This document shows positions 1-64,000 of a stretch of DNA of 64,000 nucleotides, piece after piece. Within the stretch, counting starts at the first letter, position 1, and every line of letters starts with the position of its first letter. The position numbers and the translations under genes were made by a program. The notes beneath the pieces were generated by a model. That model was not told the origin of the DNA. It ran no database searches and worked only from the letters and a program-made list of their open reading frames with translations. Location of the stretch: positions 1-64,000 of the forward strand of contig JAVXUO010000377.1 in assembly GCA_033065855.1 (NCBI GenBank). The letters run 5' to 3'. The stretch comes from Escallonia rubra. Taxonomy: Eukaryota > Streptophyta > Magnoliopsida > Escalloniales > Escalloniaceae.

Positions 1-558
1 CTAAAATCGTAGCCATACTACTTCAAGTAGTAGAATGAAATTGCATTTAAGGATGGCTATATACAATCCTGTAAAATACAATGACATTATCCGCATCAAT
101 GCATAAGGTAGGGTTTCAGCCAATACTAAGGGGATTAGATTTTTACCTTTGGTGAACACCTGAATTAATATGTCAGATAGCCTCACGTCAGCAACCCTTG
201 GGCCAGAAAATGTGAGATACTTAGCCACCAAGCATAATGTCAGGGCAGCTACCCAGCCATGAGTATACCGTTGATCTCGACCAGTTGGTTTAGCAGAAAA
301 ATATTCCATCAGGAAATAGAGCAGAATACCATTGCCCCGGATAAAAGACCTAGCACACTTATTTTTTATTTTCAGTAAGGTCTTGAGGGCCTTGGCATAC
401 CCATCTTGGACGATTAGAACATCAATCAGTAAATTAGCCGGAATATCCACTAAAGCAGAGAATTCCTCAAAAGTAAGGTACAGTTCATTCAAATCGAAGT
501 GGAAGACATGATCGTTTACATTCCAAAAATTTACAAGCAGCACGAAGAATGTCTTCAT
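1..558 (-). CDS. DUF7745-like plant protein ORF (185 aa), possibly retroelement-derived
   Basis: A 185-codon ORF reads on the minus strand from an ATG at 558 to a TAG at 3-1. Its layout resembles the plant DUF7745 family (proteins often found in repeat-rich DNA): an early 'FHFDLNELYLTFEEFSALVDIP' type segment matching the family's 'F.F.D..L.PT.EEY..LLG.P', then a 'FLMEYF' segment, a hydrophobic stretch, and a late 'ILAET'-like motif (here 'VLAETLPYA'). Family members are longer, with extra helices and a coiled-coil tail, so this is probably only the N-terminal part. No splice sites were worked out. The biochemical function of the family is unknown to me. The assignment rests on motif order only. 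Confidence 0.4.
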   Translation of the reverse strand: MKTFFVLLVNFWNVNDHVFHFDLNELYLTFEEFSALVDIPANLLIDVLIVQDGYAKALKTLLKIKNKCARSFIRGNGILLYFLMEYFSAKPTGRDQRYTHGWVAALTLCLVAKYLTFSGPRVADVRLSDILIQVFTKGKNLIPLVLAETLPYALMRIMSLYFTGLYIAILKCNFILLLEVVWLRF

Positions 559-699
559 GAACCACCACGCTCCTCAAGCACATCACAGATTTTAGATTAA
601 ATCGTTCGTCTACGTGGATCAATTCGTTGCAAGACTCAGCGAAAGCCTAGAATTGGAGTTCAAAGATCATGGGATCATCCTTAAAAGCCATGAGACAGG

Positions 700-1010
700 C
701 ACACCACCGGCCATACCACTGTCCATGCCACCGACCAGACCACTGACCAGGCCGTCGGCCAAACCACAGCCCACATTGCCGGCCAAATCACCGCCCATGT
801 TGCCTCTTTCTCTCAAACACTCGAACAGTCAAACATCCTCTGCCCCCTCTTTCATCACACAAGCACATCTCCAGCCAGAGCACCGCCCACACCGTCAGTC
901 AGACCACTGCCTACATCGCCGACCAGACCACCGCCCACACTACCAGCCAGACCACCCCCAAGTAAGGCCACATGCCCACAAACAGCAGCTGCTCCTCCAC
1001 GCAAGCCAAG
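700..1010. repeat. Degenerate CCAGACCACCGCCCA-type minisatellite
   Basis: The stretch is built from imperfect short units around 'ccagaccac' and 'cgcccacac', rich in C and A. It gives a Pro/His-rich open frame (614-1018), but the composition comes from the repeat and no domain is visible. I treat it as a repeat, not a gene. Confidence 0.6.
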
Positions 1011-1018
1011 TCCTCTGA

Positions 1019-2043
1019 TCACTTATGCATTTCCAATCGCTATCTTGTCATTCACAGACAAGCTAATTAAAGCTTATTGCTCTAAAGTGAGTAGATTAGA
1101 TCTTTTTCTCTGGTATGTTTTCGACTCCCAGAAGTAAAGGCAGTAAATAAGTAAGAGTTCTACTCTTTCTTTAGCTGGTCATGGACATGGATTCTAATTG
1201 AAAAAATATATATACTTTTCACAATAATGCATATAACAAAACTACTGGAATACTAATAGAAAGGAGAAGATGAGTCAGCCCTTGACTTGAATGAAGATGT
1301 GAGTGTTGATTGAACTAGTGCTCAAATTGCATTACTTTGATAATGGATTGACATTTTTGCTTATGTCGGAGACCTTGCTGGTTATTTCTAGGTTCTCTTT
1401 CTTGTTTACACTGCCAATATAGGAATTTGAAAGGGAAAGTTAGCCACACGTGCAGCTGAGACTAGAATTTAGCTGAGTTGCAGGCTGAAATTGAAATGGT
1501 ATCCTTCAGGCACAATTATCTAAGAGTGGAAGCCATCAAAACTGGCCCAGTCCTAGGACGATTAGTGTTGTTGCTCCCATATTTTCCTTAGTAAGTTACT
1601 TTTGAACGTGTTCTTTCTTCTTTCTCCTGGCTAGCTAGTCCAGTTAGTCTAATTTTTTAGGAAGATTTTCATTCCATAAGAATATTTCGCAGACTAGTTC
1701 CCTCGCAACTAGAAGTCGATCCGCTTCCTTTCCTTCCTTTCTTCTAGACCTTCCCAGTTCTTACATTAATAATTGTAAGTTTCTTCGCACATAAAAACTG
1801 ATCATTTTATATCTTGTTCCTACTTTGGAACGGTAATTAGATTGGATTCACAGAAAACACATGTGAAAATTGAGTGTGATGACAATTGATTATATCTTGT
1901 TCCTGTTCTATATTTTCATTTCTAGGAATGCAGGCATGTTTCAACTAAGGCCCTCGTAGATTGTGTTGTATTTGTTTGTTTGTGCTGATATATTTGGTCT
2001 ATGGATAATATACTCAAATACGTTAATGAACTTTTTTTCTTTG
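1019..2043. other. Unassigned AT-rich DNA, no gene seen
   Basis: No ORF with recognisable homology, no RNA gene and no transposon termini are visible up to the CACTA element that begins at 2044. Confidence 0.5.
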
Positions 2044-3939
2044 CACTACAAGAAAAAAAGTCTTTAGCGACGGATTTTTAGTGATGGACAGCAATTCGTC
2101 GTTAAAATGTACATTTAGCAACGGAATGAGCCGTCGTTAAAGATCCGTCTGTTTACCGACTTAAAGTATCCGTTGGTAAAAATGTTTAGCGATGGATATT
2201 CACGACGAACTTTTACCGACGGAATATCTGTCGCTAATTTTTTTTCCAATTTTTCTATTTTTGATCAAAAATTTAAAATATTTTTTTAAAATATTTAACT
2301 ACGGGGTTGTGGCGACATGACACATTCCGTCGCTACAAAATTCATCGCTAAAGTTATTGTTTAATGTGAAAAATGTTTAGCGATGGAATTATCCGTCGCT
2401 AAAAGTCATTTAAATTTTTAAAAACGACTTTTAGCGATGACATTTTTAGCGATGGTCTGTTTCCGTCGCTAAAAATTCTGCGTTCTAACTTAATCTTCTT
2501 CTTTCTTTTTCCCCGTCGCTCTCTCTCTCTCTCTCCTATCTCTATTTTTGCCGGCACTATCCCCCTTCCTCTGTCCACAGCCATCATCCCCATCCCCGCC
2601 ATCGTCCTCCGTCCTCCGTCCATCGCCATCGTCCTCGTCACCACCCCATCTTTGCCACCGTCGTCATCGCCAGCATCTCTGGCCACACCACCACTGCCTA
2701 AAAGAGAAGCCACCACTACCGTGGCCTGCCATTATCGCACCACCGCTCCTGCCGCTTCTAGATCTGCCACTACCACCGCCCACTGCCCTTGCTCCACTTG
2801 TACGTATTTAATTTTTTTATCATTATAATCACATGTTATTGTTATATTGTACGTATTATATTGTTATTTTTATCATTATAATCACATGTTATTATTACAT
2901 TGTATTATAATTGTTGGAGCTGTTGTTACATTGTATTATAAATTGTTGTACTTGTTGTTCATAATCTGTACTTGTATTCATTTTGATTTTGTCATGATAT
3001 TCATGTTATAAATATTGTGATCGATGGCGACGTTGGTCTGTGGTGGTGTTGTTCGGTTTGGGGTTTGATGTTTTGCGGCAGTGATGGGTTTAATTGCAGT
3101 GCTGCTACTGCTTGATACCATAGGCACACAATGTCGCAATTGCAATGATTGTTACTGACAACGTATACCATAGGCACAATGGTCATCTCTGTGCATTTGG
3201 GGGTTTGTGTTGGGGGGAGGCAGACGAGATATATTTGTGTGTGTTGTGTGTATGTGTCTTTGTCTATGGGTGAAGGGCTATGTGGTGGTGGAAGGGTGGT
3301 AAGACGTGGGCTCGGTAGGTTAGGAGAGGCTATCGTGGGTGTGTCTAACAAATTTGTGTCGCGTTTATGGGTGTGGGTGTCTGCACATGGGTGTGTGGTC
3401 GGTGCATGGTAGGGGGTTGCGCGGCGATGAAAGGGTTAGTGACTAGGCGATGGAGATGGGGGATTGTTGGCAGGGCATCATCAAAGTTTAATGGGAAGCA
3501 ATAAAACATAGGACCATTTTAGTAAAATCTTACTTAAATCCGTTGTTAAACCATATGACCATTTTATATTTCATGCTACGCGTGGTAGCACGTTTTAAAA
3601 TTTTGCATGGATAATAGATGAAAATTGAGACCGGTTCTTATATTTAGTAGGCTTTATTCTTCTTCATAAAATGCTTTTTTGAATCGAATATCAAGCTTTA
3701 ACATTTTTTTATTTGATATGAGTATATTTCTGCGATTAAACCATTTAGTCACCAAACTTTGATTGTTCTTGCACCGATTGTACTTTCTTTAGGCTAACTT
3801 CTTTGGCAATATGATATTTGATTAGAGCTCTATTGATCTGTGCTAACTTCATTGGCAAAGACCAATCCTATATGCTCGACATATTGCTTGCCTTTCAACT
3901 GACGAGTTCTAACCAATATCAAGCAAAATAACTCTTGAC

Positions 3940-4880
3940 GCCCTAACCAGGGGCGATTAGGTCTAATTCGAGCTAAATAGGGTTAATGCTAATTAGGGCT
4001 AATTTGAGCTAAATGAGGTTTGAAAGGCAAGCTATGTAGGCAAATATTTGGTTGGGGCGCCGAGATTTGTGTTGCTTGATATTGGTTGCAATCCATCAGT
4101 TGAAAGGCAAGCCATATGTCGGGCATACGGGATCGGTCTGAAGAAAACTGTGTGTAGTTATCATCTAATTACCTCAGGAATAATGGAGGGCAGGAAATGT
4201 ATGTGACATGTTAAGAAAGATCTTTTTCTCAGAAAGTCTTCTCTTCTGCGGACATGGAGAGTTACGAGCCAAAAGTGTTATTTGAAGTCCCGGAAGACAA
4301 GATTTTAGACGAGATGATTGAACATGACGAGCTAAGGGAAATTTTTTAGTCCATTACTTAACAACCAAAAGCACTGAGTTTACTTGAGAATCCTGATTTG
4401 GTCGATCGTTAGATATTAAAGAATTTAGGAATAATAATTTTCTCTACTCAAATTCACTATAACCAAATGATTTTGTACCTAACCTAAATAAATAATAACT
4501 AATTAACATGAACATGCCGAGTTAATGCGTTAATTAGGGGCAATTAGGACAATTTGAGCTATTTAGGATTGATTACAGTTAATTGCGTTTAATTAGACTC
4601 AATTAGTGTCATTCAGGGATTAATTCGAGCTACTTAGGGCTAGTTGAGCCTAATTAGAGCATATTACAGTTAATTACCCTAATTGAGTTTAATTAAGGGT
4701 TGTCTACGATTTATCAGGACAATCAGGGTTTAATTAGGTTAATCAGCGGTGATTAGAGCTAATTAGATATTAAATTAACAGTAAATTAGGGTTAATTAAT
4801 GTTAATTAGGGCTAATTAGAGTTAGTTAGGTTTAATTAGGATTAATTACTGTAAACTAGAATTCTTAATTAGGGTTAATC
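3940..4880. repeat. Degenerate AATTAGGG(T/C)T array inside the CACTA element
   Basis: A roughly 10-bp unit of the form AATTAGGGTT or AATTAGGGCT recurs with many substitutions, densest at 4500-4880. It resembles telomere-like DNA, but the unit is not the plant telomere heptamer TTTAGGG. It lies wholly inside the 2044-5733 element, between the leader region and the ORF1 tail. Confidence 0.7.
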
Positions 4881-4899
4881 AGTTTTATCGCGGCCTCCC

Positions 4900-5240
4900 C
4901 GGTACGACTACACGTGACGTGATAGAAGCGTCCACACACCCCGCTGCATCTCCATAGACACAGACACCGACAGTGGAGCGCTCGTCGTTACTTGAGGACG
5001 AGGTCCGTTACATTGCTGCGGAGGTTTATAGGATGATCACGACACATAATCATGTACAACTACTATATACGTTTGATTAGTGAACACTAAATACGATTGC
5101 TATCGAGATTAACGCGTGTGTGCCTTTACATGCAGGGCACTGCTGCTGGACATGTCGAGCCGGATCCGGATCACAGTACCCCCGTAGACGAGGACGATTA
5201 GCAGGACCCATCAGATCCGGGACTCGTCGAACCCTGATCA
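4900..5240 (+). pseudogene. C-terminal remnant of CACTA ORF1 (Transposase_24 type)
   Basis: Conceptual translation around 4980-5045 gives 'LLEDEVRYIAAEVYRMI', followed after an intron-like gap (acceptor near 5133) by 'GTAAGHVEPDPD' and an acidic end. The same order occurs in the minus-strand ORF1 remnant at 51668-51955 ('YLAEEEIQRIATVVLRMI', then 'TTSGHAEPAPD'). In En/Spm-like elements the Transposase_24 ORF1 protein ends this way. Only the tail is present; the conserved core is missing. Confidence 0.55.
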
Positions 5241-5784
5241 GTCATTCCCCTCCTAACTCTTTGTATCCCGCTCCCGTGCCCTCCTGAATTTTGAATACAT
5301 TTTATTGTTGGATTGTGATTACAGGTTTAGGTATTAAAAAAAATATATTTTTTAAATTAGTTTGACTTTTAGTGACGGACTATATTCCGTCGCTAAAAGT
5401 CTAACCATTATTAAATGAATGACTTTTAGCGACGAAAATGTTTAGCGACGGAATTTCGTCTCTAAGCATTTTACGTAATAAATTATTTTTGAAAAAAGAA
5501 AATAAATTAAAATACATAAAATAGAATTAGCGACGAAAAATTTGTCACAAATTATATTTGTACGTCCGTCGTTCAAGGTAGACTTTAGGCGACAAATTGA
5601 AAAATTACGTCGCAAAACTTTTAGAGATGGGGTTGTAGGTAACGAAGTTTTAACGACAGGGTCTCCGTCGCTAAAACTCTTTTCTGAAAGATGTCGGTCT
5701 TTTTCATCGCTAAAAGTCCTTTTTCTTGTGGTGTTGTCATGCCCTATTTTGAGTTGTAGAGTAATTTATCTAGAATTTTTGTTA

Positions 5785-6675
5785 TAGATATGTCTAGTGA
5801 AGAGATAGAATTATCATCAACTTCTTCTATATCTGAAAACTCATCATGACTGAGGATTTTAAAGTCAAAGGCCAAGGCTATAATCATGAGTGAACCTGTT
5901 AGGGAGGCTATTATTGGTGAAGCAGAAGTTAACACCATGTTCAAAAAGAAGGAAAGAAAGAAAACTTCTTCGGTGTGGGACTTCTTTGTTGATGTGACTC
6001 TAGCAAATGGTATGAAAAAAATTCAAGTGTAAGCTTTGCAATGCTATCCTCAACAAGACAAAAAGCGGTACTACAACTCAGCTTCTAAGACATCAAGACA
6101 CATATTGTCCTAAACATGGAGTAGCAGTTACAAATCAATTTATGATAAATTTCGAGCTTGGAAAGATGGAGTATGAAGTCAACAAAAAGTACTTCAAGTA
6201 CAATCGTGCAAAGGTTAGGGATGATGTTGACCAAATGATTCTTGTCCATGAGTACCCATTAAGCATGATGGAGCATGAATTCTTTAATGGATTCATGAGG
6301 ACAACCACCCCTTACTATGAAAGTATGTTGCGAGCAACCGCAAAGAGTGATGTGATGGCAGCCTATGAGAAAAAGAAAAAGAGCTTGAAGGCAACTTTTG
6401 TTAGTGTTAGCAAAGTTAGCCTTACTTCTGATTTTTGGATGTCCAGCCAAAAGATTGGGTACATGATTCCGATTGAAAATTGCAGAAGAAAATATTGAAC
6501 TTTTGTGATGTTCCACCTCCTCACACTGACCAAATAATATGCAAAGCCATTACTAAGTGTTTAGATGATTGGGGAATTAACAACAAGGTGTCAACTGTGA
6601 CTTTTGACAATGCGACCAACAATGATGCAACGGTTAAGTACTTGAAACTAGTGCATCACACTTTCAATGACCCGG
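5785..6675 (+). pseudogene. hAT transposase, BED-finger N-terminal half, frameshifted
   Basis: The frame from 5785 shows a BED-type zinc finger ('VWDFF', then in a shifted frame near 6030 'CKLCNAIL' and 'LLRHQDTYC', giving C-x2-C and H-x4-C). A plant hAT (RICESLEEPER-like) domain follows at 6142-6470 ('EYPLSMMEHEFF', 'LTSDFWMS'), and after another frame change 'KAITKCLDDWGI' and 'VSTVTFDNATNND' at 6545-6640. Frameshifts near 6030 and 6470 and at least one early stop make it a pseudogene. It breaks off at about 6675, where TRIM sequence begins. The C-terminal dimerisation domain was not found. Confidence 0.8.
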
Positions 6676-7436
6676 TCCACAGCCTCACTGTAGGATATTG
6701 TCTCCCTAAAAAAGGTTAGCCAATAGATACTTCAAAGAAGGCCTTATAAGGGTAATCTCCTACTATCCAACATTCAGTATGATATCACCATCTCCCCTAC
6801 GTATACCTTTGCGTCCTCGCTAAGTCTTGATCACAGATAGCCTATAGTCTTCCTCTCTGCCAATGTGGGATACATTCAGCTCACCCTTTATTGCCCCAAC
6901 CTTCCTCTTGATGTGGAATATACGTAGGCTGGCCTTCATTTTCCTCAACCATTAGTAACCCGACCCTGACTAGGTCTAGGGACCCACCACAAGGCATTGC
7001 TTCCCTCAAAAGAGCTAGCCAATACGTACTGCTAAGATCATAGGTAATGCTTATAAGGGTAATCATATACTATCCAACATATAATATGGGATATCACAAT
7101 CTCCCCTCCTTATGCCTTAGCGTTCTTATTAAGTCTTGATCACACATAGTCCATAATATTCCCTGCTAGCCAATGTGGCACATATTTCTGGTCACAACCA
7201 TCCTCTTGATGTGGGATATACGCGAGCTTGCCTTCGGTTTTCCTGACCATCATCAACCCGACTGGATAGCCTTGCCCAAGCTTTTAAGAGTCGGCTATGA
7301 TACCACTTGTAACGACCTGGTCCACGGCCCTACTACCGGCATTGCCTTCCTCAAAAGAGCTAGTCAATAGGTACTATCATAGGTAAGATCTTATAAGGCC
7401 AATCTCATACTATCCTACGTCCAAAGTGGGATATCA
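6668..7436 (-). mobile_element. TRIM retroelement in tandem: LTR-internal-LTR-internal-LTR
   Basis: Three related LTR copies lie at about 6668-6787, 6965-7096 and 7308-7436. Each carries 'gcattgc.tcc.tcaaaagagctag' type sequence and ends in 'GATATCA'. Between them are two short internal segments (about 177 and 211 bp) that start with a polypurine tract on the minus strand (complement of 'atctcccct'). The second ends with a primer-binding site complementary to initiator tRNA-Met (TGGTATCATAGC, read from 7305 to 7294) two bases from the LTR end TGTAACGACC. No coding capacity is present. LTR size (about 129 bp) and total length fit a TRIM. The two leftmost LTRs lack the TGTAACG start. Confidence 0.7.
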
Positions 7437-7931
7437 TAATGCTTGCATTAAAACATAACGTTTACTATATGATGGCTTTAACACTTAATAAAATGAAGAA
7501 TTCATTAACCACCCTAGCCACATGTTGCCCTCTGACATGCATATACCACCAACAGCCTTGTTGTACTTGGTAAAAAGACATCTAAAGACCAGATGGACAA
7601 ACACCCACGACATGAAAGATGACATATATCACCATTACTCTCAAGATAAAACAGTGTAACTTAAGATATTATCTTCCATTCCTTGACGGTAGTACACTAG
7701 TACATGAAGTACAACTATATTAGTTATATTCACATGATTTAGTGACCATATAAGTGCACTACGATAAAACAAAAGTTTGATCACATAATAAGTAGCAAGA
7801 GTACTAGTAGATACTAAAAATGTATGTTGTATAAAATAAGAACTTTAGAAATCGGTATTTTGTGGTGCACTTGTTAATATTGAAAATTCATCATTTGCAG
7901 CAATCCATAAAGCCAAGTGATCATTCCCAAT
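7437..7931. other. Unassigned AT-rich DNA
   Basis: No recognisable gene. The expected C-terminal half of the hAT transposase is not visible here. Confidence 0.5.
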
Positions 7932-8645
7932 TTAAACAGCAATTTCATCCCTAAATTGACTTGTCCACGGACGTTCTGTTGGTGATAAGTCGAGTCCTAG
8001 GAGCGTAGTTGCCTCATATCCTTTGAAATGCCTGCTTTCAGTTTTACATTCTGCAAATAGAGGGTCCTCAAGCGTATTCCTATGGATAAAGTTGTGTAGC
8101 ACAAAGCACGTGTTCACAGCATTATTCTGCCTTAGTGGGCCGTAATTTAACATAATACTAGGAAGGGAAACCTGGCCTTTAAAACAACAAATCAGCACTT
8201 CAAAAATATTTCAGAGCATTGATGCCTATAATTAAACATTTCCCTAGGACCTCTAGGTGCATTCCTCCTACCATCAAAGTCATGAACTGGTACCTCTCGC
8301 CACTATAGTGAGAGAACGTCCAACCACATTAGTGTAACCATTGTCAACAATGCAAATCTTATCTGCAACCACAATATTGTGTGTTTGTTTTTAGTATTGC
8401 CTATAGCTCAATAAGGAATATATGACATTTAAAAAACATGTACACAATAAAAACTGCACTTGTTTATTTAAACTTACTTCTAGGTGGTCGAAGAAACTAC
8501 ACCTCAAGTCAGGTAATTACGTCAACAATGACCTTTGAATCCTTTGCAGTACTCTCCCAGCCAACTTCAATAAAAAGAACGTGATGTTGAAGTCACACAT
8601 GGGCATCACATTATGTTATATTTCTATAACGGTTATACATGAAAA
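7932..8645 (-). pseudogene. PIF/Harbinger (HARBI1-like) transposase remnant
   Basis: On the minus strand, around 8640-8520, translation gives 'NVMPMCDFNITFF' then 'WESTAKDSKVIVDVI', matching the conserved 'N.L...DF...F......GS..D...L..AI' of DDE_Tnp_4 nucleases and keeping a catalytic-type D. Around 8390-8210 comes 'ICIVDNGYTN' and 'PREMFNYRH'-like sequence with frame breaks. At 8198-7932 follows an 88-codon open frame with 'NTCFVLHNFIHRN', the C-terminal 'CC.LHNFI' signature. An intron-like AT-rich gap lies at 8395-8480. Frame changes show that it is decayed. Confidence 0.75.
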
Positions 8646-9129
8646 CACATCATTCTTAAACACAACTTATTAGAAATCTATCGCTCACCAAACCATCTAT
8701 TGTGCAACTTATTCGAATCTATCTTATTTAACCTCTCCATTATAAGCTTATACTGGAGAGGGCTTTTAAGAGGGTTATATTTATAAATAGTATTGTTATA
8801 AGTCGATAGTATCACCAATTCTGTCAATCCAGCGAAAATAAATGCAATTTTTGAATAGAAATTTCATAGAAAGAAGAGTTATGTTTGCAATTGCATATTA
8901 GGAAAGCTACGATCCCACCTTATAGTTGATCTAACTTGTCAAACTCATTATTTTTGTGGAACAAGAATATCACTTTTCAAAATTTTATCATAAGATGATC
9001 TTTGGGGTTACAATCGAGTCCACACCTCTGCTTGGGCTTTTTTAGGTTAGTGATGTATCGTGTTGACTTAGGGACTGTTTGATAAAACTAAAATTTAAGC
9101 GCTGAATTCGTAAAACTGAAAACTCTAAG

Positions 9130-9500
9130 TGATATATATTGTGGTGACAGTGGCGATCGAGTAATGATGGTGGTGGCGGCGGTGGTAGAAAGGTGTCAAT
9201 GATGGTGGTAGTGGTGCGTGAAGACATGGTGTTAATAATTGTGGTGGTAGACACAAACAGTGACATGGCGGCCATGGCAGTGATTGTAGTGTGGTAGATA
9301 TTTAGATGGTTCTAATGGATATGGACATGGTAACATCAGCGATGGTGTGGTGGAGGTGGCGGTGTCCTTGTGGTGGTGGTGGTAGTAATGGCTAGGTCGT
9401 GGTAATTGTGATGGCAGTTGCAAAATGAAATAATGGCTGTGGTGGTGGTTGTAGTGTGATGGAGGCGGTGTTGCTAGCAAATTAATTGAGGCGACATCAT
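9130..9500. repeat. GTGGTGG low-complexity tract
   Basis: Imperfect gtggtg and ggcggt triplets dominate. Several open frames run through it only because of the triplet bias. Between 8646 and 9130 I see no gene. Confidence 0.7.
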
Positions 9501-9858
9501 GGTGGTAATTATTCTTTTTAAGTGAATGATGTTAAATAACTTTTAACCATCTAATTTAAAATTAAGTGCTAAGCATTAAATAAGTCCATCTTGACTTAAA
9601 ATTTTAGTCTATTTTTTGTAAGAATTAATTTTTTAAGTGATAAAATATTAAGCGTTATCAAACGTACTTAATTCTAATTCATTGAAAATTTTAAGCTTTA
9701 AGTATTTGATTGCGATGTCAAACACACTCTTAGATTTGTAAAGAGTTCAACAATAACCATGCTCATGTTTGGTAAGACTAATAAGATTAGATAATCGCCA
9801 CGGCTTGGCTTCTAATCAGCTTGTTTCATGGTTGAGCTAGGTACCTTGACACTGCTTA

Positions 9859-11033
9859 CACTACAAGAAAAACAACTTCTTTCGACGGGTTTTAGGGACC
9901 GAACAAAATCCGTCGCTAAAAGTTACTTCAAGTTCGTCAGTAAAAATCCGTCCCTAAAAACCTACTTTTAGCGACAGATTTATCTGTTAGTAAAATTCCA
10001 TCGCTAAAGACCTTTACCGAAGAATATTCTGTTGGTAAAGATCTTTAGCGACGGACTTTTACCGACGGGTTATTACCGGCAGAAAAAGCCGTCACTCAAT
10101 GTATTTTTCGTATTTTTCTAATTTTTTTTGAATTTTTTATTTTGGAAAATCAATTTTGTATTCTACTATAAATTAAGAAAATCCTAAAATTTTAGTTCAT
10201 TTTCCATGCCGCTCTTTTCTTTCTCTCATCCCCACTCCCTCCCTGCCCCCTCGATCTCTCTCTTTCTCTCTCCATTGATCTCTCACACAGTCGACAAATG
10301 GCAGCCACCCACTCCGTCACCTCTCCTCTTCCGTGGTTGCCTCCTATGCCACCCACCCCCGCAACTACTGGCGCTCTGCCAGATCTTCGCTAGATCTACC
10401 ATCTATCACGTGCTTTCTCAGGTTCACTTGCTTTCAATTTGGCCAGTAAGTAATTGGAAAATTAGGTGCTTTATGTTACTGTGCTGTTTAATTTATAGCA
10501 CCAGAATTTTTGCAAATTCATATGTATGAACTGGCTGAGAAACATAGGGAGATAACGAAGTCAAATCGAGTTTAATTCACGTGAATAACCCGACAGCTTT
10601 TGCACTTCTGTTTTTGGTTTTCGTTTCTGATGCATATTTAATTTGATAGTCAGAATCTGTAATAAATGTGAAATAGTTTCTTTATGTTGTTATTTTTATA
10701 TAGCATTAGGAAATATGCTAATTCGTATGCTTGAAACTGGCTGAGAACTTAAGGAGATAACAAAGTCCAATAAAAGAGCATTTTTGGAAACTTTTTTTTT
10801 TTTACCATTCTCTAATTTGGTGAATGAAATGATATGTAGTTGATATAATAAAGAATGCATAAATGTTATAGTTTGGATTTTCCACTTGTGAACCTATTTT
10901 GTTTTGATTTGGTTCTTCTCCCTCTTGTAGATCTAATACTTGCTTCCTAGTTTGGTGATAGTTACTGATGCGTTGCTGTGGATGAGTTTCTTTTGGTTGT
11001 TTTTAGGAGTGTCACGTGATCCACTTATTGATT
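9859..11033 (+). mobile_element. CACTA element left end, right end not located
   Basis: CACTACAAGAAAAA at 9859 is followed by subterminal repeats (complement of TTTTAGCGACGGA and variants) to about 10115, and then by a CT-rich leader-like stretch with a possible splice donor near 10420. The base triplet before the end is TTA. No matching right end with TTA was found, and the LTR element at 11039 interrupts or abuts the sequence. The end of this feature is set at the LTR-element TSD for convenience. Confidence 0.65.
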
Positions 11034-11038
11034 GTGAT

Positions 11039-11481
11039 TGTTGATATATGTCCTGTATTTATGTCCCACATCGGTTACTCAAAGAAAGTTGCAACTTGAC
11101 CTTTAGTATATAAGACATCTTGTCCCACATTGCTTGGAGAGAGAAGTCCTTGCTTATCTCTAGTATAAGTAAGATGTCTTGTATTGTGTTTAAGGGCAAG
11201 AGAAGAGAGTCTTTGTTTGAGTAGGAAAGAAAGAAAGAAAAGTCCTCTTTGAATAGGAAAACAGTTGAGAGATACACGTGAGGGAGCGTTGTAAATCTGA
11301 CTTGTGCAAAGTGGATTTGAGTTCTCTCATATTTCATTTGTTTTCTTATTTGGTTATCGTGTTTTATACATATTTATCTAGAGAGATTTTGTAACAAGTG
11401 GTATAGTTATCTCATATTTCTTGTGTTTTCTTATTTGGTTATTGTGTTCTATACATATTTATCTAGAACGATTTCGTAACA
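11039..11481 (+). repeat. 5' LTR with duplicated end plus primer-binding site
   Basis: This LTR is 443 bp, against 359 bp for the 3' partner (13896-14254). The extra 84 bp is a tandem copy of the last LTR segment together with the first bases of the primer-binding site: '...gtaacaagtggtat' occurs at about 11391 and again at 11477. Confidence 0.85.
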
Positions 11482-11665
11482 AGTGGTATCAAGAGCTTCC
11501 AGGTTTATTTTTTGGGAAAAATTGAAATCGATTTAAGAGGATAAATATGTCGAACAACACGACCATGAAGTATGCCTGTGAAAATTCGATGGGAAGACGA
11601 ATTTTGGCATATGACTGAGCACGGTGAAGGATTAGAGTGGCGCGATAGGGGATGCCGAAGCAGGA

Positions 11666-13745
11666 ATGATGAGCGAGCTCGAGGCATTTGGAGAGTGCTT
11701 GCAGCGAATTGTCACAAGTCAGGTGGAGCTAATCTTCAATAGATTAGATGACTTGGAGGTAGACAATAGATTAACTGTGCTAGAGAGGAAATTCGATGTG
11801 TTCGCGGAGGAGCTAAATGACTTGATCGAGGAGAGGTCGCCCATTTCACCAGGTGGGAGGTGCAACGGCGCAAGGACCTCAAGGGACAAGTCACGGAGCT
11901 CCAAGAAGAACTAACTTCTTGTAAGAAGAAGCTTACAAGAGCTACAAGGCACGGGTGTATCGCGGTGCAGCCAAGGCAAAAAGAAAATGCCGGAGCCGAG
12001 ATCGTACGATGGAACAAGAGAGGCGAGGCAAGTGGATAACTTATTTTGGCACTTGGAGCGGTACTTTAAAGCCCTCGACATTGACGAGGAAGAGAAGGTG
12101 CAGCGGATTGTCGCAAGTCAGGTGGAGCTAATCTTCAATAGATTAGATGACTTGGAGGTAGATAGTTGATTAACTGTGCTGGAACGGAAAGTCGATGTGT
12201 TCGCAGATGAGTTAAATGACTTGATCGAGGAGAGGGTCGCCCATTTTACTAAGTGGGAGGTGCAACGGCACAAGGATCTTAAAGGACAATTCATGAAGCT
12301 CCAAGAAGAACTAGTTGCTTGTAAGAAAGAGCTTACAAGAGGTATGAGGCAGGGGTGTATCGCGGTGCAGCCAAGGCGAAAGAAAATACCGGAGCCAAGA
12401 TTGCACGATGGAGTGAGAGAGGCGAGGCAGGTGGATAACTTATTTTGGCACTTGGAGCGGTACTTTGAAGCACTTGGCATCGACGACGAGGAGGAGAAGG
12501 TGCAGATGACAGTCATGTACCTTACGGTCAAAATGTGGGAGAAGTTCAAGCGTGAACTACAAAGGCAGTTCTATCTGGATAGCGTCGATTATAAACCTTC
12601 GACGACTGAGGTAGAAGGGAGCATCCACGAGTATATGAAAGAGTATTTGGCTTTAATGCTCGAAATACCAGAGATGTTCGAGAGGCAGCAACTATGCTTC
12701 TTCGTTGACAGGTTGCATCAGTGGGTTACCACAAAATTGCGGTGAAGGGAACCTCACGAGTTGGCTTCTGCCATGGCGATTGTCGAGAGGTTGGAAGACT
12801 TCAAGCAAGGTAAGAGACCAAGATCTCCAAGGCACGAGCATGCCAAAGATAGGGGAGACGGTACGTCGAAGAGTGACTTACCCAAGGCAACCGATGATGA
12901 GCGGAGTGGGGACGAGGTACGTCGCCGCCATCATAAGGAAGAGAAGAAGCACGAGGGAAGTCGCAAGCAGGGTGACTCTTGTGATCATAAGGCTCATGTG
13001 GGGCCTAAAATAAGACGCTTCTACTGTGCAGGTCCGCATTACAGAAGGGATTGCCCACACATGGGCAAGATGATTGCGTTCCTTGAGAAGCACAAAGGCT
13101 GCAAGGGGGATTCTTCCAGCAGCAACAGGGAGATACGCATGGGAGCATTGCAGATGGTCAATACGTTCATGCAGAAGTTGAAGGAAGAAGCTGCAAAGAG
13201 GAAGAAAAGAAAGAAGAGATGGGCTTTCTCTACACAACGGTGGACGTTGCCGGGAAGAATCAAAAAGCAATTGTGGATACCTGGGCTACCCACAACTTCA
13301 TGAGTCCAAGGGTTGCCGAGTGGCTTGGGCTAAAACCAACTAAGGATGGGAGTTGGTTCACGGTCGTGAATGTCGAGGAGCGACCGATGATGGGAGTCGT
13401 CAAGAACGTCAATTTTAGGATCGGCAGATGGACAGGGAAGGCCGACTTCAACATCATCGACATGGATGAGCTTGAGGTGGTGCTTGGGATGGACTTCATG
13501 GAGAAGTCGAGCACTACGCTCAATCCATATTGCGGGGTGATGATGATGGCGGGTGAAGAAGGCCAACCGGAGTGGATGATCCCGTTGGTGTCCAAGGATG
13601 GGGCTGATGCAAGTAAGGGGATTACTGTGTTACAGCTGGACAAGGGATCAACGTTATGCTATGGTGAGCGAAAGATGAGGCCGATGACAGTGCAGCTGAT
13701 ATGCTCACGAAGACAGTCACGACAGTTAAGTTTAAGCATTGCTTG
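11666..13745 (+). pseudogene. gag-protease of the LTR element, frameshifted, with internal duplication
   Basis: Open segments at 11666-11914, 11987-12169, 12176-12745, 12761-13303 and 13219-13746 together give a gypsy-type gag ('RQVDNLFWHLERYF', 'TVMYLTVKMWEKF', 'SIHEYMKEYLALML'), a CCHC-like knuckle at about 13018-13060 (FYC-x4-H-x4-C, first Cys replaced by Arg) and an aspartic protease. The protease active site reads DTW where DTG is expected ('AIVDTWATHNFM', about 13273-13308). A 399-bp in-frame segment is tandemly duplicated (copies start at 11701 and 12100). Stops and frame changes at several joints make the whole non-functional. Confidence 0.8.
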
Positions 13746-13895
13746 AGCTTGATTCATCTTCTTTCTTGCTGAGTTCAAGGTGGAGTGCATCCCTACCTTT
13801 AAAGGGGATGCAATGTGGAGTACATGAAGAAGGTACTGAAGGCATATTACACTTTCCTCATGGAATGGTTTGTTAATACAAGCCAAGGTGGAGAT

Positions 13896-14254
13896 TGTTG
13901 ATATATGTCTTGTATTTATGTCCCACATCGGTTACTCAAAGAAGGTTGCAACTTGACCCTTAGTATATAAGACATCTTGTCCCACATTGCTTGGAGAGAG
14001 AAGTCCTTGCTTATCTCTAGTATAAGTAAGATGTCTTGTATTGTGTTTAAGGGCCAGAGAAGAGAGTCTTTCTTTGAGTAGGAAAGAAAGAAAGAAAAGT
14101 CCTTCTTTGAGTAGGAAAACAGTTGAGAGATACACGTGATAGAGCATTGTAAATCTGACTTGTGCAAAGTGAATTTGAGTTTTCTCATATTTCTTGTGTT
14201 TCCTTATTTGGTTATCGTGTTTTATACATATTTATCTAGAGCGATTTCGTAACA
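13896..14254 (+). repeat. 3' LTR of the 11039-14254 element
   Basis: It aligns with the 5' LTR over its full length except for the 84-bp duplication. A few substitutions and small indels separate the two copies, so the insertion is fairly young but not fresh. Confidence 0.88.
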
Positions 14255-14259
14255 GTGAT

Positions 14260-14850
14260 CCGTACGGACCTCTCATGCTCTCCTTTTGAACGAGATACCT
14301 TGCAAGGTAACAATTAGTTGCAAGTTTACCTTTTCTTGCTTGAAATAGCTTAGTGTACGTGCTCCGGCACTCGGTGCTTTCATCGGCACCCCTATGGACT
14401 ATGATCCCCAGGTCACTTCGAGATGAGAGCGGGTCTTCAGAGGGCATCGCGCCTAGTCCGCCTGGCAGTTGGGCGTCGGGACTTCCCCATTACTGCCAGG
14501 TCCTCGGCGTCTTTGGATGCCTTGTAGGACTCTACTAGGGATTTGTACTGGTGGCTAGATCAAGGGGGATCCCTGGCGACACCGACGCTGTGTGAGCCAG
14601 TCTTTCCAGACAGACAGAGCGACGCTGTGAAGGGCAGGCCGAGTGAATATGCAATCCGACAATCCGTGGTGCACCAGCACCTATTCGGTGACGTGTCACT
14701 CCCGGAGAATGCCATGTGTCGGTTGATGACATCATCATCTCAACCTCTATAAATATGGGTCTTGAGAATTCATTCAGGGAGTCTTCACTTTTTTCAGAAT
14801 TCATTCTCACATTCACTTTCTCACTCTAGAATTCTAGAGAGAGAAATAAG
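14260..14850 (+). mobile_element. Probable LTR fragment with TATA box
   Basis: A GC-richer block ends in a promoter-like region: TATAAATAT at about 14749, followed by 'gggtcttgagaattcattc' and a CT/GA-rich leader. This is the usual look of a gypsy LTR U3-R boundary. No termini or TSD were found. Confidence 0.35.
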
Positions 14851-15554
14851 ACCTTGACTCTGGACCTAAGCATATTGTTGTCATGTATTCACCCTATGCC
14901 ATCGCCCTCGCAACCCTGCCATCCTCAGGCTCTGTCTGAGAAGCCATTGATCTCTGCCCTTACTCCATCCTTGTTGTGTCCCACATTAGCATACTTGACA
15001 TCTGACTCGGACTGCATTCCTTGTAGGACCTCCACGTCAACTGTGAACCCACTTTCCTTGGCATCAATGCCTTTCGCGATGGAAATATCACTTCCTGTCG
15101 ATAAAAGTGGCTTTTCATGTAGTGTATTGTCTTTAAGAATCACTTAAATCTTGTTTAGAAATTCCATAAAGATAATCTAATACAAAAGAAAATCTTCAAA
15201 ATGATAATGGTTTAACATCTCCACTATGCTTTTACACACATTTCCGTTATGTTTCTACAAACATTGTACAACTAATGAACATATTTATTCTTTGCCGAGC
15301 GAGCTTAATTGATCATTGAAAAATATCACAACGTAAAAAGTGAATACATATAGGGGTACTCTTGAAAAATCAAAGGTGTTAACCAAATGGATATTCCTAG
15401 AAAAATAGGGAGAATGTATCCAAACGGATGGTCTCGGACAATGACCATTAAAAAAGAAAATCAATTCGATATGGCCACGATGGTTTGAGGCTACCAAACT
15501 AAGTGACGACGGTTCTGTAGAAACTATGTATAAGTTTTTTCACTTTTTGTGTAG
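14851..15554. other. Unassigned; one minus-strand ORF (15143-14925)
   Basis: A 72-codon minus-strand frame is open but shows no family signature. Its upstream edge on the minus strand reads CACTACATGAAAAG, weakly like a CACTA terminus. No gene call is made. Confidence 0.3.
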
Positions 15555-15559
15555 CTCTG

Positions 15560-16200
15560 CCTAGCTAACCTCACAATCTCTGACAATAATATACCTTCTC
15601 AAGATGATCGGATATTAGATTCTGGTTGCGGCTTCCATGTTTGCTCCACCAAAAATAATTTTGATATGTCTCATGGAAAGATTGGTATGGTGTCTTTACC
15701 TGATGGTTCAAAATGTGACGTTAAAGGTCTTGGATCGGAAAAAGTAAAGATGTTTGGTGGTGCGCTTCACGTTTTGGGTGTTGTGATTGTTAGATTATAT
15801 ATATTAATATGACAATTACCTTTTTCCTATTATCCTAAGTCTAGAACATTCTGTAGCTCTCATAACTTATATAGGATTCTCTTTCCTGTTTTCAGTAGGA
15901 TAGTTTTCTCTTGTCTATATAAATGCTTCATTATACTTAAATTTTATTAAGGCTATCTAATATAATTATCTTTCCCTTCACCTTTTCTATCAGTGACCTA
16001 TGTCCCAAAATGGGTAAGATTCTGGTATCCTTGAGCCAGTTAGACTCCAAGGGCTGCTGGTGTTCTATAGCAGGGGGAGTCATGAAAACTGCACGGAAAA
16101 GAAATCAACGGGTTGTGTCGTCTGATTGGAAATACACAAAGACATTGATGCGAAACTTGACATGGCGCGCGAGAGAAACATGTCTCTTTGAAGGATGTAG
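15560..16200 (+). pseudogene. Ty1/copia protease and pre-integrase fragment, split by a solo LTR
   Basis: From about 15585 translation gives a copia aspartic protease ('RILDSGCGFHVCS' with the active-site DSG) and 'VSLPDGSKCDVKGLG', 'MFGGALHVLGVV'. The frame is interrupted at 15788 and resumes at 15993 with 'VTYVPKMGKILVSLSQLDS', the usual 'L..V.YVP.L..NLIS...L' of the pre-integrase region. Removing the 15788-15992 insertion with one TSD copy restores continuity of the match. After about 16200 no further pol sequence is recognisable. Confidence 0.8.
15788..15992 (+). mobile_element. Solo LTR inserted in copia pol
   Basis: A 205-bp block begins TGTTAGATTATATA and ends CCTTTTCTATCA. It carries a TATA-like 'tctatataaatg' near 15915. 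The flanks are GTGAT (15783-15787) and GTGAC (15993-15997), a 5-bp target duplication with one difference. No internal region is present, so it is a solo LTR left by LTR-LTR recombination. Confidence 0.8.
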
Positions 16201-16204
16201 TTGA

Positions 16205-17479
16205 GACACGGTCGCCGGACGATGGCGAGAAGAATCCTACTTTGGAAGGGATGAGATCGAGGTCCCTCTTTGGAGTCGACTAGTTAGGTCAACTCGGTGG
16301 AGCTACACATGGGATTGGCCGCTTTTGGAATCAAGGAGGAGTCAGGACCGCATGCTTGATTCCTTCACGTGTAGCTGAAATTGTACAAGGCCACCGGTAA
16401 CTTTTCCCTCATGTGGTGGAGGAGGAGGAGGAGGAGATTCTTAGGGTCCACCACGTGGGTCGGTGGGTGTACACCCAACAACTGGAGATTGTTTTCTTTC
16501 ATAATAATAATGTTTCACGAATAGTTTCTTGGAATTCCAGTGTGAAAAGTTGGCAGCATGTGCATTCATGCATGGCATGTAACACAAATGAGCAGGTTTT
16601 CTCTTGGCTTCCTAGCCTTTTCACGCATGGATGGTGTAGGTCACTGTGCATGATAAATTTTCGTACGGTGACGAGGCTGTGTGTTGTAAATTCTGGAGCA
16701 AATTATTCAAGAGATGAAGTGTCCATATATATGGGATTTGTGCGTGAAACTGAGTAGAAGACAAAAGGACAAAAACAGCAACAGGAAGAAAAACAGAAAC
16801 AGTGCGAGTATAACACTGTTGGGTTTTTGTACTTTTGAACTTGAGTACGAGAGATCGGGTGTACAAGGGGGCTTGGCTTTGGGATTAATCTGAGCAAGGT
16901 TTTATTGTTCAGAGTGCATCTCCCATAGTGAAAAAGGGTTTTGGTTTGGCTGCATGTAGGCAAATAATTTTTGCCCAGCTACATTAAATTGTGTATTCTC
17001 TTCTAGGCTTTTCCAAATTTTCATTTTTGCATGTTTTCCCAGTAGTCGTCGACCACCCAACCTGTCGCCATTGGGTTCTTAGCAAGGTATATATATCTAT
17101 GCAAATTTTTTCCTTGGTGGGATGCCATTTTTCCATTTCCAGCCATGTTTCTTACGCTCCTGCTATCTTACTTTGTTTTTGTGCTCTAAAAAGATGTAAG
17201 AGAAAATGACAAGTTTCTTTGCCATCCTTTTTTTTTTACTTGTTTTTCTGGCCTAGGAAGTACACACCTCTTATGGGAAGAGGCATTGTGTCTGACACCT
17301 GCCCGACCTACTCGACACCCGGACACGTGTCAGATAGCTCTTGGCAACGTCCAGATGTTTTTGATTATCAAACAAGGTGTCGATCACCTTATGCAAATTC
17401 AACTTTGGTCATTGGACTTTAATCTGTGTCAAAGTGACAACTGAACTAGTCAATTTGTCCAATTAGGTCAATCTATTAA
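16205..17479. other. Unassigned DNA
   Basis: No recognisable protein, LTR boundary or RNA gene. A (GGA)n tract at 16413-16436 opens a frame without domain content. Confidence 0.5.
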
Positions 17480-18011
17480 CACTACAAGAAAAGATGACTT
17501 TAGCGACGGAAGGCATTCCGTCGCTAAAAGAGCTTTCAGCGACGGGTTTTGCCATCAATAAACCTCCGTCGTTAAAAAAGTTTACCGACGGACCATTCCG
17601 TCGGTAAAAGAATTTTCCAACAGACTTTTACCAACGACCTTTTAACGATGGAAAAAATCGTCACTAAATAGTTTTAGAGAATTTTATAATTTTTGATGAT
17701 TTTTAAAAAATATTTAAGCGACGGAATAATGCCGTCGCTAAAAATTCCGTTGGTAAAAGTGTTGGAAAAAGACTTTTACCGACGAAATTATTCCGTCGCT
17801 AAAAGTCCGCCCTTAAAACACATATCTGCTTTCTTTCTCCCGTTTCTCTCTCTATCTCTTATCTCTCACCCACCGGCGTTCTCACCTCTGGCGACCCCCT
17901 CTACAGCAACCCACCTCCGGCGACACCCCCGTCTTCCCCCTGACGCCACGCCACCTTTGGAGGCCCTCACGGCCAGTCTTCAACTCCGGACAGATCAATC
18001 TAACGTAGTCT
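17480..18011 (+). mobile_element. CACTA element left end, interrupted
   Basis: CACTACAAGAAAA at 17480 (preceded by TAA) is followed by dense TTTAGCGACGGA-type subterminal repeats to about 17815 and a CT-rich leader-like stretch. Another CACTA terminus begins inside it at 18012, so the rest is displaced or lost. Confidence 0.75.
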
Positions 18012-18960
18012 CACTACAAGAAATTTGTCATTTAGCAACGAACACGGTTCATCGAGAAAGGTCTCATATTCGTCAAGAAATATATACAGTGACGAAAAAA
18101 ATTCATCACGAAGTTCGTTAAAGACTCGCCGTCAAGAAATGTATTTTTGGACGAATATATGTGCTCGTCAATAAAAAAATATATTTATTGACGATTTTTA
18201 CTTTGTCAAGGAATGTATGATATTTAACGACGAATTATTTCGTCGAAATAGTTTGCTCGAATTTGTCGCTGGATGTTCAAGTTCGTCAAGAATGAGTTAC
18301 TTTTTCGACGAACTTGGATTCGTCAACAAATGATTCATTGTCATTATTTTTTCCCTTAACATCTTGACTTCGTCGACAATTGTGGCATTTGTTGACGAAC
18401 TCAAGTTCTTCACGAAAAACATTGATCGTCACAATACTTCATTGACATGCTTCATTCGTCGATAACGGTGACATTTGTTCATAAAAAAAAATAAAAAAAA
18501 ATTCTTTCTTCACATACTTGCTTCGTCAACAATGGTAGCATTTGTTGACAAACTCAAATTTGTTACAAAAAACATTGATCGTCACAATTCTTCCTTGACA
18601 TCTTTGATTCGTCGTTAAAAACTACATTCAACGACAAAAAAATTGTCATTACTTGTTGCCCTTTTAGCGACGAATATTTTGGTGTTTGATAAGTATCAAA
18701 TTCTAACGACAAATAATAGAAATATTTTATTTAACGACAAATAAGAGAAAGATTTAGCGACAAATAGTAGAAAAAGTCTTAATCTAATATATAAAACTAA
18801 TGCTATCCATTACAAAGATTTACTTGGTTACAAAGTGAGGACATAAGTACATATAGCAACAAAGCTTGACATATATTCTAAGTACAAATTAGAACTATAC
18901 AATGCACATGTTGATGCAAAAAAAAAAAAAAAAACTATCCTAGTGGTCGGTGACACATAA
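18012..18960 (+). mobile_element. Second CACTA family, left end nested at 18012
   Basis: CACTACAAGAAATTTG at 18012 is followed by about 760 bp of a different subterminal repeat set (TTCGTCAAGAAA, TTTGTTGACGAA, ATTTAACGACGAA). Divergent repeats show that it is another family from the elements at 2044, 9859 and 17480. A poly-A-rich non-repeat segment follows from 18780. The triplet before the end is TCT. No right end was found before LTR-like DNA begins near 19040. Confidence 0.7.
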
Positions 18961-19039
18961 AATATCGACCTCTTGCTTCATATCATGTCCAAAGATGATC
19001 CGTATATATATCGCATCCGAGAACACTGTAACTAAAAGA

Positions 19040-19560
19040 ACAATGATCACAAGCCTGCATTAAAAATGAAAAGAGGAATTGAAGTTGTTGCTGTAAAAAA
19101 TATGCTTCACGTATATTCCGGAACCCAAGTCTGGACTGATGACCTGCAAGACAGAAACCGAGTGACTGTCGGGTGGGTTCCCGGCAGAGAACTTTTCGAT
19201 GCTTAAGTCAGAGCGTAGCTACAAAATAGTAACTCTGAAAAGGCATTAAAGACGCAATGTGTATCTGTGTGTGTAGTTGTCCCATACCTGGGGGATAGAC
19301 CCTTTTATATAGTGGTAGGAAGAAGAGCCTAGTAGGACTGGGCTGTGAACAAATCCAATCAGGATTGTATTAGGATCCTAGAGGATCGTGTGTCTATCTT
19401 TGATGATAGAGTTAGAATCCTGATAAGATAATTATTGATCTCCCAGTTTGACTGGGATTGCCGGGCATTCCCCAATTATTGAGAGTTATATTTGAGTTAT
19501 ATCATATGCCCCCCACTTCCTTAACCAAAATGTTTGGCTGAGGAAGTTTATACCTGGTGT
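19040..19560 (-). mobile_element. Probable LTR of a noncoding retroelement, minus orientation
   Basis: Read on the minus strand there is a TATA box TATATAAAAGGG (complement of 19309-19320), followed by a GC-richer leader and splice-like sequence. The upstream side has the 'gccccccac' motif common in noncoding gypsy-related LTRs. No paired LTR or TSD was identified. Confidence 0.35.
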
Positions 19561-20139
19561 CTCGAGACACACGTCAGATTTGTAAGGGATTCTGCATCCA
19601 CTTGTAGGGGTAACAATATTTCTCTCCTCCATGTGCTTCAACCTAAGCTCTTAGGAGATTCGGCCTTGGAACTTTGCCCAAGTAGGGCACTAGAACCCTA
19701 GTTCTCGAGAGCTAAGTCTTAGAATGTCGCCTAAGTAGGCTATTCAGAATCATCTTTGGGAAGACGAATCATGGGATCTCGAGATCCTTTAGAGGCTGTG
19801 CCCCATGGTAGCCTCTCTCGGTAGAGGACACAAAGTTGTGCATGCAAGTTGTTGCATGTGCTAAGTGTTTGAATGTCCCCTCGAGGGGTCACCTCTCCTT
19901 TTGGAGGGTTTGGAGGGTGTTCATTTTGTGCAAGTGTGTTCTTTAGCTTGAGCTGACCACATCATGCTTGCGTTTTACTTTGACGCGAACTCTTATCATC
20001 AGCTAAGAGCGGGCAAAGAAGTCTCGCACTCACGCTTGGCTGGGTCTTGAATTGACAAAGAATGATTGGGGGATGAAGTCCCATATTCCTTTGCGGTTTC
20101 ACGGGTTAGAACTGTAGCTAAACCGTTCAGATAAAACTC

Positions 20140-20835
20140 GAGCTCTATCCTGCCACCCTTGGGGGTGTTCGTCCCTCGAGGGACCGCCCTAAGGGGCTAG
20201 TGGAACGTAGAGTTCTGGTAAGCGCCCTTGAGGACTAATGGAGCACAAAGCTCATGTAATTACCCTCGGGGGTATAATGGAACATAGGTTCTTGTACGCG
20301 CCCTTGAGGGCGGATAGAGCGCAAAGCTCATGAAAATACCCTCAAGGGTTCGACGGAACTTAGAGTTCTCGTTCGCGCCCTTGAAGGCGAATGGAGCGCG
20401 GAGCTCATGAAAGTACCCTCGGGGGTTTGACGGAACTTAAAGTTCTCATCGTACACACCCTCGGGGGCGGATAGAGCGCAAAGCTCATGAAAATACCCTT
20501 TGGGGATTTAATGGAACTTAAAGTTCTTGTTGTACGCGCCCTTGAGGGTGAATGGAGCACAAAGCTCATGAAAATACCCTTGAGGGTTTGACGGAACTTG
20601 AAGTTCTCGTCGTACGCGCCTATGGGGGCGGATGGAGCTTAAAGCTCATGAAACGACCCTTGAGGGTTGACAGAACTTAAAGTTTTCCTCGTACACGCCC
20701 TCAGGGGCGGATAGAGCGCAAAGCTCATGAAAATACCCTCGAGGGTTGACGGAACTTAAAGTTCTCATCGTACACGCCCTCAGGGGCGAATAGAGCGCAA
20801 AGCTCATGAAAATACCCTCGGGGCTTTCGGTCGAA
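20140..20835. repeat. 79-bp tandem repeat array, about 8-9 copies
   Basis: Each unit runs 'cgcgcccttgagggcggat', 'agagcgcaaagctcatgaaa', 'ataccctcgagggtttgacg', 'gaacttaaagttctcgtcgta'. Copies begin near 20220, 20299, 20377, 20454, 20535, 20615, 20694 and 20773, with a partial one before. Copies differ by scattered substitutions. The array sits in the middle of noncoding LTR-type DNA. Each unit contains the short inverted pairs CCCT/AGGG and GAACTT/AAGTTC. Confidence 0.9.
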
Positions 20836-21935
20836 GCAATAAGTGCTTGTTGTCTTGTCGCTAAATAAGAAGGCGTGGGGCATTGAGCCCATAATATGTC
20901 CGCTGCTATGAAGCCCCCCTGTCTGAAAGAACACGGGGTATTAGGCCGGTAATATTGCTGATATCATAAGATATGAAGCCCCCCTGCCTTTAAGAAGGCA
21001 TGGATATATAAAGACGACTTTTCAGCCTATATGTAGGGCCGGTCATAAGAAGACCTTTTGGAAGCAATATAGAAGACCATATATGCCTGCTTGACTGGAC
21101 GAACATATAAAGCTAGATGACGTGGAGTCCGTCTGAGCAAGATGTCACCGATGATCAGTAGAGATAGAGGATGCTAAGTCTGTCTGAGCAGGATATCACA
21201 GCCTAGTAGTGATGCTTATTAGCAGAGGCTGACGATGTGCTCCGATCCACTGATCGAGGTCATTGTGTGACCTAATATACCAAGACAATAGGTAATGCCA
21301 AGTCGGCAGGATGTTGCAGCAGAAACCCCAGACGCGACTTCAAGTCGTAGGGTGCTGTAAATTTATTCCTTGCTTATGAAGTGGTTTATACGTCACCGTT
21401 GATGCTCGCAGGCATAGTTTAACCCCTTGCAAGAAATAAAAGTACGTGACTGAAAAAAAGCCTTTGAAGCAATAAAGCATATGAACTTACAAGTGCAACT
21501 ATGTTGTTAACACAGAATTAAGAGCGGTGTTTAGACACCACGGCCCCATTAGGGTTTTGCTGGTTAAGCGACTAATTTGCTGCACTGCATGTCGCAAGTA
21601 AGCTTAAAAAGTCATAGCAGTCGGTAAGACCTGACATGTGACGTCCTTGCGTCAATTAACACAATTGCATAATGCTAGACCAAAAAAGAACGCAGGTCTA
21701 GGTAACATAGAAGTGCACAGGGAGTAGCCTTTGGAAGGCTTACTAGCGCCGTAAGTCATAGTGCTTTATTTTTAGCAACAAATATGCGATAAAACATACG
21801 CCGTTATTAAAGAGTTTGTGCGGCATATTTTAAATAAAAGACACTATGTGGGTCTTAAGTTTAATTAGACCATTTTCTCAGGTTAAAAGTTTGATGCTTT
21901 TAAAAAATGAGTGGCCTAAATTGAATAAATAAGAC
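20836..21935. other. Noncoding retroelement-type DNA
   Basis: No gene found. Short motifs such as 'gaagcccccctg' (20911, 20978) repeat. I read this and the flanking 19040-23390 as a large noncoding LTR derivative, but without paired termini. Confidence 0.3.
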
Positions 21936-21939
21936 TCTA

Positions 21940-23390
21940 TGGGAATACAATGTAAATATATATTTTTGTGGGGTAAAAACATAACTTGCTCATATAAAGA
22001 AAGAAGTGACCTGATGCCCGAGCTCTTCTTCATGAAAGGGAGCAGTCGTTGCGTCGCCAGAGCACCACCGCCACTAGAGCCACCATCAGCAGTCAGCGGT
22101 CGATCTGGCCGCCTCTCTTTCAGGACATCAATTGATGACAGGGCCCTTTGCTCGGTGATCGCCGTGGTGAAAACTAGGCGTGTCCGGTGAAGGCGGTGCT
22201 GCCGATAGTGGGCTGTAGCTATTGCTCTGGCGGCTTCACAACAGTGGTGATGTGTTTCGGTAGAGTGCGGCGGTGCGCATCTTCGACAGGTCAGTGGTGG
22301 TCGGCGCGGCCGATCCTGATCTGTAAGTGGCGTGTGCGTGGCCGAAGAGGAGATCCCGCGATTGGGTCTAGACCAAAGGCGGCCTGGCGCTCAGATCTAA
22401 ACGAACGGGTGGCGTCCAAATTTTGCGGCGGCGCTGCAATGAGGGGTCACCATGGCAGGGCGACGGAAACAGTGCTTTTCCAAAGGCAGCGTTGGCGCAG
22501 ATCTTGAGCAAAGGTGGCCGAGGTGGTGCCATTTGTCATGGATTTATCGTCCAGACAACCACAGAAATTCAGGATCAAAAGGAAGACAACAAAGGAAGAC
22601 AACAGCTCCAGTCATGGAAGGAAGCAATGGAAGGAAGCAGCTCAAAGGGAAAACAGGCTGAGCAAGTGGTCTGCACACAAGGGCAGCCACAAGAGAGTGT
22701 TAGCGCGTGACCAGCTATACGCGTGGAATGCACAAGCGCGTGAGAGGCGTGACAACACTGATTTCAGAGAAGATCTTACTGAGCTGCTGGGAGTATTAAT
22801 GCAAGTATTAATTAAAGAAATCTTTGTTTAGTCCATTAATGGCAATTAGTGATGCCACTACAACAATACAGTTAGAGCTTTAGTCCAGATTTTCTCTTTA
22901 TGTTATTCTCTGTTTTTGCCCAGCATTCTGAGTGGAAGGTTGTTAGCATTTTTCGGTTGTAACCTCTTTATAGAGGAGATATCCAAGAGAGAAGCAATCA
23001 ATGAGAATACTATGCAAAATTCATTTCAATATATGTTTCTTCTCCTATGAACTTCCAACTCTCTCTCTGAACTTTCTGAACCTTTCTTCTTCTGATCACT
23101 CTATTTGCCTCGCTGAGAGCAATCCATGAGTAAGACCAGCTGTGTTCTTACACCATTATCGTCTGTGTGTGGCATCTGTTCCCTTGCCGGTAACGGTGAC
23201 GATGGCACCTTTTGGACGCTCGATTCTGGCGATTGTACCGATTGGCGCATGCGGTGACAGCGACGATGTCGGCTGGTGTGACAGTCGCTTGGAGGTGTCG
23301 CTATTGCCGATCATGGTGGACGGCGTGGTGAGGTGTCATGCCTGGTCGTGCGCCATTGAAGATTAGAATCAAGCTTCCACAGAGAGATGG
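21940..23390 (+). other. GC-rich then LTR U5-like DNA
   Basis: 22000-22500 is GC-rich with several open frames but no domain. 22940-23130 has the look of an LTR end: 'cggttgtaacctctttatagag' followed by a CT-rich leader. No termini were resolved. The open frames appear to come from base composition. Confidence 0.3.
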
Positions 23391-23403
23391 TACACAGGTG
23401 GCT

Positions 23404-23949
23404 AGGGGTGAGCATTTAAACCGTTCAAACCAATCTAACCGGTCAAATCGAATCGACCAAACCGATTTAAAGAAACAATTGGTTTGGTTTTTTTTTACCA
23501 AACCGATGTTCGGCTCGGTTTGGTTTTTTCAAAACCGTTCTAAACCGATCCGAACCAAACCGAACCTATATATATCTAATTAAAAATTTATAAATCTTTA
23601 TCTAGTCCTAGTCATTATTTAATTTTTGCTATACTTATGATCTAACCACCACATATATGTGTAAATTCTACCTAATTTCAATAGGTAGGCTCTAAAAAAC
23701 TAGTTATTATGTGTATAAATAATGCAAAATAATCAATATTTAGGCCCAAAAAATCCAAAAATTAATTACTAATCCAAACCGGTCAATCCGTCCAAACCAA
23801 TCCGTTCGATCCGTCCAAACCGTTGAAACCGAACCACTGAAACCGAACCGTTCAACTACGGTTTGGTTTTTTTTCTTCTAAACCGATGGTGGTCGGTTCG
23901 GTTTGGTATTCAGCCTTCAAACCGAACCAACCGAACCGTGCTCACCCCT
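23404..23949. mobile_element. hAT-type MITE (546 bp) with 8-bp TSD
   Basis: The element starts AGGGGTGAGCA and ends TGCTCACCCCT, a perfect 11-bp inverted pair. Flanks are AGGTGGCT (23396-23403) and AGGTGGCG (23950-23957), an 8-bp target duplication with one difference. The arms are filled with repeated AACCGAACC/GGTTCGGTTT sequence, so much of the element folds on itself. It has no coding capacity. Confidence 0.9.
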
Positions 23950-24056
23950 AGGTGGCGGGAGGAGGAGCTGAACCGTAAACGGCTTAAACGTCGTCGTTGG
24001 TTTAAGTATTTTAAATAAACAGAGTGGCTATGCCATGTCATAGTCTTTAGCTGATG

Positions 24057-24338
24057 TGTTAAGTAGGCCAGGTGTAGTTTTCTTAGCGGTAAGAATTGCA
24101 CTGTGGATAATCCGTTATTCCCTCCCTGGGATTGCAGAAGTTTGTTTAAATTATGTTTGTTACTGTTTGTTTAAAACAGAGATTTGTAGAGAGAGAATGC
24201 AATCAAGAAATCATGGAATAGAATCTCTTCCTCCTTCTCTCGTCTTCTCTTGTTTCTTTTTCCCTAATCTGTCAATCTTTCCTTACCAATCGCTGTTGAA
24301 TTACTGAAATTACGTAGTGACTCGAGAGATTCACTACA
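24057..24338 (+). repeat. 5' LTR of the gypsy element
   Basis: The boundary at 24338 is fixed by the primer-binding site. The start at TGTTAAG is the best TG in range and is uncertain because no 3' LTR is present for comparison. Confidence 0.55.
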
Positions 24339-24653
24339 ATTGGTATCTCAGAGCTAAATGCGATCCTGGAAAACTATGCCTCGATCATTGAAGTCATCTC
24401 AAATTGAGACGGATTTGTTCAGTCCAGCCGAAGGTTGGGAGCGTAAACTTGAGACATACGATCTCCGTTTTGGGTCTCTAGATGTGAATCTGGAGACATA
24501 CATAAGAATTACACTGATTTGAAGATGGATCTACTGTCGACGGTGGCCCAAATCAATGCCAAGCTTGAAGCGATGCTAGTAACTAAACCAAATGGCGATG
24601 GATGAGGAACAAGTTGAGGACCACAGCCAGGACAGCCTCAGTTTGGCAGCCCC

Positions 24654-25735
24654 ATGCATAACCAGTTGGGCAGCCCTTCAACACGACTGCAAACGACCAC
24701 CACAGGTACTTCATCCATGAAAACTCCTAAGTTGAACTTTCCTCGTTTTAATGGGGAAAACCCAAGAGGTTGGGTTCGTAAGTGCGAACAGTATTTCGAT
24801 TTTTGTCCCATCCACGACGATTTTATGGTGGCTTACGCTTCGGTTCATTTCGATGAACAAGTGGAGTACTGGTATTCCACCTATATAAAACCCCTGGGGA
24901 CGGTCCGTTGGAAGCAATTTGTAGAGGACCTTTATGCAAGGTTTTCGAACCTATCCAGGGACAGTGTCATAGGTGAGTTTAATCAGTTGAAGCAAGTTAC
25001 ATCTGTAGGAGAGTACTATAATTACTTTGAAGAGCTGAGAGCTCAGGTAGTGGATGAATTTGATATCCTTAACGAAGGATATTTTGTCAAGAGTTTTGTG
25101 GGAGGCTTGAAACCAGAAATTCGGAGCAGGGTCGAGCAGTTCGAAGTGACCACCCTATCTAAAGCCATTCATATTGGTCGAAAAGAAGAAATTGCCATAC
25201 ACAATCTGTTTAGACAACCAAAACCTTCCAACTCATCTTCCTTCCACATATCACCTAGCCAACCATGAATTATTCCATCCTTTAACCCTAAATCGCCAGC
25301 CTCTCCTGTCACTAATGTACCCTTCCAAACCAAACAGCTTGCTACTACCCCCAGATTTTCTCAAACCGGCCAATATCATAAGGGAATTTTACCTACACCT
25401 CAGACTCCACCTTTAAAACCCAACCAACCCATAAAGCATTTGACCTTTGATGAACAACAGTTGAAAAAAGAGCAGGGTTTATGCTTTTGGTGTGATGCCA
25501 AATTTACACCAGGACATCAAAAGGTATGCCCTAAGAAAACCATTGCGATGTTGATTTTGGACCAGAAACCTGAGATTGAAAATTGGGAAGAAGAAGTTGA
25601 TGAGCCAGCTATGACAAAAGTTGAGAAGGAAGATATCACGGAGATAAGTGTCCAGGCCTTAGCTGGTAACACTACACATACCACCCTCAGGGTCAAGGGC
25701 TGGGTTAACAAAAGCCCTTCTCAATTTTGGTAGAT
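24654..25735 (+). pseudogene. gypsy gag with zinc knuckle
   Basis: 24654-25268 is open for 204 codons and contains the Retrotrans_gag core ('PRFNGENPRGWVRKCEQYF', 'WKQFVEDLYARF', 'YYNYFEELRAQV', 'FVGGLKPEI'). A second segment at 25440-25733 carries a knuckle C-x2-C-x4-G-H-x4-C ('CFWCDAKFTPGHQKVC'), the form typical of Reina-like chromoviruses. A stop at 25266-25268 and a frame change separate the two. The reading continues into protease only after a further frame change near 25725. Confidence 0.8.
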
Positions 25736-26480
25736 ACATGATCTACTGACAACTTCATGGACCCTAAATCAGCTGCTAGATTGGGGTTCCAGCTATTTCA
25801 TATCGTTCCTTTCTTGGTAGCCGTGGCTAATAGAGCAAAGGTGCAAAGTAAAGCTATTTGCCAAGGATTTCAGTGGTTAATTGGGGGGGGGGGGGCAAAA
25901 GTTCACCACAGACATGAAAATCCTTCCCTTAGGTGGGTGCGACTGTGTCCTTGGGATGCAGTGGCTTAAGACCTTGGGAAATGTCAACTTCAACTTTGAT
26001 AAGCACACCATTGGGTTCAAGTACCAAGGTCAAGAAGTTGAGCTCTCTGGCAATGAAGTGGTTGGTGCTACTGTCAAGTTGATATCCTGCAAAGCTATGA
26101 CTAAGCTGTTGCAAAGTAATGTGGGGAGCTTGTTTGGACAAATCTTCGCAGTTACAGCTGACCATGACCAATCATCAGGCCAGCTCAACACAGAAATACA
26201 AGCACTGCTAACTGAGTACACATATGTGTTTCAAGAACCTATCCAGCTACCACCACATAGGCAATTTGATCATAGAGTATTATTGCACGAAGGAGCTAAG
26301 CCAGTTAATATTCGGCCTTACAAAGTTTTTTACATCCAAAAGTCAGAAATTGATAAGATTATCAATGATCTTCTGGCAACTGGAATGATACAGCCTAGTA
26401 CCTTTTTCCTTCGCTTCACCAGTGCTGTTAGTAAAAAAGAAAGATGGTACATGGAGGCTGTGTTAATTATCGGGAGTTGA
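25728..26480 (+). pseudogene. gypsy protease and linker
   Basis: The protease active site is broken: the glycine of the DTG triad is a TGA stop (25739-25741), reading DT-stop-S before 'TDNFMDPKSAARLG'. A G homopolymer at 25882-25893 causes a frameshift, after which 'CDCVLGMQWL' and the pre-RT linker ('VFQEPIQLPPHRQFDH') run to 26480. Another frame change falls at about 26450. Confidence 0.8.
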
Positions 26481-27362
26481 ATAAATCCACCCTCAAGGAC
26501 AGGTACCCTATTCCTATAATTGATGAATTACTGGATGAGTTGCATGGTTCTAGCATTTACTCTAAGCTAGATCTAAGGAGTGGGTACCACCAAATCCGAA
26601 TGGTTGATGAAGACATTAACAAAACCGCTTTTAGAACTCATTCGGGCCACTATGAGTTTACTGTCATGCCCTTTGGCCTGACAAACGCACCCGCTACCTT
26701 TCAAAATCTTATGAACAATGTGTTCAAACCTTATCTCAGGAAATTCGTATTGGTGTTCTTTGATGATATCCCGGTGTACAGTCATGATTTAGCTAGTCAC
26801 GTGGTTTATTTGAAATTGGTATTGCAAGTGTTGAGAGATCATCAACTCTATGCCAAAATGAGTAAATGCTCATTTGCCCAAAATCACATAGAGTATTTAG
26901 GGCACATTGTTTCCTCACAAGGTGTAGCTACAGATCAAACTAAGATATCAGCCATGCTGTATAGTGGCCTATACCCAGGAATATTAAGGAGTTGAGGGGG
27001 TTCTTGGGCCTTACTGGTTACTATAGAAAATTTGTTGCAAACTATGGTACAATCAGTAAGCCACTCACTAATTTACTCAAGAAAGATGCATTTGAGTGGA
27101 CTCCTGCAGCTGATTAGTCATTCTCCTACCTCAAGCAAGCTATGTCAACTACTCCAGTTCTGGCCTTACCAAAATTTGCATTACCATTTGAGGTTGAGAC
27201 TGATGCATGCAATACAGGAGTTGGTGCAGTATTAATGCAAAATGGAAGGCCACTTGCTTATTACAGTAAGGCCCTTGGCACTAAGAATGCTGGGCTGTCC
27301 ACCTACGAAAAGGATTTGTTGGCTGTAGTGCAGGGCATCCAAAAATGGAGTTCCTATTTAAG
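26444..27362 (+). pseudogene. gypsy reverse transcriptase and RNase H (partial)
   Basis: Reverse transcriptase motifs are clear: '[15 protein letters not shown]', '[18 protein letters not shown]', and the catalytic box '[12 protein letters not shown]' with both aspartates. A frame change near 26975 leads into '[19 protein letters not shown]', a TAG stop lies at 27115-27117, and RNase H follows ('FEVETDACNTGVGAVLMQ', 'YYSKALG', 'STYEKDLLAVV'). The reading ends at 27362. Confidence 0.85.
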
Positions 27363-27830
27363 TCACCAAGACGGTGAGGGCTTTAGGGTTGCGAGCCCGT
27401 CCCGCCGCGAGGGCCGGAGCCCGTTAGTTGATTGAGCGGGCGACAATGAGCGTCGCGCTACTGAAGATAGCAGGTGAGTGCTATTGAGCGAGAAGTCATT
27501 AGCGCAGCAGGCCCTTGTCCCCTCCCAAGGACAAGGGAGGCCGACCCCCCCTCCTTTGCAAGGAGGGTGGCCGACCCCCTGAACAAGTGGGTGGCCGACC
27601 CCCTTACAAAGTGGGTGGCCGACCCCCTTCTCAGGGGGGTGGCCGACCCCTCGGGGGGGAGGGCACCTTTGGCTTTTCGATCGCCGTACGGATGCTTGAA
27701 GCCCGGAGCGCTTTGACCGAGCAGCGATGTTGAGCAATTTTGACTACCAAGCGAGTGACGTGTCGTGCCACTAGGATCTCTTAGCGGGCCCCGGGGTATA
27801 GTCCGGATAGGTTGTGAACAACTTGCAATT
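27363..27830. repeat. GC-rich block with 26-30 bp minisatellite
   Basis: A GC-rich block abuts the truncated gypsy element. At 27536-27655 the unit 'gggtggccgacccccttac' recurs four to five times with length changes. The ORFs covering it on both strands are products of the repeat. Confidence 0.75.
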
Positions 27831-28417
27831 ATAATTGCATGTAATCGAGTAAATAAAAGTTATCTGATGAGTGTGCACCTGATAACAAGCTCCATATCCT
27901 TTGCCCGATTCATATAGGGAAGGGCCTCCAGCAGCTATTAAGGAAGCAAATGGTGCTTACTCTATAGTGTTGCCATATCCGCAAGCCCCACCTACATTTT
28001 CCCAATAATAACTAAATAAGCTCCAGAAAGGGAAATAATAGAATTATTCCTATGCATTCTCTTAGATTACATTTCCGATGTTATGTAATGCAATAGCTAT
28101 CTGAAAGGGAGTGGCATAAGAACAATTGAGTGCACAAAAGGGGAAATTAATTTATCGATGGCTTTTCCTTTTCCATTTTTATCAACATCTTAATTTTGGT
28201 TGCCAACATGTTTGGTATTGGTTATCTTTTTCCCGTTTCTAACTAATTTTCTCTGTTGTAAAAACTTGGCACCTTTTTTGAAACTAAAGAATAGTAAACG
28301 AAATGAAGTTTAGGTTAGGTTACTAGGCGTAAGCCCACTCGAGTATCTACTGTAGAAGTGATTTCCAAATCAAGCCCGCTCGAATAATTAACGCTTGCCC
28401 TTAGCAGAATAACTTTT
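27831..28417. other. Unassigned AT-rich DNA
   Basis: No gene or transposon end recognised. Confidence 0.5.
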
Positions 28418-28805
28418 AACCCAATTGGATTAAGATATCTGTGATTTAGTTCTAATTGTTAAACTTCTTTATATTAGTTTTCATTCTTTATATAATTTTG
28501 TTAACTGTGCATTGAGCATTTGAGAATTGAGAATTGAGAATTGAGATTGTTGACTGTGCATTGAGCATTTGAGTATTGAGATTTGAGATTGTTGACGGAG
28601 GATGGGACCCAATTGGATTGAGATATCTGTGATTTAGTTCTAATTGTTAGACTTCTTTATATTAATTTTCATTCTTTATATAATTTTGCTAACTGTGCAT
28701 TGAGCATTTGAGAATTGAGATTGTTGACTGTGCATTGAGCATTTGAGAATTGAGATTGTTGACGGAGGATGGGATCCAATTGGATTGAGATATCTGTGAT
28801 TTAGT
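28418..28805. repeat. Tandem duplication of about 180-190 bp plus partial third copy
   Basis: The block starting 'ccaattggattaagatatct' at 28422 recurs at 28612 and, as a stub, at 28778. Within each unit 'gtgcattgagcatttgaga' is itself duplicated, and 'attgaga' is reiterated a variable number of times. Confidence 0.85.
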
Positions 28806-28879
28806 TGAATGGTGGGTTGTTGAAATTAGGTTAATTAGGTTAATTAGGTTAACGCGATATTTTTAACAGCCCTGAGGTG

Positions 28880-29780
28880 AAATTGTGGCTCTGCCACTGG
28901 CTATAATTAGCTCTAATTAGTCACAATTAACCCTAATTAGCTCTAGTTAACCTAATTAGTCGTAATTAACCCTAAGAACCTAATTAACTCTAATTAGCCC
29001 TAATTAGTCCTAATCAACACTAATAAGCTCAATTAAACCCTAATTAGCTCTAATTACTCCTAATTAACACTAATTAGCCCTAACATATCTTGTTAAACCC
29101 TAATTAGATTAATTAAACGCTAACCCTAACTAAACCCTAATTAACCCTAAAGAACACAATTAACCCTAATTGATTATAGTTAGCCTAATTAGTGGTAATT
29201 AACCCTAAGAACCCAATTAACCCTAATTAGCCCTAATTAGGACTAATCAACACTAATCCACACAATTAAGCCTAATTAGCTCTAATTAACCCTAATCAAC
29301 CCTAATTAGCTATAATTAGCCCAATATACTCCTAATTAACACTAATTAACCCTAACATATCTTACTAAACCCTAATTAGATTAATTAATTAAAGCCTAAA
29401 CCCTAACTAAACCCTGATTAAACCTAAGGAACCCAATTAACCCTAATTTATTATAGTTAGCCTAATTAGTCGTAATTAACCTTAAGAACCCAATTAACCC
29501 TAATTAGCCCTAATTAGGACTAATCAACACTAATCCGCACAATTAAATCCCAATTAGCTCTAATTAGCTCTAATTAGCCCTAATTAGTCCTAATCAACCA
29601 TAAACCCTAATTAACCCTAGTTAACCCTAATTAACCCCTAACACATCTCGAAGTAACCCTAATTAAACCTAATTACATACTAATGACTGGAAGTAGCTCT
29701 AATTACCCTATTTAAACCTACCAACCCTAATTACCCTAGTACATCCCTAATTTATCCTAATAAGCTCTTGTACATTCCAT
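28880..29780. repeat. Degenerate CCCTAATTA array with higher-order repeats
   Basis: A unit of about 10 bp (CCCTAATTAA or CCCTAATTAG) fills 900 bp. A larger repeat is visible: the block 'ttatagttagcctaattag' followed by 'aagaacccaattaacccta' occurs near 29170 and again near 29450, with a weaker version at 28930, so the higher-order period is about 260-285 bp. This is the complement of the array inside the CACTA element at 3940-4880, and it lies just upstream of another CACTA transposase. Confidence 0.85.
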
Positions 29781-30509
29781 AATTATTCCATATTCCACAG
29801 AGATGGTTCAATTACCCAATGTTATTAAACCCTGCATTAGGAATATTCATTGTTATTTTGCGAAGTCCATTGACAACGAGTTGGTTCAACTCGTTGCCAA
29901 CGAATTCTAATTACAGTGGAATTGGTAACATATGCAACGATCTTTATGAAATTTTGATATTTTGGAAATATTCTTGCATAAGTTACCAATTTTTGAACGC
30001 ATGCATGCATAAAAACACTTAGTTCCCGTTCAAAGGTACTTATTACAAAATAATGCTTTGTAATAAGCCTTCAGATGTCCAGTTTGGCCAATTTGAAAAA
30101 GTTAAGTGTTTATAAAACAGTGTATCGACTCATGCTCTGTGTTCTATGTCGTGAATATTTGGTACACGTTCTTTTATGTTTCTCCGGGTGCATACATATC
30201 TGGTGTTTTAACATCCGTTAAACCTTGCAAGACAAGATTAAATGAATGTTAGAATACCTAATCGATATCGCGTACTTGGAGAAATACGGGGATGTGTTGC
30301 CGAATTTTTCGCAGACATAAGACTAAGCATGAGTTGGTAACTGTTTTATAAACATGTGCTTTTCTGAATGGGATATGACCACTACCTATTAGAAAATGGA
30401 GGAGATATATATAGACATGTTGTCACATGCATGCATTTATATTTACATCGACCCTGCCTAATTATTGGTCATAATTGAAGGTGGTATATAGTACGTAATC
30501 TCAGTCGTC
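29781..30509. other. Unassigned, possibly CACTA upstream region
   Basis: No CACTA terminus and no gene were found between the array and the transposase start. Confidence 0.4.
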
Positions 30510-33330
30510 ATGTCGGTCGATCAAAATTGGATGAAAAGGAAGAATGTTGATGATTTTAAGGATCGCGTTGATGAATTTCTTGACTTCGCTTACGTGCATC
30601 CTACACATGTTGACTTTGATAAGATAAGGTGTCCGTGCGGTAAATATGAGTTGTTGCATTGGAGAAAAAGAATTGAAGTAAAATGGCATCTTCGTCGATA
30701 CGGTTTTATGGGTGGATACACAAGGTGGACGTAGCATGAGGAAACAATAATATTGTCGTCCAACCTGACTAGTCAACCTGAAGTTAGGGAGAAGGCATTG
30801 TATGATCATCGAGATATGATTATGGATGCTGGGCATGCTAATGTTGACTGGGGTGACGACCGCGGGGATGACAGTCCCCAACAGCCGAACGAGGGGGCTT
30901 ACCAGTTTTATGAGTTGTTGAGAGACGCGGAAGAACCGTTGTGGGATGGAGCTCCGAAACACACACGGTTGTCTGCAGTTAGTAGGTTATTACAGTTGAA
31001 ATCAGACCACGGGGTGAGTGAGAAAGGATTTAATGAGTTTGTTACTTTAATCAAAGAAATTTTGCCTGAAAGAAGCTACCCTCGTCGTACTATGACGCAA
31101 AGAAGATGACGAGGAAACTTGGGTTGAGCTATGAGCGGATAGATGCGTGCAATAACGATTGTGTATTGTTCTGAAAAGAGATTAAGGACTTGACACGGTG
31201 TCTAGTATGTGATCATTCAAGGTACAAACCAGACAAATGAAAGAAGAAAAAATTGCATGGAAGATATTGCGATATTTTCCGGTAACACCAAGGCTTCAGA
31301 GAATGTACTAATCCTCCAATACGGCTGAACATATGAGGGCTCACTGTGAGACTCGTAGCAACAATGCCGATGTGTTGACATACTTAGTGGATGGAGAGGT
31401 GTGGAAGGAGTTTGACCAAAGGCATCCAATCTTTGCTCAGGAAGTTCGAAATGTTAGACTTGGTCTGGCAACCGATAGGTTCAACCTTTTCGGTCAGTCT
31501 AGCACGCCTTACTCCACATGGCCTATTATTATTATCCCGTACAACCTTCCATCAGGCATGTACATGAAGAAGCCGTACATATTTTTGTCATTGCTTATTC
31601 CGGGGCCGTAGTGTCTCGGCGAAGACATAGATGTGTATTTAAGGTCTTCGATTGATGAGTTACAATAGTTATGAAATCATGGAGTCGAAACATATGATGC
31701 ATCCCTTAAACAAAACTTTCAGATGAGGGCTACTTTAATGTGGACTATACATGATTTCACCGCATTGGGAATGACGTGTGGCTGGAGCACACATGGGAAG
31801 TTAGCATGTCCTGCTTATATGGGCGTGAACCCCGGTCATACATTAAAGCACGGTGAAAAGCCCTCGTGGTTCGGATGTCATCGAAAGCTTTTGCCACCGG
31901 ACCATCAGTTTCGTAGGTAGAAGGATAAATTCGACGGGATAATCGAGCATGAGGTTCACACACTGGACTACCCATCTGGTGAGGAAGTGCTCTCATACCT
32001 GGAGGCACTTCATACTAACATACCATACGGCAATGGTGTGCCAGATCAGAAGATTCTAGGATACGGGAAAGAGCACAACTGGAGAAAACATTGTATTTTC
32101 TGGGAGTTACCCTACTGGAGGACACTCATTATTCGGAACAACATGGATGTGATGCACATTGAGAAGAATGTTTTTGATAGTGTGTTTAACACAGTGATGA
32201 ATGTCAAGGGGAAATCTAAAGATCATTTTAAAGCGAGAAGGGATCTACAACAGCTGGGTGTACGCCGTGAATTGCATCCTCGGACAGTTAGCGGGAGAAC
32301 GATACTTCTGAAAGCACCTTACTGTCTAAACAAGAAACAAGTGGATAAAGTATGTCAGTGGATTAAGAATTTGAAGCTTTCGGATGGGTTAGCGTCCAAC
32401 ATATCTCGTTTCTGCAATGTATCGGAATAGAAGTTCCAAGGGATGAAGAGTCACGACCGCCACGTATTCATGGAGAGATTCATTCTTATTTCCTTCAGGG
32501 GACTATTGACATGGCTTGTATGCAAGACTTTGACTGAATTATCTCATTTCTTTCGAGATATATGTTCTTCTATAATCCGGGTGAGTAACATAGAGGTGCT
32601 TGAGAAGAACATTGTGGTGACAATTTGCAAGCTGGAGAAAATCTTCCCACCTTCGTTCTTTGATTCAATGGAGCATTTGCATGTTCACCTGGCCTATGAA
32701 GCTAAGATGGGTGGACCTGTGCAATATCGGTAGATGTATCCATTCGAGAGGTAATCCTTAAACTTGTTACAGTTGTTCGTTTACACTTAATGCAAAACCT
32801 GTTATCATTGATATTCCACCTAACTCGATTCACTAAACTTCTAGGTTCATGTTCCATTTGAAGAAGAAATTCCGTAATAAAGCTCGTGTTGAGGGCTTGA
32901 TTGCGGAGGCTTATGTAATGGAAGAGCTTGTAAACTTTTGTAGCCAATATTTTGGGTCTGATGATGATACAAGGTTGAATCAACTAGGCCGAAATGACCT
33001 CGGATCCAGCACAAATTTGTAAGGGCAATTATTAATATTCAAGTAGTCAGGTAGTCCGTTTAGACGAACTTGTACTCGATGGCTAACGGATGAAGAGTAC
33101 AGTGCTGCAACAATATATGCCCTGCTAAATTATGTTTCAACATTCGTTGAGTAAGTTAATGTCTTAATTAAAAAAAATTACTGTACATAATTGGAAATGT
33201 GTGATAAGCGAGTCAACTATAGTGGTTTGCAGTGGGTTCGATGCAGACTCTTTAATCACTGATCCCGCTGGACTTGAATCTCATCGAAAATCACAATTTG
33301 TACAGTGGTTCAGAAGACGTGTAAGTCTTT
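30510..33330 (+). pseudogene. CACTA TNP2-type transposase (Transposase_21), decayed
   Basis: From ATG 30510 the order is as in autonomous plant CACTA elements. A transposase-associated N-terminal domain comes first ('DQNWMKRKNVDDFKDRV', 'KIRCPCGKYELLHW'). The Transposase_21 core follows ('GLATDRFNLFG', 'YNLPSGMYMKKPYI', 'ALMYD/GCHRKLLP' region, 'NNMDVMHIEKNVFDS'). A DUF4218-like block lies at 32443-32750 ('LEKIFPPSFFDSMEHLHVHL'). C-terminal exons at about 32845-33020 ('NKARVEGLIAEAYVMEEL') and 33075-33330 complete it. Introns are suggested at 32752-32844 and 33150-33230. At least six in-frame stops or frame changes (for example 30732-30734, 31107-31109, 31609-31611, 31918-31920, 32428-32430, 32731-32733) show that it is dead. 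Confidence 0.85.
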
Positions 33331-33426
33331 AACGAAATTATATTATGTGTTATATATAGTTATGTGACCACTTAGTATACTGATTTATCCTTAATTTCTT
33401 TGTACTTTATCTATACAAAGTCAATT

Positions 33427-33800
33427 ATGGATAGAATACGGGCTATTCGTGGTCGGGGTGGAAGCCGAGCTACCTCCTCCCCGGTGGGTTCCACTTCGTC
33501 ATTGCCTGCTGATGAGGAGGCACAAAGTGCTCACGTACAGCAGACGGAGCCTTAGCCCCAGCCGTTGCCCCAGCCCGACGCCGATTCCTCCCACACGCGC
33601 GTTGATTCTCCTTCTTCTGTGGGTTCTACCTCAGGTATATTTGATAACGATGTTTATTCAATTTTTTCTAGCCTTATATTTAAATTATATTTGAATTGTA
33701 TTAATGTTGGTGTTTTGTAGGATCTCGACGAGGCCGATGCCCAACACGCGGGGTATGCATCGACCCCCTGCGTAAACAGAGAGTTACTCTCACCTAGGAG
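33427..33800 (+). pseudogene. 5' part of CACTA ORF1 (Transposase_24-type), partial
   Basis: ATG at 33427 opens 'MDRIRAIRGRGGSRATSS' then Ser/Pro/Gln-rich sequence with a stop (TAG at 33553-33555), a likely intron at 33634-33720 (acceptor 'ttttgtag') and a short acidic exon. Position downstream of TNP2 and the low-complexity start fit the second CACTA gene, but the conserved core is missing. The right terminus of the element was not found. Confidence 0.45.
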
Positions 33801-33934
33801 GGCCAGTAAGTAAAAAAAAAAATCACATCATGCAGTATACGGATTCGTCAATTCTGATAGTTATTACGGTTCACTTATTTAATGTATTTATTTATTTGTT
33901 TGGCAGGATCCTGGAGAATCAGGCGAAGACGAAG

Positions 33935-34035
33935 ATATGTGTGTATGTGTATGTGTATATGTATATGTGATTATGTATGTATATACATACACACACATAT
34001 GTGTGTATGTGCGCACGCGCGCACGCGCACATGAT
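33935..34035. repeat. TG/TA/CA/CG dinucleotide tract
   Basis: Runs of gtgtat, atacac and gcgcac alternate over about 100 bp. The tract is partly self-complementary ('tgtatgtatatacatacaca'). Confidence 0.85.
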
Positions 34036-34037
34036 AT

Positions 34038-34229
34038 AAATATATTGAGTTGATAAAATTTCATATGTGACAACTTAAGTCAAGCTGCCAGCGACGAACG
34101 GGCCCCCTACGCTGTTAATGTGGGCATATATAAATGTACTGAGATGATAAAATTTCATATGTGGCAACTTAAGTCAAGGTGCTGGCGATAAACAGGCCGT
34201 CTATGTTGTTAATGTTGGCAACATATGAT
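34038..34229. repeat. Tandem duplication of about 100 bp
   Basis: The block containing 'gataaaatttcatatgtg' then 'caacttaagtcaag' then 'ctgttaatgt.ggca' occurs twice (from about 34053 and 34148). It is followed by unassigned DNA to 34456. Confidence 0.8.
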
Positions 34230-34454
34230 GGACTAGTTTCTCTTAACAGAATCCTAGGAGTGGTTGCAATTGTGTTGCGTACCACTCTAGCTCCGATGCT
34301 TGGAACTTGCTTCGATGATAGTCTATAATTTTTCCATTCTCTGTACTTGAGATGGTTCTTTGAACATTTTTGGCCTCATAAATCTTACTAAAACAAGCAA
34401 AGTTCTAGCTACTGTTTGAAAGAAATACAATAAAAATGAGAAAGAAACATAATC

Positions 34455-34456
<2 letters not shown>

Positions 34457-34492
<36 letters not shown>
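34457..34492. repeat. (AT)n microsatellite at left edge of the large MULE
   Basis: About 18 AT units directly abut the MULE terminus GGAGCTGATCC at 34493. Confidence 0.95.
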
Positions 34493-34494
<2 letters not shown>

Positions 34495-34762
34495 AGCTGA
34501 TCCGTTGAGAGCGTGGGCAAAATAGGAGAAGTTGCAAGCGCGATCTGACCGTACATCCCGAAAGATGGACGGCCCAGATCGTGCCTTTTTCGAAAGTTGT
34601 CAGTCGTCCGCCATACAGTTTGGCGGACGTTTTTTTTTACCAAATTGCCCCTCCGTGCCGTCCCCTAAACTGTATGGCGGAGGACATTAAAGTCCTGATG
34701 GGAGACAGCCAAAAAGACGTCCGTGATACTGTGTATCGGACGTCCCTAGGCTGGCACCTGTC
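34493..34762 (+). repeat. Left TIR of the large MULE
   Basis: It contains three dyads related to GTCCGC...GCGGAC (near 34606, 34665 and 34720). It pairs with 47143-47402. Confidence 0.92.
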
Positions 34763-35052
34763 AGGGCCTGTCCCGTCAGTTTTTTCGGCAATGACGGTTA
34801 TCTTGTCCTTATCTGTCACGTGAACAGTGTCCGCTACACAGTTTAGCGAACGTTATATCCATCCGCGATACTGTATCGTGGACGTAATAGCCATCCGTGA
34901 TACTGTATTGTAGACGTTCAATATACTTTCAAACGACAGTAACTACGGCACTCTTCTCCACTCTCTCTACTCACAAAATTTCTCAGCGGCGTTGGCAAGC
35001 ATACCGGCATAATTCCGTCTTAAGAACACCTTTAATATCCTAAATCGATCAC

Positions 35053-35334
35053 GTAAGTTCACAAAATCTACACTTTTTTTCGTTTGTAATCTTCAGTTGT
35101 GATGAATATTGCGTTTTATATATGTATGTTTTTGTTCTTGTGCAAGCGTTTGTAAAATCCGATTCCGTATATGTATATATATTTATACATATGAGTACAT
35201 ATGCTAACATTGTATGCATCATTCATGTGCTTGCGTTATATGTATTATGCATGTGCTAGCGTCGTATTTTTGCGAGCGATTATCAAAATCCAAAACGTAA
35301 AATCCAAACTGAGAAGGTTTTTCCATAATTTCAG
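35053..35334 (+). other. 5'-UTR intron of the PMD gene
   Basis: A donor GTAAGT at 35053 and an acceptor TTTCAG ending 35334 bracket 282 bp upstream of the ATG at 35344. A CT-rich leader lies before it (34955-35050). A leader intron close to the TIR suggests that the TIR supplies the promoter. Confidence 0.6.
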
Positions 35335-35343
35335 TTGCAAAAA

Positions 35344-37742
35344 ATGGAATTTAACCCTGGACCTGAAGACCCATCCGTGTTATACGACCAAGCCAACCAT
35401 ATCAGTACGCTCATATGGGATGGTGGAGTAAGATACATTATTTATCGACTTTGTTATTCTTACGAACGTTGTATATACCGTTTGTTTTGCTTAAATTGTA
35501 TTTATTAAATCGTAGGAAAGAGAACTTCTCAACACCGTAGAAGTATCTCGCGATATAGTATCGTGGAAACTGAACACCGCCCAGAAGAGGATACCGCGTG
35601 GAATTGGGTTTGGGATTTTCACGCATGGGCAGATATTTCAACAGTTTGACCGGGCCTTGATAGGTGCCCTTGTTGAGAGGTGGAGAAGTGAAATGAATAC
35701 GTTTCACTTCCCGCTCGGAGAGATGACAATTACCCTAGAACATGTAGGGTTCATCTTAGGGTTGCCGGTGACAGGGCGGCCGGTAATTGCTCCTCCGTCA
35801 GAAGCAACGAATGAGAGAACCGCTAGGGACTTCTTAACTTCGATACCCCAGGATAAATTTACCAGTGGTGGTATCAAGTTGGAGTGGTTGGTAGATACCT
35901 ACGGGGTTTTTCCGGAGAACTATACGGGCCGTGACCTTGTGCTGTACACACAAGCCTTCCTCTGGTGCGTGGTGGGGGCAATATTATTCCCAACGACGTC
36001 AAAGAACACGGTCAGCGTGAGATATTTATCGTTGTTGGGTAACCTGACGGAGGTTGGAGATTATGCATGGGGTGCAGCGGTTCTTTTGTATCTGTACCGA
36101 GCATTGCACAAGGCAACGAGGCCCAACTCCAAAGCCATATATGCATGTCTCTCGCTATTGCAGGTATATCATATAAATCCACTACCATTATTGTTTTTTT
36201 TGTTTTTGCTTTTGTTGAATCGACGATATAAATATAATTTGCCCATGTTCTCAGGTGTGGTCTTATGAACACCTTGCTCCCGGTGCACCGACGCGTAGGG
36301 ATGGAACCGATAGAGTGTGGCCTCGGTTGCGTGCTTGGGAGTACAGCCGGAAGAATAGCCACTACCGCAGGAGAGTCGATCCCCATCACAACATCACGTA
36401 CTATCGAGGGGAGTTCGACCGCCTATCTCCGGGCCAATTGCGTTGGGCATCGTACATACGTTTGGCGCGACGGGTAGAAGAGTCGTTCGTCTTCACGCTC
36501 TCCGGGTTGCAGCGCACACCCCTCATCCACTTCGAGGTCGCAGAGTGGCAGCTGCCAGACCGAGCAATGCGCCATTTTGAGTTGGAGCAGGGTTTGCCAG
36601 CCGGTGCCCCAGATATGAGGGTTAACAGGGACCCACCGGATGTCGGGCGGTTTGGCAAGGCCAATGCGCAAGAATTGTGCGCGGCCGAACTAGAGCTCTG
36701 GACTTCTTGGCAGGACACACTGGCGGCCATCGTCTCGGAGCCGGACCCCGTTATCAGCATCGCGGAGTACGATGAGTGGTACTCCCGCATCACGCGGAGG
36801 AGAGTAGCCCCAGTGAACTTTGAACGCGGGGCGAGGTATGCGCCTAGGGGTCAGATCGACGAGCGTATGGCATACAATCTCGTAAGTTGCCCAACTTGTC
36901 TTGAATATAAATGTCTGATTAAAGTTACTTATTTGTTATCTCTTTGGATGTAGGTTAATGCCTCGCTTGCATTCTTCCAGAAGTTGAGTGAGCGGAAGGA
37001 TCTGATGAGCGCAATGGGCGAGGATCTTCGCCAACAGGCTGCTGCACTGGCTATAGGCTGCGGGAATTTTGTGCGGCAAGCATCGGGACAGTCTTCGGTC
37101 GACAGCCCGGGAATGGGTTATACGGGCGGCAGCCCGTATAACGTTGATCCCTCCGGGCAAGCTTCAGGGGTGAGCCAGGGAGTTGGTGGTCCCTCTGTAC
37201 CGGGGATGGGACATGCTCAAGCGTCGTGGGCCGATTACAGCGGCCTGACCTTCAATTTGTTCCCGGAACCCCAACCCCTCTCTCAGAGTCAAGTCACGCA
37301 AGACTGGCCTTACAGTTTCAACGAGGCACTGCCCATTGTCCCGTGGGCGGGACCACTTGGCGGCCCCGAAGGGCAATATCAGCCGGCAGAAGAAATGGTC
37401 GGCGAGCAATATCAGCCGGCCGGGGCCCTTGAAGGCGATTATCAGCCGGCCGGGCCCCCCCAAGAGGATTATCAGTCGGCCTATCCGTTGGTTGGAGGCC
37501 AATTTCTTCCGTTGCTCTTGCCCCCCGGCGGAAGGCAAGAGCAACTGGTCGACCCCCGAGGGCAATATCCGAAAGGGCATCCAGCCAGGCCCCTGAAGCC
37601 GCATAAACATGACCTAAAACAAGCCCGTTATTTTAACAGGCCCCCCCGGACGGAGCGTCGTATGACGTGGATCACCCGCAGACTATGGATTACAATGCCT
37701 CGTGAAAAGAACTGTCCTCGCTGGCGCCGGGAATTTGGTTAG
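35344..37742 (+). CDS. Plant mobile domain (PMD, MAIN-like) protein of the MULE, about 715 aa
   Basis: Four coding exons join in phase 0: 35344-35427, 35516-36163, 36255-36881 and 36954-37742, each with GT-AG borders. The protein has no internal stop. Residues 1-28 match the PMD start ('PGPEDPSVLYDQANHIS'). Then come 'LVERWRSEMNTFHFPLGEMT', 'GFILGLPVTGRPV', 'FLWCVVGAILFPTTSKNTV', 'GDYAWGAAVLLYLYRAL' and 'VWSYEHLAPG', the canonical PMD order (to about residue 450). The C-terminal 260 residues are Gly/Pro/Gln-rich, with four QYQPA-type repeats of about 15 aa at 37370-37485. PMD proteins occur both as host MAIN/MAIL factors acting in silencing and development and inside transposons. The last 35 residues may be a frameshift product: a run of seven C near 37642 moves the frame away from the ULP1 region. 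The original protein may have been a PMD-ULP1 fusion. Confidence 0.8.
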
Positions 37743-38580
37743 ACAACTTTGTCATCTCGAACTACGTGCAAATTCTGAGGCAAAGGAGTAGGGAGCAGCC
37801 TAACTACGGTCCGCGCATTTTTATCGTCGATGCTTACTTTCATGGCATCCTAGTACAAGAGTATAACGACTGGGACAAGGCGAGGAAGCAGGCGAGAAAG
37901 GGAAATGCCCAGCTCCAGTAGAGACCGTCCGCTAACCTACAAGCCTATCTTGCTCGACCGAGTCCAGTGAGTGCAGGTGTGGCGGACGTGTTTCTAATCA
38001 TAGCTATAGTGAATTCTGACTGGTTCTCGGTTTGCTATGAACCGGTAACGAATACCGTATCAGTCCTCGACAGTCTCTACGATGATACCCCCGTGATCAG
38101 TGTGATTGAAATGTACCGAGGCTTAGGCGAGTTGGATGCCATGGTAAGATCATGTTTACTTCTTATTGTAACTTGCATATTATAGAACTGATTAATATTA
38201 TTATGTTCGCTATGTTTAATGTTTAATGCTTATTATGTGTCTCGCAGAGTCTATTTGCTGGAATGGTCAATAGTAAGCGTTGTCGAGAGAACTGAGATAG
38301 TCCAGTGATCCCATCGCACGGGACGCAGCTTGTTTTCCGATTGAAGAGGAGTAGGCCCAAGAAACTTAATTCCTCGGACTGCGGCGTCTTTGTCTGCATG
38401 TACATGGATTACATCTGTCGGTCGGAGAGCCTCAAGAAGACCGTCTGGAGCCAAGAATGCATAGACTGCTTTAGGTATAGGATGGCTTGGCAAATTATCA
38501 ATGGCCGGCCTAGAGCTATTAGATTTGTTGTAAATCCGTGTAACGAGGGGGATCCCGCAGGGGCTGAGGGCCCCAATTGA
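37647..38580 (+). pseudogene. ULP1/C48 cysteine protease, decayed, next to PMD
   Basis: In the frame entered after the C7 run, translation gives 'LSSLAPGIWLDNFVISNYV' (the usual 'L....WL.D..I..Y' entry), 'DVFLIIAIVNSDWFSVCYE' and 'SVLDSLYDD'. After an intron (38144-38247, GTAAGA to CGCAG) comes 'NSSDCGVFVCMYMDYI'. The catalytic Cys (in DCGVF) and Asp (in LDSL) are present, but the His normally found before the Trp (HW) is Asp (DW). Stops lie at 37703-37705, 37919-37921 and 38293-38295. ULP proteases remove SUMO-like modifiers and are a known cargo of a class of MULEs. Here the enzyme is dead twice over, by stops and by the missing His. Confidence 0.8.
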
Positions 38581-38827
38581 CAATGTTTGCGTATAATAAC
38601 ATTTTCCTTGATTTTTTTAATTGTCTTTAAACTTCTTGCCAAATATTGTTGAATGCGATTGATGATTTCATTTGTGTTGATTGAGATGTGATCGTTGTTG
38701 TAATTTTGTTGATTTGATTCAAAGATATCGTTGTGTTGTTGATCTGAGTGTTTGATTTGTTATGTGTGATTTGCTTTGACCAGGGGAAAACAAAGTGTAA
38801 AAACCAAGTGAGACTGTTTCTGTTGGA

Positions 38828-39470
38828 CTGTCCGCTATATAGTATAGCGGACGTAGATCGGGCTAAAAAAAACTAATTGTTGGGGAGGCTTCCTTCTGCT
38901 AGACTGTCCGCTATATAGTATAGCGGACGTACATAGGGCCGGAAAAAAAAAACTAAGTGTTGGGGAGGCTTCCTTCTGCTTGACTGTCCGCTATATAGTA
39001 TAGCGGACGTACATAGGGCCGAAAAAAAAACTAAGTGTTGGGGAGGCTTCCTTCTGCTTGACTGTCCGCTATATAGTATCGCGGACGTACATAGGGCCGA
39101 AAAAAAAAAAACTAAGTGTTGGGGAGGCTTCCTTCTGCTTAACTGTCCGCTATATAGTATAGCGAACGTACATAGGGCCGAAAAAAAAACTAAGGGTTGG
39201 GGAGGCTTCCTTCTGCTTGACTGTCCGCTATATAGTATAGCGGACGTACATAGGGCCGAAAAAAAAAACTAAGTGTTGGGGAGGCAAACTAAGTGTTGGG
39301 GAGGCTTCCTTCTGCTTTATTGTCCGCTATATAGTATATCGGACATAGATAGCGCCGAAAAAAACTAAGTGTTGGGGACAAGACCTTCTACTTCACTGTC
39401 TGCTATATAGTATAGCGGACAGGGCCGGGAAAAAACTAATAAAGTGTTTGGGAGTCTTCCTTCTGCTTGC
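38828..39470. repeat. Array A: eight units of about 78 bp around a dyad
   Basis: Each unit holds a dyad with arms GTCCGCTATA and TATAGCGGAC separated by three bases, then 'cgtacatagggccg', an A-run, 'ctaagtgttggggaggctt' and 'ccttctgctt'. Dyads start at 38830, 38906, 38986, 39064, 39145, 39223, 39322 and 39398. The 39223-39322 interval contains an extra 20-bp duplication. Confidence 0.92.
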
Positions 39471-39477
39471 GAAAAAA

Positions 39478-40240
39478 CTATTCACGTACACTTTAGCGCC
39501 AAATTCACATCTTGTGAAAAATATTGAAATTTTTTTGGTCACTTTTTTTTTGCTCATTGCACCTTAGGCACGCTATATAGCCCATTTCTATGAATTTTGA
39601 CAAAAATCGAGACAAATTATTTTTTTAATTTTCCTATGAAGGGCCTATTCGCGCACATTTTAGTGCCAAATTCATAACTTGCGAAAAATGTTTTTTTTTT
39701 GTCACTTTTTTTTGCTCATTGCACCTTAGGCACGCTATATAGCCCATTTCTATAAATTTCGGCACAAATCGAGACAAATTATTTTTTGGGTTTTTCTATG
39801 AAGGACCTATTCGCGTACACTTTAGCGCCAAATTCATAGCTTGCGAAAAATGTTTTTTTTTTGTCACTTTTTTTGCTCATTGCACCTTAGGCATGCTATA
39901 TAGCCCATTTCAATGAATTTTGGCGAAAATCGAGACAAATTAATTTTTTGATCTTCCTATGAAGGGCCTATTCGCACACACTTTAGCGCCAAATTCATAG
40001 CTTGCGAATTTTTTTTTTGTCACTTTTTTTTTGCTCATTGCACCTTAGGCACGCTAGTTAGCCCATTTCTATGAATTTCGAAGAAAAACGAGACAAATTA
40101 TTTTTTTGGTTTTCCTATGAGTGGCCTATTCGCGCACACTTTAGCGCCAAATTCATAGCTTGCGCAAAATGTTGTAATTTTTTTTGTCACTTTTTTTTGC
40201 TCATTGCACCTTAGGCATACTAGTTAGCCCATTATAGTAT
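39478..40240. repeat. Array B: about 4.7 units of about 160 bp
   Basis: The unit 'cacactttagcgccaaattc' to 'aaatcgagacaaatt' to 'tcctatgaagggcctattcg' restarts near 39484, 39650, 39810, 39970 and 40130. It contains 'ctcattgcaccttaggcacg'. It is unrelated to array A and lacks the GTCCGC dyad. It separates the ULP1 region from the twin-ORF region. Confidence 0.88.
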
Positions 40241-40376
40241 GACGGATGTAGTTAGAAACATAAATTCCCAACATTTTACATGCTTCAAAAGACGGGATTC
40301 GCTAATTAGAATGACATGTGGATAAGTGCCGGTTGGAATGAAATCCTAACATGCAGTAGGAAGATATATATATATA

Positions 40377-40811
40377 TCACTCTTCATTTGACATATACTC
40401 ATCAGATAAGTACTGATCGTTGGTTAAAATATTATTTCTCTCGTTTGATTTGAGCTGCCTCCCACTAGCCTCAGCCATTTCTTCCACAAGTTGAAGCATG
40501 TAAAATCGTTTTCTATGCAGCAACATCCGGTTATTCTCCATACGAATTTGGCGCACAACTTTCTTACACTGCTTATCATTACGCCTCAACATAGTAAGTG
40601 AACGACGTTGCGGCACAGGTGCCCTCAGCGTGGTGAGATCTTGGTGTAGTGCTTCTGATTCCTCAACTCGATATGCCCATTCTCTCCGTAAACCGCAATA
40701 ATACTCTCTCGGGTCCGTGTACTTCACTTCTTTGTAGTCGTCGTTCCTTTCACACAACAACCACACAGTCTCACGTCCCCGCAGACTAGAACTCCCAGGA
40801 ACTCCTGCCAT
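40377..40811 (-). CDS. Unknown MULE accessory ORF (144 aa), twin of 41231-41629
   Basis: An uninterrupted 144-codon frame from ATG 40811. No known domain is recognised. It is charged, with a Tyr/Arg-rich middle ('EYYCGLRREWAYRVEE'), a basic segment likely to form a helix or coiled coil ('VVRQIRMENNRMLLHRKRF') and an acidic end ('YLSDEYMSNEE'). It aligns over about 75 residues with the plus-strand ORF at 41231-41629, sharing W.YR..E.E.L..D, P.P.R, and IR.ENNRM..R..R spacing. The start is backed by a TATA-like element (complement of 40852-40862) about 40 bp upstream. The open frame and the conserved twin argue for a real protein. Function unknown. Confidence 0.6.
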   Translation of the reverse strand: MAGVPGSSSLRGRETVWLLCERNDDYKEVKYTDPREYYCGLRREWAYRVEESEALHQDLTTLRAPVPQRRSLTMLRRNDKQCKKVVRQIRMENNRMLLHRKRFYMLQLVEEMAEASGRQLKSNERNNILTNDQYLSDEYMSNEE

Positions 40812-41230
40812 GTAAACTTAGGCGGTTCTAATACGATGAGCATGGCTAACATATATAAATAAGCCCACACACACATACACAATATATTGGTGTGATAGCT
40901 ACACAATAGTCTGCCCATCTCTGGTGACAAGACAAGTCTCTGGACATTGAAGATGACAATAGTTGGAGACAATAGCATGCCCGTGTCATAAAGTTGACAA
41001 GTCTTTAGTGACAAGACAAGTCTCTTTGGTGAGAAGACAAGTCTCTAGTCTATTGCAGAGGCTTGTCACATTTCATAAAGTTGAACCTGTAGCATCTCAT
41101 AAAGTGGTCCCGTTTCAAAGTATATATAAGTACATGCATTGCACGAAGGGAAAAGGGCATAGAGTGATATACTCCCAATTTCATAACAACTCTGGAAATG
41201 TCATATACTCCACGAGATATTTTTGAAGCA
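40812..41230. promoter_or_regulatory. Candidate bidirectional promoter between the twin ORFs
   Basis: The two related ORFs point away from each other across 419 bp. A TATA-like element for the minus ORF lies at 40852-40862 and one for the plus ORF (TATATAAG) at 41121-41128. Between them GACAAGTCT occurs four times (near 40929, 40997, 41015, 41036), most followed by CT or TT. The repeat could be a shared control element. Only position and sequence support this. Confidence 0.45.
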
Positions 41231-41629
41231 ATGGGTCGTTACTGGGCGGGCGAAGATAAATTTCACTATTCTTTGCGTCCAAGTTTGCGTTACTCATCAA
41301 GCTATGTTAATACATTATGTGCATAATGGTCTTATCGGATGAATGAATATGAGGTCTTAGTAACTGATTCACGGAGCATGAATATACCAATACCTCGACA
41401 AAAGGCAATCAACATGCCTCGAATTACACACATGGAGCTTGAAAGGGCACTGCATCGAATACGTGAAGAAAATAATAGAATGAGAGTTCGTCAAAGTAGG
41501 CATAACTTACGTCGTATGGCACGTGATGCACATGAAGATGGCAACAACAATGAAGCACAAGTATACTGGAACATGAGCTTCGAAGAAGGATCTGTTTCCG
41601 ATGCTCCAGTTTCAGATGAAGATGACTGA
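41231..41629 (+). pseudogene. Unknown MULE accessory ORF, twin of 40377-40811, one stop
   Basis: From ATG 41231 the frame runs 31 codons to a TAA (41324-41326), then continues open to 41629. Translation could also start at ATG 41339 (96 aa). The post-stop part includes 'SYRMNEYEVL', 'IPIPRQKAINMPRI', 'ALHRIREENNRMRVRQSRH' and an acidic end 'SDAPVSDEDD', matching the minus-strand twin in order and spacing. No known domain recognised. It may survive as a 96-aa protein from the internal ATG, or be a decayed copy of its neighbour. Confidence 0.55.
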
Positions 41630-41649
41630 AGATCGAGTTCTTCTAAGGC

Positions 41650-41780
41650 CACAAGGCCTCCGCTTAGGCCAGGGTTCGGGAAGGTCGGAACTAAGTGTCT
41701 GGTCCGTGCCAACCATTTTCTGGTCCAAGTTGCAGACAATGATCTGCACCACTATGACTTGAGATCCTCAGCTGTGCACC
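41650..41780 (+). repeat. Left arm of an internal inverted repeat
   Basis: 'cttaggccagggttcgggaa', 'ggtcggaactaagtgtctgg' and 'gatcctcagct.tgcacctt' pair with the complement at 42468-42592. The loop between the arms contains four GTCCGC-type dyads and the MITE at 41989-42318. Confidence 0.88.
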
Positions 41781-41988
41781 TTTTGTTTGTGTGTGGGTTT
41801 CCGTGGTGCGTGGATGTATTACGATAATACTTCCTCGCTAATCATGTATTGTGCTAGAACTTTCTTTCTGCGGTGCCGTCCGCTTTATAGTATGGCGGAT
41901 TTTTGTAGAAACAGAAAAACTTTCTGCCATGCCGTCTGCTCTACTATATAGTGGATGGCCAAGCAGAAACACAGATGGCCAACCCTTA

Positions 41989-42318
41989 GGCCCCGTACGC
42001 TTACCATATTCGTTTTCTGTTTTTAGCAATGATGATGAAAAATATTCATTTTTTGCGTACTTTTACCATTTTCTGTTTTCGTTTTGGATAAAATTACTCA
42101 AATAGTAACAAAAAACTGAAAACACCTAAAAGGTGTTTTCAGCTTTTTTCACTCAAACTTAACCCAATATAAGAAAAAATAGCTAATTTTTTTTTTTGTG
42201 AAAATGATAAAAGTACATGAACAGATTTTCAAACTGAATATGAAAATCATGAAAATGAAAACAGAAAATGAAAACAGAAAATGAAAACAGAAAATAAATA
42301 TGGTAAGCGTACGGGGCC
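41989..42318. mobile_element. MITE, 330 bp, TIR GGCCCCGTACGCTTACCATA
   Basis: The ends GGCCCCGTACGCTTACCATA and its exact complement bound an AT-rich block with further 'gaaaacagaaaat' repeats. Flanks are TTA (left) and TTT (right), so a PIF/Harbinger-type 3-bp TSD is possible but imperfect. It sits inside the loop of the MULE's internal inverted repeat. Confidence 0.75.
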
Positions 42319-42467
42319 TTTGTTTTTTCTCTCCTAGGTCCGCTATATAGTATAGCGGACAGCCCTGCAGGGAGAGAGTCTCCAACTTAGTTTTTTTTCT
42401 CCTATCTATGTCCGCTATATAGTATAGCGGACAGCCCCGCAGAATACATGACAAAGCAGAAAGGTGC

Positions 42468-42592
42468 AGAGCTGAGGATCTTACGTCACAGTGGGGCAGA
42501 TCATTGTCTGCAACTTGGACCAGAAAATGGTTGGCACAAACCAGACACTTAGTTCCGACCTTCCCGAACCCCGGCCTAAGCGGATGCCTTAT
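42468..42592 (-). repeat. Right arm of the internal inverted repeat
   Basis: Complementary to 41650-41780 ('gcagacaatgatctg' occurs in one arm and 'cagatcattgtctgc' in the other). Together they form a foldback of about 940 bp. Confidence 0.88.
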
Positions 42593-42611
42593 GTCCGCTA
42601 TATAGTAGAGC

Positions 42612-42733
42612 TAGACGTTGTAGCGTAATGCAGTTTTAATAAGTTGGCGCCCAAAGACTTGTTTTAGCGACATTATAGCGTAATGCTGTTTTAATAAATT
42701 GGCGGCCCGAAGACTTGTTTTGGCAACAGAATC
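42612..42733. repeat. 60-bp tandem duplication
   Basis: 'tagcgtaatgc.gttttaat' to 'gaagacttgttttggc' occurs twice in a row. Confidence 0.8.
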
Positions 42734-42892
42734 AACAATCTCAATATCGATAAACAATAAATAACGTACGATTCACAATCAACGATCGTCCGCTATCGAG
42801 GGAATCTCAAACGACACAATTAAGCACAATTAAGCGAGAAAAAATTTGGAAACATAATGAGCAAGAAAATAAATTAATTTATTAATTATAAA

Positions 42893-43361
42893 TTAGGGTT
42901 CACATTGGGGGAAATAAAATTTTTCACAAGCGCTCCGATCAAAGATTACAACTTGAAAATCCCACCACCCAAGGTGTTCAAACACTACAAAGTCCCCGAG
43001 TTTGAGGCCATGCTGGCGCACGAAGACGTTCCAACCCTCTGCGAATTACTTTTTTTGGGGTCGGTCGGGCTTCAGCTTGATTTCAACCTGCCATGTCCCC
43101 TTGCTGCTATATAATCTCGCACTCTCATGAATTGTTGTAAATTGATTGGTCAAGGCTTCCGGTATGTCCTAACAAACACAATACAAAAAATAGGTTAGTT
43201 TTTAACCAAAAGATCAAACTTTTAACACACGAAAATAAAGAGAAAGAGGGATGGCCTACAAGTTCATTCTCAAACCTCGGCATCATGACTTTGAAAAAGT
43301 GTTTGCCTGTCAGGTGCAAGTTGCCAATAAAATCGTAGGTGGTCTCCGATCCAGAAGCCAT
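42893..43361 (-). pseudogene. B3 DNA-binding domain gene inside the MULE, one nonsense codon
   Basis: Exon 1 (43361-43260, 34 codons) ends at a GT donor and exon 2 starts at 43168 after a CTAG-type acceptor (AG at 43170-43169), in phase 0. Exon 1 gives 'TGKHFFKVMMPRFENEL' (B3 strand 1, 'FFKV..P'). Exon 2 gives 'DIPEALTNQF', 'WQVEIKLKP', then 'FAEGWNVFVRQHGLKLGDFV', 'FEHLG' and 'FQVVIFDRSACEK', the classic B3 order including 'GW..F...H.L..GD...F'. The stop codon is TAA at 42893-42895. A TAA within exon 2 falls where B3 proteins often have Tyr, just before FAEGW. The protein would be about 125 aa, a single B3 domain (REM-like). B3 domains bind DNA as plant transcription factors. I know of no standard MULE that carries one, so this is either a capture or a feature of this lineage. 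Confidence 0.8.
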
Positions 43362-43529
43362 CGAGGTCGACGTTGAGGGGAGGATGGTTTATCGCCGGAG
43401 TTGTGGGTCACCGGAGATGTGGGCCGCCGTAGATGGGGTAGTGGCATCGGTTAGATGTTCGAGACGGAGAGAGTGCCCTAAGCGGACTGATAACAGCTGA
43501 TTGCCCGATATGATTAATATATATAATAG

Positions 43530-43905
43530 GGTAGAGTTATCCGCTATATTGTATAGCGGACATAAAAGAATACCAAAAGTTTTTCTGCGATGGCGTCCCC
43601 TACATTGTATAGCGGACATAAAAGAATACCAAAAGTTTTTTTACGATGGCGTCCGCTACATTGTATAGCGGACATAAAAGAATACCAAAAGTTTTTCTGC
43701 GATGACGTCCGCTAGATTGTATAGCGGACATAAAAGAAGACCAAAATTTTTTCTACGGTGACGTCCGCTAGATTGTATAGCGGACATAAAAGAAGACCAA
43801 ATTTTTTTTTGCGATTGCGTTCGCTAGATTGTATAGCGGACATAAAAGATAACCAAAAAAATTAAATTTGCGATGCTGTCCGCTATATTGTATAGCGGAC
43901 GGGGC
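43530..43905. repeat. Array C: seven units of about 57 bp around the dyad
   Basis: Units contain arms GTCCGCTA and TAGCGGAC (here with GATTG or TATTG centres), then 'ataaaagaataccaaaag' and 'tttttctgcgatg'. Dyads lie near 43539, 43595, 43653, 43707, 43762, 43818 and 43877. The array lies between the B3 gene's 5' side and the transposase 3' end. Confidence 0.92.
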
Positions 43906-44044
43906 TTACAAAAAACAAAAAAAAAATTAAGACTTTAGATTTGATTTGATGGCCTCTCATAGGTCCATTTTTAAAAAATTCCAGTATACGGTCAAAAAAT
44001 TATCCCTCCAAAAATTATTACAAATGTCAAACTTATACAAAAAA

Positions 44045-46338
44045 TTAAAGGTCCACTGCAGCTTGTTCGTCCTCATCTTCGGCGTCACCTTCTTCCCCGT
44101 CTTGCAAACCCCCTGAAGTTATCCCCAGTGCCTTGTAATGGTTCCGCTTGTCGTGGTCGGTCATTTTGTTGTACAATGCACACCTTTGCAGCTTTTTAGG
44201 TTGAGTTGCCCTTTCAATAGAGCTTTTCATCCGCGTAGATCTCTTGCGGCCTTTCGTTTGCGATATAATTGGATACAACGGTCGGATATCATTGTCGTCT
44301 TCCTCCCCGGCTCGTCATCTTCTGATCCCGTCGTAGGCTCGGTGTCAATCGCATTGGTGACTGAAGCTGCTTCCAACTGGTCGACGATGGGCTCTTGCTG
44401 CTGAGCTACCTCGAGGAGATGTTTATAACCGACCATTGAAGCAGCAGCCTTTACGGACAAACGGGTGAAACTCGTCACCAGATGATTATACCGCAACGTC
44501 TCCGATTCTTCAAAGTCAGTATACGGGTGCTCCGGAAAGGCAATGGTACCGTGCAACCTGTTAGCACCTTTCGTCCACCGTGGCAAGACGTATTTATCGG
44601 GGATTGTCCTGATATTCTTCTGGGTGAAAAAGCGCAGAATGTGTCTACACAGGATGCCATGGAACTCAAACTTCTTGCAAACACATGTCACCGAGTCCGT
44701 CAATGTGTCGTGGCTCACCGTATACATTCTGCGCAGCTTCTCAGGAACGAGGTCATTCACGAGCGAATAAACCTTGTACTCACGCGTAGACTTTTCTGCC
44801 ACCTTGTTTATACAGTACCGTCCCGATTTCTGCAGCTCTACTTGGTATAGCAAGAAGATCTCCTTCGTATAGACTTTGGCACCGTTCAGCTCCAGCGGGG
44901 TCTCAAGCAACCTTCTCCTCTGTTTGTACGTGGTTGCAAAGTCTGCAGCCCTTTCTTTCACGAACAACGACGCAACCGCTTTCTGTGCGGATGTGACGAA
45001 ACTCTTCAAATTGGTAGCTGTACCCACGTAACTATCGAACGTGGCATTCATAGATTCACTCCTGCCCGTCGTTTTCATGCCCGCAGAAAAATGCCTCCTC
45101 GTGTAAACGCCAATCCATTGCTCTTTGAGCTCGTACAAGTGCTGGAGCCACCCGTTGTCTTGCAATGAGTAATCCTCAACAAGCTTTTCCCACCTCTCCT
45201 CAAATTCCTCAATCGTTAACGACTTGCTAACGCACGTGTCAAAATCCTGTTTAAAGTCTGGAAACTTTGCGTACACGTGATGCAAACGTTCGGGGTATTT
45301 GTTGCTTATGTGCCAAGTGCACAAGTTGTGTCGAGTATCTGGGAAGACGGTGGCAATAGCCTTCTTCATTGCCAAATCTTGATCGGTGATGATAACGTTG
45401 GGTGCTTTGAAGTTCATGGCTTCCAGCCACACACTAAACAACCATTCAAAAGAACTCTCGCTCTCGTCCCTTAACAAGGCGAACCCGAACAGGATGGAGT
45501 GATAATGATGATTGACCCCCGTGAAAGGGGCAAACGGCATCGAGTACTTGTTGGTACGGTATGTGGTGTCGAAAGTCACGACATCCCCAAAATGCTTATA
45601 AGCAAGCCTCGAACGACCGTCGACCCAAAAAATTGTGCTAACTCGATGCTCGTCGTCAAGTTTATAATCGAAGGTAAACTGCGGGTCCTCCATCTGCATC
45701 CGCTTCAATAGGCTCATTGTGGCTTGAGCATCATTGAGGTCATACGCGGCTCGTCTATGGGTTCGGACCGCGTTACGAACGTCTGTCGTGTTAAAGTTTA
45801 AATTTTGAATTCCCCCGGCCTGTTCAGCAAGAACATTAATCATGTCGGTAGGTCCTAGCCGCGCATCGCTCATTGTGTGAATGAGGCTCCTCGCGACCTT
45901 ACCCATCTTCTTGTGTTGATGCATCTGACTCACCTTAGAAGGGGTTACTAACGGGTGATTGTGTGCCAGTTCCAGGCTGGTAATAAGCCAATGATCTTGC
46001 TTGGGTTTATAGCTTACGAACATCTTGACCTGGCAATTCGTTCGCGCAAAGAAGTCCCGTCTTCTGCGCGAATATCCTATTTCGTCATCACTGTCATCGT
46101 TGCCTACGCGTGTCTCATTTTGCACTGGGTTTCTGCCCCTATGGCACTCGTATAAGCGAGAGCATATCTTTCTCGTTACGTTGCTCGTTCTTGAAGTCTT
46201 TATTCTAATGCCAAATCCAACCCTCAATGAATACGCTCGGAAACATTCTCCAGCTTCCTCCAATGTTTGAAAGGTTCGTCCTAGATACGAATCACTAGCA
46301 TCTACGGGGGTGTTGGAGCTCGACACAAAATCAGACAT
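44045..46338 (-). CDS. MULE transposase, FAR1 type (703 aa; original tail shifted out of frame)
   Basis: An uninterrupted 703-codon frame runs from ATG 46338 to the stop at 44227-44229. Residues about 20-130 are a FAR1-type WRKY-GCM1 zinc-binding domain ('FRAYSLRVGFGIRIKTSR', 'HWLITSLELAHNHPL'). The MULE catalytic core spans about 250-430: D257 in 'VVTFDTTY', D319 in 'VIITDQDLAMKKA', C340-x2-H343 in 'LCTWH', E428 in 'GRSESMN'. A SWIM finger follows at 552-566 (CVC-x9-C-R-H). Downstream, in another frame to 44045, sequence continues as the usual FAR1 tail ('TKGRKRSTRMKSS', then 'RCALYNKMTDHDKRNHY'), where two of the four expected zinc ligands are Tyr and His. So the C-terminal tail has been lost by a frameshift near 44290, but all catalytic parts are open. 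It would cut and rejoin TIR ends. Transcription starts from the right TIR side. Confidence 0.92.
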
Positions 46339-46352
46339 TGTGAAACAGTTCC

Positions 46353-46798
46353 CTATATGTAGAAATATAGACTACGCTTAACAATCAAATGACATTTTCA
46401 ACTGAAAATATTACCAAAAAATTATCTTGACGAATAGACAAATTTAAGATGACAAATATACCATATACATAATCTCAAAAGTCTCCCATTTTGCTAATTA
46501 TAGATTTATTGAACATAACAAATTAAAATTACTAAGAGCGTTAGACAAATTCATCATGCCAAAATACAACAAAGCCAAAATGCGACAAACGTATCTCAAA
46601 AAATTCAAAAGGCAGTAGGATAGATGTGCCGAAGTTAGCGCCCCTCAAAAAAATCAAAATTAACTACAATAAACTTCTTTAAAGTTAACAAATTAATTTC
46701 TAGAACATCATCAAAAATCTATATTTTTTTGCCCAAAAAAAAATATATATACTTTATCAGTCAATCCACCCAGAAAATATTTGAGATCAGAAACTTAC
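46353..46798 (-). other. 5'-UTR intron of the MULE transposase gene
   Basis: Minus-strand donor GTAAGT begins at 46798 and a likely acceptor ATAG ends at 46353, 14 bp before the ATG at 46338. The upstream leader (46860-46799) lies just inside the TIR. This mirrors the leader intron of the PMD gene at the other end. Confidence 0.5.
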
Positions 46799-47142
46799 CT
46801 TGCTTGACTGAAGAAGATTGAAGCAAGTTTTACTCGAAGCTTGAGGGGAGCCAAAAATGGAAGCAAGTGAATCCGAAAGAGAAGAAAATTTTGCCGAAAG
46901 AGCTGAGAATCAGGGAACTTTGGGGTATAAGGGAAAAGCCTGTCCTCGATACTGTATAGCGGAAATTATTCCCGACACTCTGACACTTGCAGAAATAAAG
47001 TCCCGGAAAGTCAGGTCTTGACAGGTGTCAGCCTAGGCGAGGTCCGATACACTGTATAGTGGATACCTTTTTTGTTGTCTCGTGTCAGGAAATCAATTTC
47101 GTCCTGGATAAAGTATAGCGTACGGTGTGGAGGGGCAAAAAG

Positions 47143-47398
47143 GACAGGTGTCAGCTTAGGGACGTCCGGTACACAGTATCGCGGACGTCTTTTTGGCTGT
47201 CTCCCATCAGGACTTTAATGTCCTCCGCCATACAATTTAAGGGACGGCGCGGAGGGGCAATTTGGTAAAAAACCCATCCGCCAAACTGTATGGCGGACGA
47301 CTGACAGCTTTCGAAAACGGCGCGATCTGGGCCGTCCATATTTCGGGATGGACAGTCAGATCGCGCTTGCAACTTTTCCTATTTTGCCCACGCTCTCA

Positions 47399-47402
<4 letters not shown>
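47143..47402 (-). repeat. Right TIR of the large MULE
   Basis: Inverted copy of 34493-34762. Further diverged dyads continue inward to about 46940. The terminal 7 bases present on the left (GGAGCTG) are missing here. Confidence 0.92.

Positions 47403-47447
<45 letters not shown>
47403..47447. repeat. (TA)n microsatellite between MULE and mini-element
   Basis: About 22 TA units separate the right end of the large MULE from the 135-bp palindromic element. Confidence 0.95.
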
Positions 47448-47450
<3 letters not shown>

Positions 47451-47582
47451 AGCTGATCCATTGCTAGTGCTAGCAGAGTTACTAACGCTGTTTTGTCGTC
47501 CGCTACATAATGTAGCGGACGATAATTTACGTCCGCTACATTATGTAGCGGACCTGCTAGCGCTAGCAATGGATCAGCTCCC
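47448..47582. mobile_element. 135-bp palindromic mini-MULE in a TA tract
   Basis: The ends GGGAGCTGATCCATTGCTAG and its complement form a 29-bp TIR with one mismatch, flanked on both sides by (TA)n. The interior is little more than two inverted copies of the dyad with arms GTCCGCTACAT and ATGTAGCGGAC. The terminal GGAGCTGATCC is shared with the large MULE at 34493. It has no coding capacity. Confidence 0.88.
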
Positions 47583-47604
47583 ATATATATATATATATAT
47601 ATAT
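47583..47604. repeat. (TA)n microsatellite
   Basis: About 11 TA units between the mini-element and the Pack-MULE. Confidence 0.95.
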
Positions 47605-49025
47605 GATCTGTTGAGAGCGCTAGCAAAATAGGATAAGTTGCTAGCGCGATCTGTGGACGATCCAGATCTTTTTTTTTGCATTTTTTTTTAAGTACGTCCG
47701 CTACATTATGTAGCGAACAGTTTTTGGACAAAAATACCCTCTAGCTCCATCCGCTACATTGTGTAGCGGACGAGTTGGCATTACTTTTTCTCTCATTCTC
47801 TCTCCTTTCAGTCATTATTTTTCTGACATGTTTGTCTCTCTCTCTCTCCCCCCCCCCCTTCTGTCATCAATGCTCGTGTCCTTCTCTCTCATTTCTCTTT
47901 CTCTCAAGAATCGCCAAGATCAAATTCTGGAGCTCAACCTTCATCGTCGAAATGGAACTGGGCGACGACGTCTTTTGTTGTTGCTGATATAACTGAAAAT
48001 TCTCCGACTGCCTCCGTTGATTAGCATGCGACCGCTTTATCGCCGCCATGAAGGAATTTGAAATCGGTAGCTCATCCACGCGCTGCGGCGAGGATGGCAG
48101 CCGGTCAAGTGACACGCCCAAACACAGCTCAAGGGCCTTGAATAGGACGCGCGACGGGTACGTGTTGTTCCTCGCGCGGCCGCATGCTTCCCGCAACAGC
48201 GAGGAGGGAAGCGAAAGCAGAGCCGACATCGTGTGGAGCGACATCGTCTGCGCGTGACACTGGCGGCGCGCCACGACGACGACTTCTTCCAGGGCTCAAT
48301 CGGCCTCCTGCGTCAGGTATTGCCTCGTTATGCTGACCAACGTCGGCGTCTACACAACTTGTACAAAAAAACTGGAATAATAAGCGTTTGTATCCCATGA
48401 AGGGGGTATAAATAAGTTAATGGGGAAATGAATGAAGGGCATCTGGTATTCTTGTTCATTGACTTGCTTGGGAATGGCCCATCAAAGGGGATGTTTAGGT
48501 GTCAGTCTGTTCACCTCTGAGGAGATAACAGTTGCCAAGAATTTGCTTCGAGTTGACTCAGTAGGGCCTGAGACTATTGTTTTGCTCTTCGCCAGAACTT
48601 TGCAAGGATTTCAGTTTACTTCCTAAACTCGATCGTTCGAGGAAATCCAGTGTCCGGGGCAATTACCTTCGTACCTGCGAAGGATTCGGCTTTAATGCAT
48701 TGATGAGAGAAAGAGAAATGAGAGAGAAGGACACGAGCATTGATGACAGAAATGGGAGAGATAGAGAGAGAGAGACAAACATGTAAAAAAATTAATGACT
48801 GGAAGGAGAGAGAATGAGAGAAAAAGTAATGCCAACTCGTCCGCTACACAATGTAGCGGATGGAGCTGGAGGGTATTTTTATCCAAAAATTGTCCGCTAC
48901 ATAATGCAGCGGACGTACTTAAAAAAATGCAAAAAAAAGACCTGGATCGTCCACAGATCGCGCGTGAACGGTCAGATCGCGCTAGCAACTTATCCTATTT
49001 TACTAGCGCTCTCAACGTATCAGCT

Positions 49026-49028
<3 letters not shown>
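47605..49028. mobile_element. Pack-MULE carrying an SMXL gene fragment
   Basis: Long inverted repeats at 47605-47907 and 48704-49028 pair through 'GTTGAGAGCGCTAG', 'AAAATAGGATAAGTTGCTAG', two GTCCGCTACAT dyads, 'ggcattactttttctctcat' and 'gctcgtgtccttctctctca'. The right end reads GTGAGCTGATACGTTGAG on the minus strand and abuts (TA)n. The left end begins at GATCTGTTGAG after (TA)n, so its outermost bases are lost. The left arm also lacks about 20 bp present in the right. The interior (47906-48703) carries captured host sequence and no transposase. Termini and dyads tie it to the large MULE. Confidence 0.88.
47906..48349 (-). pseudogene. Captured 5' fragment of an SMXL6/7/8 (D53-type) gene
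   Basis: Read on the minus strand from 48349, the fragment gives 'PTLVSITRQYLTQEAD', a stop, 'ALEEVVVVARRQCHAQTMSL', 'HTMSALLSLPSSLLREACGR', 'FKALELCLGVSLDRLPSS', 'ISNSFMAAIKRSHANQRRQS', and 'MKVELQNLILAIL'. This is the N-terminal Clp-N repeat region of SMAX1-like proteins. The 'MPT.V', 'SLDRLPSS' and 'NSLMAAIKRSQANQRR' type wording fits the SMXL6/7/8 (D53) branch, which represses strigolactone responses. The start codon is ACG in place of ATG (48349-48347) and a TGA falls 16 codons in. Homology ends exactly at the TIR border (47906), as expected for capture. Confidence 0.88.

Positions 49029-49062
<34 letters not shown>
49029..49062. repeat. (TA)n microsatellite right of the Pack-MULE
   Basis: About 16 TA units follow the Pack-MULE's right end and lead into Helitron-like sequence. 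Confidence 0.95.
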
Positions 49063-49064
<2 letters not shown>

Positions 49065-49165
49065 GCGACACATCAGATTTTTAGAGCACTTAATTTTTTG
49101 ACAACTAGGATTTTTGGGGCAAGCTCTACTTGCCAACTCAGCTATGAGAGTCCTGAACTTAGTTG
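49061..49165 (+). mobile_element. Helitron 5'-region-like fragment
   Basis: 'aattgcgacacatcagattt' and 'gccaactcagct' parallel the start of the Helitron at 54264 ('aaaattgcgacacataggat', 'gccaaatcagcc'). The expected TC start would lie inside or before the TA tract now occupied by the MULE cluster. 49166-49730 holds no recognised gene. Confidence 0.45.
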
Positions 49166-49734
49166 GACGTAAAGCTTATGGATGTGTACCAAGAGTCCAG
49201 CTTCCCGATAATTTGTTTAGGTGCCTAACCGCTATGGAAGTTGATTGCAACCGTGTCTCTGCATCATTGTTTCATGCCTCATATGTCTTCCCCAGAACCC
49301 TCCACATCTTTTGATCATTGAGATGGCCATGAGAATCTGGTAAATACTAGCAGTTTGGTGGCTTTTTATAACATATATGCACTTACAAATTTTGTATCAT
49401 TGTAGATATGGACGTGGCTTACCTTTCCATTGGTCAGTGGCAAAAATCAGCCTTGCTTTTCGTATATATTATTGTTCTTAATTCTTTTATGAATTCACTT
49501 ACAAGTATCATTTTAGTTATGCTAATTTGGTCCAATAATTGCCCAAATTGATATATTCTACTTCAAGAAGTAGTGAACATAAAGTCCAAGCAATGTACAT
49601 ATGACATTATTGCTTGAAATGTAATTATTGCAGGTTTTATTGTCTTCTTATCCACGCATCCAGGTTAGATAGTTTAATTAGGTCTAGCTCATATATGCAT
49701 CCAGGTTAGATAGTGTAATTATGTAACATCCCGG

Positions 49735-50890
49735 AATTTTCCGGAACGTTAGACAATTGATCAATCATTCACTAAACAATATTATTCTCAAAACTTAACC
49801 AAATAATACGAAAACTTTTAGAGCGACTAAACATCCATCAAAGTATTTTCTCTCAGTGTACAATCATATCTGGAAACTAATTTAAACCTGATTAATAAAC
49901 TATCAAAGTCACCCACACAGGGGTTCTAACAATCAATACCAAGATTAATTCCTTTTATTTCGCTCACTTGGCTCTAATCCTTATTCGGGCAACTTAATGC
50001 TAGCTATGACCTGCAGAAAGGAAGTCAAAGGAGAGTGAGCTTTTGAGAGCCCAATAAGGTCGATCAAAGATTTAAAACAACAAAAATGATTCGGACGAGT
50101 TTTCATATAGAGTCAAACAAAACTTTTTAAGAGTATTTTCAGTAAAACACAGCATTTCAGTATAAATGAACGATTCAAACGATTTTAACATTCAAGTCAA
50201 ACAATATCTTTTCGAAACACTTTTAAATGAAATCTCAATTGTTTAGATATAAACACAGGGACGAGTATTACTCAATCCCTCAATTAACAGTTATTCAAAA
50301 TACTTTATGTATAATAAAACATGAATATAAAACGTTGAACATGAGCAATACACTATAGCAAAGCCACCCCGGCAGTGCTCGATACGCTTTACATATGCAT
50401 ATGTACACTGACTAGTCCATCGATGTACTAGTATAACCCAACCAACATACCATCCTTATAACTCCAACAATATAGACCATCCTTATAGCTCCCAAATTAC
50501 TAACTCATGTCAACATTTAGAAGGAGTAAATACAATTGAAAATGCTTTACGATGAGCACTCAATAAACATATCAAATGAACAACGAATTGCAAGATAAGA
50601 TGAAACAGAGATAAGTACAACTCAAAATGTTTTATGATAGTCGAACCAATAAACATATGGGAATGAAGCAAAATTTCAAACGATCACTATAAGGCTCAAT
50701 TTAGGGTTTCATGGGCAAATTTAAAAAAAAAATCTTTATATCAATCATAAAAATCAACAATCAATGTATTCTGTAAAACTGTAACTTTAAACATTTGAAA
50801 ACAGAATAACGAAATGGGGTTCAGATAGAATTCCTTACCTTGGTCCAAGCTAAGCGATGCTACCAACCTCGATCAATATTTTCTGAATAA
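49735..50890. mobile_element. Probable gypsy-type LTR DNA, noncoding
   Basis: It starts TGTAACATCCCGGAATTTTC, a common gypsy LTR start, and runs through noncoding AT-rich DNA with 'gagagtgagcttttgagagc'. No second LTR, primer-binding site or TSD was found. Confidence 0.35.
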
Positions 50891-51048
50891 ACCTAGATTG
50901 GCATTCCATATGTTAGAACACAATCTATACTACAATACTATAAACCTAATATCAACTACCCAAACGATGCTCACTTCTAACTCCGAAATCGCTCAACTCA
51001 AAAAGGTTCCCGCTCATGACCAACCTAGCCCAAAACACTGTACGCTCC

Positions 51049-52735
51049 CACTACAAGGAATAAGGCTTTTAGCGACGGGGAAATCCGTTGCTAAAAGCCT
51101 TAAATCCGTCGCTAAAAGTCCCTCGTATAAAAGCCCGTAACTAAAAATTTTGCGACGGAATTTTAAAATCTGTCGTCTAATATTAAACTTTTTGCGACGG
51201 ATTTTTTTATAAATTAGCAACCGAATTTCCGTCGCTAATTCTATTTAACGTATTTTAATTTATTTTCTTTTTTTGTGAAATTAGCGACGGAATATTCCGT
51301 CGCTAAATGAGATTTTTCACGACGGAATATTTCGTCGCTAAAAATCTTAGAATTAAGTACACTTTTAGCGACTGAATTAATCTGTCGCTAAAAGTCTATT
51401 TTTTTAAAATATTTTTTTTTCTAATTTCCAAACCTGTAGTAAAAAATTCAATCCTCAACAACAACGCACAATCCCCAAGGCACAAACAACTATATATAAT
51501 CAACTTTAAAAAAAAATTATTATAAAAAAAAATTCGTAATGTACAGGCCGGGAACCGGATACAGTCGGTTAGGGGAGGGGGGAAGAGTACAAGCCGGACA
51601 GGGGGGACAAGCTGGGACCGGGCATGAGAAGGGGGACAAGCTGGGACCGGGCACGAGAAGGGGCTCATCAGGGGTTACCGAGTCCTAGATCTGGATCCTG
51701 CTGATCCGGGGCCGGCTCAGCATGTCCAGAAGTGGTGCCTTGCTGATCCTGCTCCCTGATCATCCTCAACACCACCGTAGCTATGCGCTGGATCTCCTCC
51801 TCGGCCAAATATCGACGCGGAGGAGTCGATGTCTGTGGAGGGGCAACGGGGGGTGGGGATGCTCCTATCACGGCACGAGCAGTCGTGCTAGGCAGGCCGC
51901 GTATACGGCCTTTCGACCGATTGACGAGCTCCGACGTATCCGGCCATCGCTTCAACGCCCCAGTACTCGCACCCGTACTAGTGGACGCTAATGGCTGTCA
52001 GGACTGCTGCTCGGACCCCCTAAGCTGTTCGTACGAGGCCTGCAAAAACAATGATTTAAAGATATGTTAGGGCATTAATTAACACAACAGACATTGAGGA
52101 TAGAAAGACAAAAATTAACAACTTAAACAAATTGACTTACATCGATCCGCCGGGCAATATCCGAAACATAATTGCCCGCCTGGTGTGCCTCGTCCTTGTC
52201 CTTCTTCCGCATGTGCGTCTGATTATACGTCAGAGTTATGACCTCATCATCCTCCAGATCTGAGTTCTGGACCGCATTATTGTGTCGGACGATTTCGTGT
52301 GCCACCGACCCCCCCCCCCCCCCGCGTGTGCGTCGGATCTCTGTTCTATCTGTTCTTGGCCTCGCTCTTACTCTTGGCGTCCCAGCCTGGATCTGCAGCC
52401 CACCGATCTATCATTTCCCCCCCCCCCCATAAAGTCGGAGATATCCAATGTGGGGGATATGTCTTCATCTTCGTCATCGGGGCACCCTTAGGCAGCATCT
52501 TCTTCGTCCGGTCCCGTGCGTTATGGAGCCATCGACGGTATGTTCTTACCGATGTAAGCAAAGAAGACCTGCCGCCCCAGTGCCTGCTGATCAGGCGAGT
52601 CAAACGTGAACCCCTCCTGTAAGGCATTCAATAACACAAATTAATTTAGAAAACAAATTCTAATTAAACAAATACTATCGCATAAAAAAATACTTCAACG
52701 TACCAGCCACTCCTCCCATAGGGACTCCCTACATA
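51049..52735 (-). mobile_element. CACTA element, truncated, minus orientation
   Basis: CACTACAAGGAATAAGG at 51049 is followed by TTTTAGCGACGGA-type subterminal repeats to 51405. Because the ORF1 inside is on the minus strand, 51049 is the 3' end of the element. The 5' end and its TIR are missing: CACTA-like sequence stops near 52735. Confidence 0.75.
51668..52627 (-). pseudogene. CACTA ORF1, Transposase_24 family, partial
   Basis: On the minus strand the pieces are, in order: 52627-52346 with 'FDSPDQQALGRQ'-type start, 'YRRWLHNARDRTKKML', then 'DRWAADPGWDAKSKSEAKNR'; 52310-52123 with 'GGSVAHEIVRHNNA' and 'LTYNQTHMRKKDKDEA'; and after a probable intron 51955-51668 with 'AEEEIQRIATVVLRMI' and the tail 'QDPDLGLGNP'. 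The 'W....P.....S..N..NR.....GG' then 'THMRKK' order is that of Transposase_24 proteins. C homopolymers at 52308-52322 and 52420-52429 break the frame. Confidence 0.75.
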
Positions 52736-54263
52736 GTTTTGTTGCAAGTTTTAGATATATTGTTAGTTGCTTTACTTATAGTTTATTTATCTCTATTTGT
52801 AAGGAGAAAAATAGTGATAAGGAGGTTCATTGCCAACATCAAATTAAAAATTTGCAACATTTGGCCCTTAAAGTTCACTAGAGGTAAGTTAAATGAAAAT
52901 TTTCTTGAGATCTTATTCTTAGGATCCTCGGGAGACTATTTATTAAATTAGGTTGTTCACTTTGAATTACTCTTGGTAAATATCGTGTCACTAATCAATT
53001 TACAGGTATATAACCTCTATTGGTTTACGGTTTATAACTTCATTGCATAGTTTTTCATTTATTTTATTTTTTGAGAAGAATAAAAAGAAGGTTAAAAATT
53101 CCAAGAGAAATCATAGCTTAGCAGCATTTGTCTTTTAAGATTGCTAAAGCTAACTTTTGAGAAAGTTATACAATGTCATAAGCTTTACATGAGTTTGAAG
53201 TCTTATGCACCAATCTTTTTAAGTCTAACATGTTTCATCAGGATTAGATTACATAGTAGAATTGGTAATGATTGGGAATAACTTCTAACAAGCTAAGAAT
53301 TAGTTTGAGTACAAAAGGAAGAAGTGGAAAGGGGGATAAGATTTTAGACAACTTTTACCTCCAATACAAATACAAACATTATAAGTAGTACCAATATGGT
53401 GGATGTAATGTGGCGTAGGTAGAATTGGAAGTTAGGGGTGGGTGGATGATGACAGTAAAGGTGGCAGCGATGGTGTGGATGTGCGAATGATAATTATGGA
53501 AGTAGTAGTGGTGGTAATTGTGGTAGGGCTGGTGGTTGTTGACAATGTGAAGGTGTTAGCTGTACATCTTTGTGCTAATTGGTGGTGATAGCAATGCGAA
53601 GGCATTACAATAGGTAGTGGTAACCTAAATATTTAGTAGTGGCGACTGCGAGATGATGGTAGAGATAATGGTCGTTAAGGGTAAAAGAATTAGTAACAAG
53701 AAGGTGTGAAGATAGTAGTAGTAGTGGAGGACAAATGATACCAATTCTAGAATCGAACAAACGACGAATTTTATTAAGCAATGAAGATGCTAAGTCAGTT
53801 TCTTTAAAAAACCTGGAAGTTTGTAAATTCTATGTAGAAACTAGAAACTCTAAAAAAAATCATTCAGCATGCATGTATTGAGATTTGGTTTTTCTAACCA
53901 TTTACAAAAAGATTAAACAATCTCTTGAGTAAAGATGCAATCTTCAAGGTTTAACCGGTTTGCATATACGTACTACCACAAAATTTTCAATTGTACTCCA
54001 TATTTTCATTGGGCAATACATGTTTGAATTAAATAATTTCAATATAGACAAAATTTTAAGAACAAGACAAAACACACTTTACTTACACAAACCCTGGTTT
54101 CATTAAATGAGGCAATACATGAGCCATATGATGATATTGATATGCAAATACTTTTACCAGATTTCTATACGCAAAACAATAAGGGATAAAAAAGAATAGA
54201 ATCAACGTTCTGGAAAAAATGCTTAATCTTTTGAATTAACGATTATCGTCAATAAGATTCTAA
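52736..54263. other. Unassigned AT-rich DNA
   Basis: No gene recognised. 53400-53720 is GTGGTG-rich, like 9130-9500. 54100-54200 resembles the repeat unit found inside the Helitron at 57990-58985. Confidence 0.5.
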
Positions 54264-54717
54264 TCTATATATATATAAAAAGCTGAAGCCTTCGCTTAAA
54301 ATTGCGACACATAGGATTTTTGAACTCTCATATTTACGACACATCAGCTTTTTGGAGTCTTCTCATTTTGCCAAATCAGCCGTAACCTTCATCCTAAGAG
54401 TCCCCCAGTTTGCTTGGACTCTTCTTTTAACAACTAAGAAATCAAATTGATTGCACTACTAGAATACTTTTATGTGTCCTAATCAATGACAAAAACTTCA
54501 TGAATCAATCTTATCAACTAGAAAACCTTGGTCTATCCTTTCTTTCTCCTGCTTCCTCTCCATCTTCACGCTCTCTCTCCATCTTCACAATGACGGCAGA
54601 CCACCATGCAAGGTAAACTATCTTTTTCTCTTTCTTTTGGAACCATTCATACTATGCCTTAGAAGAGTATATATTGATTGTTTTAATGTAATTGCTCCTG
54701 AAATTCTTACGACTACC

Positions 54718-55430
54718 ATGGCTCCCAAAGTTGATGATGCAAAACATGTGCTCAAAAGGAAGCTCTATGATGCTCTGCTAAAGGGAGAGGGAGACAAGGT
54801 AACCATTCACGGTGACACTGAAAGTCTTCCTCTCCCATTGAAGTACCTCTTCCCAGGCTCATAATTTTCCTCTTAAGACTTCTCCACATAGAAATAGTTG
54901 GTTAAAAGTGGTTCGATATCCATAACATGAATCCTCTAAACAATCTCAAATCAAGATAATTCTTGAAATTGCACATTCTAAACAAAAAGGACCCTAAAAA
55001 CCTTGATTCGACGCCTAAATTAGCTGCAATTGCAACATTTATGAACTTCCGTGTTCAACGTGACTGAAAATTTCCTTCAAATTTTAAATGATCACTGGTG
55101 CATACCAAGGACACCAATTGCAATTTATTTCACTTCCAATTTAGACTAATATAGTGAATTTTCTTTCTTGGAATTAAGTTGATACGGGCTTTAAAGTACC
55201 CTTGTGGGAAGCTATTCCAGCAGAAAAGCAGAGATATGAATCAGCTCGGCAACCGGGCGAGTTCTTGATGGAAAAGACACCTCATGGGAGGCAACTGAAT
55301 CTGCAATGGATGAAAGTAAGCCCAAGACCCACAAATATGGGAGGGTATCTCCAGAGCCAGGATCATGAAGGTTCACGAAAAAAGGCCACAACAAGTGATG
55401 AAAGTGGGTCTGGTAACTAAATCAGGTTGC
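54718..55430 (+). pseudogene. Ankyrin-gene 5' fragments captured by the Helitron
   Basis: 'HVLKRKLYDALLKGEGDKV' at about 54745-54800 looks like the entry of an ankyrin-repeat protein of the ITN1/ACD6 type. 55196-55420 holds a linker-like frame ('AIPAEKQRYESARQ') and, in a shifted frame near 55400, 'GLVTKSGCTEIV', an ankyrin-repeat phrase. Together with the PGG segment downstream they suggest one captured gene, introns included. Confidence 0.55.
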
Positions 55431-55891
55431 ACAGAGATTGTGGACACAAATTATTATGCGAAGCCCAGCTAGGCTATTGCAAAAGGATTTGCTTTTATTT
55501 GAGGTGCATTCTGCTGATTCATTACTCCAACTGCGTCCACATGAACACAAATTTTTATGCGCGCACATCATATTTCATAGCATGAAAGCATAAAAATTGC
55601 ATTAAGCTTCAAGCACCTTATTGTGTTTTTCTGGCATGATACTCCCCCCGTCCCATTATGTGACTCCTCCTTTCCTTTTTTGGGATGTTTGACAATATGA
55701 CTCCCCTCCAAAAAAGGTTTCCATAGAATTACATGACCTTCTGCATTACACCTTTGATATGCAAGAGTGATAAAGCAATTAAGCACAAGAAAAGACTGTA
55801 TATAAAATGTTTGACTATCAAAGGAGGACTCAGATTATGGAAGTTTTTTTTATTTTTTTATATAACGCATCTGAACACATGATATCTCCTG

Positions 55892-56509
55892 ATGCAGCGT
55901 GTCCAGAAAGTCTCCACCACCCATTTCATTAAGCACTTCAACTGCAATAAAAAGACTGCTGAAGAGTTATTTGCAGATGGTAATACTCAAATTCGTGAGA
56001 ATGCCAAAGAATGGCTAAAGCGCACTACTGAAAATTGTTCAATTGCTGTGCTAATTGCCACTGTTGCCTTTTCTGCTGCCTAGACAGTACCAAGAGGTCC
56101 AAACAAAAATACTGGTTATCCGATCCTTGTTGATAAACCTTTCTTTTATCATTTTCACTATGCGGACGTACTTTCGCTCACGTTTGCCTTGACATTTGTG
56201 ATAACATTTCTTTCGATCCTCACATCACCCTTTCGGTTAAACGACTTTAAACAGTCTCTTCCACAGAAATTAATGCTAGGTGTCACTTTTCTAATCTTCT
56301 TCGTTTCAATGATGATGTTGGCATTTGCAGCAACATTTATCTTGCTGATACGTACCAAGGAACAATGGACATGCCATTCTTCCCGGTCACCATCTTTGCA
56401 TCGTCTCACTTATCAAGACTCTGGAGTACTCGCTCAAGAAAAAATGGGTTGTATTTCCTCAATCAGAGAGTGGCTTGCCTCATTGTTCTTGGACTTTTCT
56501 TCAGGTTAG
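55892..56509 (+). pseudogene. PGG domain of an ankyrin-repeat membrane protein, captured
   Basis: A single frame with one TAG (56081-56083) gives 'RENAKEWLKRTTENCSIAVL', 'IATVAFSAA', stop, 'TVPRGPNKNTGYPILVDKP', 'ADVLSLTFALTFVITFLSIL', 'PFRLNDFKQSLPQKLMLGV' and 'AATFILLIRTKEQW'. This is the PGG domain (PF13962 type) of ITN1/ACD6-like proteins, with three hydrophobic segments. The signature PGG reads PRG. After KEQW the frame shifts and homology fades. Confidence 0.88.
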
Positions 56510-57013
56510 TGTTAATAAAAAACTTTAAGGCACCTTTTTTCTCTTTAAGTTAGTGATTATAAGACACTTTTGCTATGCAGTGGGTTCTATTCCCAACTTT
56601 TATATGCTTTTTCACTCATGTCTCTTGCAAATATAATTTAGTGATATTGTTAGCCTTCTAACAACAAATAAGGTGTGCTACCATGTTTAATGCTCATGAA
56701 GGTCAAGGACACGCCAAAGTTCGAGATAGTTTTGGAAAACTTTTTAAAAAAAGAATTATCGGATAATTTGAAAGTTATCTAATCTGTGTTTGTAATGATA
56801 TATCGAGAGTACTTTTTCCTGATCAAGTTATTTGTAGCATAACTATATAGTACAAAGATTATACTTACCAACAGTGTCTTACCGGGAAGGGAGTGCTCTT
56901 TTCTTCTCATCTCTGTCATGCATAACTATGTCAGGGTATTGGAGAATACATAGTAATGGTGAGGCTATTGGAGAATACGTAGTAATGGTGAGGCTATTGG
57001 AGAATAAGTAGTA

Positions 57014-57200
57014 ATGGCGAAGATCTGTTGTCTTGGAGCTGGCTATGTTGGGGGGCCAGTCACGGGCGTGATAGCGTATAAGTGCCCCTCGGTTGAAGTA
57101 GCAGTTGTCGATATATCTAAGCCGCGGATCACTGCTTGGAATAGTGAGCAACTCCCAATCTATGAGCCGGGCCTCGAGGATCTCGTGAAGAAGTGTAGAG
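57014..57200 (+). pseudogene. UDP-glucose 6-dehydrogenase N-terminal fragment, captured
   Basis: From ATG 57014 the frame reads '[20 protein letters not shown]', '[20 protein letters not shown]' and '[20 protein letters not shown]', matching the start of plant UDP-glucose dehydrogenase: the NAD-binding GxGxxG (GAGYVGG), the VVD acidic end of the second strand, and 'LPIYEPGL'. The match stops after about 62 residues of a family of about 480. The enzyme makes UDP-glucuronate for cell-wall polysaccharides; this piece cannot. Confidence 0.9.
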
Positions 57201-57989
57201 GGAAGATTAAAAAAAAAATTATGGAGGGAAGATTAAAAAAATTATGAGTTTATAATTCGCAATATATACTACTCTAGGTATCTATCACCAAAAGTGTGTA
57301 CTTTAAGAATGTTATGTTTGGCGACAATTTTTTTTTGATAGATGTGCTAAAAAAAGAGTCATATCCAAAGGACATGCTCAAGCTTAAACTCCCTTTCAAC
57401 CATTATAGTACATAGATGAAGTTCGGCCTTCGAACCCAGATGCTACATAAAAGCATGAGATGCTATGAAAAAGGAATAAATGACAGAGAGATGTTATTAA
57501 TATTGCAATAGAATTTATAGTGGTTATTATGACTCCCAAGTAAATCTTACTTATGTAAGATTTTTCTTATGTACACTTTACAACGCGAAAAAAGAAAAAT
57601 ATCACAAGGATTCCTCACGATAAAATCATAAGGTAGCATCAGTGAAGGAGTATTTTATGGGACATTAGGATTTGATGAAAAATTGACTACATGGTTTTAA
57701 AAATACATCCCAAAGAAGGTATTAGCCATTCAGGTTAATTATTATATGTATTTTTTTGTTATTGGTTCTCAGCTTTGCTTTAAATTAATGTTGAAAAATC
57801 TAATTAGAAATATGCTAAATTATATTAACAAATGACGATTCTAAGTTTAGTTCTTCGAAAGAACTTGCATATTTTATAAAATATGTCCTAGGACTAGGAA
57901 CCCTTTATATTTTCACTAGCGCAGCTTCTCATCCGATTATGTTTTGGTACCCATGTACAATTATCAAAAAGTTCTCCTTGGTCAAAAGT

Positions 57990-58985
57990 TCACATAGAGG
58001 TTTGAACACTTTCTTAATAGTATGAACTAATCTAAAAACTACATGGAATACTGTACTTCTCATGAAAGAATATATAAGGTATGACTAGGATTATATGTGG
58101 ATTTGGCAATATTTTACACAAAAAGAAAGAGAAAAGGTGAACTAAATCTAAACCCTTTTTTGCTAATTAAGCTCACACCGTTTTGTCACTTAAAGAGGCA
58201 ATTAGGCCTATCGTTATATAAATATGCAAATATTCTTTACTAGATTTTAATACTCTAAATAAATAATGAGGATAAAGGGACTACAAAACCAGCATGTTGG
58301 TAAAATTTGTCATGCATCTTTTCCCTTAGAAGTAATTTTGAGGTTTAAACAATATGATCTAAAAAACACATGAAATATTGTACTTATCATGAGGAATATA
58401 TAAGGTGTGACAGTAGGATATATGGGGATTTGTCAATATTTTACACAAAAAGAAAGAAAAAGTGAAACTAAATTTAGACCCTTTTTTTTTCTGAGCCTAC
58501 ACCTTTTTGTCAAAAGAGGCAAATAGGCCTATCGTTATATAAAACATGCAAGTATTTTTTACTAGATTCTGCCACACAAAAATTAATGAGGACAAAAGGA
58601 CTACAAAACCAGCATGTTTGTCAAATTTGTCATACGTCTTTTTCTTTATCAGTAGCTTTGAGGTTTGAACAACTTTTTAATGGCATGAACCGATCTAAGA
58701 AGCACATGTAATACTCATTAAATAATATATAAGGCGTGACTTAAGGATATATGTGGATTTGTCAATATTTTACACCAAAAGAAAGAGAAAAAGTAAAACT
58801 AATTAAATCTACACCCTTTTTCGCTAAGCCCATATCCTTTCGTCGCAAAAGAGACAATTAGACCTAACTTATAAAATATGCAAATATTCTTTACTAGATT
58901 CTGTTACACAAAATAATTAATAAGAATCTCAAAAACAGCATGTTGGTGAAATTTGTCATACATATTTTCCCTTAGTACGTAGTAG
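57990..58985. repeat. Three tandem units of about 320-340 bp in the Helitron
   Basis: The phrase 'gaggttt.aaca', then 'gaatatataaggt.tgac', 'tttgtcaatattttacac', 'ttactagattctg' and 'aaaaccagcatgtt' recurs with starts near 57998, 58343 and 58659. A more diverged version lies outside the Helitron at about 54100-54200. Confidence 0.8.
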
Positions 58986-59253
58986 TTTTAGACGACACAA
59001 TAGTCTATAACCAAAGTTAGGGCTAAAATGTTCTCTCAGTTTTACTATGATTCTTACATAGTATGCAGTGGACTAATTGACGGGAGAAACTTACATACTT
59101 GAGTAATGTCAACTATTACGTTTAAGATGTATAAATGAATTAACTCATTTGTCTTTGAAATTAATTATCTTTCTTTGTCTTTGAAACTTTAATTTGAACT
59201 AAATAGGTTCTATTAAAATAAATGATTAACACTAAGATCAATTTACATTGCGT

Positions 59254-59283
59254 CCCGTGCATTTGCACGGGCACATTAGCTAG
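59254..59283 (+). other. Helitron 3' hairpin and CTAG terminus
   Basis: Stem CCCGTGC/GCACGGG with an ATTT loop, then a short spacer and CTAG. This is the termination signal of rolling-circle transposition. Confidence 0.9.
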
Positions 59284-59471
59284 TTGTCTTAAATAGTGGG
59301 CTCTTTTATTTGAAAATTATATAATTGAGTGAATTTAATTGCTATGCCTAAAATGTATGCATTTATTAGCTTATATACTATGTTCAAACTCATTCTTTTT
59401 TCTTTTTGAAATTTGATACAATTTCAGTATGTTAATGTACATGGTTGACAGTGAAATAAAATTGCATCGTG

Positions 59472-59502
59472 TCCCGTACATTTGCACGGGTCCATTAGCT
59501 AG
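59472..59502 (+). other. Second Helitron 3' terminus, 219 bp downstream
   Basis: Stem CCCGTAC-attt-GCACGGG (one mismatch), then TCCATTAGCTAG with T following. The same family of 3' end as at 59283. Confidence 0.85.
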
Positions 59503-59719
59503 TTTCTATTGAACATGCTTCAAGCATCTGAGGAGCTTTTATGCTTGATACAACTAAAAATAAACTCTTAATCAATGGATGACACATGTCATTCTAAGTC
59601 AAACATAGTCAACTACAATACTAGTAGTAACCTTATTGAACGAATTAGAAAATTTTGAAAGGACACTAATATAATCTCCAAGGATCAGTCTCGAGGCCCA
59701 GCCGTCAAAGTTAATTATA

Positions 59720-59997
59720 GTTGGCATCGATGCCTATGCCTATATAAAAGGGCCTCCCACATATATGTCGGCAAAAATTCCCACTAACACTCACACTCTG
59801 ATTTAAGTATCAGAAAGTTCCTCGTGAGAACTGTCTTGGAGGTTATCATTATTGTCTGAAGATCAATTTGACACAAAAATGGAAGGCAATGCATGGAAAA
59901 GCGAAGTGGCTGCACTCACACCAACTAGTACAACAGACAACCCACAAAAGGCTGTCCATATGACAATTATGCAGAAGCGATATGGTAATTCATGGTA
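59720..59997 (+). other. Candidate promoter and short first exon of unknown nature
   Basis: TATATAAAAGGG at about 59741 is followed some 140 bp later by ATG 59880 and a 39-codon frame starting 'MEGNAWKSEVAALTPTSTTD'. The frame ends at TAA 59997, overlapping a good donor (GTAAGAG at 59995). No family is recognised and no downstream exon was found before the CHX gene on the opposite strand. It could be LTR debris. Confidence 0.3.
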
Positions 59998-60083
59998 AGA
60001 GCACATAGTCAGTTTGTGAAGGATGAAAATGTTGTAAAGTAGACACGAGCTGGTGCAACAAAAAGCTACTCATTTACACCAAG

Positions 60084-63000
60084 TCAATGACTATGATCCC
60101 TGTCTCTACGGTTGCTGCCAAAGGAACCAAAAGCATCAGTCTCCGCCTCGGACGGTCGCCAGTCCATCTCTCCAAGATCCTCTTCGTGATTAGCTGTTGA
60201 GGCCGGACTTACAGAACCATTTATCAAGCCTGCCACCCTAGCGTATTGCTGCACCACTAGCACCGAAAACGCCGAAGAGAATTCTGAAGTCACCAACAAA
60301 TCTCCAACTGGCCCAAGCTCCGGGCAGTCACACCAATCAGCCAGGCCAGCCGTTAGCGGCGACACCATCCCTCTCCCTTTCCCGACCACGTAAAGATCGT
60401 GACCCTCGTCCAGCGACTTAATAGCCCCAACAGTTTCTTCCTCATCATTTAGCACCAGTTCTGAATAGGTCACTGATTTGGCATTCACAGTTGCAATCTT
60501 GAAATTGCTTAGAAACTCGTCATCCATCACTTTCTCTCTCTCGGAGTCTATATTTACCGTGATGGCTCCGTGGGCTTTACTCACGAACTCCATGGATTCC
60601 AGAGGTGGAGCATCCTTGCCCGCAATGAACCGGACTACGGTTAGAGTAATTGCCGAGTGTTCAGACATTCTCCATGCATAAGCGAGTGCTTCCCTATCAT
60701 CGGGCCCCCCAAAGTATAGAACCGCGACGCGACGCGGAAACTGGCCAGTCTCGGCTTGTCCACGGTCGATTAGTATGCCTACAGAACATGGCGCGTTTGC
60801 CAACACATTCTCGTTAACACTTCGAAAGGCAGGGTTAATGTCCTCCATATCCCCATCGAGGGTTTGAAGTTTGTGGAAGGGGAGGATAATGATTGCTACA
60901 CGCTTGTCTTTTGCAATACTGCAAATGTCTTCGTCCATTGTGGAGTAGGCAGATCTAACAATCAAGGGCGTAGTCGGAAAATTATGTTAGTGGAGTCATA
61001 TATGAAAAGTTAATAGATTGCAGTATCATTTTGTGACTATCTTAACGACATTTTTTCTTGGTTACTGCCAAGCACCTGGGCAGTATTTCGAGGAAGCTCA
61101 AGTGCATAGCTTCGGCCCGGCATCCTTACTACTATGCTTCTACTTGACAAGTTAAATAAAGGTCAAAAAGAGCCTAGCAATCTAGCTAATGTATGTAACA
61201 ATTATTTAAGAATATTTCCTCGGGCGCCTGTTGTTGCATTTGCAATATGGTTTGCAAGTAATGGCAGAAAATTTTTAGGTACGGAGAGAGCTCTGAAGTT
61301 TGGGTTTTATACAAACAAAATTAAACGGGAACGTACCTGGCAGTTAAAGCCTGGACAGTGGCACCATCACATCGTAGCTCATAGTTGTCAAAGGCACTGA
61401 TGATTTGGTCAATTTGTGCTTCTTCATGGTTAGGGTTTCTAGGGCCAGCTTTGCGTGCACTATGGACTGTGATGGCGGCTGAGGCACGTCCGATGAGTTC
61501 GACTAGGTAAAGGGCGAAGACACTAATAGGCGACCGTTGGGTTGCATTCGAAGCTTCAAGAAGGTTAATGATGAATGGAACATTGCGCATTCCTTGTATA
61601 CAAGCAAGAATTCTGAGCTCTTCTTCTGGTCTCGATTTCTGTACTGTCCTTCGCTTGTAGGGCATTACATTTCTGGAGGGATGTTGTAGTACTGGGACTA
61701 GTGAGGCGATTATGGTCATCACCAAGACTGGAACTACCATTATTGTGTACGCTTGGGTGTTCAAAGCCTGCACATTCAGACATCGATGGAAGGTCATGTA
61801 ACATCTAAAATATATAACAGCAAATGAGCCTGCAGAATTCATACGCTCGTGAATGCGTACAAAATTCGGTACATAATGCATTATGTGAGGTCCCTCCTCT
61901 ATGAAACTGCAACTATCATTAGTTAGATGTATAAATGTTGTGCAGATGTACATAAGTGATGCGCCTGCATGAAACTGCAACTCTCAATAATTAGATGCGT
62001 AAATGTTGTGCAGATGTACAACATTTTCCTACGGTACACATACTGACGTTCTATGCCAATTGCGTCCTGGCATTGAGGTAAACATCAGTATAATCAAATT
62101 TTAAACTGGAGCCTCACTACCGTATAGTAACTCTGGTCCATTTGTAAATACAAAAAGATTACACAAGCGGACATCCAACGTGTGAAATAACAGGTTATAT
62201 GATCAAGATAACTTGTTGTCCAAATACGTGCTCGTGAATTGCTTTCATTCACTCCAATTTTATAGAACCATTACAACTTTTGTGCTTGTTCAAGTATGCT
62301 TGTGTTTGTGCTTTTGTGTGCGCGCACGCGCATGGTGTGTGGGTGTGTAGAGAGAGAGAGAGAGAGAGTACCCCTTGCTGTTGCCCGACTTCAAGAAGGA
62401 TCATCGCCATGATGCTTTTCGTATTCATTAGTAGGCCAACATGAAGGGCTTCTCGAAGAGGCATGTTGCAGGAAATAGAAGCAATGATAGTGCTCACGAC
62501 TTTTGCGAAACAAAACATCACCATAACAAATGCTACTCCAACATAAGAAGCACCACTGCTAGCAATAACATCCACATTGGTTCTAATTCCACAAACTGCA
62601 AAGAAAGCTGGCATTAAAATGCCCATCACAAAGTCCTCAAGCCTCTCGACCAACGTAGCCTCAAGCACTTCATTTGGTATAATCAACCCAAACATGAAGG
62701 CACCAATCATGGGATGCGTGCCAAGCACATCCGTAACAACCCCAAAAAGGAAAGCCCCCGTAAGAACTGAACACACGTAGTACTCGCTGTACCCCTGTCC
62801 TTCAGGGGTGCGGCGTATGACCCACAAAAGTGCCGGACGGGCGTATTTAACACTGCCAGCCAAAGCCGCCATGCCAAGTAACGGATAAGCAAATTTGGTT
62901 CCACTGCTAGTGGCTAGGGCAATGGTTAGAGAAGCCCATGAAAGGAAGTCAGTAACTAGGGCCGCAGACATGGCTGTTTTTCCGGGCTCAGTATGAAGGG

Positions 63001-64000
63001 TCTTTTGCTTTTCAAGAAGTCGACACAGCACGGAGTAACCCGTGACACTTAAAGCGAAACCCCAAAAGAAGTATCCAGTTTTGTACACCTGATTGTCTAG
63101 GAAGAATATGAAACAAACGGCACCTGTGCAAAAAGGAATAAGAATTCCGGCTGCAGCAACCGTCTTGGCCTTTCTTCCGGTTCGCCATACTGATCGTAGG
63201 TCCATTTCTAATCCCATGAGGAACGCGTAGCAAACAAGGGCGAAGTGTGCCATTGGTTCTAAGACAGGGAGAGCATAGGTAGGGAAGCAATACGTTCTAT
63301 ATGTTTCGATTCTCCCCAGCCCAGAAGGCCCCAAAATTATACCACTCTGCAATGGATTGAAGAGAAGAAAAAGGAACTCAGTGAAATTCATGGCATTAAT
63401 CCCTATGTCCATTTTACACTCCTTAAAATTTATTAAAGTTTTGTTAGTATTGCCCATTCAACTTCGTATGGGGGGTGGGAGGGGTTCATTTGTAGCTTTC
63501 ACAGAGTTCAATTATCAAAAGGTTTCAGCAAAAGTTTCAGTTTCTTGCGAAAATTGTCAGTTGTCATAAACTTAGATCTTTGAGCAGATTCTTCTCATTA
63601 TTCGCTCAATTGTTATTCATAATCTTTATCTCAATTCTTACGAAGACAAGGCCAATTTTCATAATCATTTCGAATAACCACCAACAGCCTTATAGGGAAA
63701 GCAAGTTATGTGAGCAATGCGTACATGAGACCATATAAACCTTATACGGATATAGAAGGTGTAAATGTAATTTGAGCTTTTATTTATTTTTTTCCTGTAA
63801 ATAGCAACCTCATTATCTTGGAGTGGTCGTGACATTCTGATTTTGTGGTTCTTACGTTCCTAACAATCCAGGATCCATCTCCAGGGAAAATGTTCCTTGT
63901 CCCGATTGGTGACAAGAGAGGAAGATGGCCATCGTAAAAAATCGCATGCTTTTTAAATACCGACAGAGACTTACAAGGATTTCGCCAACGAAAGGAGGCT
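60084..64000 (-). CDS. CHX: Cation/H+ exchanger (CHX, CPA2 family), 5' end outside the window
   Basis: Four exons join without stops: 64000-63975 (partial), 63346-62372, 61767-61337 and 60954-60084, with GT-AG introns of 628, 604 and 382 bp; 766 residues are visible. The N-terminal two-fifths is the Na/H exchanger membrane domain ('PPFVGEIL' joined to 'SGIILGPSGLGR', 'GLEMDLRSVWRTGRKA', 'GTHPMIGAFMFGLIIPNEVL', 'ERLEDFVMGILMPAFFAVCG', 'LLMNTKSIMAMILLEVG'), with about ten hydrophobic segments. The rest is the soluble CHX regulatory domain ('KSRPEEELRILACIQGMRNV', 'YSTMDEDICSIAKDKRVAII', 'NENVLANAPCSVGILIDRG', 'YFGGPDDREALAYAWRM', 'DLYVVGKGRG'). CHX proteins exchange K+ (or Na+) for H+ at endomembranes or the plasma membrane. 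The wording is nearest the CHX13-15 group. Family length is 800-870 aa, so about 60-90 residues lie beyond 64000. Confidence 0.93.
62345..62371 (-). repeat. (GA)n microsatellite at a CHX splice donor
   Basis: On the minus strand the donor GTACTCTCTCT runs straight into a CT-dinucleotide tract of about 11 units. The donor GT is at 62371-62370. Tract-length change could alter donor context. Confidence 0.85.

Follow-up and report, generated by a model that had tools for sequence, protein, structure and literature searches.

A 12.9-kb Mutator-like element (MULE), enclosed by one pair of TIRs at 34493..47402 of contig JAVXUO010000377.1 (Escallonia rubra, assembly GCA_033065855.1), is one damaged copy of an abundant MULE family. 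Our best explanation, held as a whole with moderate confidence, is that this is a recently amplified family of the Mutator superfamily which inserts into (TA)n microsatellites, and whose 23-bp palindrome is a putative docking site for one or more DNA-binding proteins that the element itself encodes. The palindrome may serve transposition and, less surely, a VANC-like anti-silencing role. The window referred to below is the whole stretch analysed, 64,000 nucleotides from the start of the contig; the assembly is Nanopore-based and Illumina-polished, and single-base homopolymer differences may be errors.

Element boundaries and target site

The TIRs align over 34500-34650/47254-47404 at 89% and over 34633-34762/47143-47272 at 95%, giving repeats of about 260 bp, and at least 40 near-full genome matches to the left TIR were found at ≥94%, the window's own among them. 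The initial annotation had bounded the element by one TIR pair; the alignments agree, and the pair recurs elsewhere at similar spacing. TA runs adjoin 60 of the 62 element ends scanned, as in microsatellite-targeting elements of the MuTAnT/SaTar type. Because the ends sit in (TA)n, a target site duplication of 8-11 bp is indistinguishable from the repeat. A TIR pair spanning 7.2 kb at C1761 was considered as a mid-size element and rejected, being two separate elements of about 1 kb.

Long TIRs and a MULE-type DDE transposase (Pfam E values of 2e-32 for MULE, PF10551, 8e-14 for FAR1 and 3e-5 for SWIM) are features of a MULE. Unlike Pack-MULEs, which carry captured host fragments without a transposase of their own, the element has its own transposase and a cargo common to divergent relatives. 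A neighbouring element within the window bears a SMAX1-like stretch.

Table 1 Features of the window element
Feature	Position	Strand	Remarks
Left TIR	34493..34762	+	starts GGAGCTGATCC; directly abuts (TA)n run; contains three palindromes
Candidate leader intron, PMD gene	35053..35334	+	GTAAGT/AG kept in 5/5 aligned copies
PMD gene	35344..37742	+	exons 35344-35427, 35516-36163, 36255-36881, 36954-37742
Decayed ULP1 (Peptidase_C48) part	37743..38580	+	probably once continuous with PMD
Internal array 1	38830..39420	.	eight palindromes, 76-99 bp apart; part kept in short derivatives
Twin ORF1	40377..40811	-	144 aa from ATG; without Pfam match
Twin ORF2	41198..41629	+	divergent from ORF1; TAA at 41324-41326 in window copy
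B3 gene	42894..43361	-	exon 1 43260-43361, exon 2 42894-43169 with one in-frame stop
Internal array 2	43539..43900	.	seven palindromes, 56-59 bp apart
FAR1/MULE/SWIM transposase	44227..46338	-	presumed D257, D319, E428 present; shorter, frameshifted tail
Candidate leader intron, transposase gene	46353..46798	-	splice signals kept in 5/5 aligned copies
Right TIR	47143..47402	-	abuts (TA)n; without outermost ~8 bp present in other copies

Coding content of the window copy

The initial annotation had listed an open spliced PMD gene, paired leader introns, a catalytically complete transposase, a ULP1 protease, a B3 DNA-binding gene and two related ORFs (Table 1). The PMD gene stands as described, with an open reading frame in the window copy and Pfam E values of 3e-43 and 2e-14; its last exon is a low-complexity linker, and by eye the same exon joins occur in the E. 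rubra protein P0001. As to the VANC gene family, one PMD exon of the window gave a sub-cutoff DUF1985 match (E 0.015), which did not reappear when the spliced C1285 PMD was used. Both candidate leader introns have conserved splice signals. The transposase retains its domains and its presumed DDE residues, which we place by motif and which are present in five of six copies, the first falling in a match gap in the divergent copy F1. It is incomplete in its frameshifted tail, measuring 703 aa from the ATG in the window versus 765 aa in, for example, C1121 and C1455. A G run has four G in 2 of the 26 loci where it was found, the window being one of the two, and five in 24; L011 and L027 have a similarly short tail through a different change.

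The ULP1 assignment was confirmed for a fragment (Pfam E 1.6e-5 in the window, 1.8e-15 in C1285), which has lost the catalytic His (to Asp) and Gln (to Lys), contains three stops and is out of frame with PMD; the catalytic His/Asp/Gln/Cys are intact in all six other copies. PMD and ULP1 occupy different frames in the window copy (W) and in the close copies E2, E3 and E4, in a comparison where exon D of F1 was not located and the divergent copy F2 gave no result line. In C1121, PMD, linker and ULP1 share one frame save one stop, with a frame change further into ULP1. PMD and ULP1 are probably parts of one ancestral PMD-linker-ULP1 gene, for which we infer a fused protein.

The B3 domain was likewise recognised, with a Pfam E value of 6e-7 in the window, from the fragment past the in-frame stop that interrupts the gene, and 1.9e-9 in C1285. 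Its intron position is the same in F2, and the B3 sequences of F1 and the close copy E3 are 64% identical. A protein-database search by shared five-residue words returned one homologue, from Escallonia herrerae (77%), the absence of others being weak evidence in such a search. The two ORFs are paralogous as proposed (BLASTP E 1e-12, 28% identity between ORF2 of C1121 and window ORF1), with the reservations that ORF2 has an in-frame stop in the window and that the pair is not in every element. ORF2 contains no stops in C1121, C1285 and C2355 and one in C2524, and a word search of the same kind, weak as evidence of absence, gave no ORF2 homologues elsewhere at E ≤ 0.01. Among the genome matches listed for ORF1, 150 of the 150 scored were at 92-100% identity. 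ULP1 function is thus lost from the window copy, as is probably that of B3 and ORF2, and this copy would depend on others.

Recurrence of the cargo across copies

Four close near-full-length copies (E1-E4) and two divergent ones (F1 and F2) carry the FAR1-type MULE transposase, PMD with adjoining ULP1, and B3, with the genes between TIRs in (TA)n; the PMD of the divergent copies is 81-86% identical in amino acids to that of C1285. Complete members are two-sided, PMD-linker-ULP1 running inward from one TIR and the transposase from the other. A small B3 gene lies next to the transposase, the noncoding stretches are filled with palindromes, and there is often a divergent pair of small ORFs that are paralogues. 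B3 adjoins the transposase in 30 of 30 loci, the best 30 of 63 scored transposase matches (a lower bound; window included). ORF1 lies at the expected place and strand for 45 of the 63 transposases listed, versus 0/63 in both wrong-strand and wrong-side controls. A separate comparison covered the first 90 rows of a match list, 61 with a 91-aa frame and 29 with 165-187 aa. The twin ORFs are optional, being inverted in F1, not found when looked for in F2, and missing from L059 and L060, where just an array lies between B3 and ULP1, and they were rejected as a universal component.

Local accident or chance assembly was rejected on this recurrence, in line with the earlier view that the element is not a random accumulation. 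The TIR search of other copies proposed there recovered the same TIRs with PMD, ULP1 and B3 in the same order. That annotation had also held that copies with these TIRs lacking PMD, B3 and the twin ORFs would make the cargo a local accident; the cargo largely withstood this check, as PMD and B3 recur, and the twin ORFs are missing from some copies. Of its "designed two-sided architecture like MuDR", the inward orientation was seen in all seven full copies read (window, E1-E4, F1 and F2), as MuDR genes run inward from the two TIRs, and "designed" is better replaced by an architecture that appears, from sequence comparison, to be kept in part by selection.

Selection on the element genes

dN/dS was computed exon by exon, skipping codons with stops or gaps. 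Between families, it was 0.30-0.45 for the transposase, the lowest among those genes for which F1 and F2 both gave data, and 0.52-0.63 for PMD, with all five intervals of each below 1. For the E3-F1 pair, ORF2 gave 0.28 (interval 0.14-0.61) and ORF1 gave 0.63 (0.29-1.19), the latter not excluding 1. Every interval includes 1 for ULP1 (0.72-1.12) and for B3 between families (0.70-0.93; 0.70 against F1, 0.42-1.08), and the claim of selection on these two genes was dropped. Among close pairs, 1 was not excluded for PMD in W-E1 (1.08), ORF2 in W-E2 (1.75) and the transposase in W-E1 and W-E2; the linker exon reaches 2.24 in W-E1.

A rigid palindrome in TIRs and internal arrays

The TIRs and internal noncoding arrays are filled with a palindrome that the initial annotation did not mention, GTCCGC-N11-GCGGAC, of which 19,579 exact copies occur in the genome versus 2 of the reversed control. 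Within the window element, 27 were counted at ≤2 mismatches, versus a mean of 0.6 per mononucleotide-shuffled 64 kb. At ≤1 mismatch the window has 28 sites with a spacer of 11 and zero for every other spacer from 0 to 20; GCGGAC follows GTCCGC by exactly 11 bases in 184 of 266 cases, no other spacing up to 59 exceeding 2. Spacer positions 4/8 are fixed as A/T in all 59 distinct spacers. The palindrome is also common to at least one other TIR family (L052).

All ten short derivatives read consist of TIR, internal palindrome array and TIR; they may share one founder, in which case ten of ten would not mean ten events. CpG o/e was 0.96-1.03 in seven element-bearing stretches, versus 0.74 for the part of the window outside the element and 0.65 for the flanks pooled, with the caveat that it is about 1 in other window parts and that two single flanks gave 0.89 and 0.78.

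Interpretation of the palindrome and the cargo

It is proposed that the dense TIR palindromes would attract the transposase, allowing the element to be excised and integrated, and that the internal arrays, by analogy with VANC on tandem motif arrays in VANDAL elements, would recruit B3 and/or the PMD-ULP1 protein, holding the element in an active chromatin state, where ULP1 would strip SUMO from silencing factors. We favour this docking-site explanation because the gene order recurs in close and divergent copies with B3 beside the transposase, because dN/dS is below 1 between families for transposase and PMD and in the E3-F1 comparison of ORF2, and because the ULP1 catalytic residues are kept outside the window copy. 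It is further favoured by the abundance, rigid spacing and fixed spacer positions of the palindrome, by the array in every short derivative read, the TA runs and the CpG values, and by the VANC precedent as described (PMC5735166, PMC10398659). Against it, the transposase alone could account for the palindrome; ULP1, B3 and several close-pair dN/dS values fail to exclude 1; the derivatives may have a single founder and CpG o/e is about 1 elsewhere in the window; and the PMD-ULP1 fusion is putative, the two parts lying in different frames in W, E2, E3 and E4.

It is possible, if rather improbable, that the palindrome is a transposase recognition site only, multiplied by tandem-repeat slippage, with PMD-ULP1, B3 and the twin ORFs doing something else or little. 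Such a site predicts palindromes within and next to the TIRs and in short derivatives, as was seen in all of those read, and the transposase has the lowest between-family dN/dS noted above. However, the internal arrays are kilobases away from either end and adjoin B3 and ULP1 even without twin ORFs between them, and descriptions of plant MULE transposases usually give them few sites in the TIRs.

We consider it quite unlikely that the cargo was captured from the host and is a passive passenger in the manner of Pack-MULEs, persisting only through recent family amplification. Many family copies are near-identical, divergence is greatest in B3 and ULP1, whose dN/dS does not exclude 1 and which are broken in some copies, and the neighbouring SMAX1-like stretch is of the kind expected. 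Yet the same genes occur in the divergent copies F1 and F2 and whether or not the twin ORFs are present, PMD and transposase have dN/dS below 1 between families, and introns keep conserved splice sites. Moreover, in a tree of 46 rows (45 of 121 proteins plus the query), with long branches and without labelled PMD-A or PMD-B rows, the Escallonia PMDs stand apart from host MAIL2 genes and are not nested among them, leaving recent capture from a MAIL2 gene unsupported.

Least probable is that the palindromes work not as protein sites but as hairpins of nucleic acid, either a source of small RNAs or a cruciform. In favour of this, the two arms can pair, and of the five inner spacer pairs two are complementary more often than in almost every shuffle (37/59 versus mean 30.3, max 38, and 35/59 versus mean 24.5, max 36, in 1000 shuffles). 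Against it, the remaining three equal shuffled means (48, 59 and 28 of 59), a dimeric protein would lead one to expect the same symmetry, and complementarity counts are inflated by relatedness among copies.

Relation to known elements and significance

The closest known parts of the family are VANDAL/VANC, PMD-MULEs, ULP1-MULEs and TA-targeting MuTAnT/SaTar. VANDAL21/VANDAL6 with VANC and KIU elements with ULP1, of Arabidopsis, are likewise MULEs with a transposase and accessory genes, one with a ULP1 domain, and their noncoding tandem repeats hold short motifs that vary in number from copy to copy (PMC5735166, PMC10398659, PMC13317346); the palindrome arrays are likewise a short motif in noncoding tandem arrays. 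VANDALs are termed non-TIR MULEs (PMC13317346), whereas the Escallonia family has long TIRs and inserts in (TA)n; compared by description, the accounts consulted do not class VANC among PMD or B3 proteins, and they give its motifs as 8-9 bp, with palindromes unmentioned. PMD genes also lie inside MULEs of grasses and Amborella, with PMD-C described as fused with the transposase, whereas in Escallonia, an asterid host, PMD adjoins ULP1 in a separate gene (PMC5418596). ULP1 domains also lie inside MULEs of melon, rice and grapevine, as described there without a named PMD, B3 or palindrome array (PMC13317346). MuTAnT (Medicago) and SaTar (guayule, rice) are likewise MULEs in (TA)n microsatellites with short derivatives, with arrays of unrelated elements in SaTar; AutoMuTAnT, at 4,873 bp, has one transposase gene and no accessory genes reported in its description (PMC4486113, PMC5907723). 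MuDR of maize has two genes, mudrA and mudrB (PMC4486113); the Escallonia element differs in its accessory genes and its FAR1-type transposase.

In Arabidopsis, transposons are silenced by PMD proteins; one review proposes that PMD proteins encoded by transposons themselves may serve to counteract this (PMC8616336). The present family offers a clean test of this proposal, combining high copy number, copies with open genes, PMD with ULP1, B3, and a rigid palindrome present some 20,000 times. A bolder but doubtful reading is a second, independently built and non-VANC anti-silencing system of sequence-specific kind, in which PMD-ULP1 and B3 proteins would be guided by the palindrome to the arrays of the element itself, countering MAIN/MAIL-type and SUMO-linked silencing by the host; if true, the family would have solved the problem that VANC solves by other means, and would allow the idea of transposon PMDs as counter-silencers to be tested directly. 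If an element protein binds the palindrome, this would help to explain how a family of such size escaped silencing, and would provide a second case, beside VANC, of a transposon that brings along a sequence-specific regulator together with the tandem arrays to which it binds.

Recurrence of the gene set among close copies

The Escallonia element is a MULE, as judged from its transposase and TIRs. A search of 566,129,122 bases in 3,222 contigs showed that its cargo recurs in four further copies, E1 to E4 (contigs C1121, C2524, C1285 and C2355, respectively). These are colinear with the window element along almost the entire length, although in some of them the TIR ends are eroded or internal stretches are deleted. 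The splice sites of our gene models are kept in 5/5 aligned copies, with the exception of one B3 acceptor altered in E2, and the exon joins of the PMD gene, compared by eye, match an annotated E. rubra protein.

The window element does contain the parts reported in the initial annotation, namely a pair of TIRs, the transposase, PMD, fragments of ULP1 and B3, and two ORFs related to each other (twin ORFs, ORF1 and ORF2). This copy is damaged: ULP1 has lost two catalytic residues and contains three stops, a single stop interrupts each of B3 and ORF2, and the transposase ends in a short, frameshifted tail. Assembly errors could lie behind some of the single-base differences; the published assembly (566 Mb, 3,233 contigs) rests on Nanopore reads, with Illumina data used for polishing (PMC10759652). 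E1 and E2 carry broken genes too. E3 and E4 contain no stops across the six coding sets compared, with PMD and ULP1 mutually out of frame.

Among the best 30 of 63 transposase matches, window included, B3 (≥80% of the gene) was found at 30/30 loci and a right-TIR match at 28/30, the remaining two being cut by contig ends. No stop was observed within the matched part in 57 of the 63 transposases listed. By coordinates, ORF1 lies on the correct side and strand for 45 of these 63, PMD accompanies 30 and both accompany 24, where a missing partner is not proof of absence because the PMD and ORF1 lists (at least 150 each) hold the best-scoring matches. Wrong-strand and wrong-side controls gave 0 and 0 for ORF1 with transposase, and 1 and 0 for PMD with transposase. 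ORF1 and PMD were paired in 72/150 cases among the matches listed, versus 3 and 0 in controls.

At the DNA level the transposase shares 97–100% identity with the four copies, intergenic DNA mostly less, which may reflect either exchange of gene sequence among copies or a strong constraint. The insert in the window element looks like a MITE and is missing from E1 and E2. The tandem units are shortened or absent in E1, E3 and E4. In a protein database search the E3 PMD protein had its best match, at 92% identity, in Escallonia rubra. E. rubra and E. herrerae also supply the three matches that follow, and the best one not labelled Escallonia has 41%. This PMD also matches DUF7745 above the cutoff (29 bits versus 26, E 7.5e-7), a hint of kinship between the two Pfam families.

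Features of the window element and its neighbours
Feature	Position	Strand	Properties
MULE, window copy	34493-47402
Tandem units	39478-40233		five units of ~160 bp, adjoining internal array 1
Insert	41988-42319		~330 bp; 36-bp inverted ends (94%)
Transposase DNA	44227-46338
135-bp element	47448-47582		29-bp inverted ends; two palindromes
Third TIR element	47604-49028		palindromes present
Outer arms of third element	47604-47653/48973-49022		94%
Inner arms of third element	47672-47911/48699-48938		91%
ORF in third element	47870-48295	minus	SMAX1 match, PDB 9kkx_D, E 3e-17

Divergent relatives and the optional twin ORFs

Two divergent copies were read on contigs C1 (F1, 12 kb) and C9 (F2, 9.8 kb). 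In F1 the transposase (three pieces, ~91% identity) is accompanied by B3, ULP1, PMD and both twin ORFs, the twin ORF pair being inverted relative to B3. F2 contains PMD, ULP1, B3 and transposase. Each of the two is bounded by TIRs situated in (TA)n, carries palindromes and is decayed, with stops present. The proposal of a single-element gene set holds for transposase, B3, PMD and ULP1; the twin ORFs do not belong to every element and were not found in F2 in a search at E 1e-4. At two further loci (L059 and L060) a long palindrome array alone stands between B3 and ULP1. Among the first 90 B3 matches listed, ORF1 or transposase was listed at the right place for 51/61 with the short B3 frame (91 aa) and 4/29 with the long frame (165–187 aa). 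From these gene sets and counts, transposase, B3, PMD, ULP1 and the palindromes are the core of the element, and the twin ORFs are an optional module.

Tests for selection on the encoded proteins

dN/dS was estimated by the Nei-Gojobori method exon by exon, with 200 codon bootstraps, for five between-family pairs (E3-F1, E3-F2, F1-F2, E1-F1 and E1-F2) and the six close-family pairs of the window copy, E1, E2 and E3. Between families, every interval lies below 1 for transposase (0.30–0.45) and PMD (0.52–0.63), and every interval includes 1 for B3 (0.70–0.93) and ULP1 (0.78–1.12). ORF2 gave 0.28 [0.14–0.61] for E3-F1 and 0.39 [0.14–1.04] for E1-F1; ORF1 gave 0.63 and 0.69, respectively, both intervals including 1. 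In the close family the values are 0.17–0.51 for transposase (two of six pairs include 1), 0.50–1.08 for PMD (only E2-E3 excludes 1), 0.22–1.20 for ORF1 and 0.16–1.75 for ORF2 (three of six pairs exclude 1 in each), and 0.72–0.99 for ULP1 (no pair excludes 1); for B3, silent changes are too few to give dN/dS. Retention of the ULP1 His, Asp, Gln and Cys residues in 6/6 other copies counts in favour of this protein. Identity to E3 is 57–64% for B3 and 59–64% for ULP1, compared to 89–92% for transposase and 81–86% for PMD. As B3 and ULP1 diverge more at silent sites too, these modules may be older or may have been exchanged.

A rigid palindrome in TIRs and arrays

The palindrome GTCCGC-N11-GCGGAC has 19,579 exact copies in the genome, versus 2 for the backwards pattern. 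The window has 33 sites at ≤2 mismatches, 27 of them within the element (mean 0.6 in 20 mononucleotide shuffles). In ~120 kb of element-bearing DNA, GCGGAC follows GTCCGC after exactly 11 bases in 184/266 cases, indicating rigidity and not independent events, since this set contains related copies. The sites occur within and next to the TIRs and also form arrays in internal noncoding DNA, where their number varies from copy to copy; one two-mismatch site within the transposase gene is probably there by chance. All ten short derivatives read with these TIRs (L003, L004, L045–L050 and two in L051) consist of TIR, a piece of array 1 and TIR, and may share one founder. Locus L052 (C9:42400-46400) holds inverted-repeat elements with many TACATTATGTA-type palindromes and no match to the six element proteins, so the palindrome extends beyond the studied TIR family to at least one further TIR family.

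Target sites and neighbouring elements

TA-rich runs (≥7 TATA/ATAT words per 32 bp) adjoin 60/62 ends scanned, some of which belong to small neighbouring elements; as the ends sit in such runs, target duplication is not recognisable. The 135-bp element is set off from both neighbours by (TA)n alone, so that three elements stand in a row, similar to SaTar arrays. The ORF of the third element had no Pfam match at E 1, and its SMAX1 match marks this element as Pack-MULE-like, with a captured piece of a host gene.

Proposed role of the element

MULEs that carry PMD, that carry ULP1 or that prefer (TA)n have each been described before. Among the papers listed by our searches of a largely open-access literature, none reported a single MULE that joins B3 to PMD or ULP1.

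The elements, even the old copies, have a CpG observed/expected of ~1, compared to 0.74 for the rest of the window and 0.65 for the flanks when pooled. This fits low methylation as a weak argument, since values of 1 are reached elsewhere in the window too and two individual flanks have 0.89 and 0.78.

MAIN and MAIL1, two PMD proteins, take part in the silencing of transposons, MULEs have captured host PMD-C genes (PMC5418596), and transposon PMDs have been proposed for counter-silencing (PMC8616336). VANC proteins of Arabidopsis VANDAL MULEs are described as removing DNA methylation and as binding short motifs that lie in noncoding tandem repeats, with expansion, contraction and concerted change of the motif arrays (PMC5735166, PMC10398659).

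The Escallonia palindrome is most simply a putative protein docking site, being rigid, symmetric and multiply repeated in an element with genes for several DNA-binding proteins, with transposase, B3 and PMD-ULP1 as candidate binders. Recurrence, the motif, its retention, the target and selection on part of the genes are observed. In the proposed further steps, an element protein would bind the palindrome, and recruitment to these sites would be followed by SUMO removal and demethylation. The element has the same motif-array layout as VANDAL, plus a ULP1-bearing accessory gene, and by this analogy an anti-silencing role is plausible.
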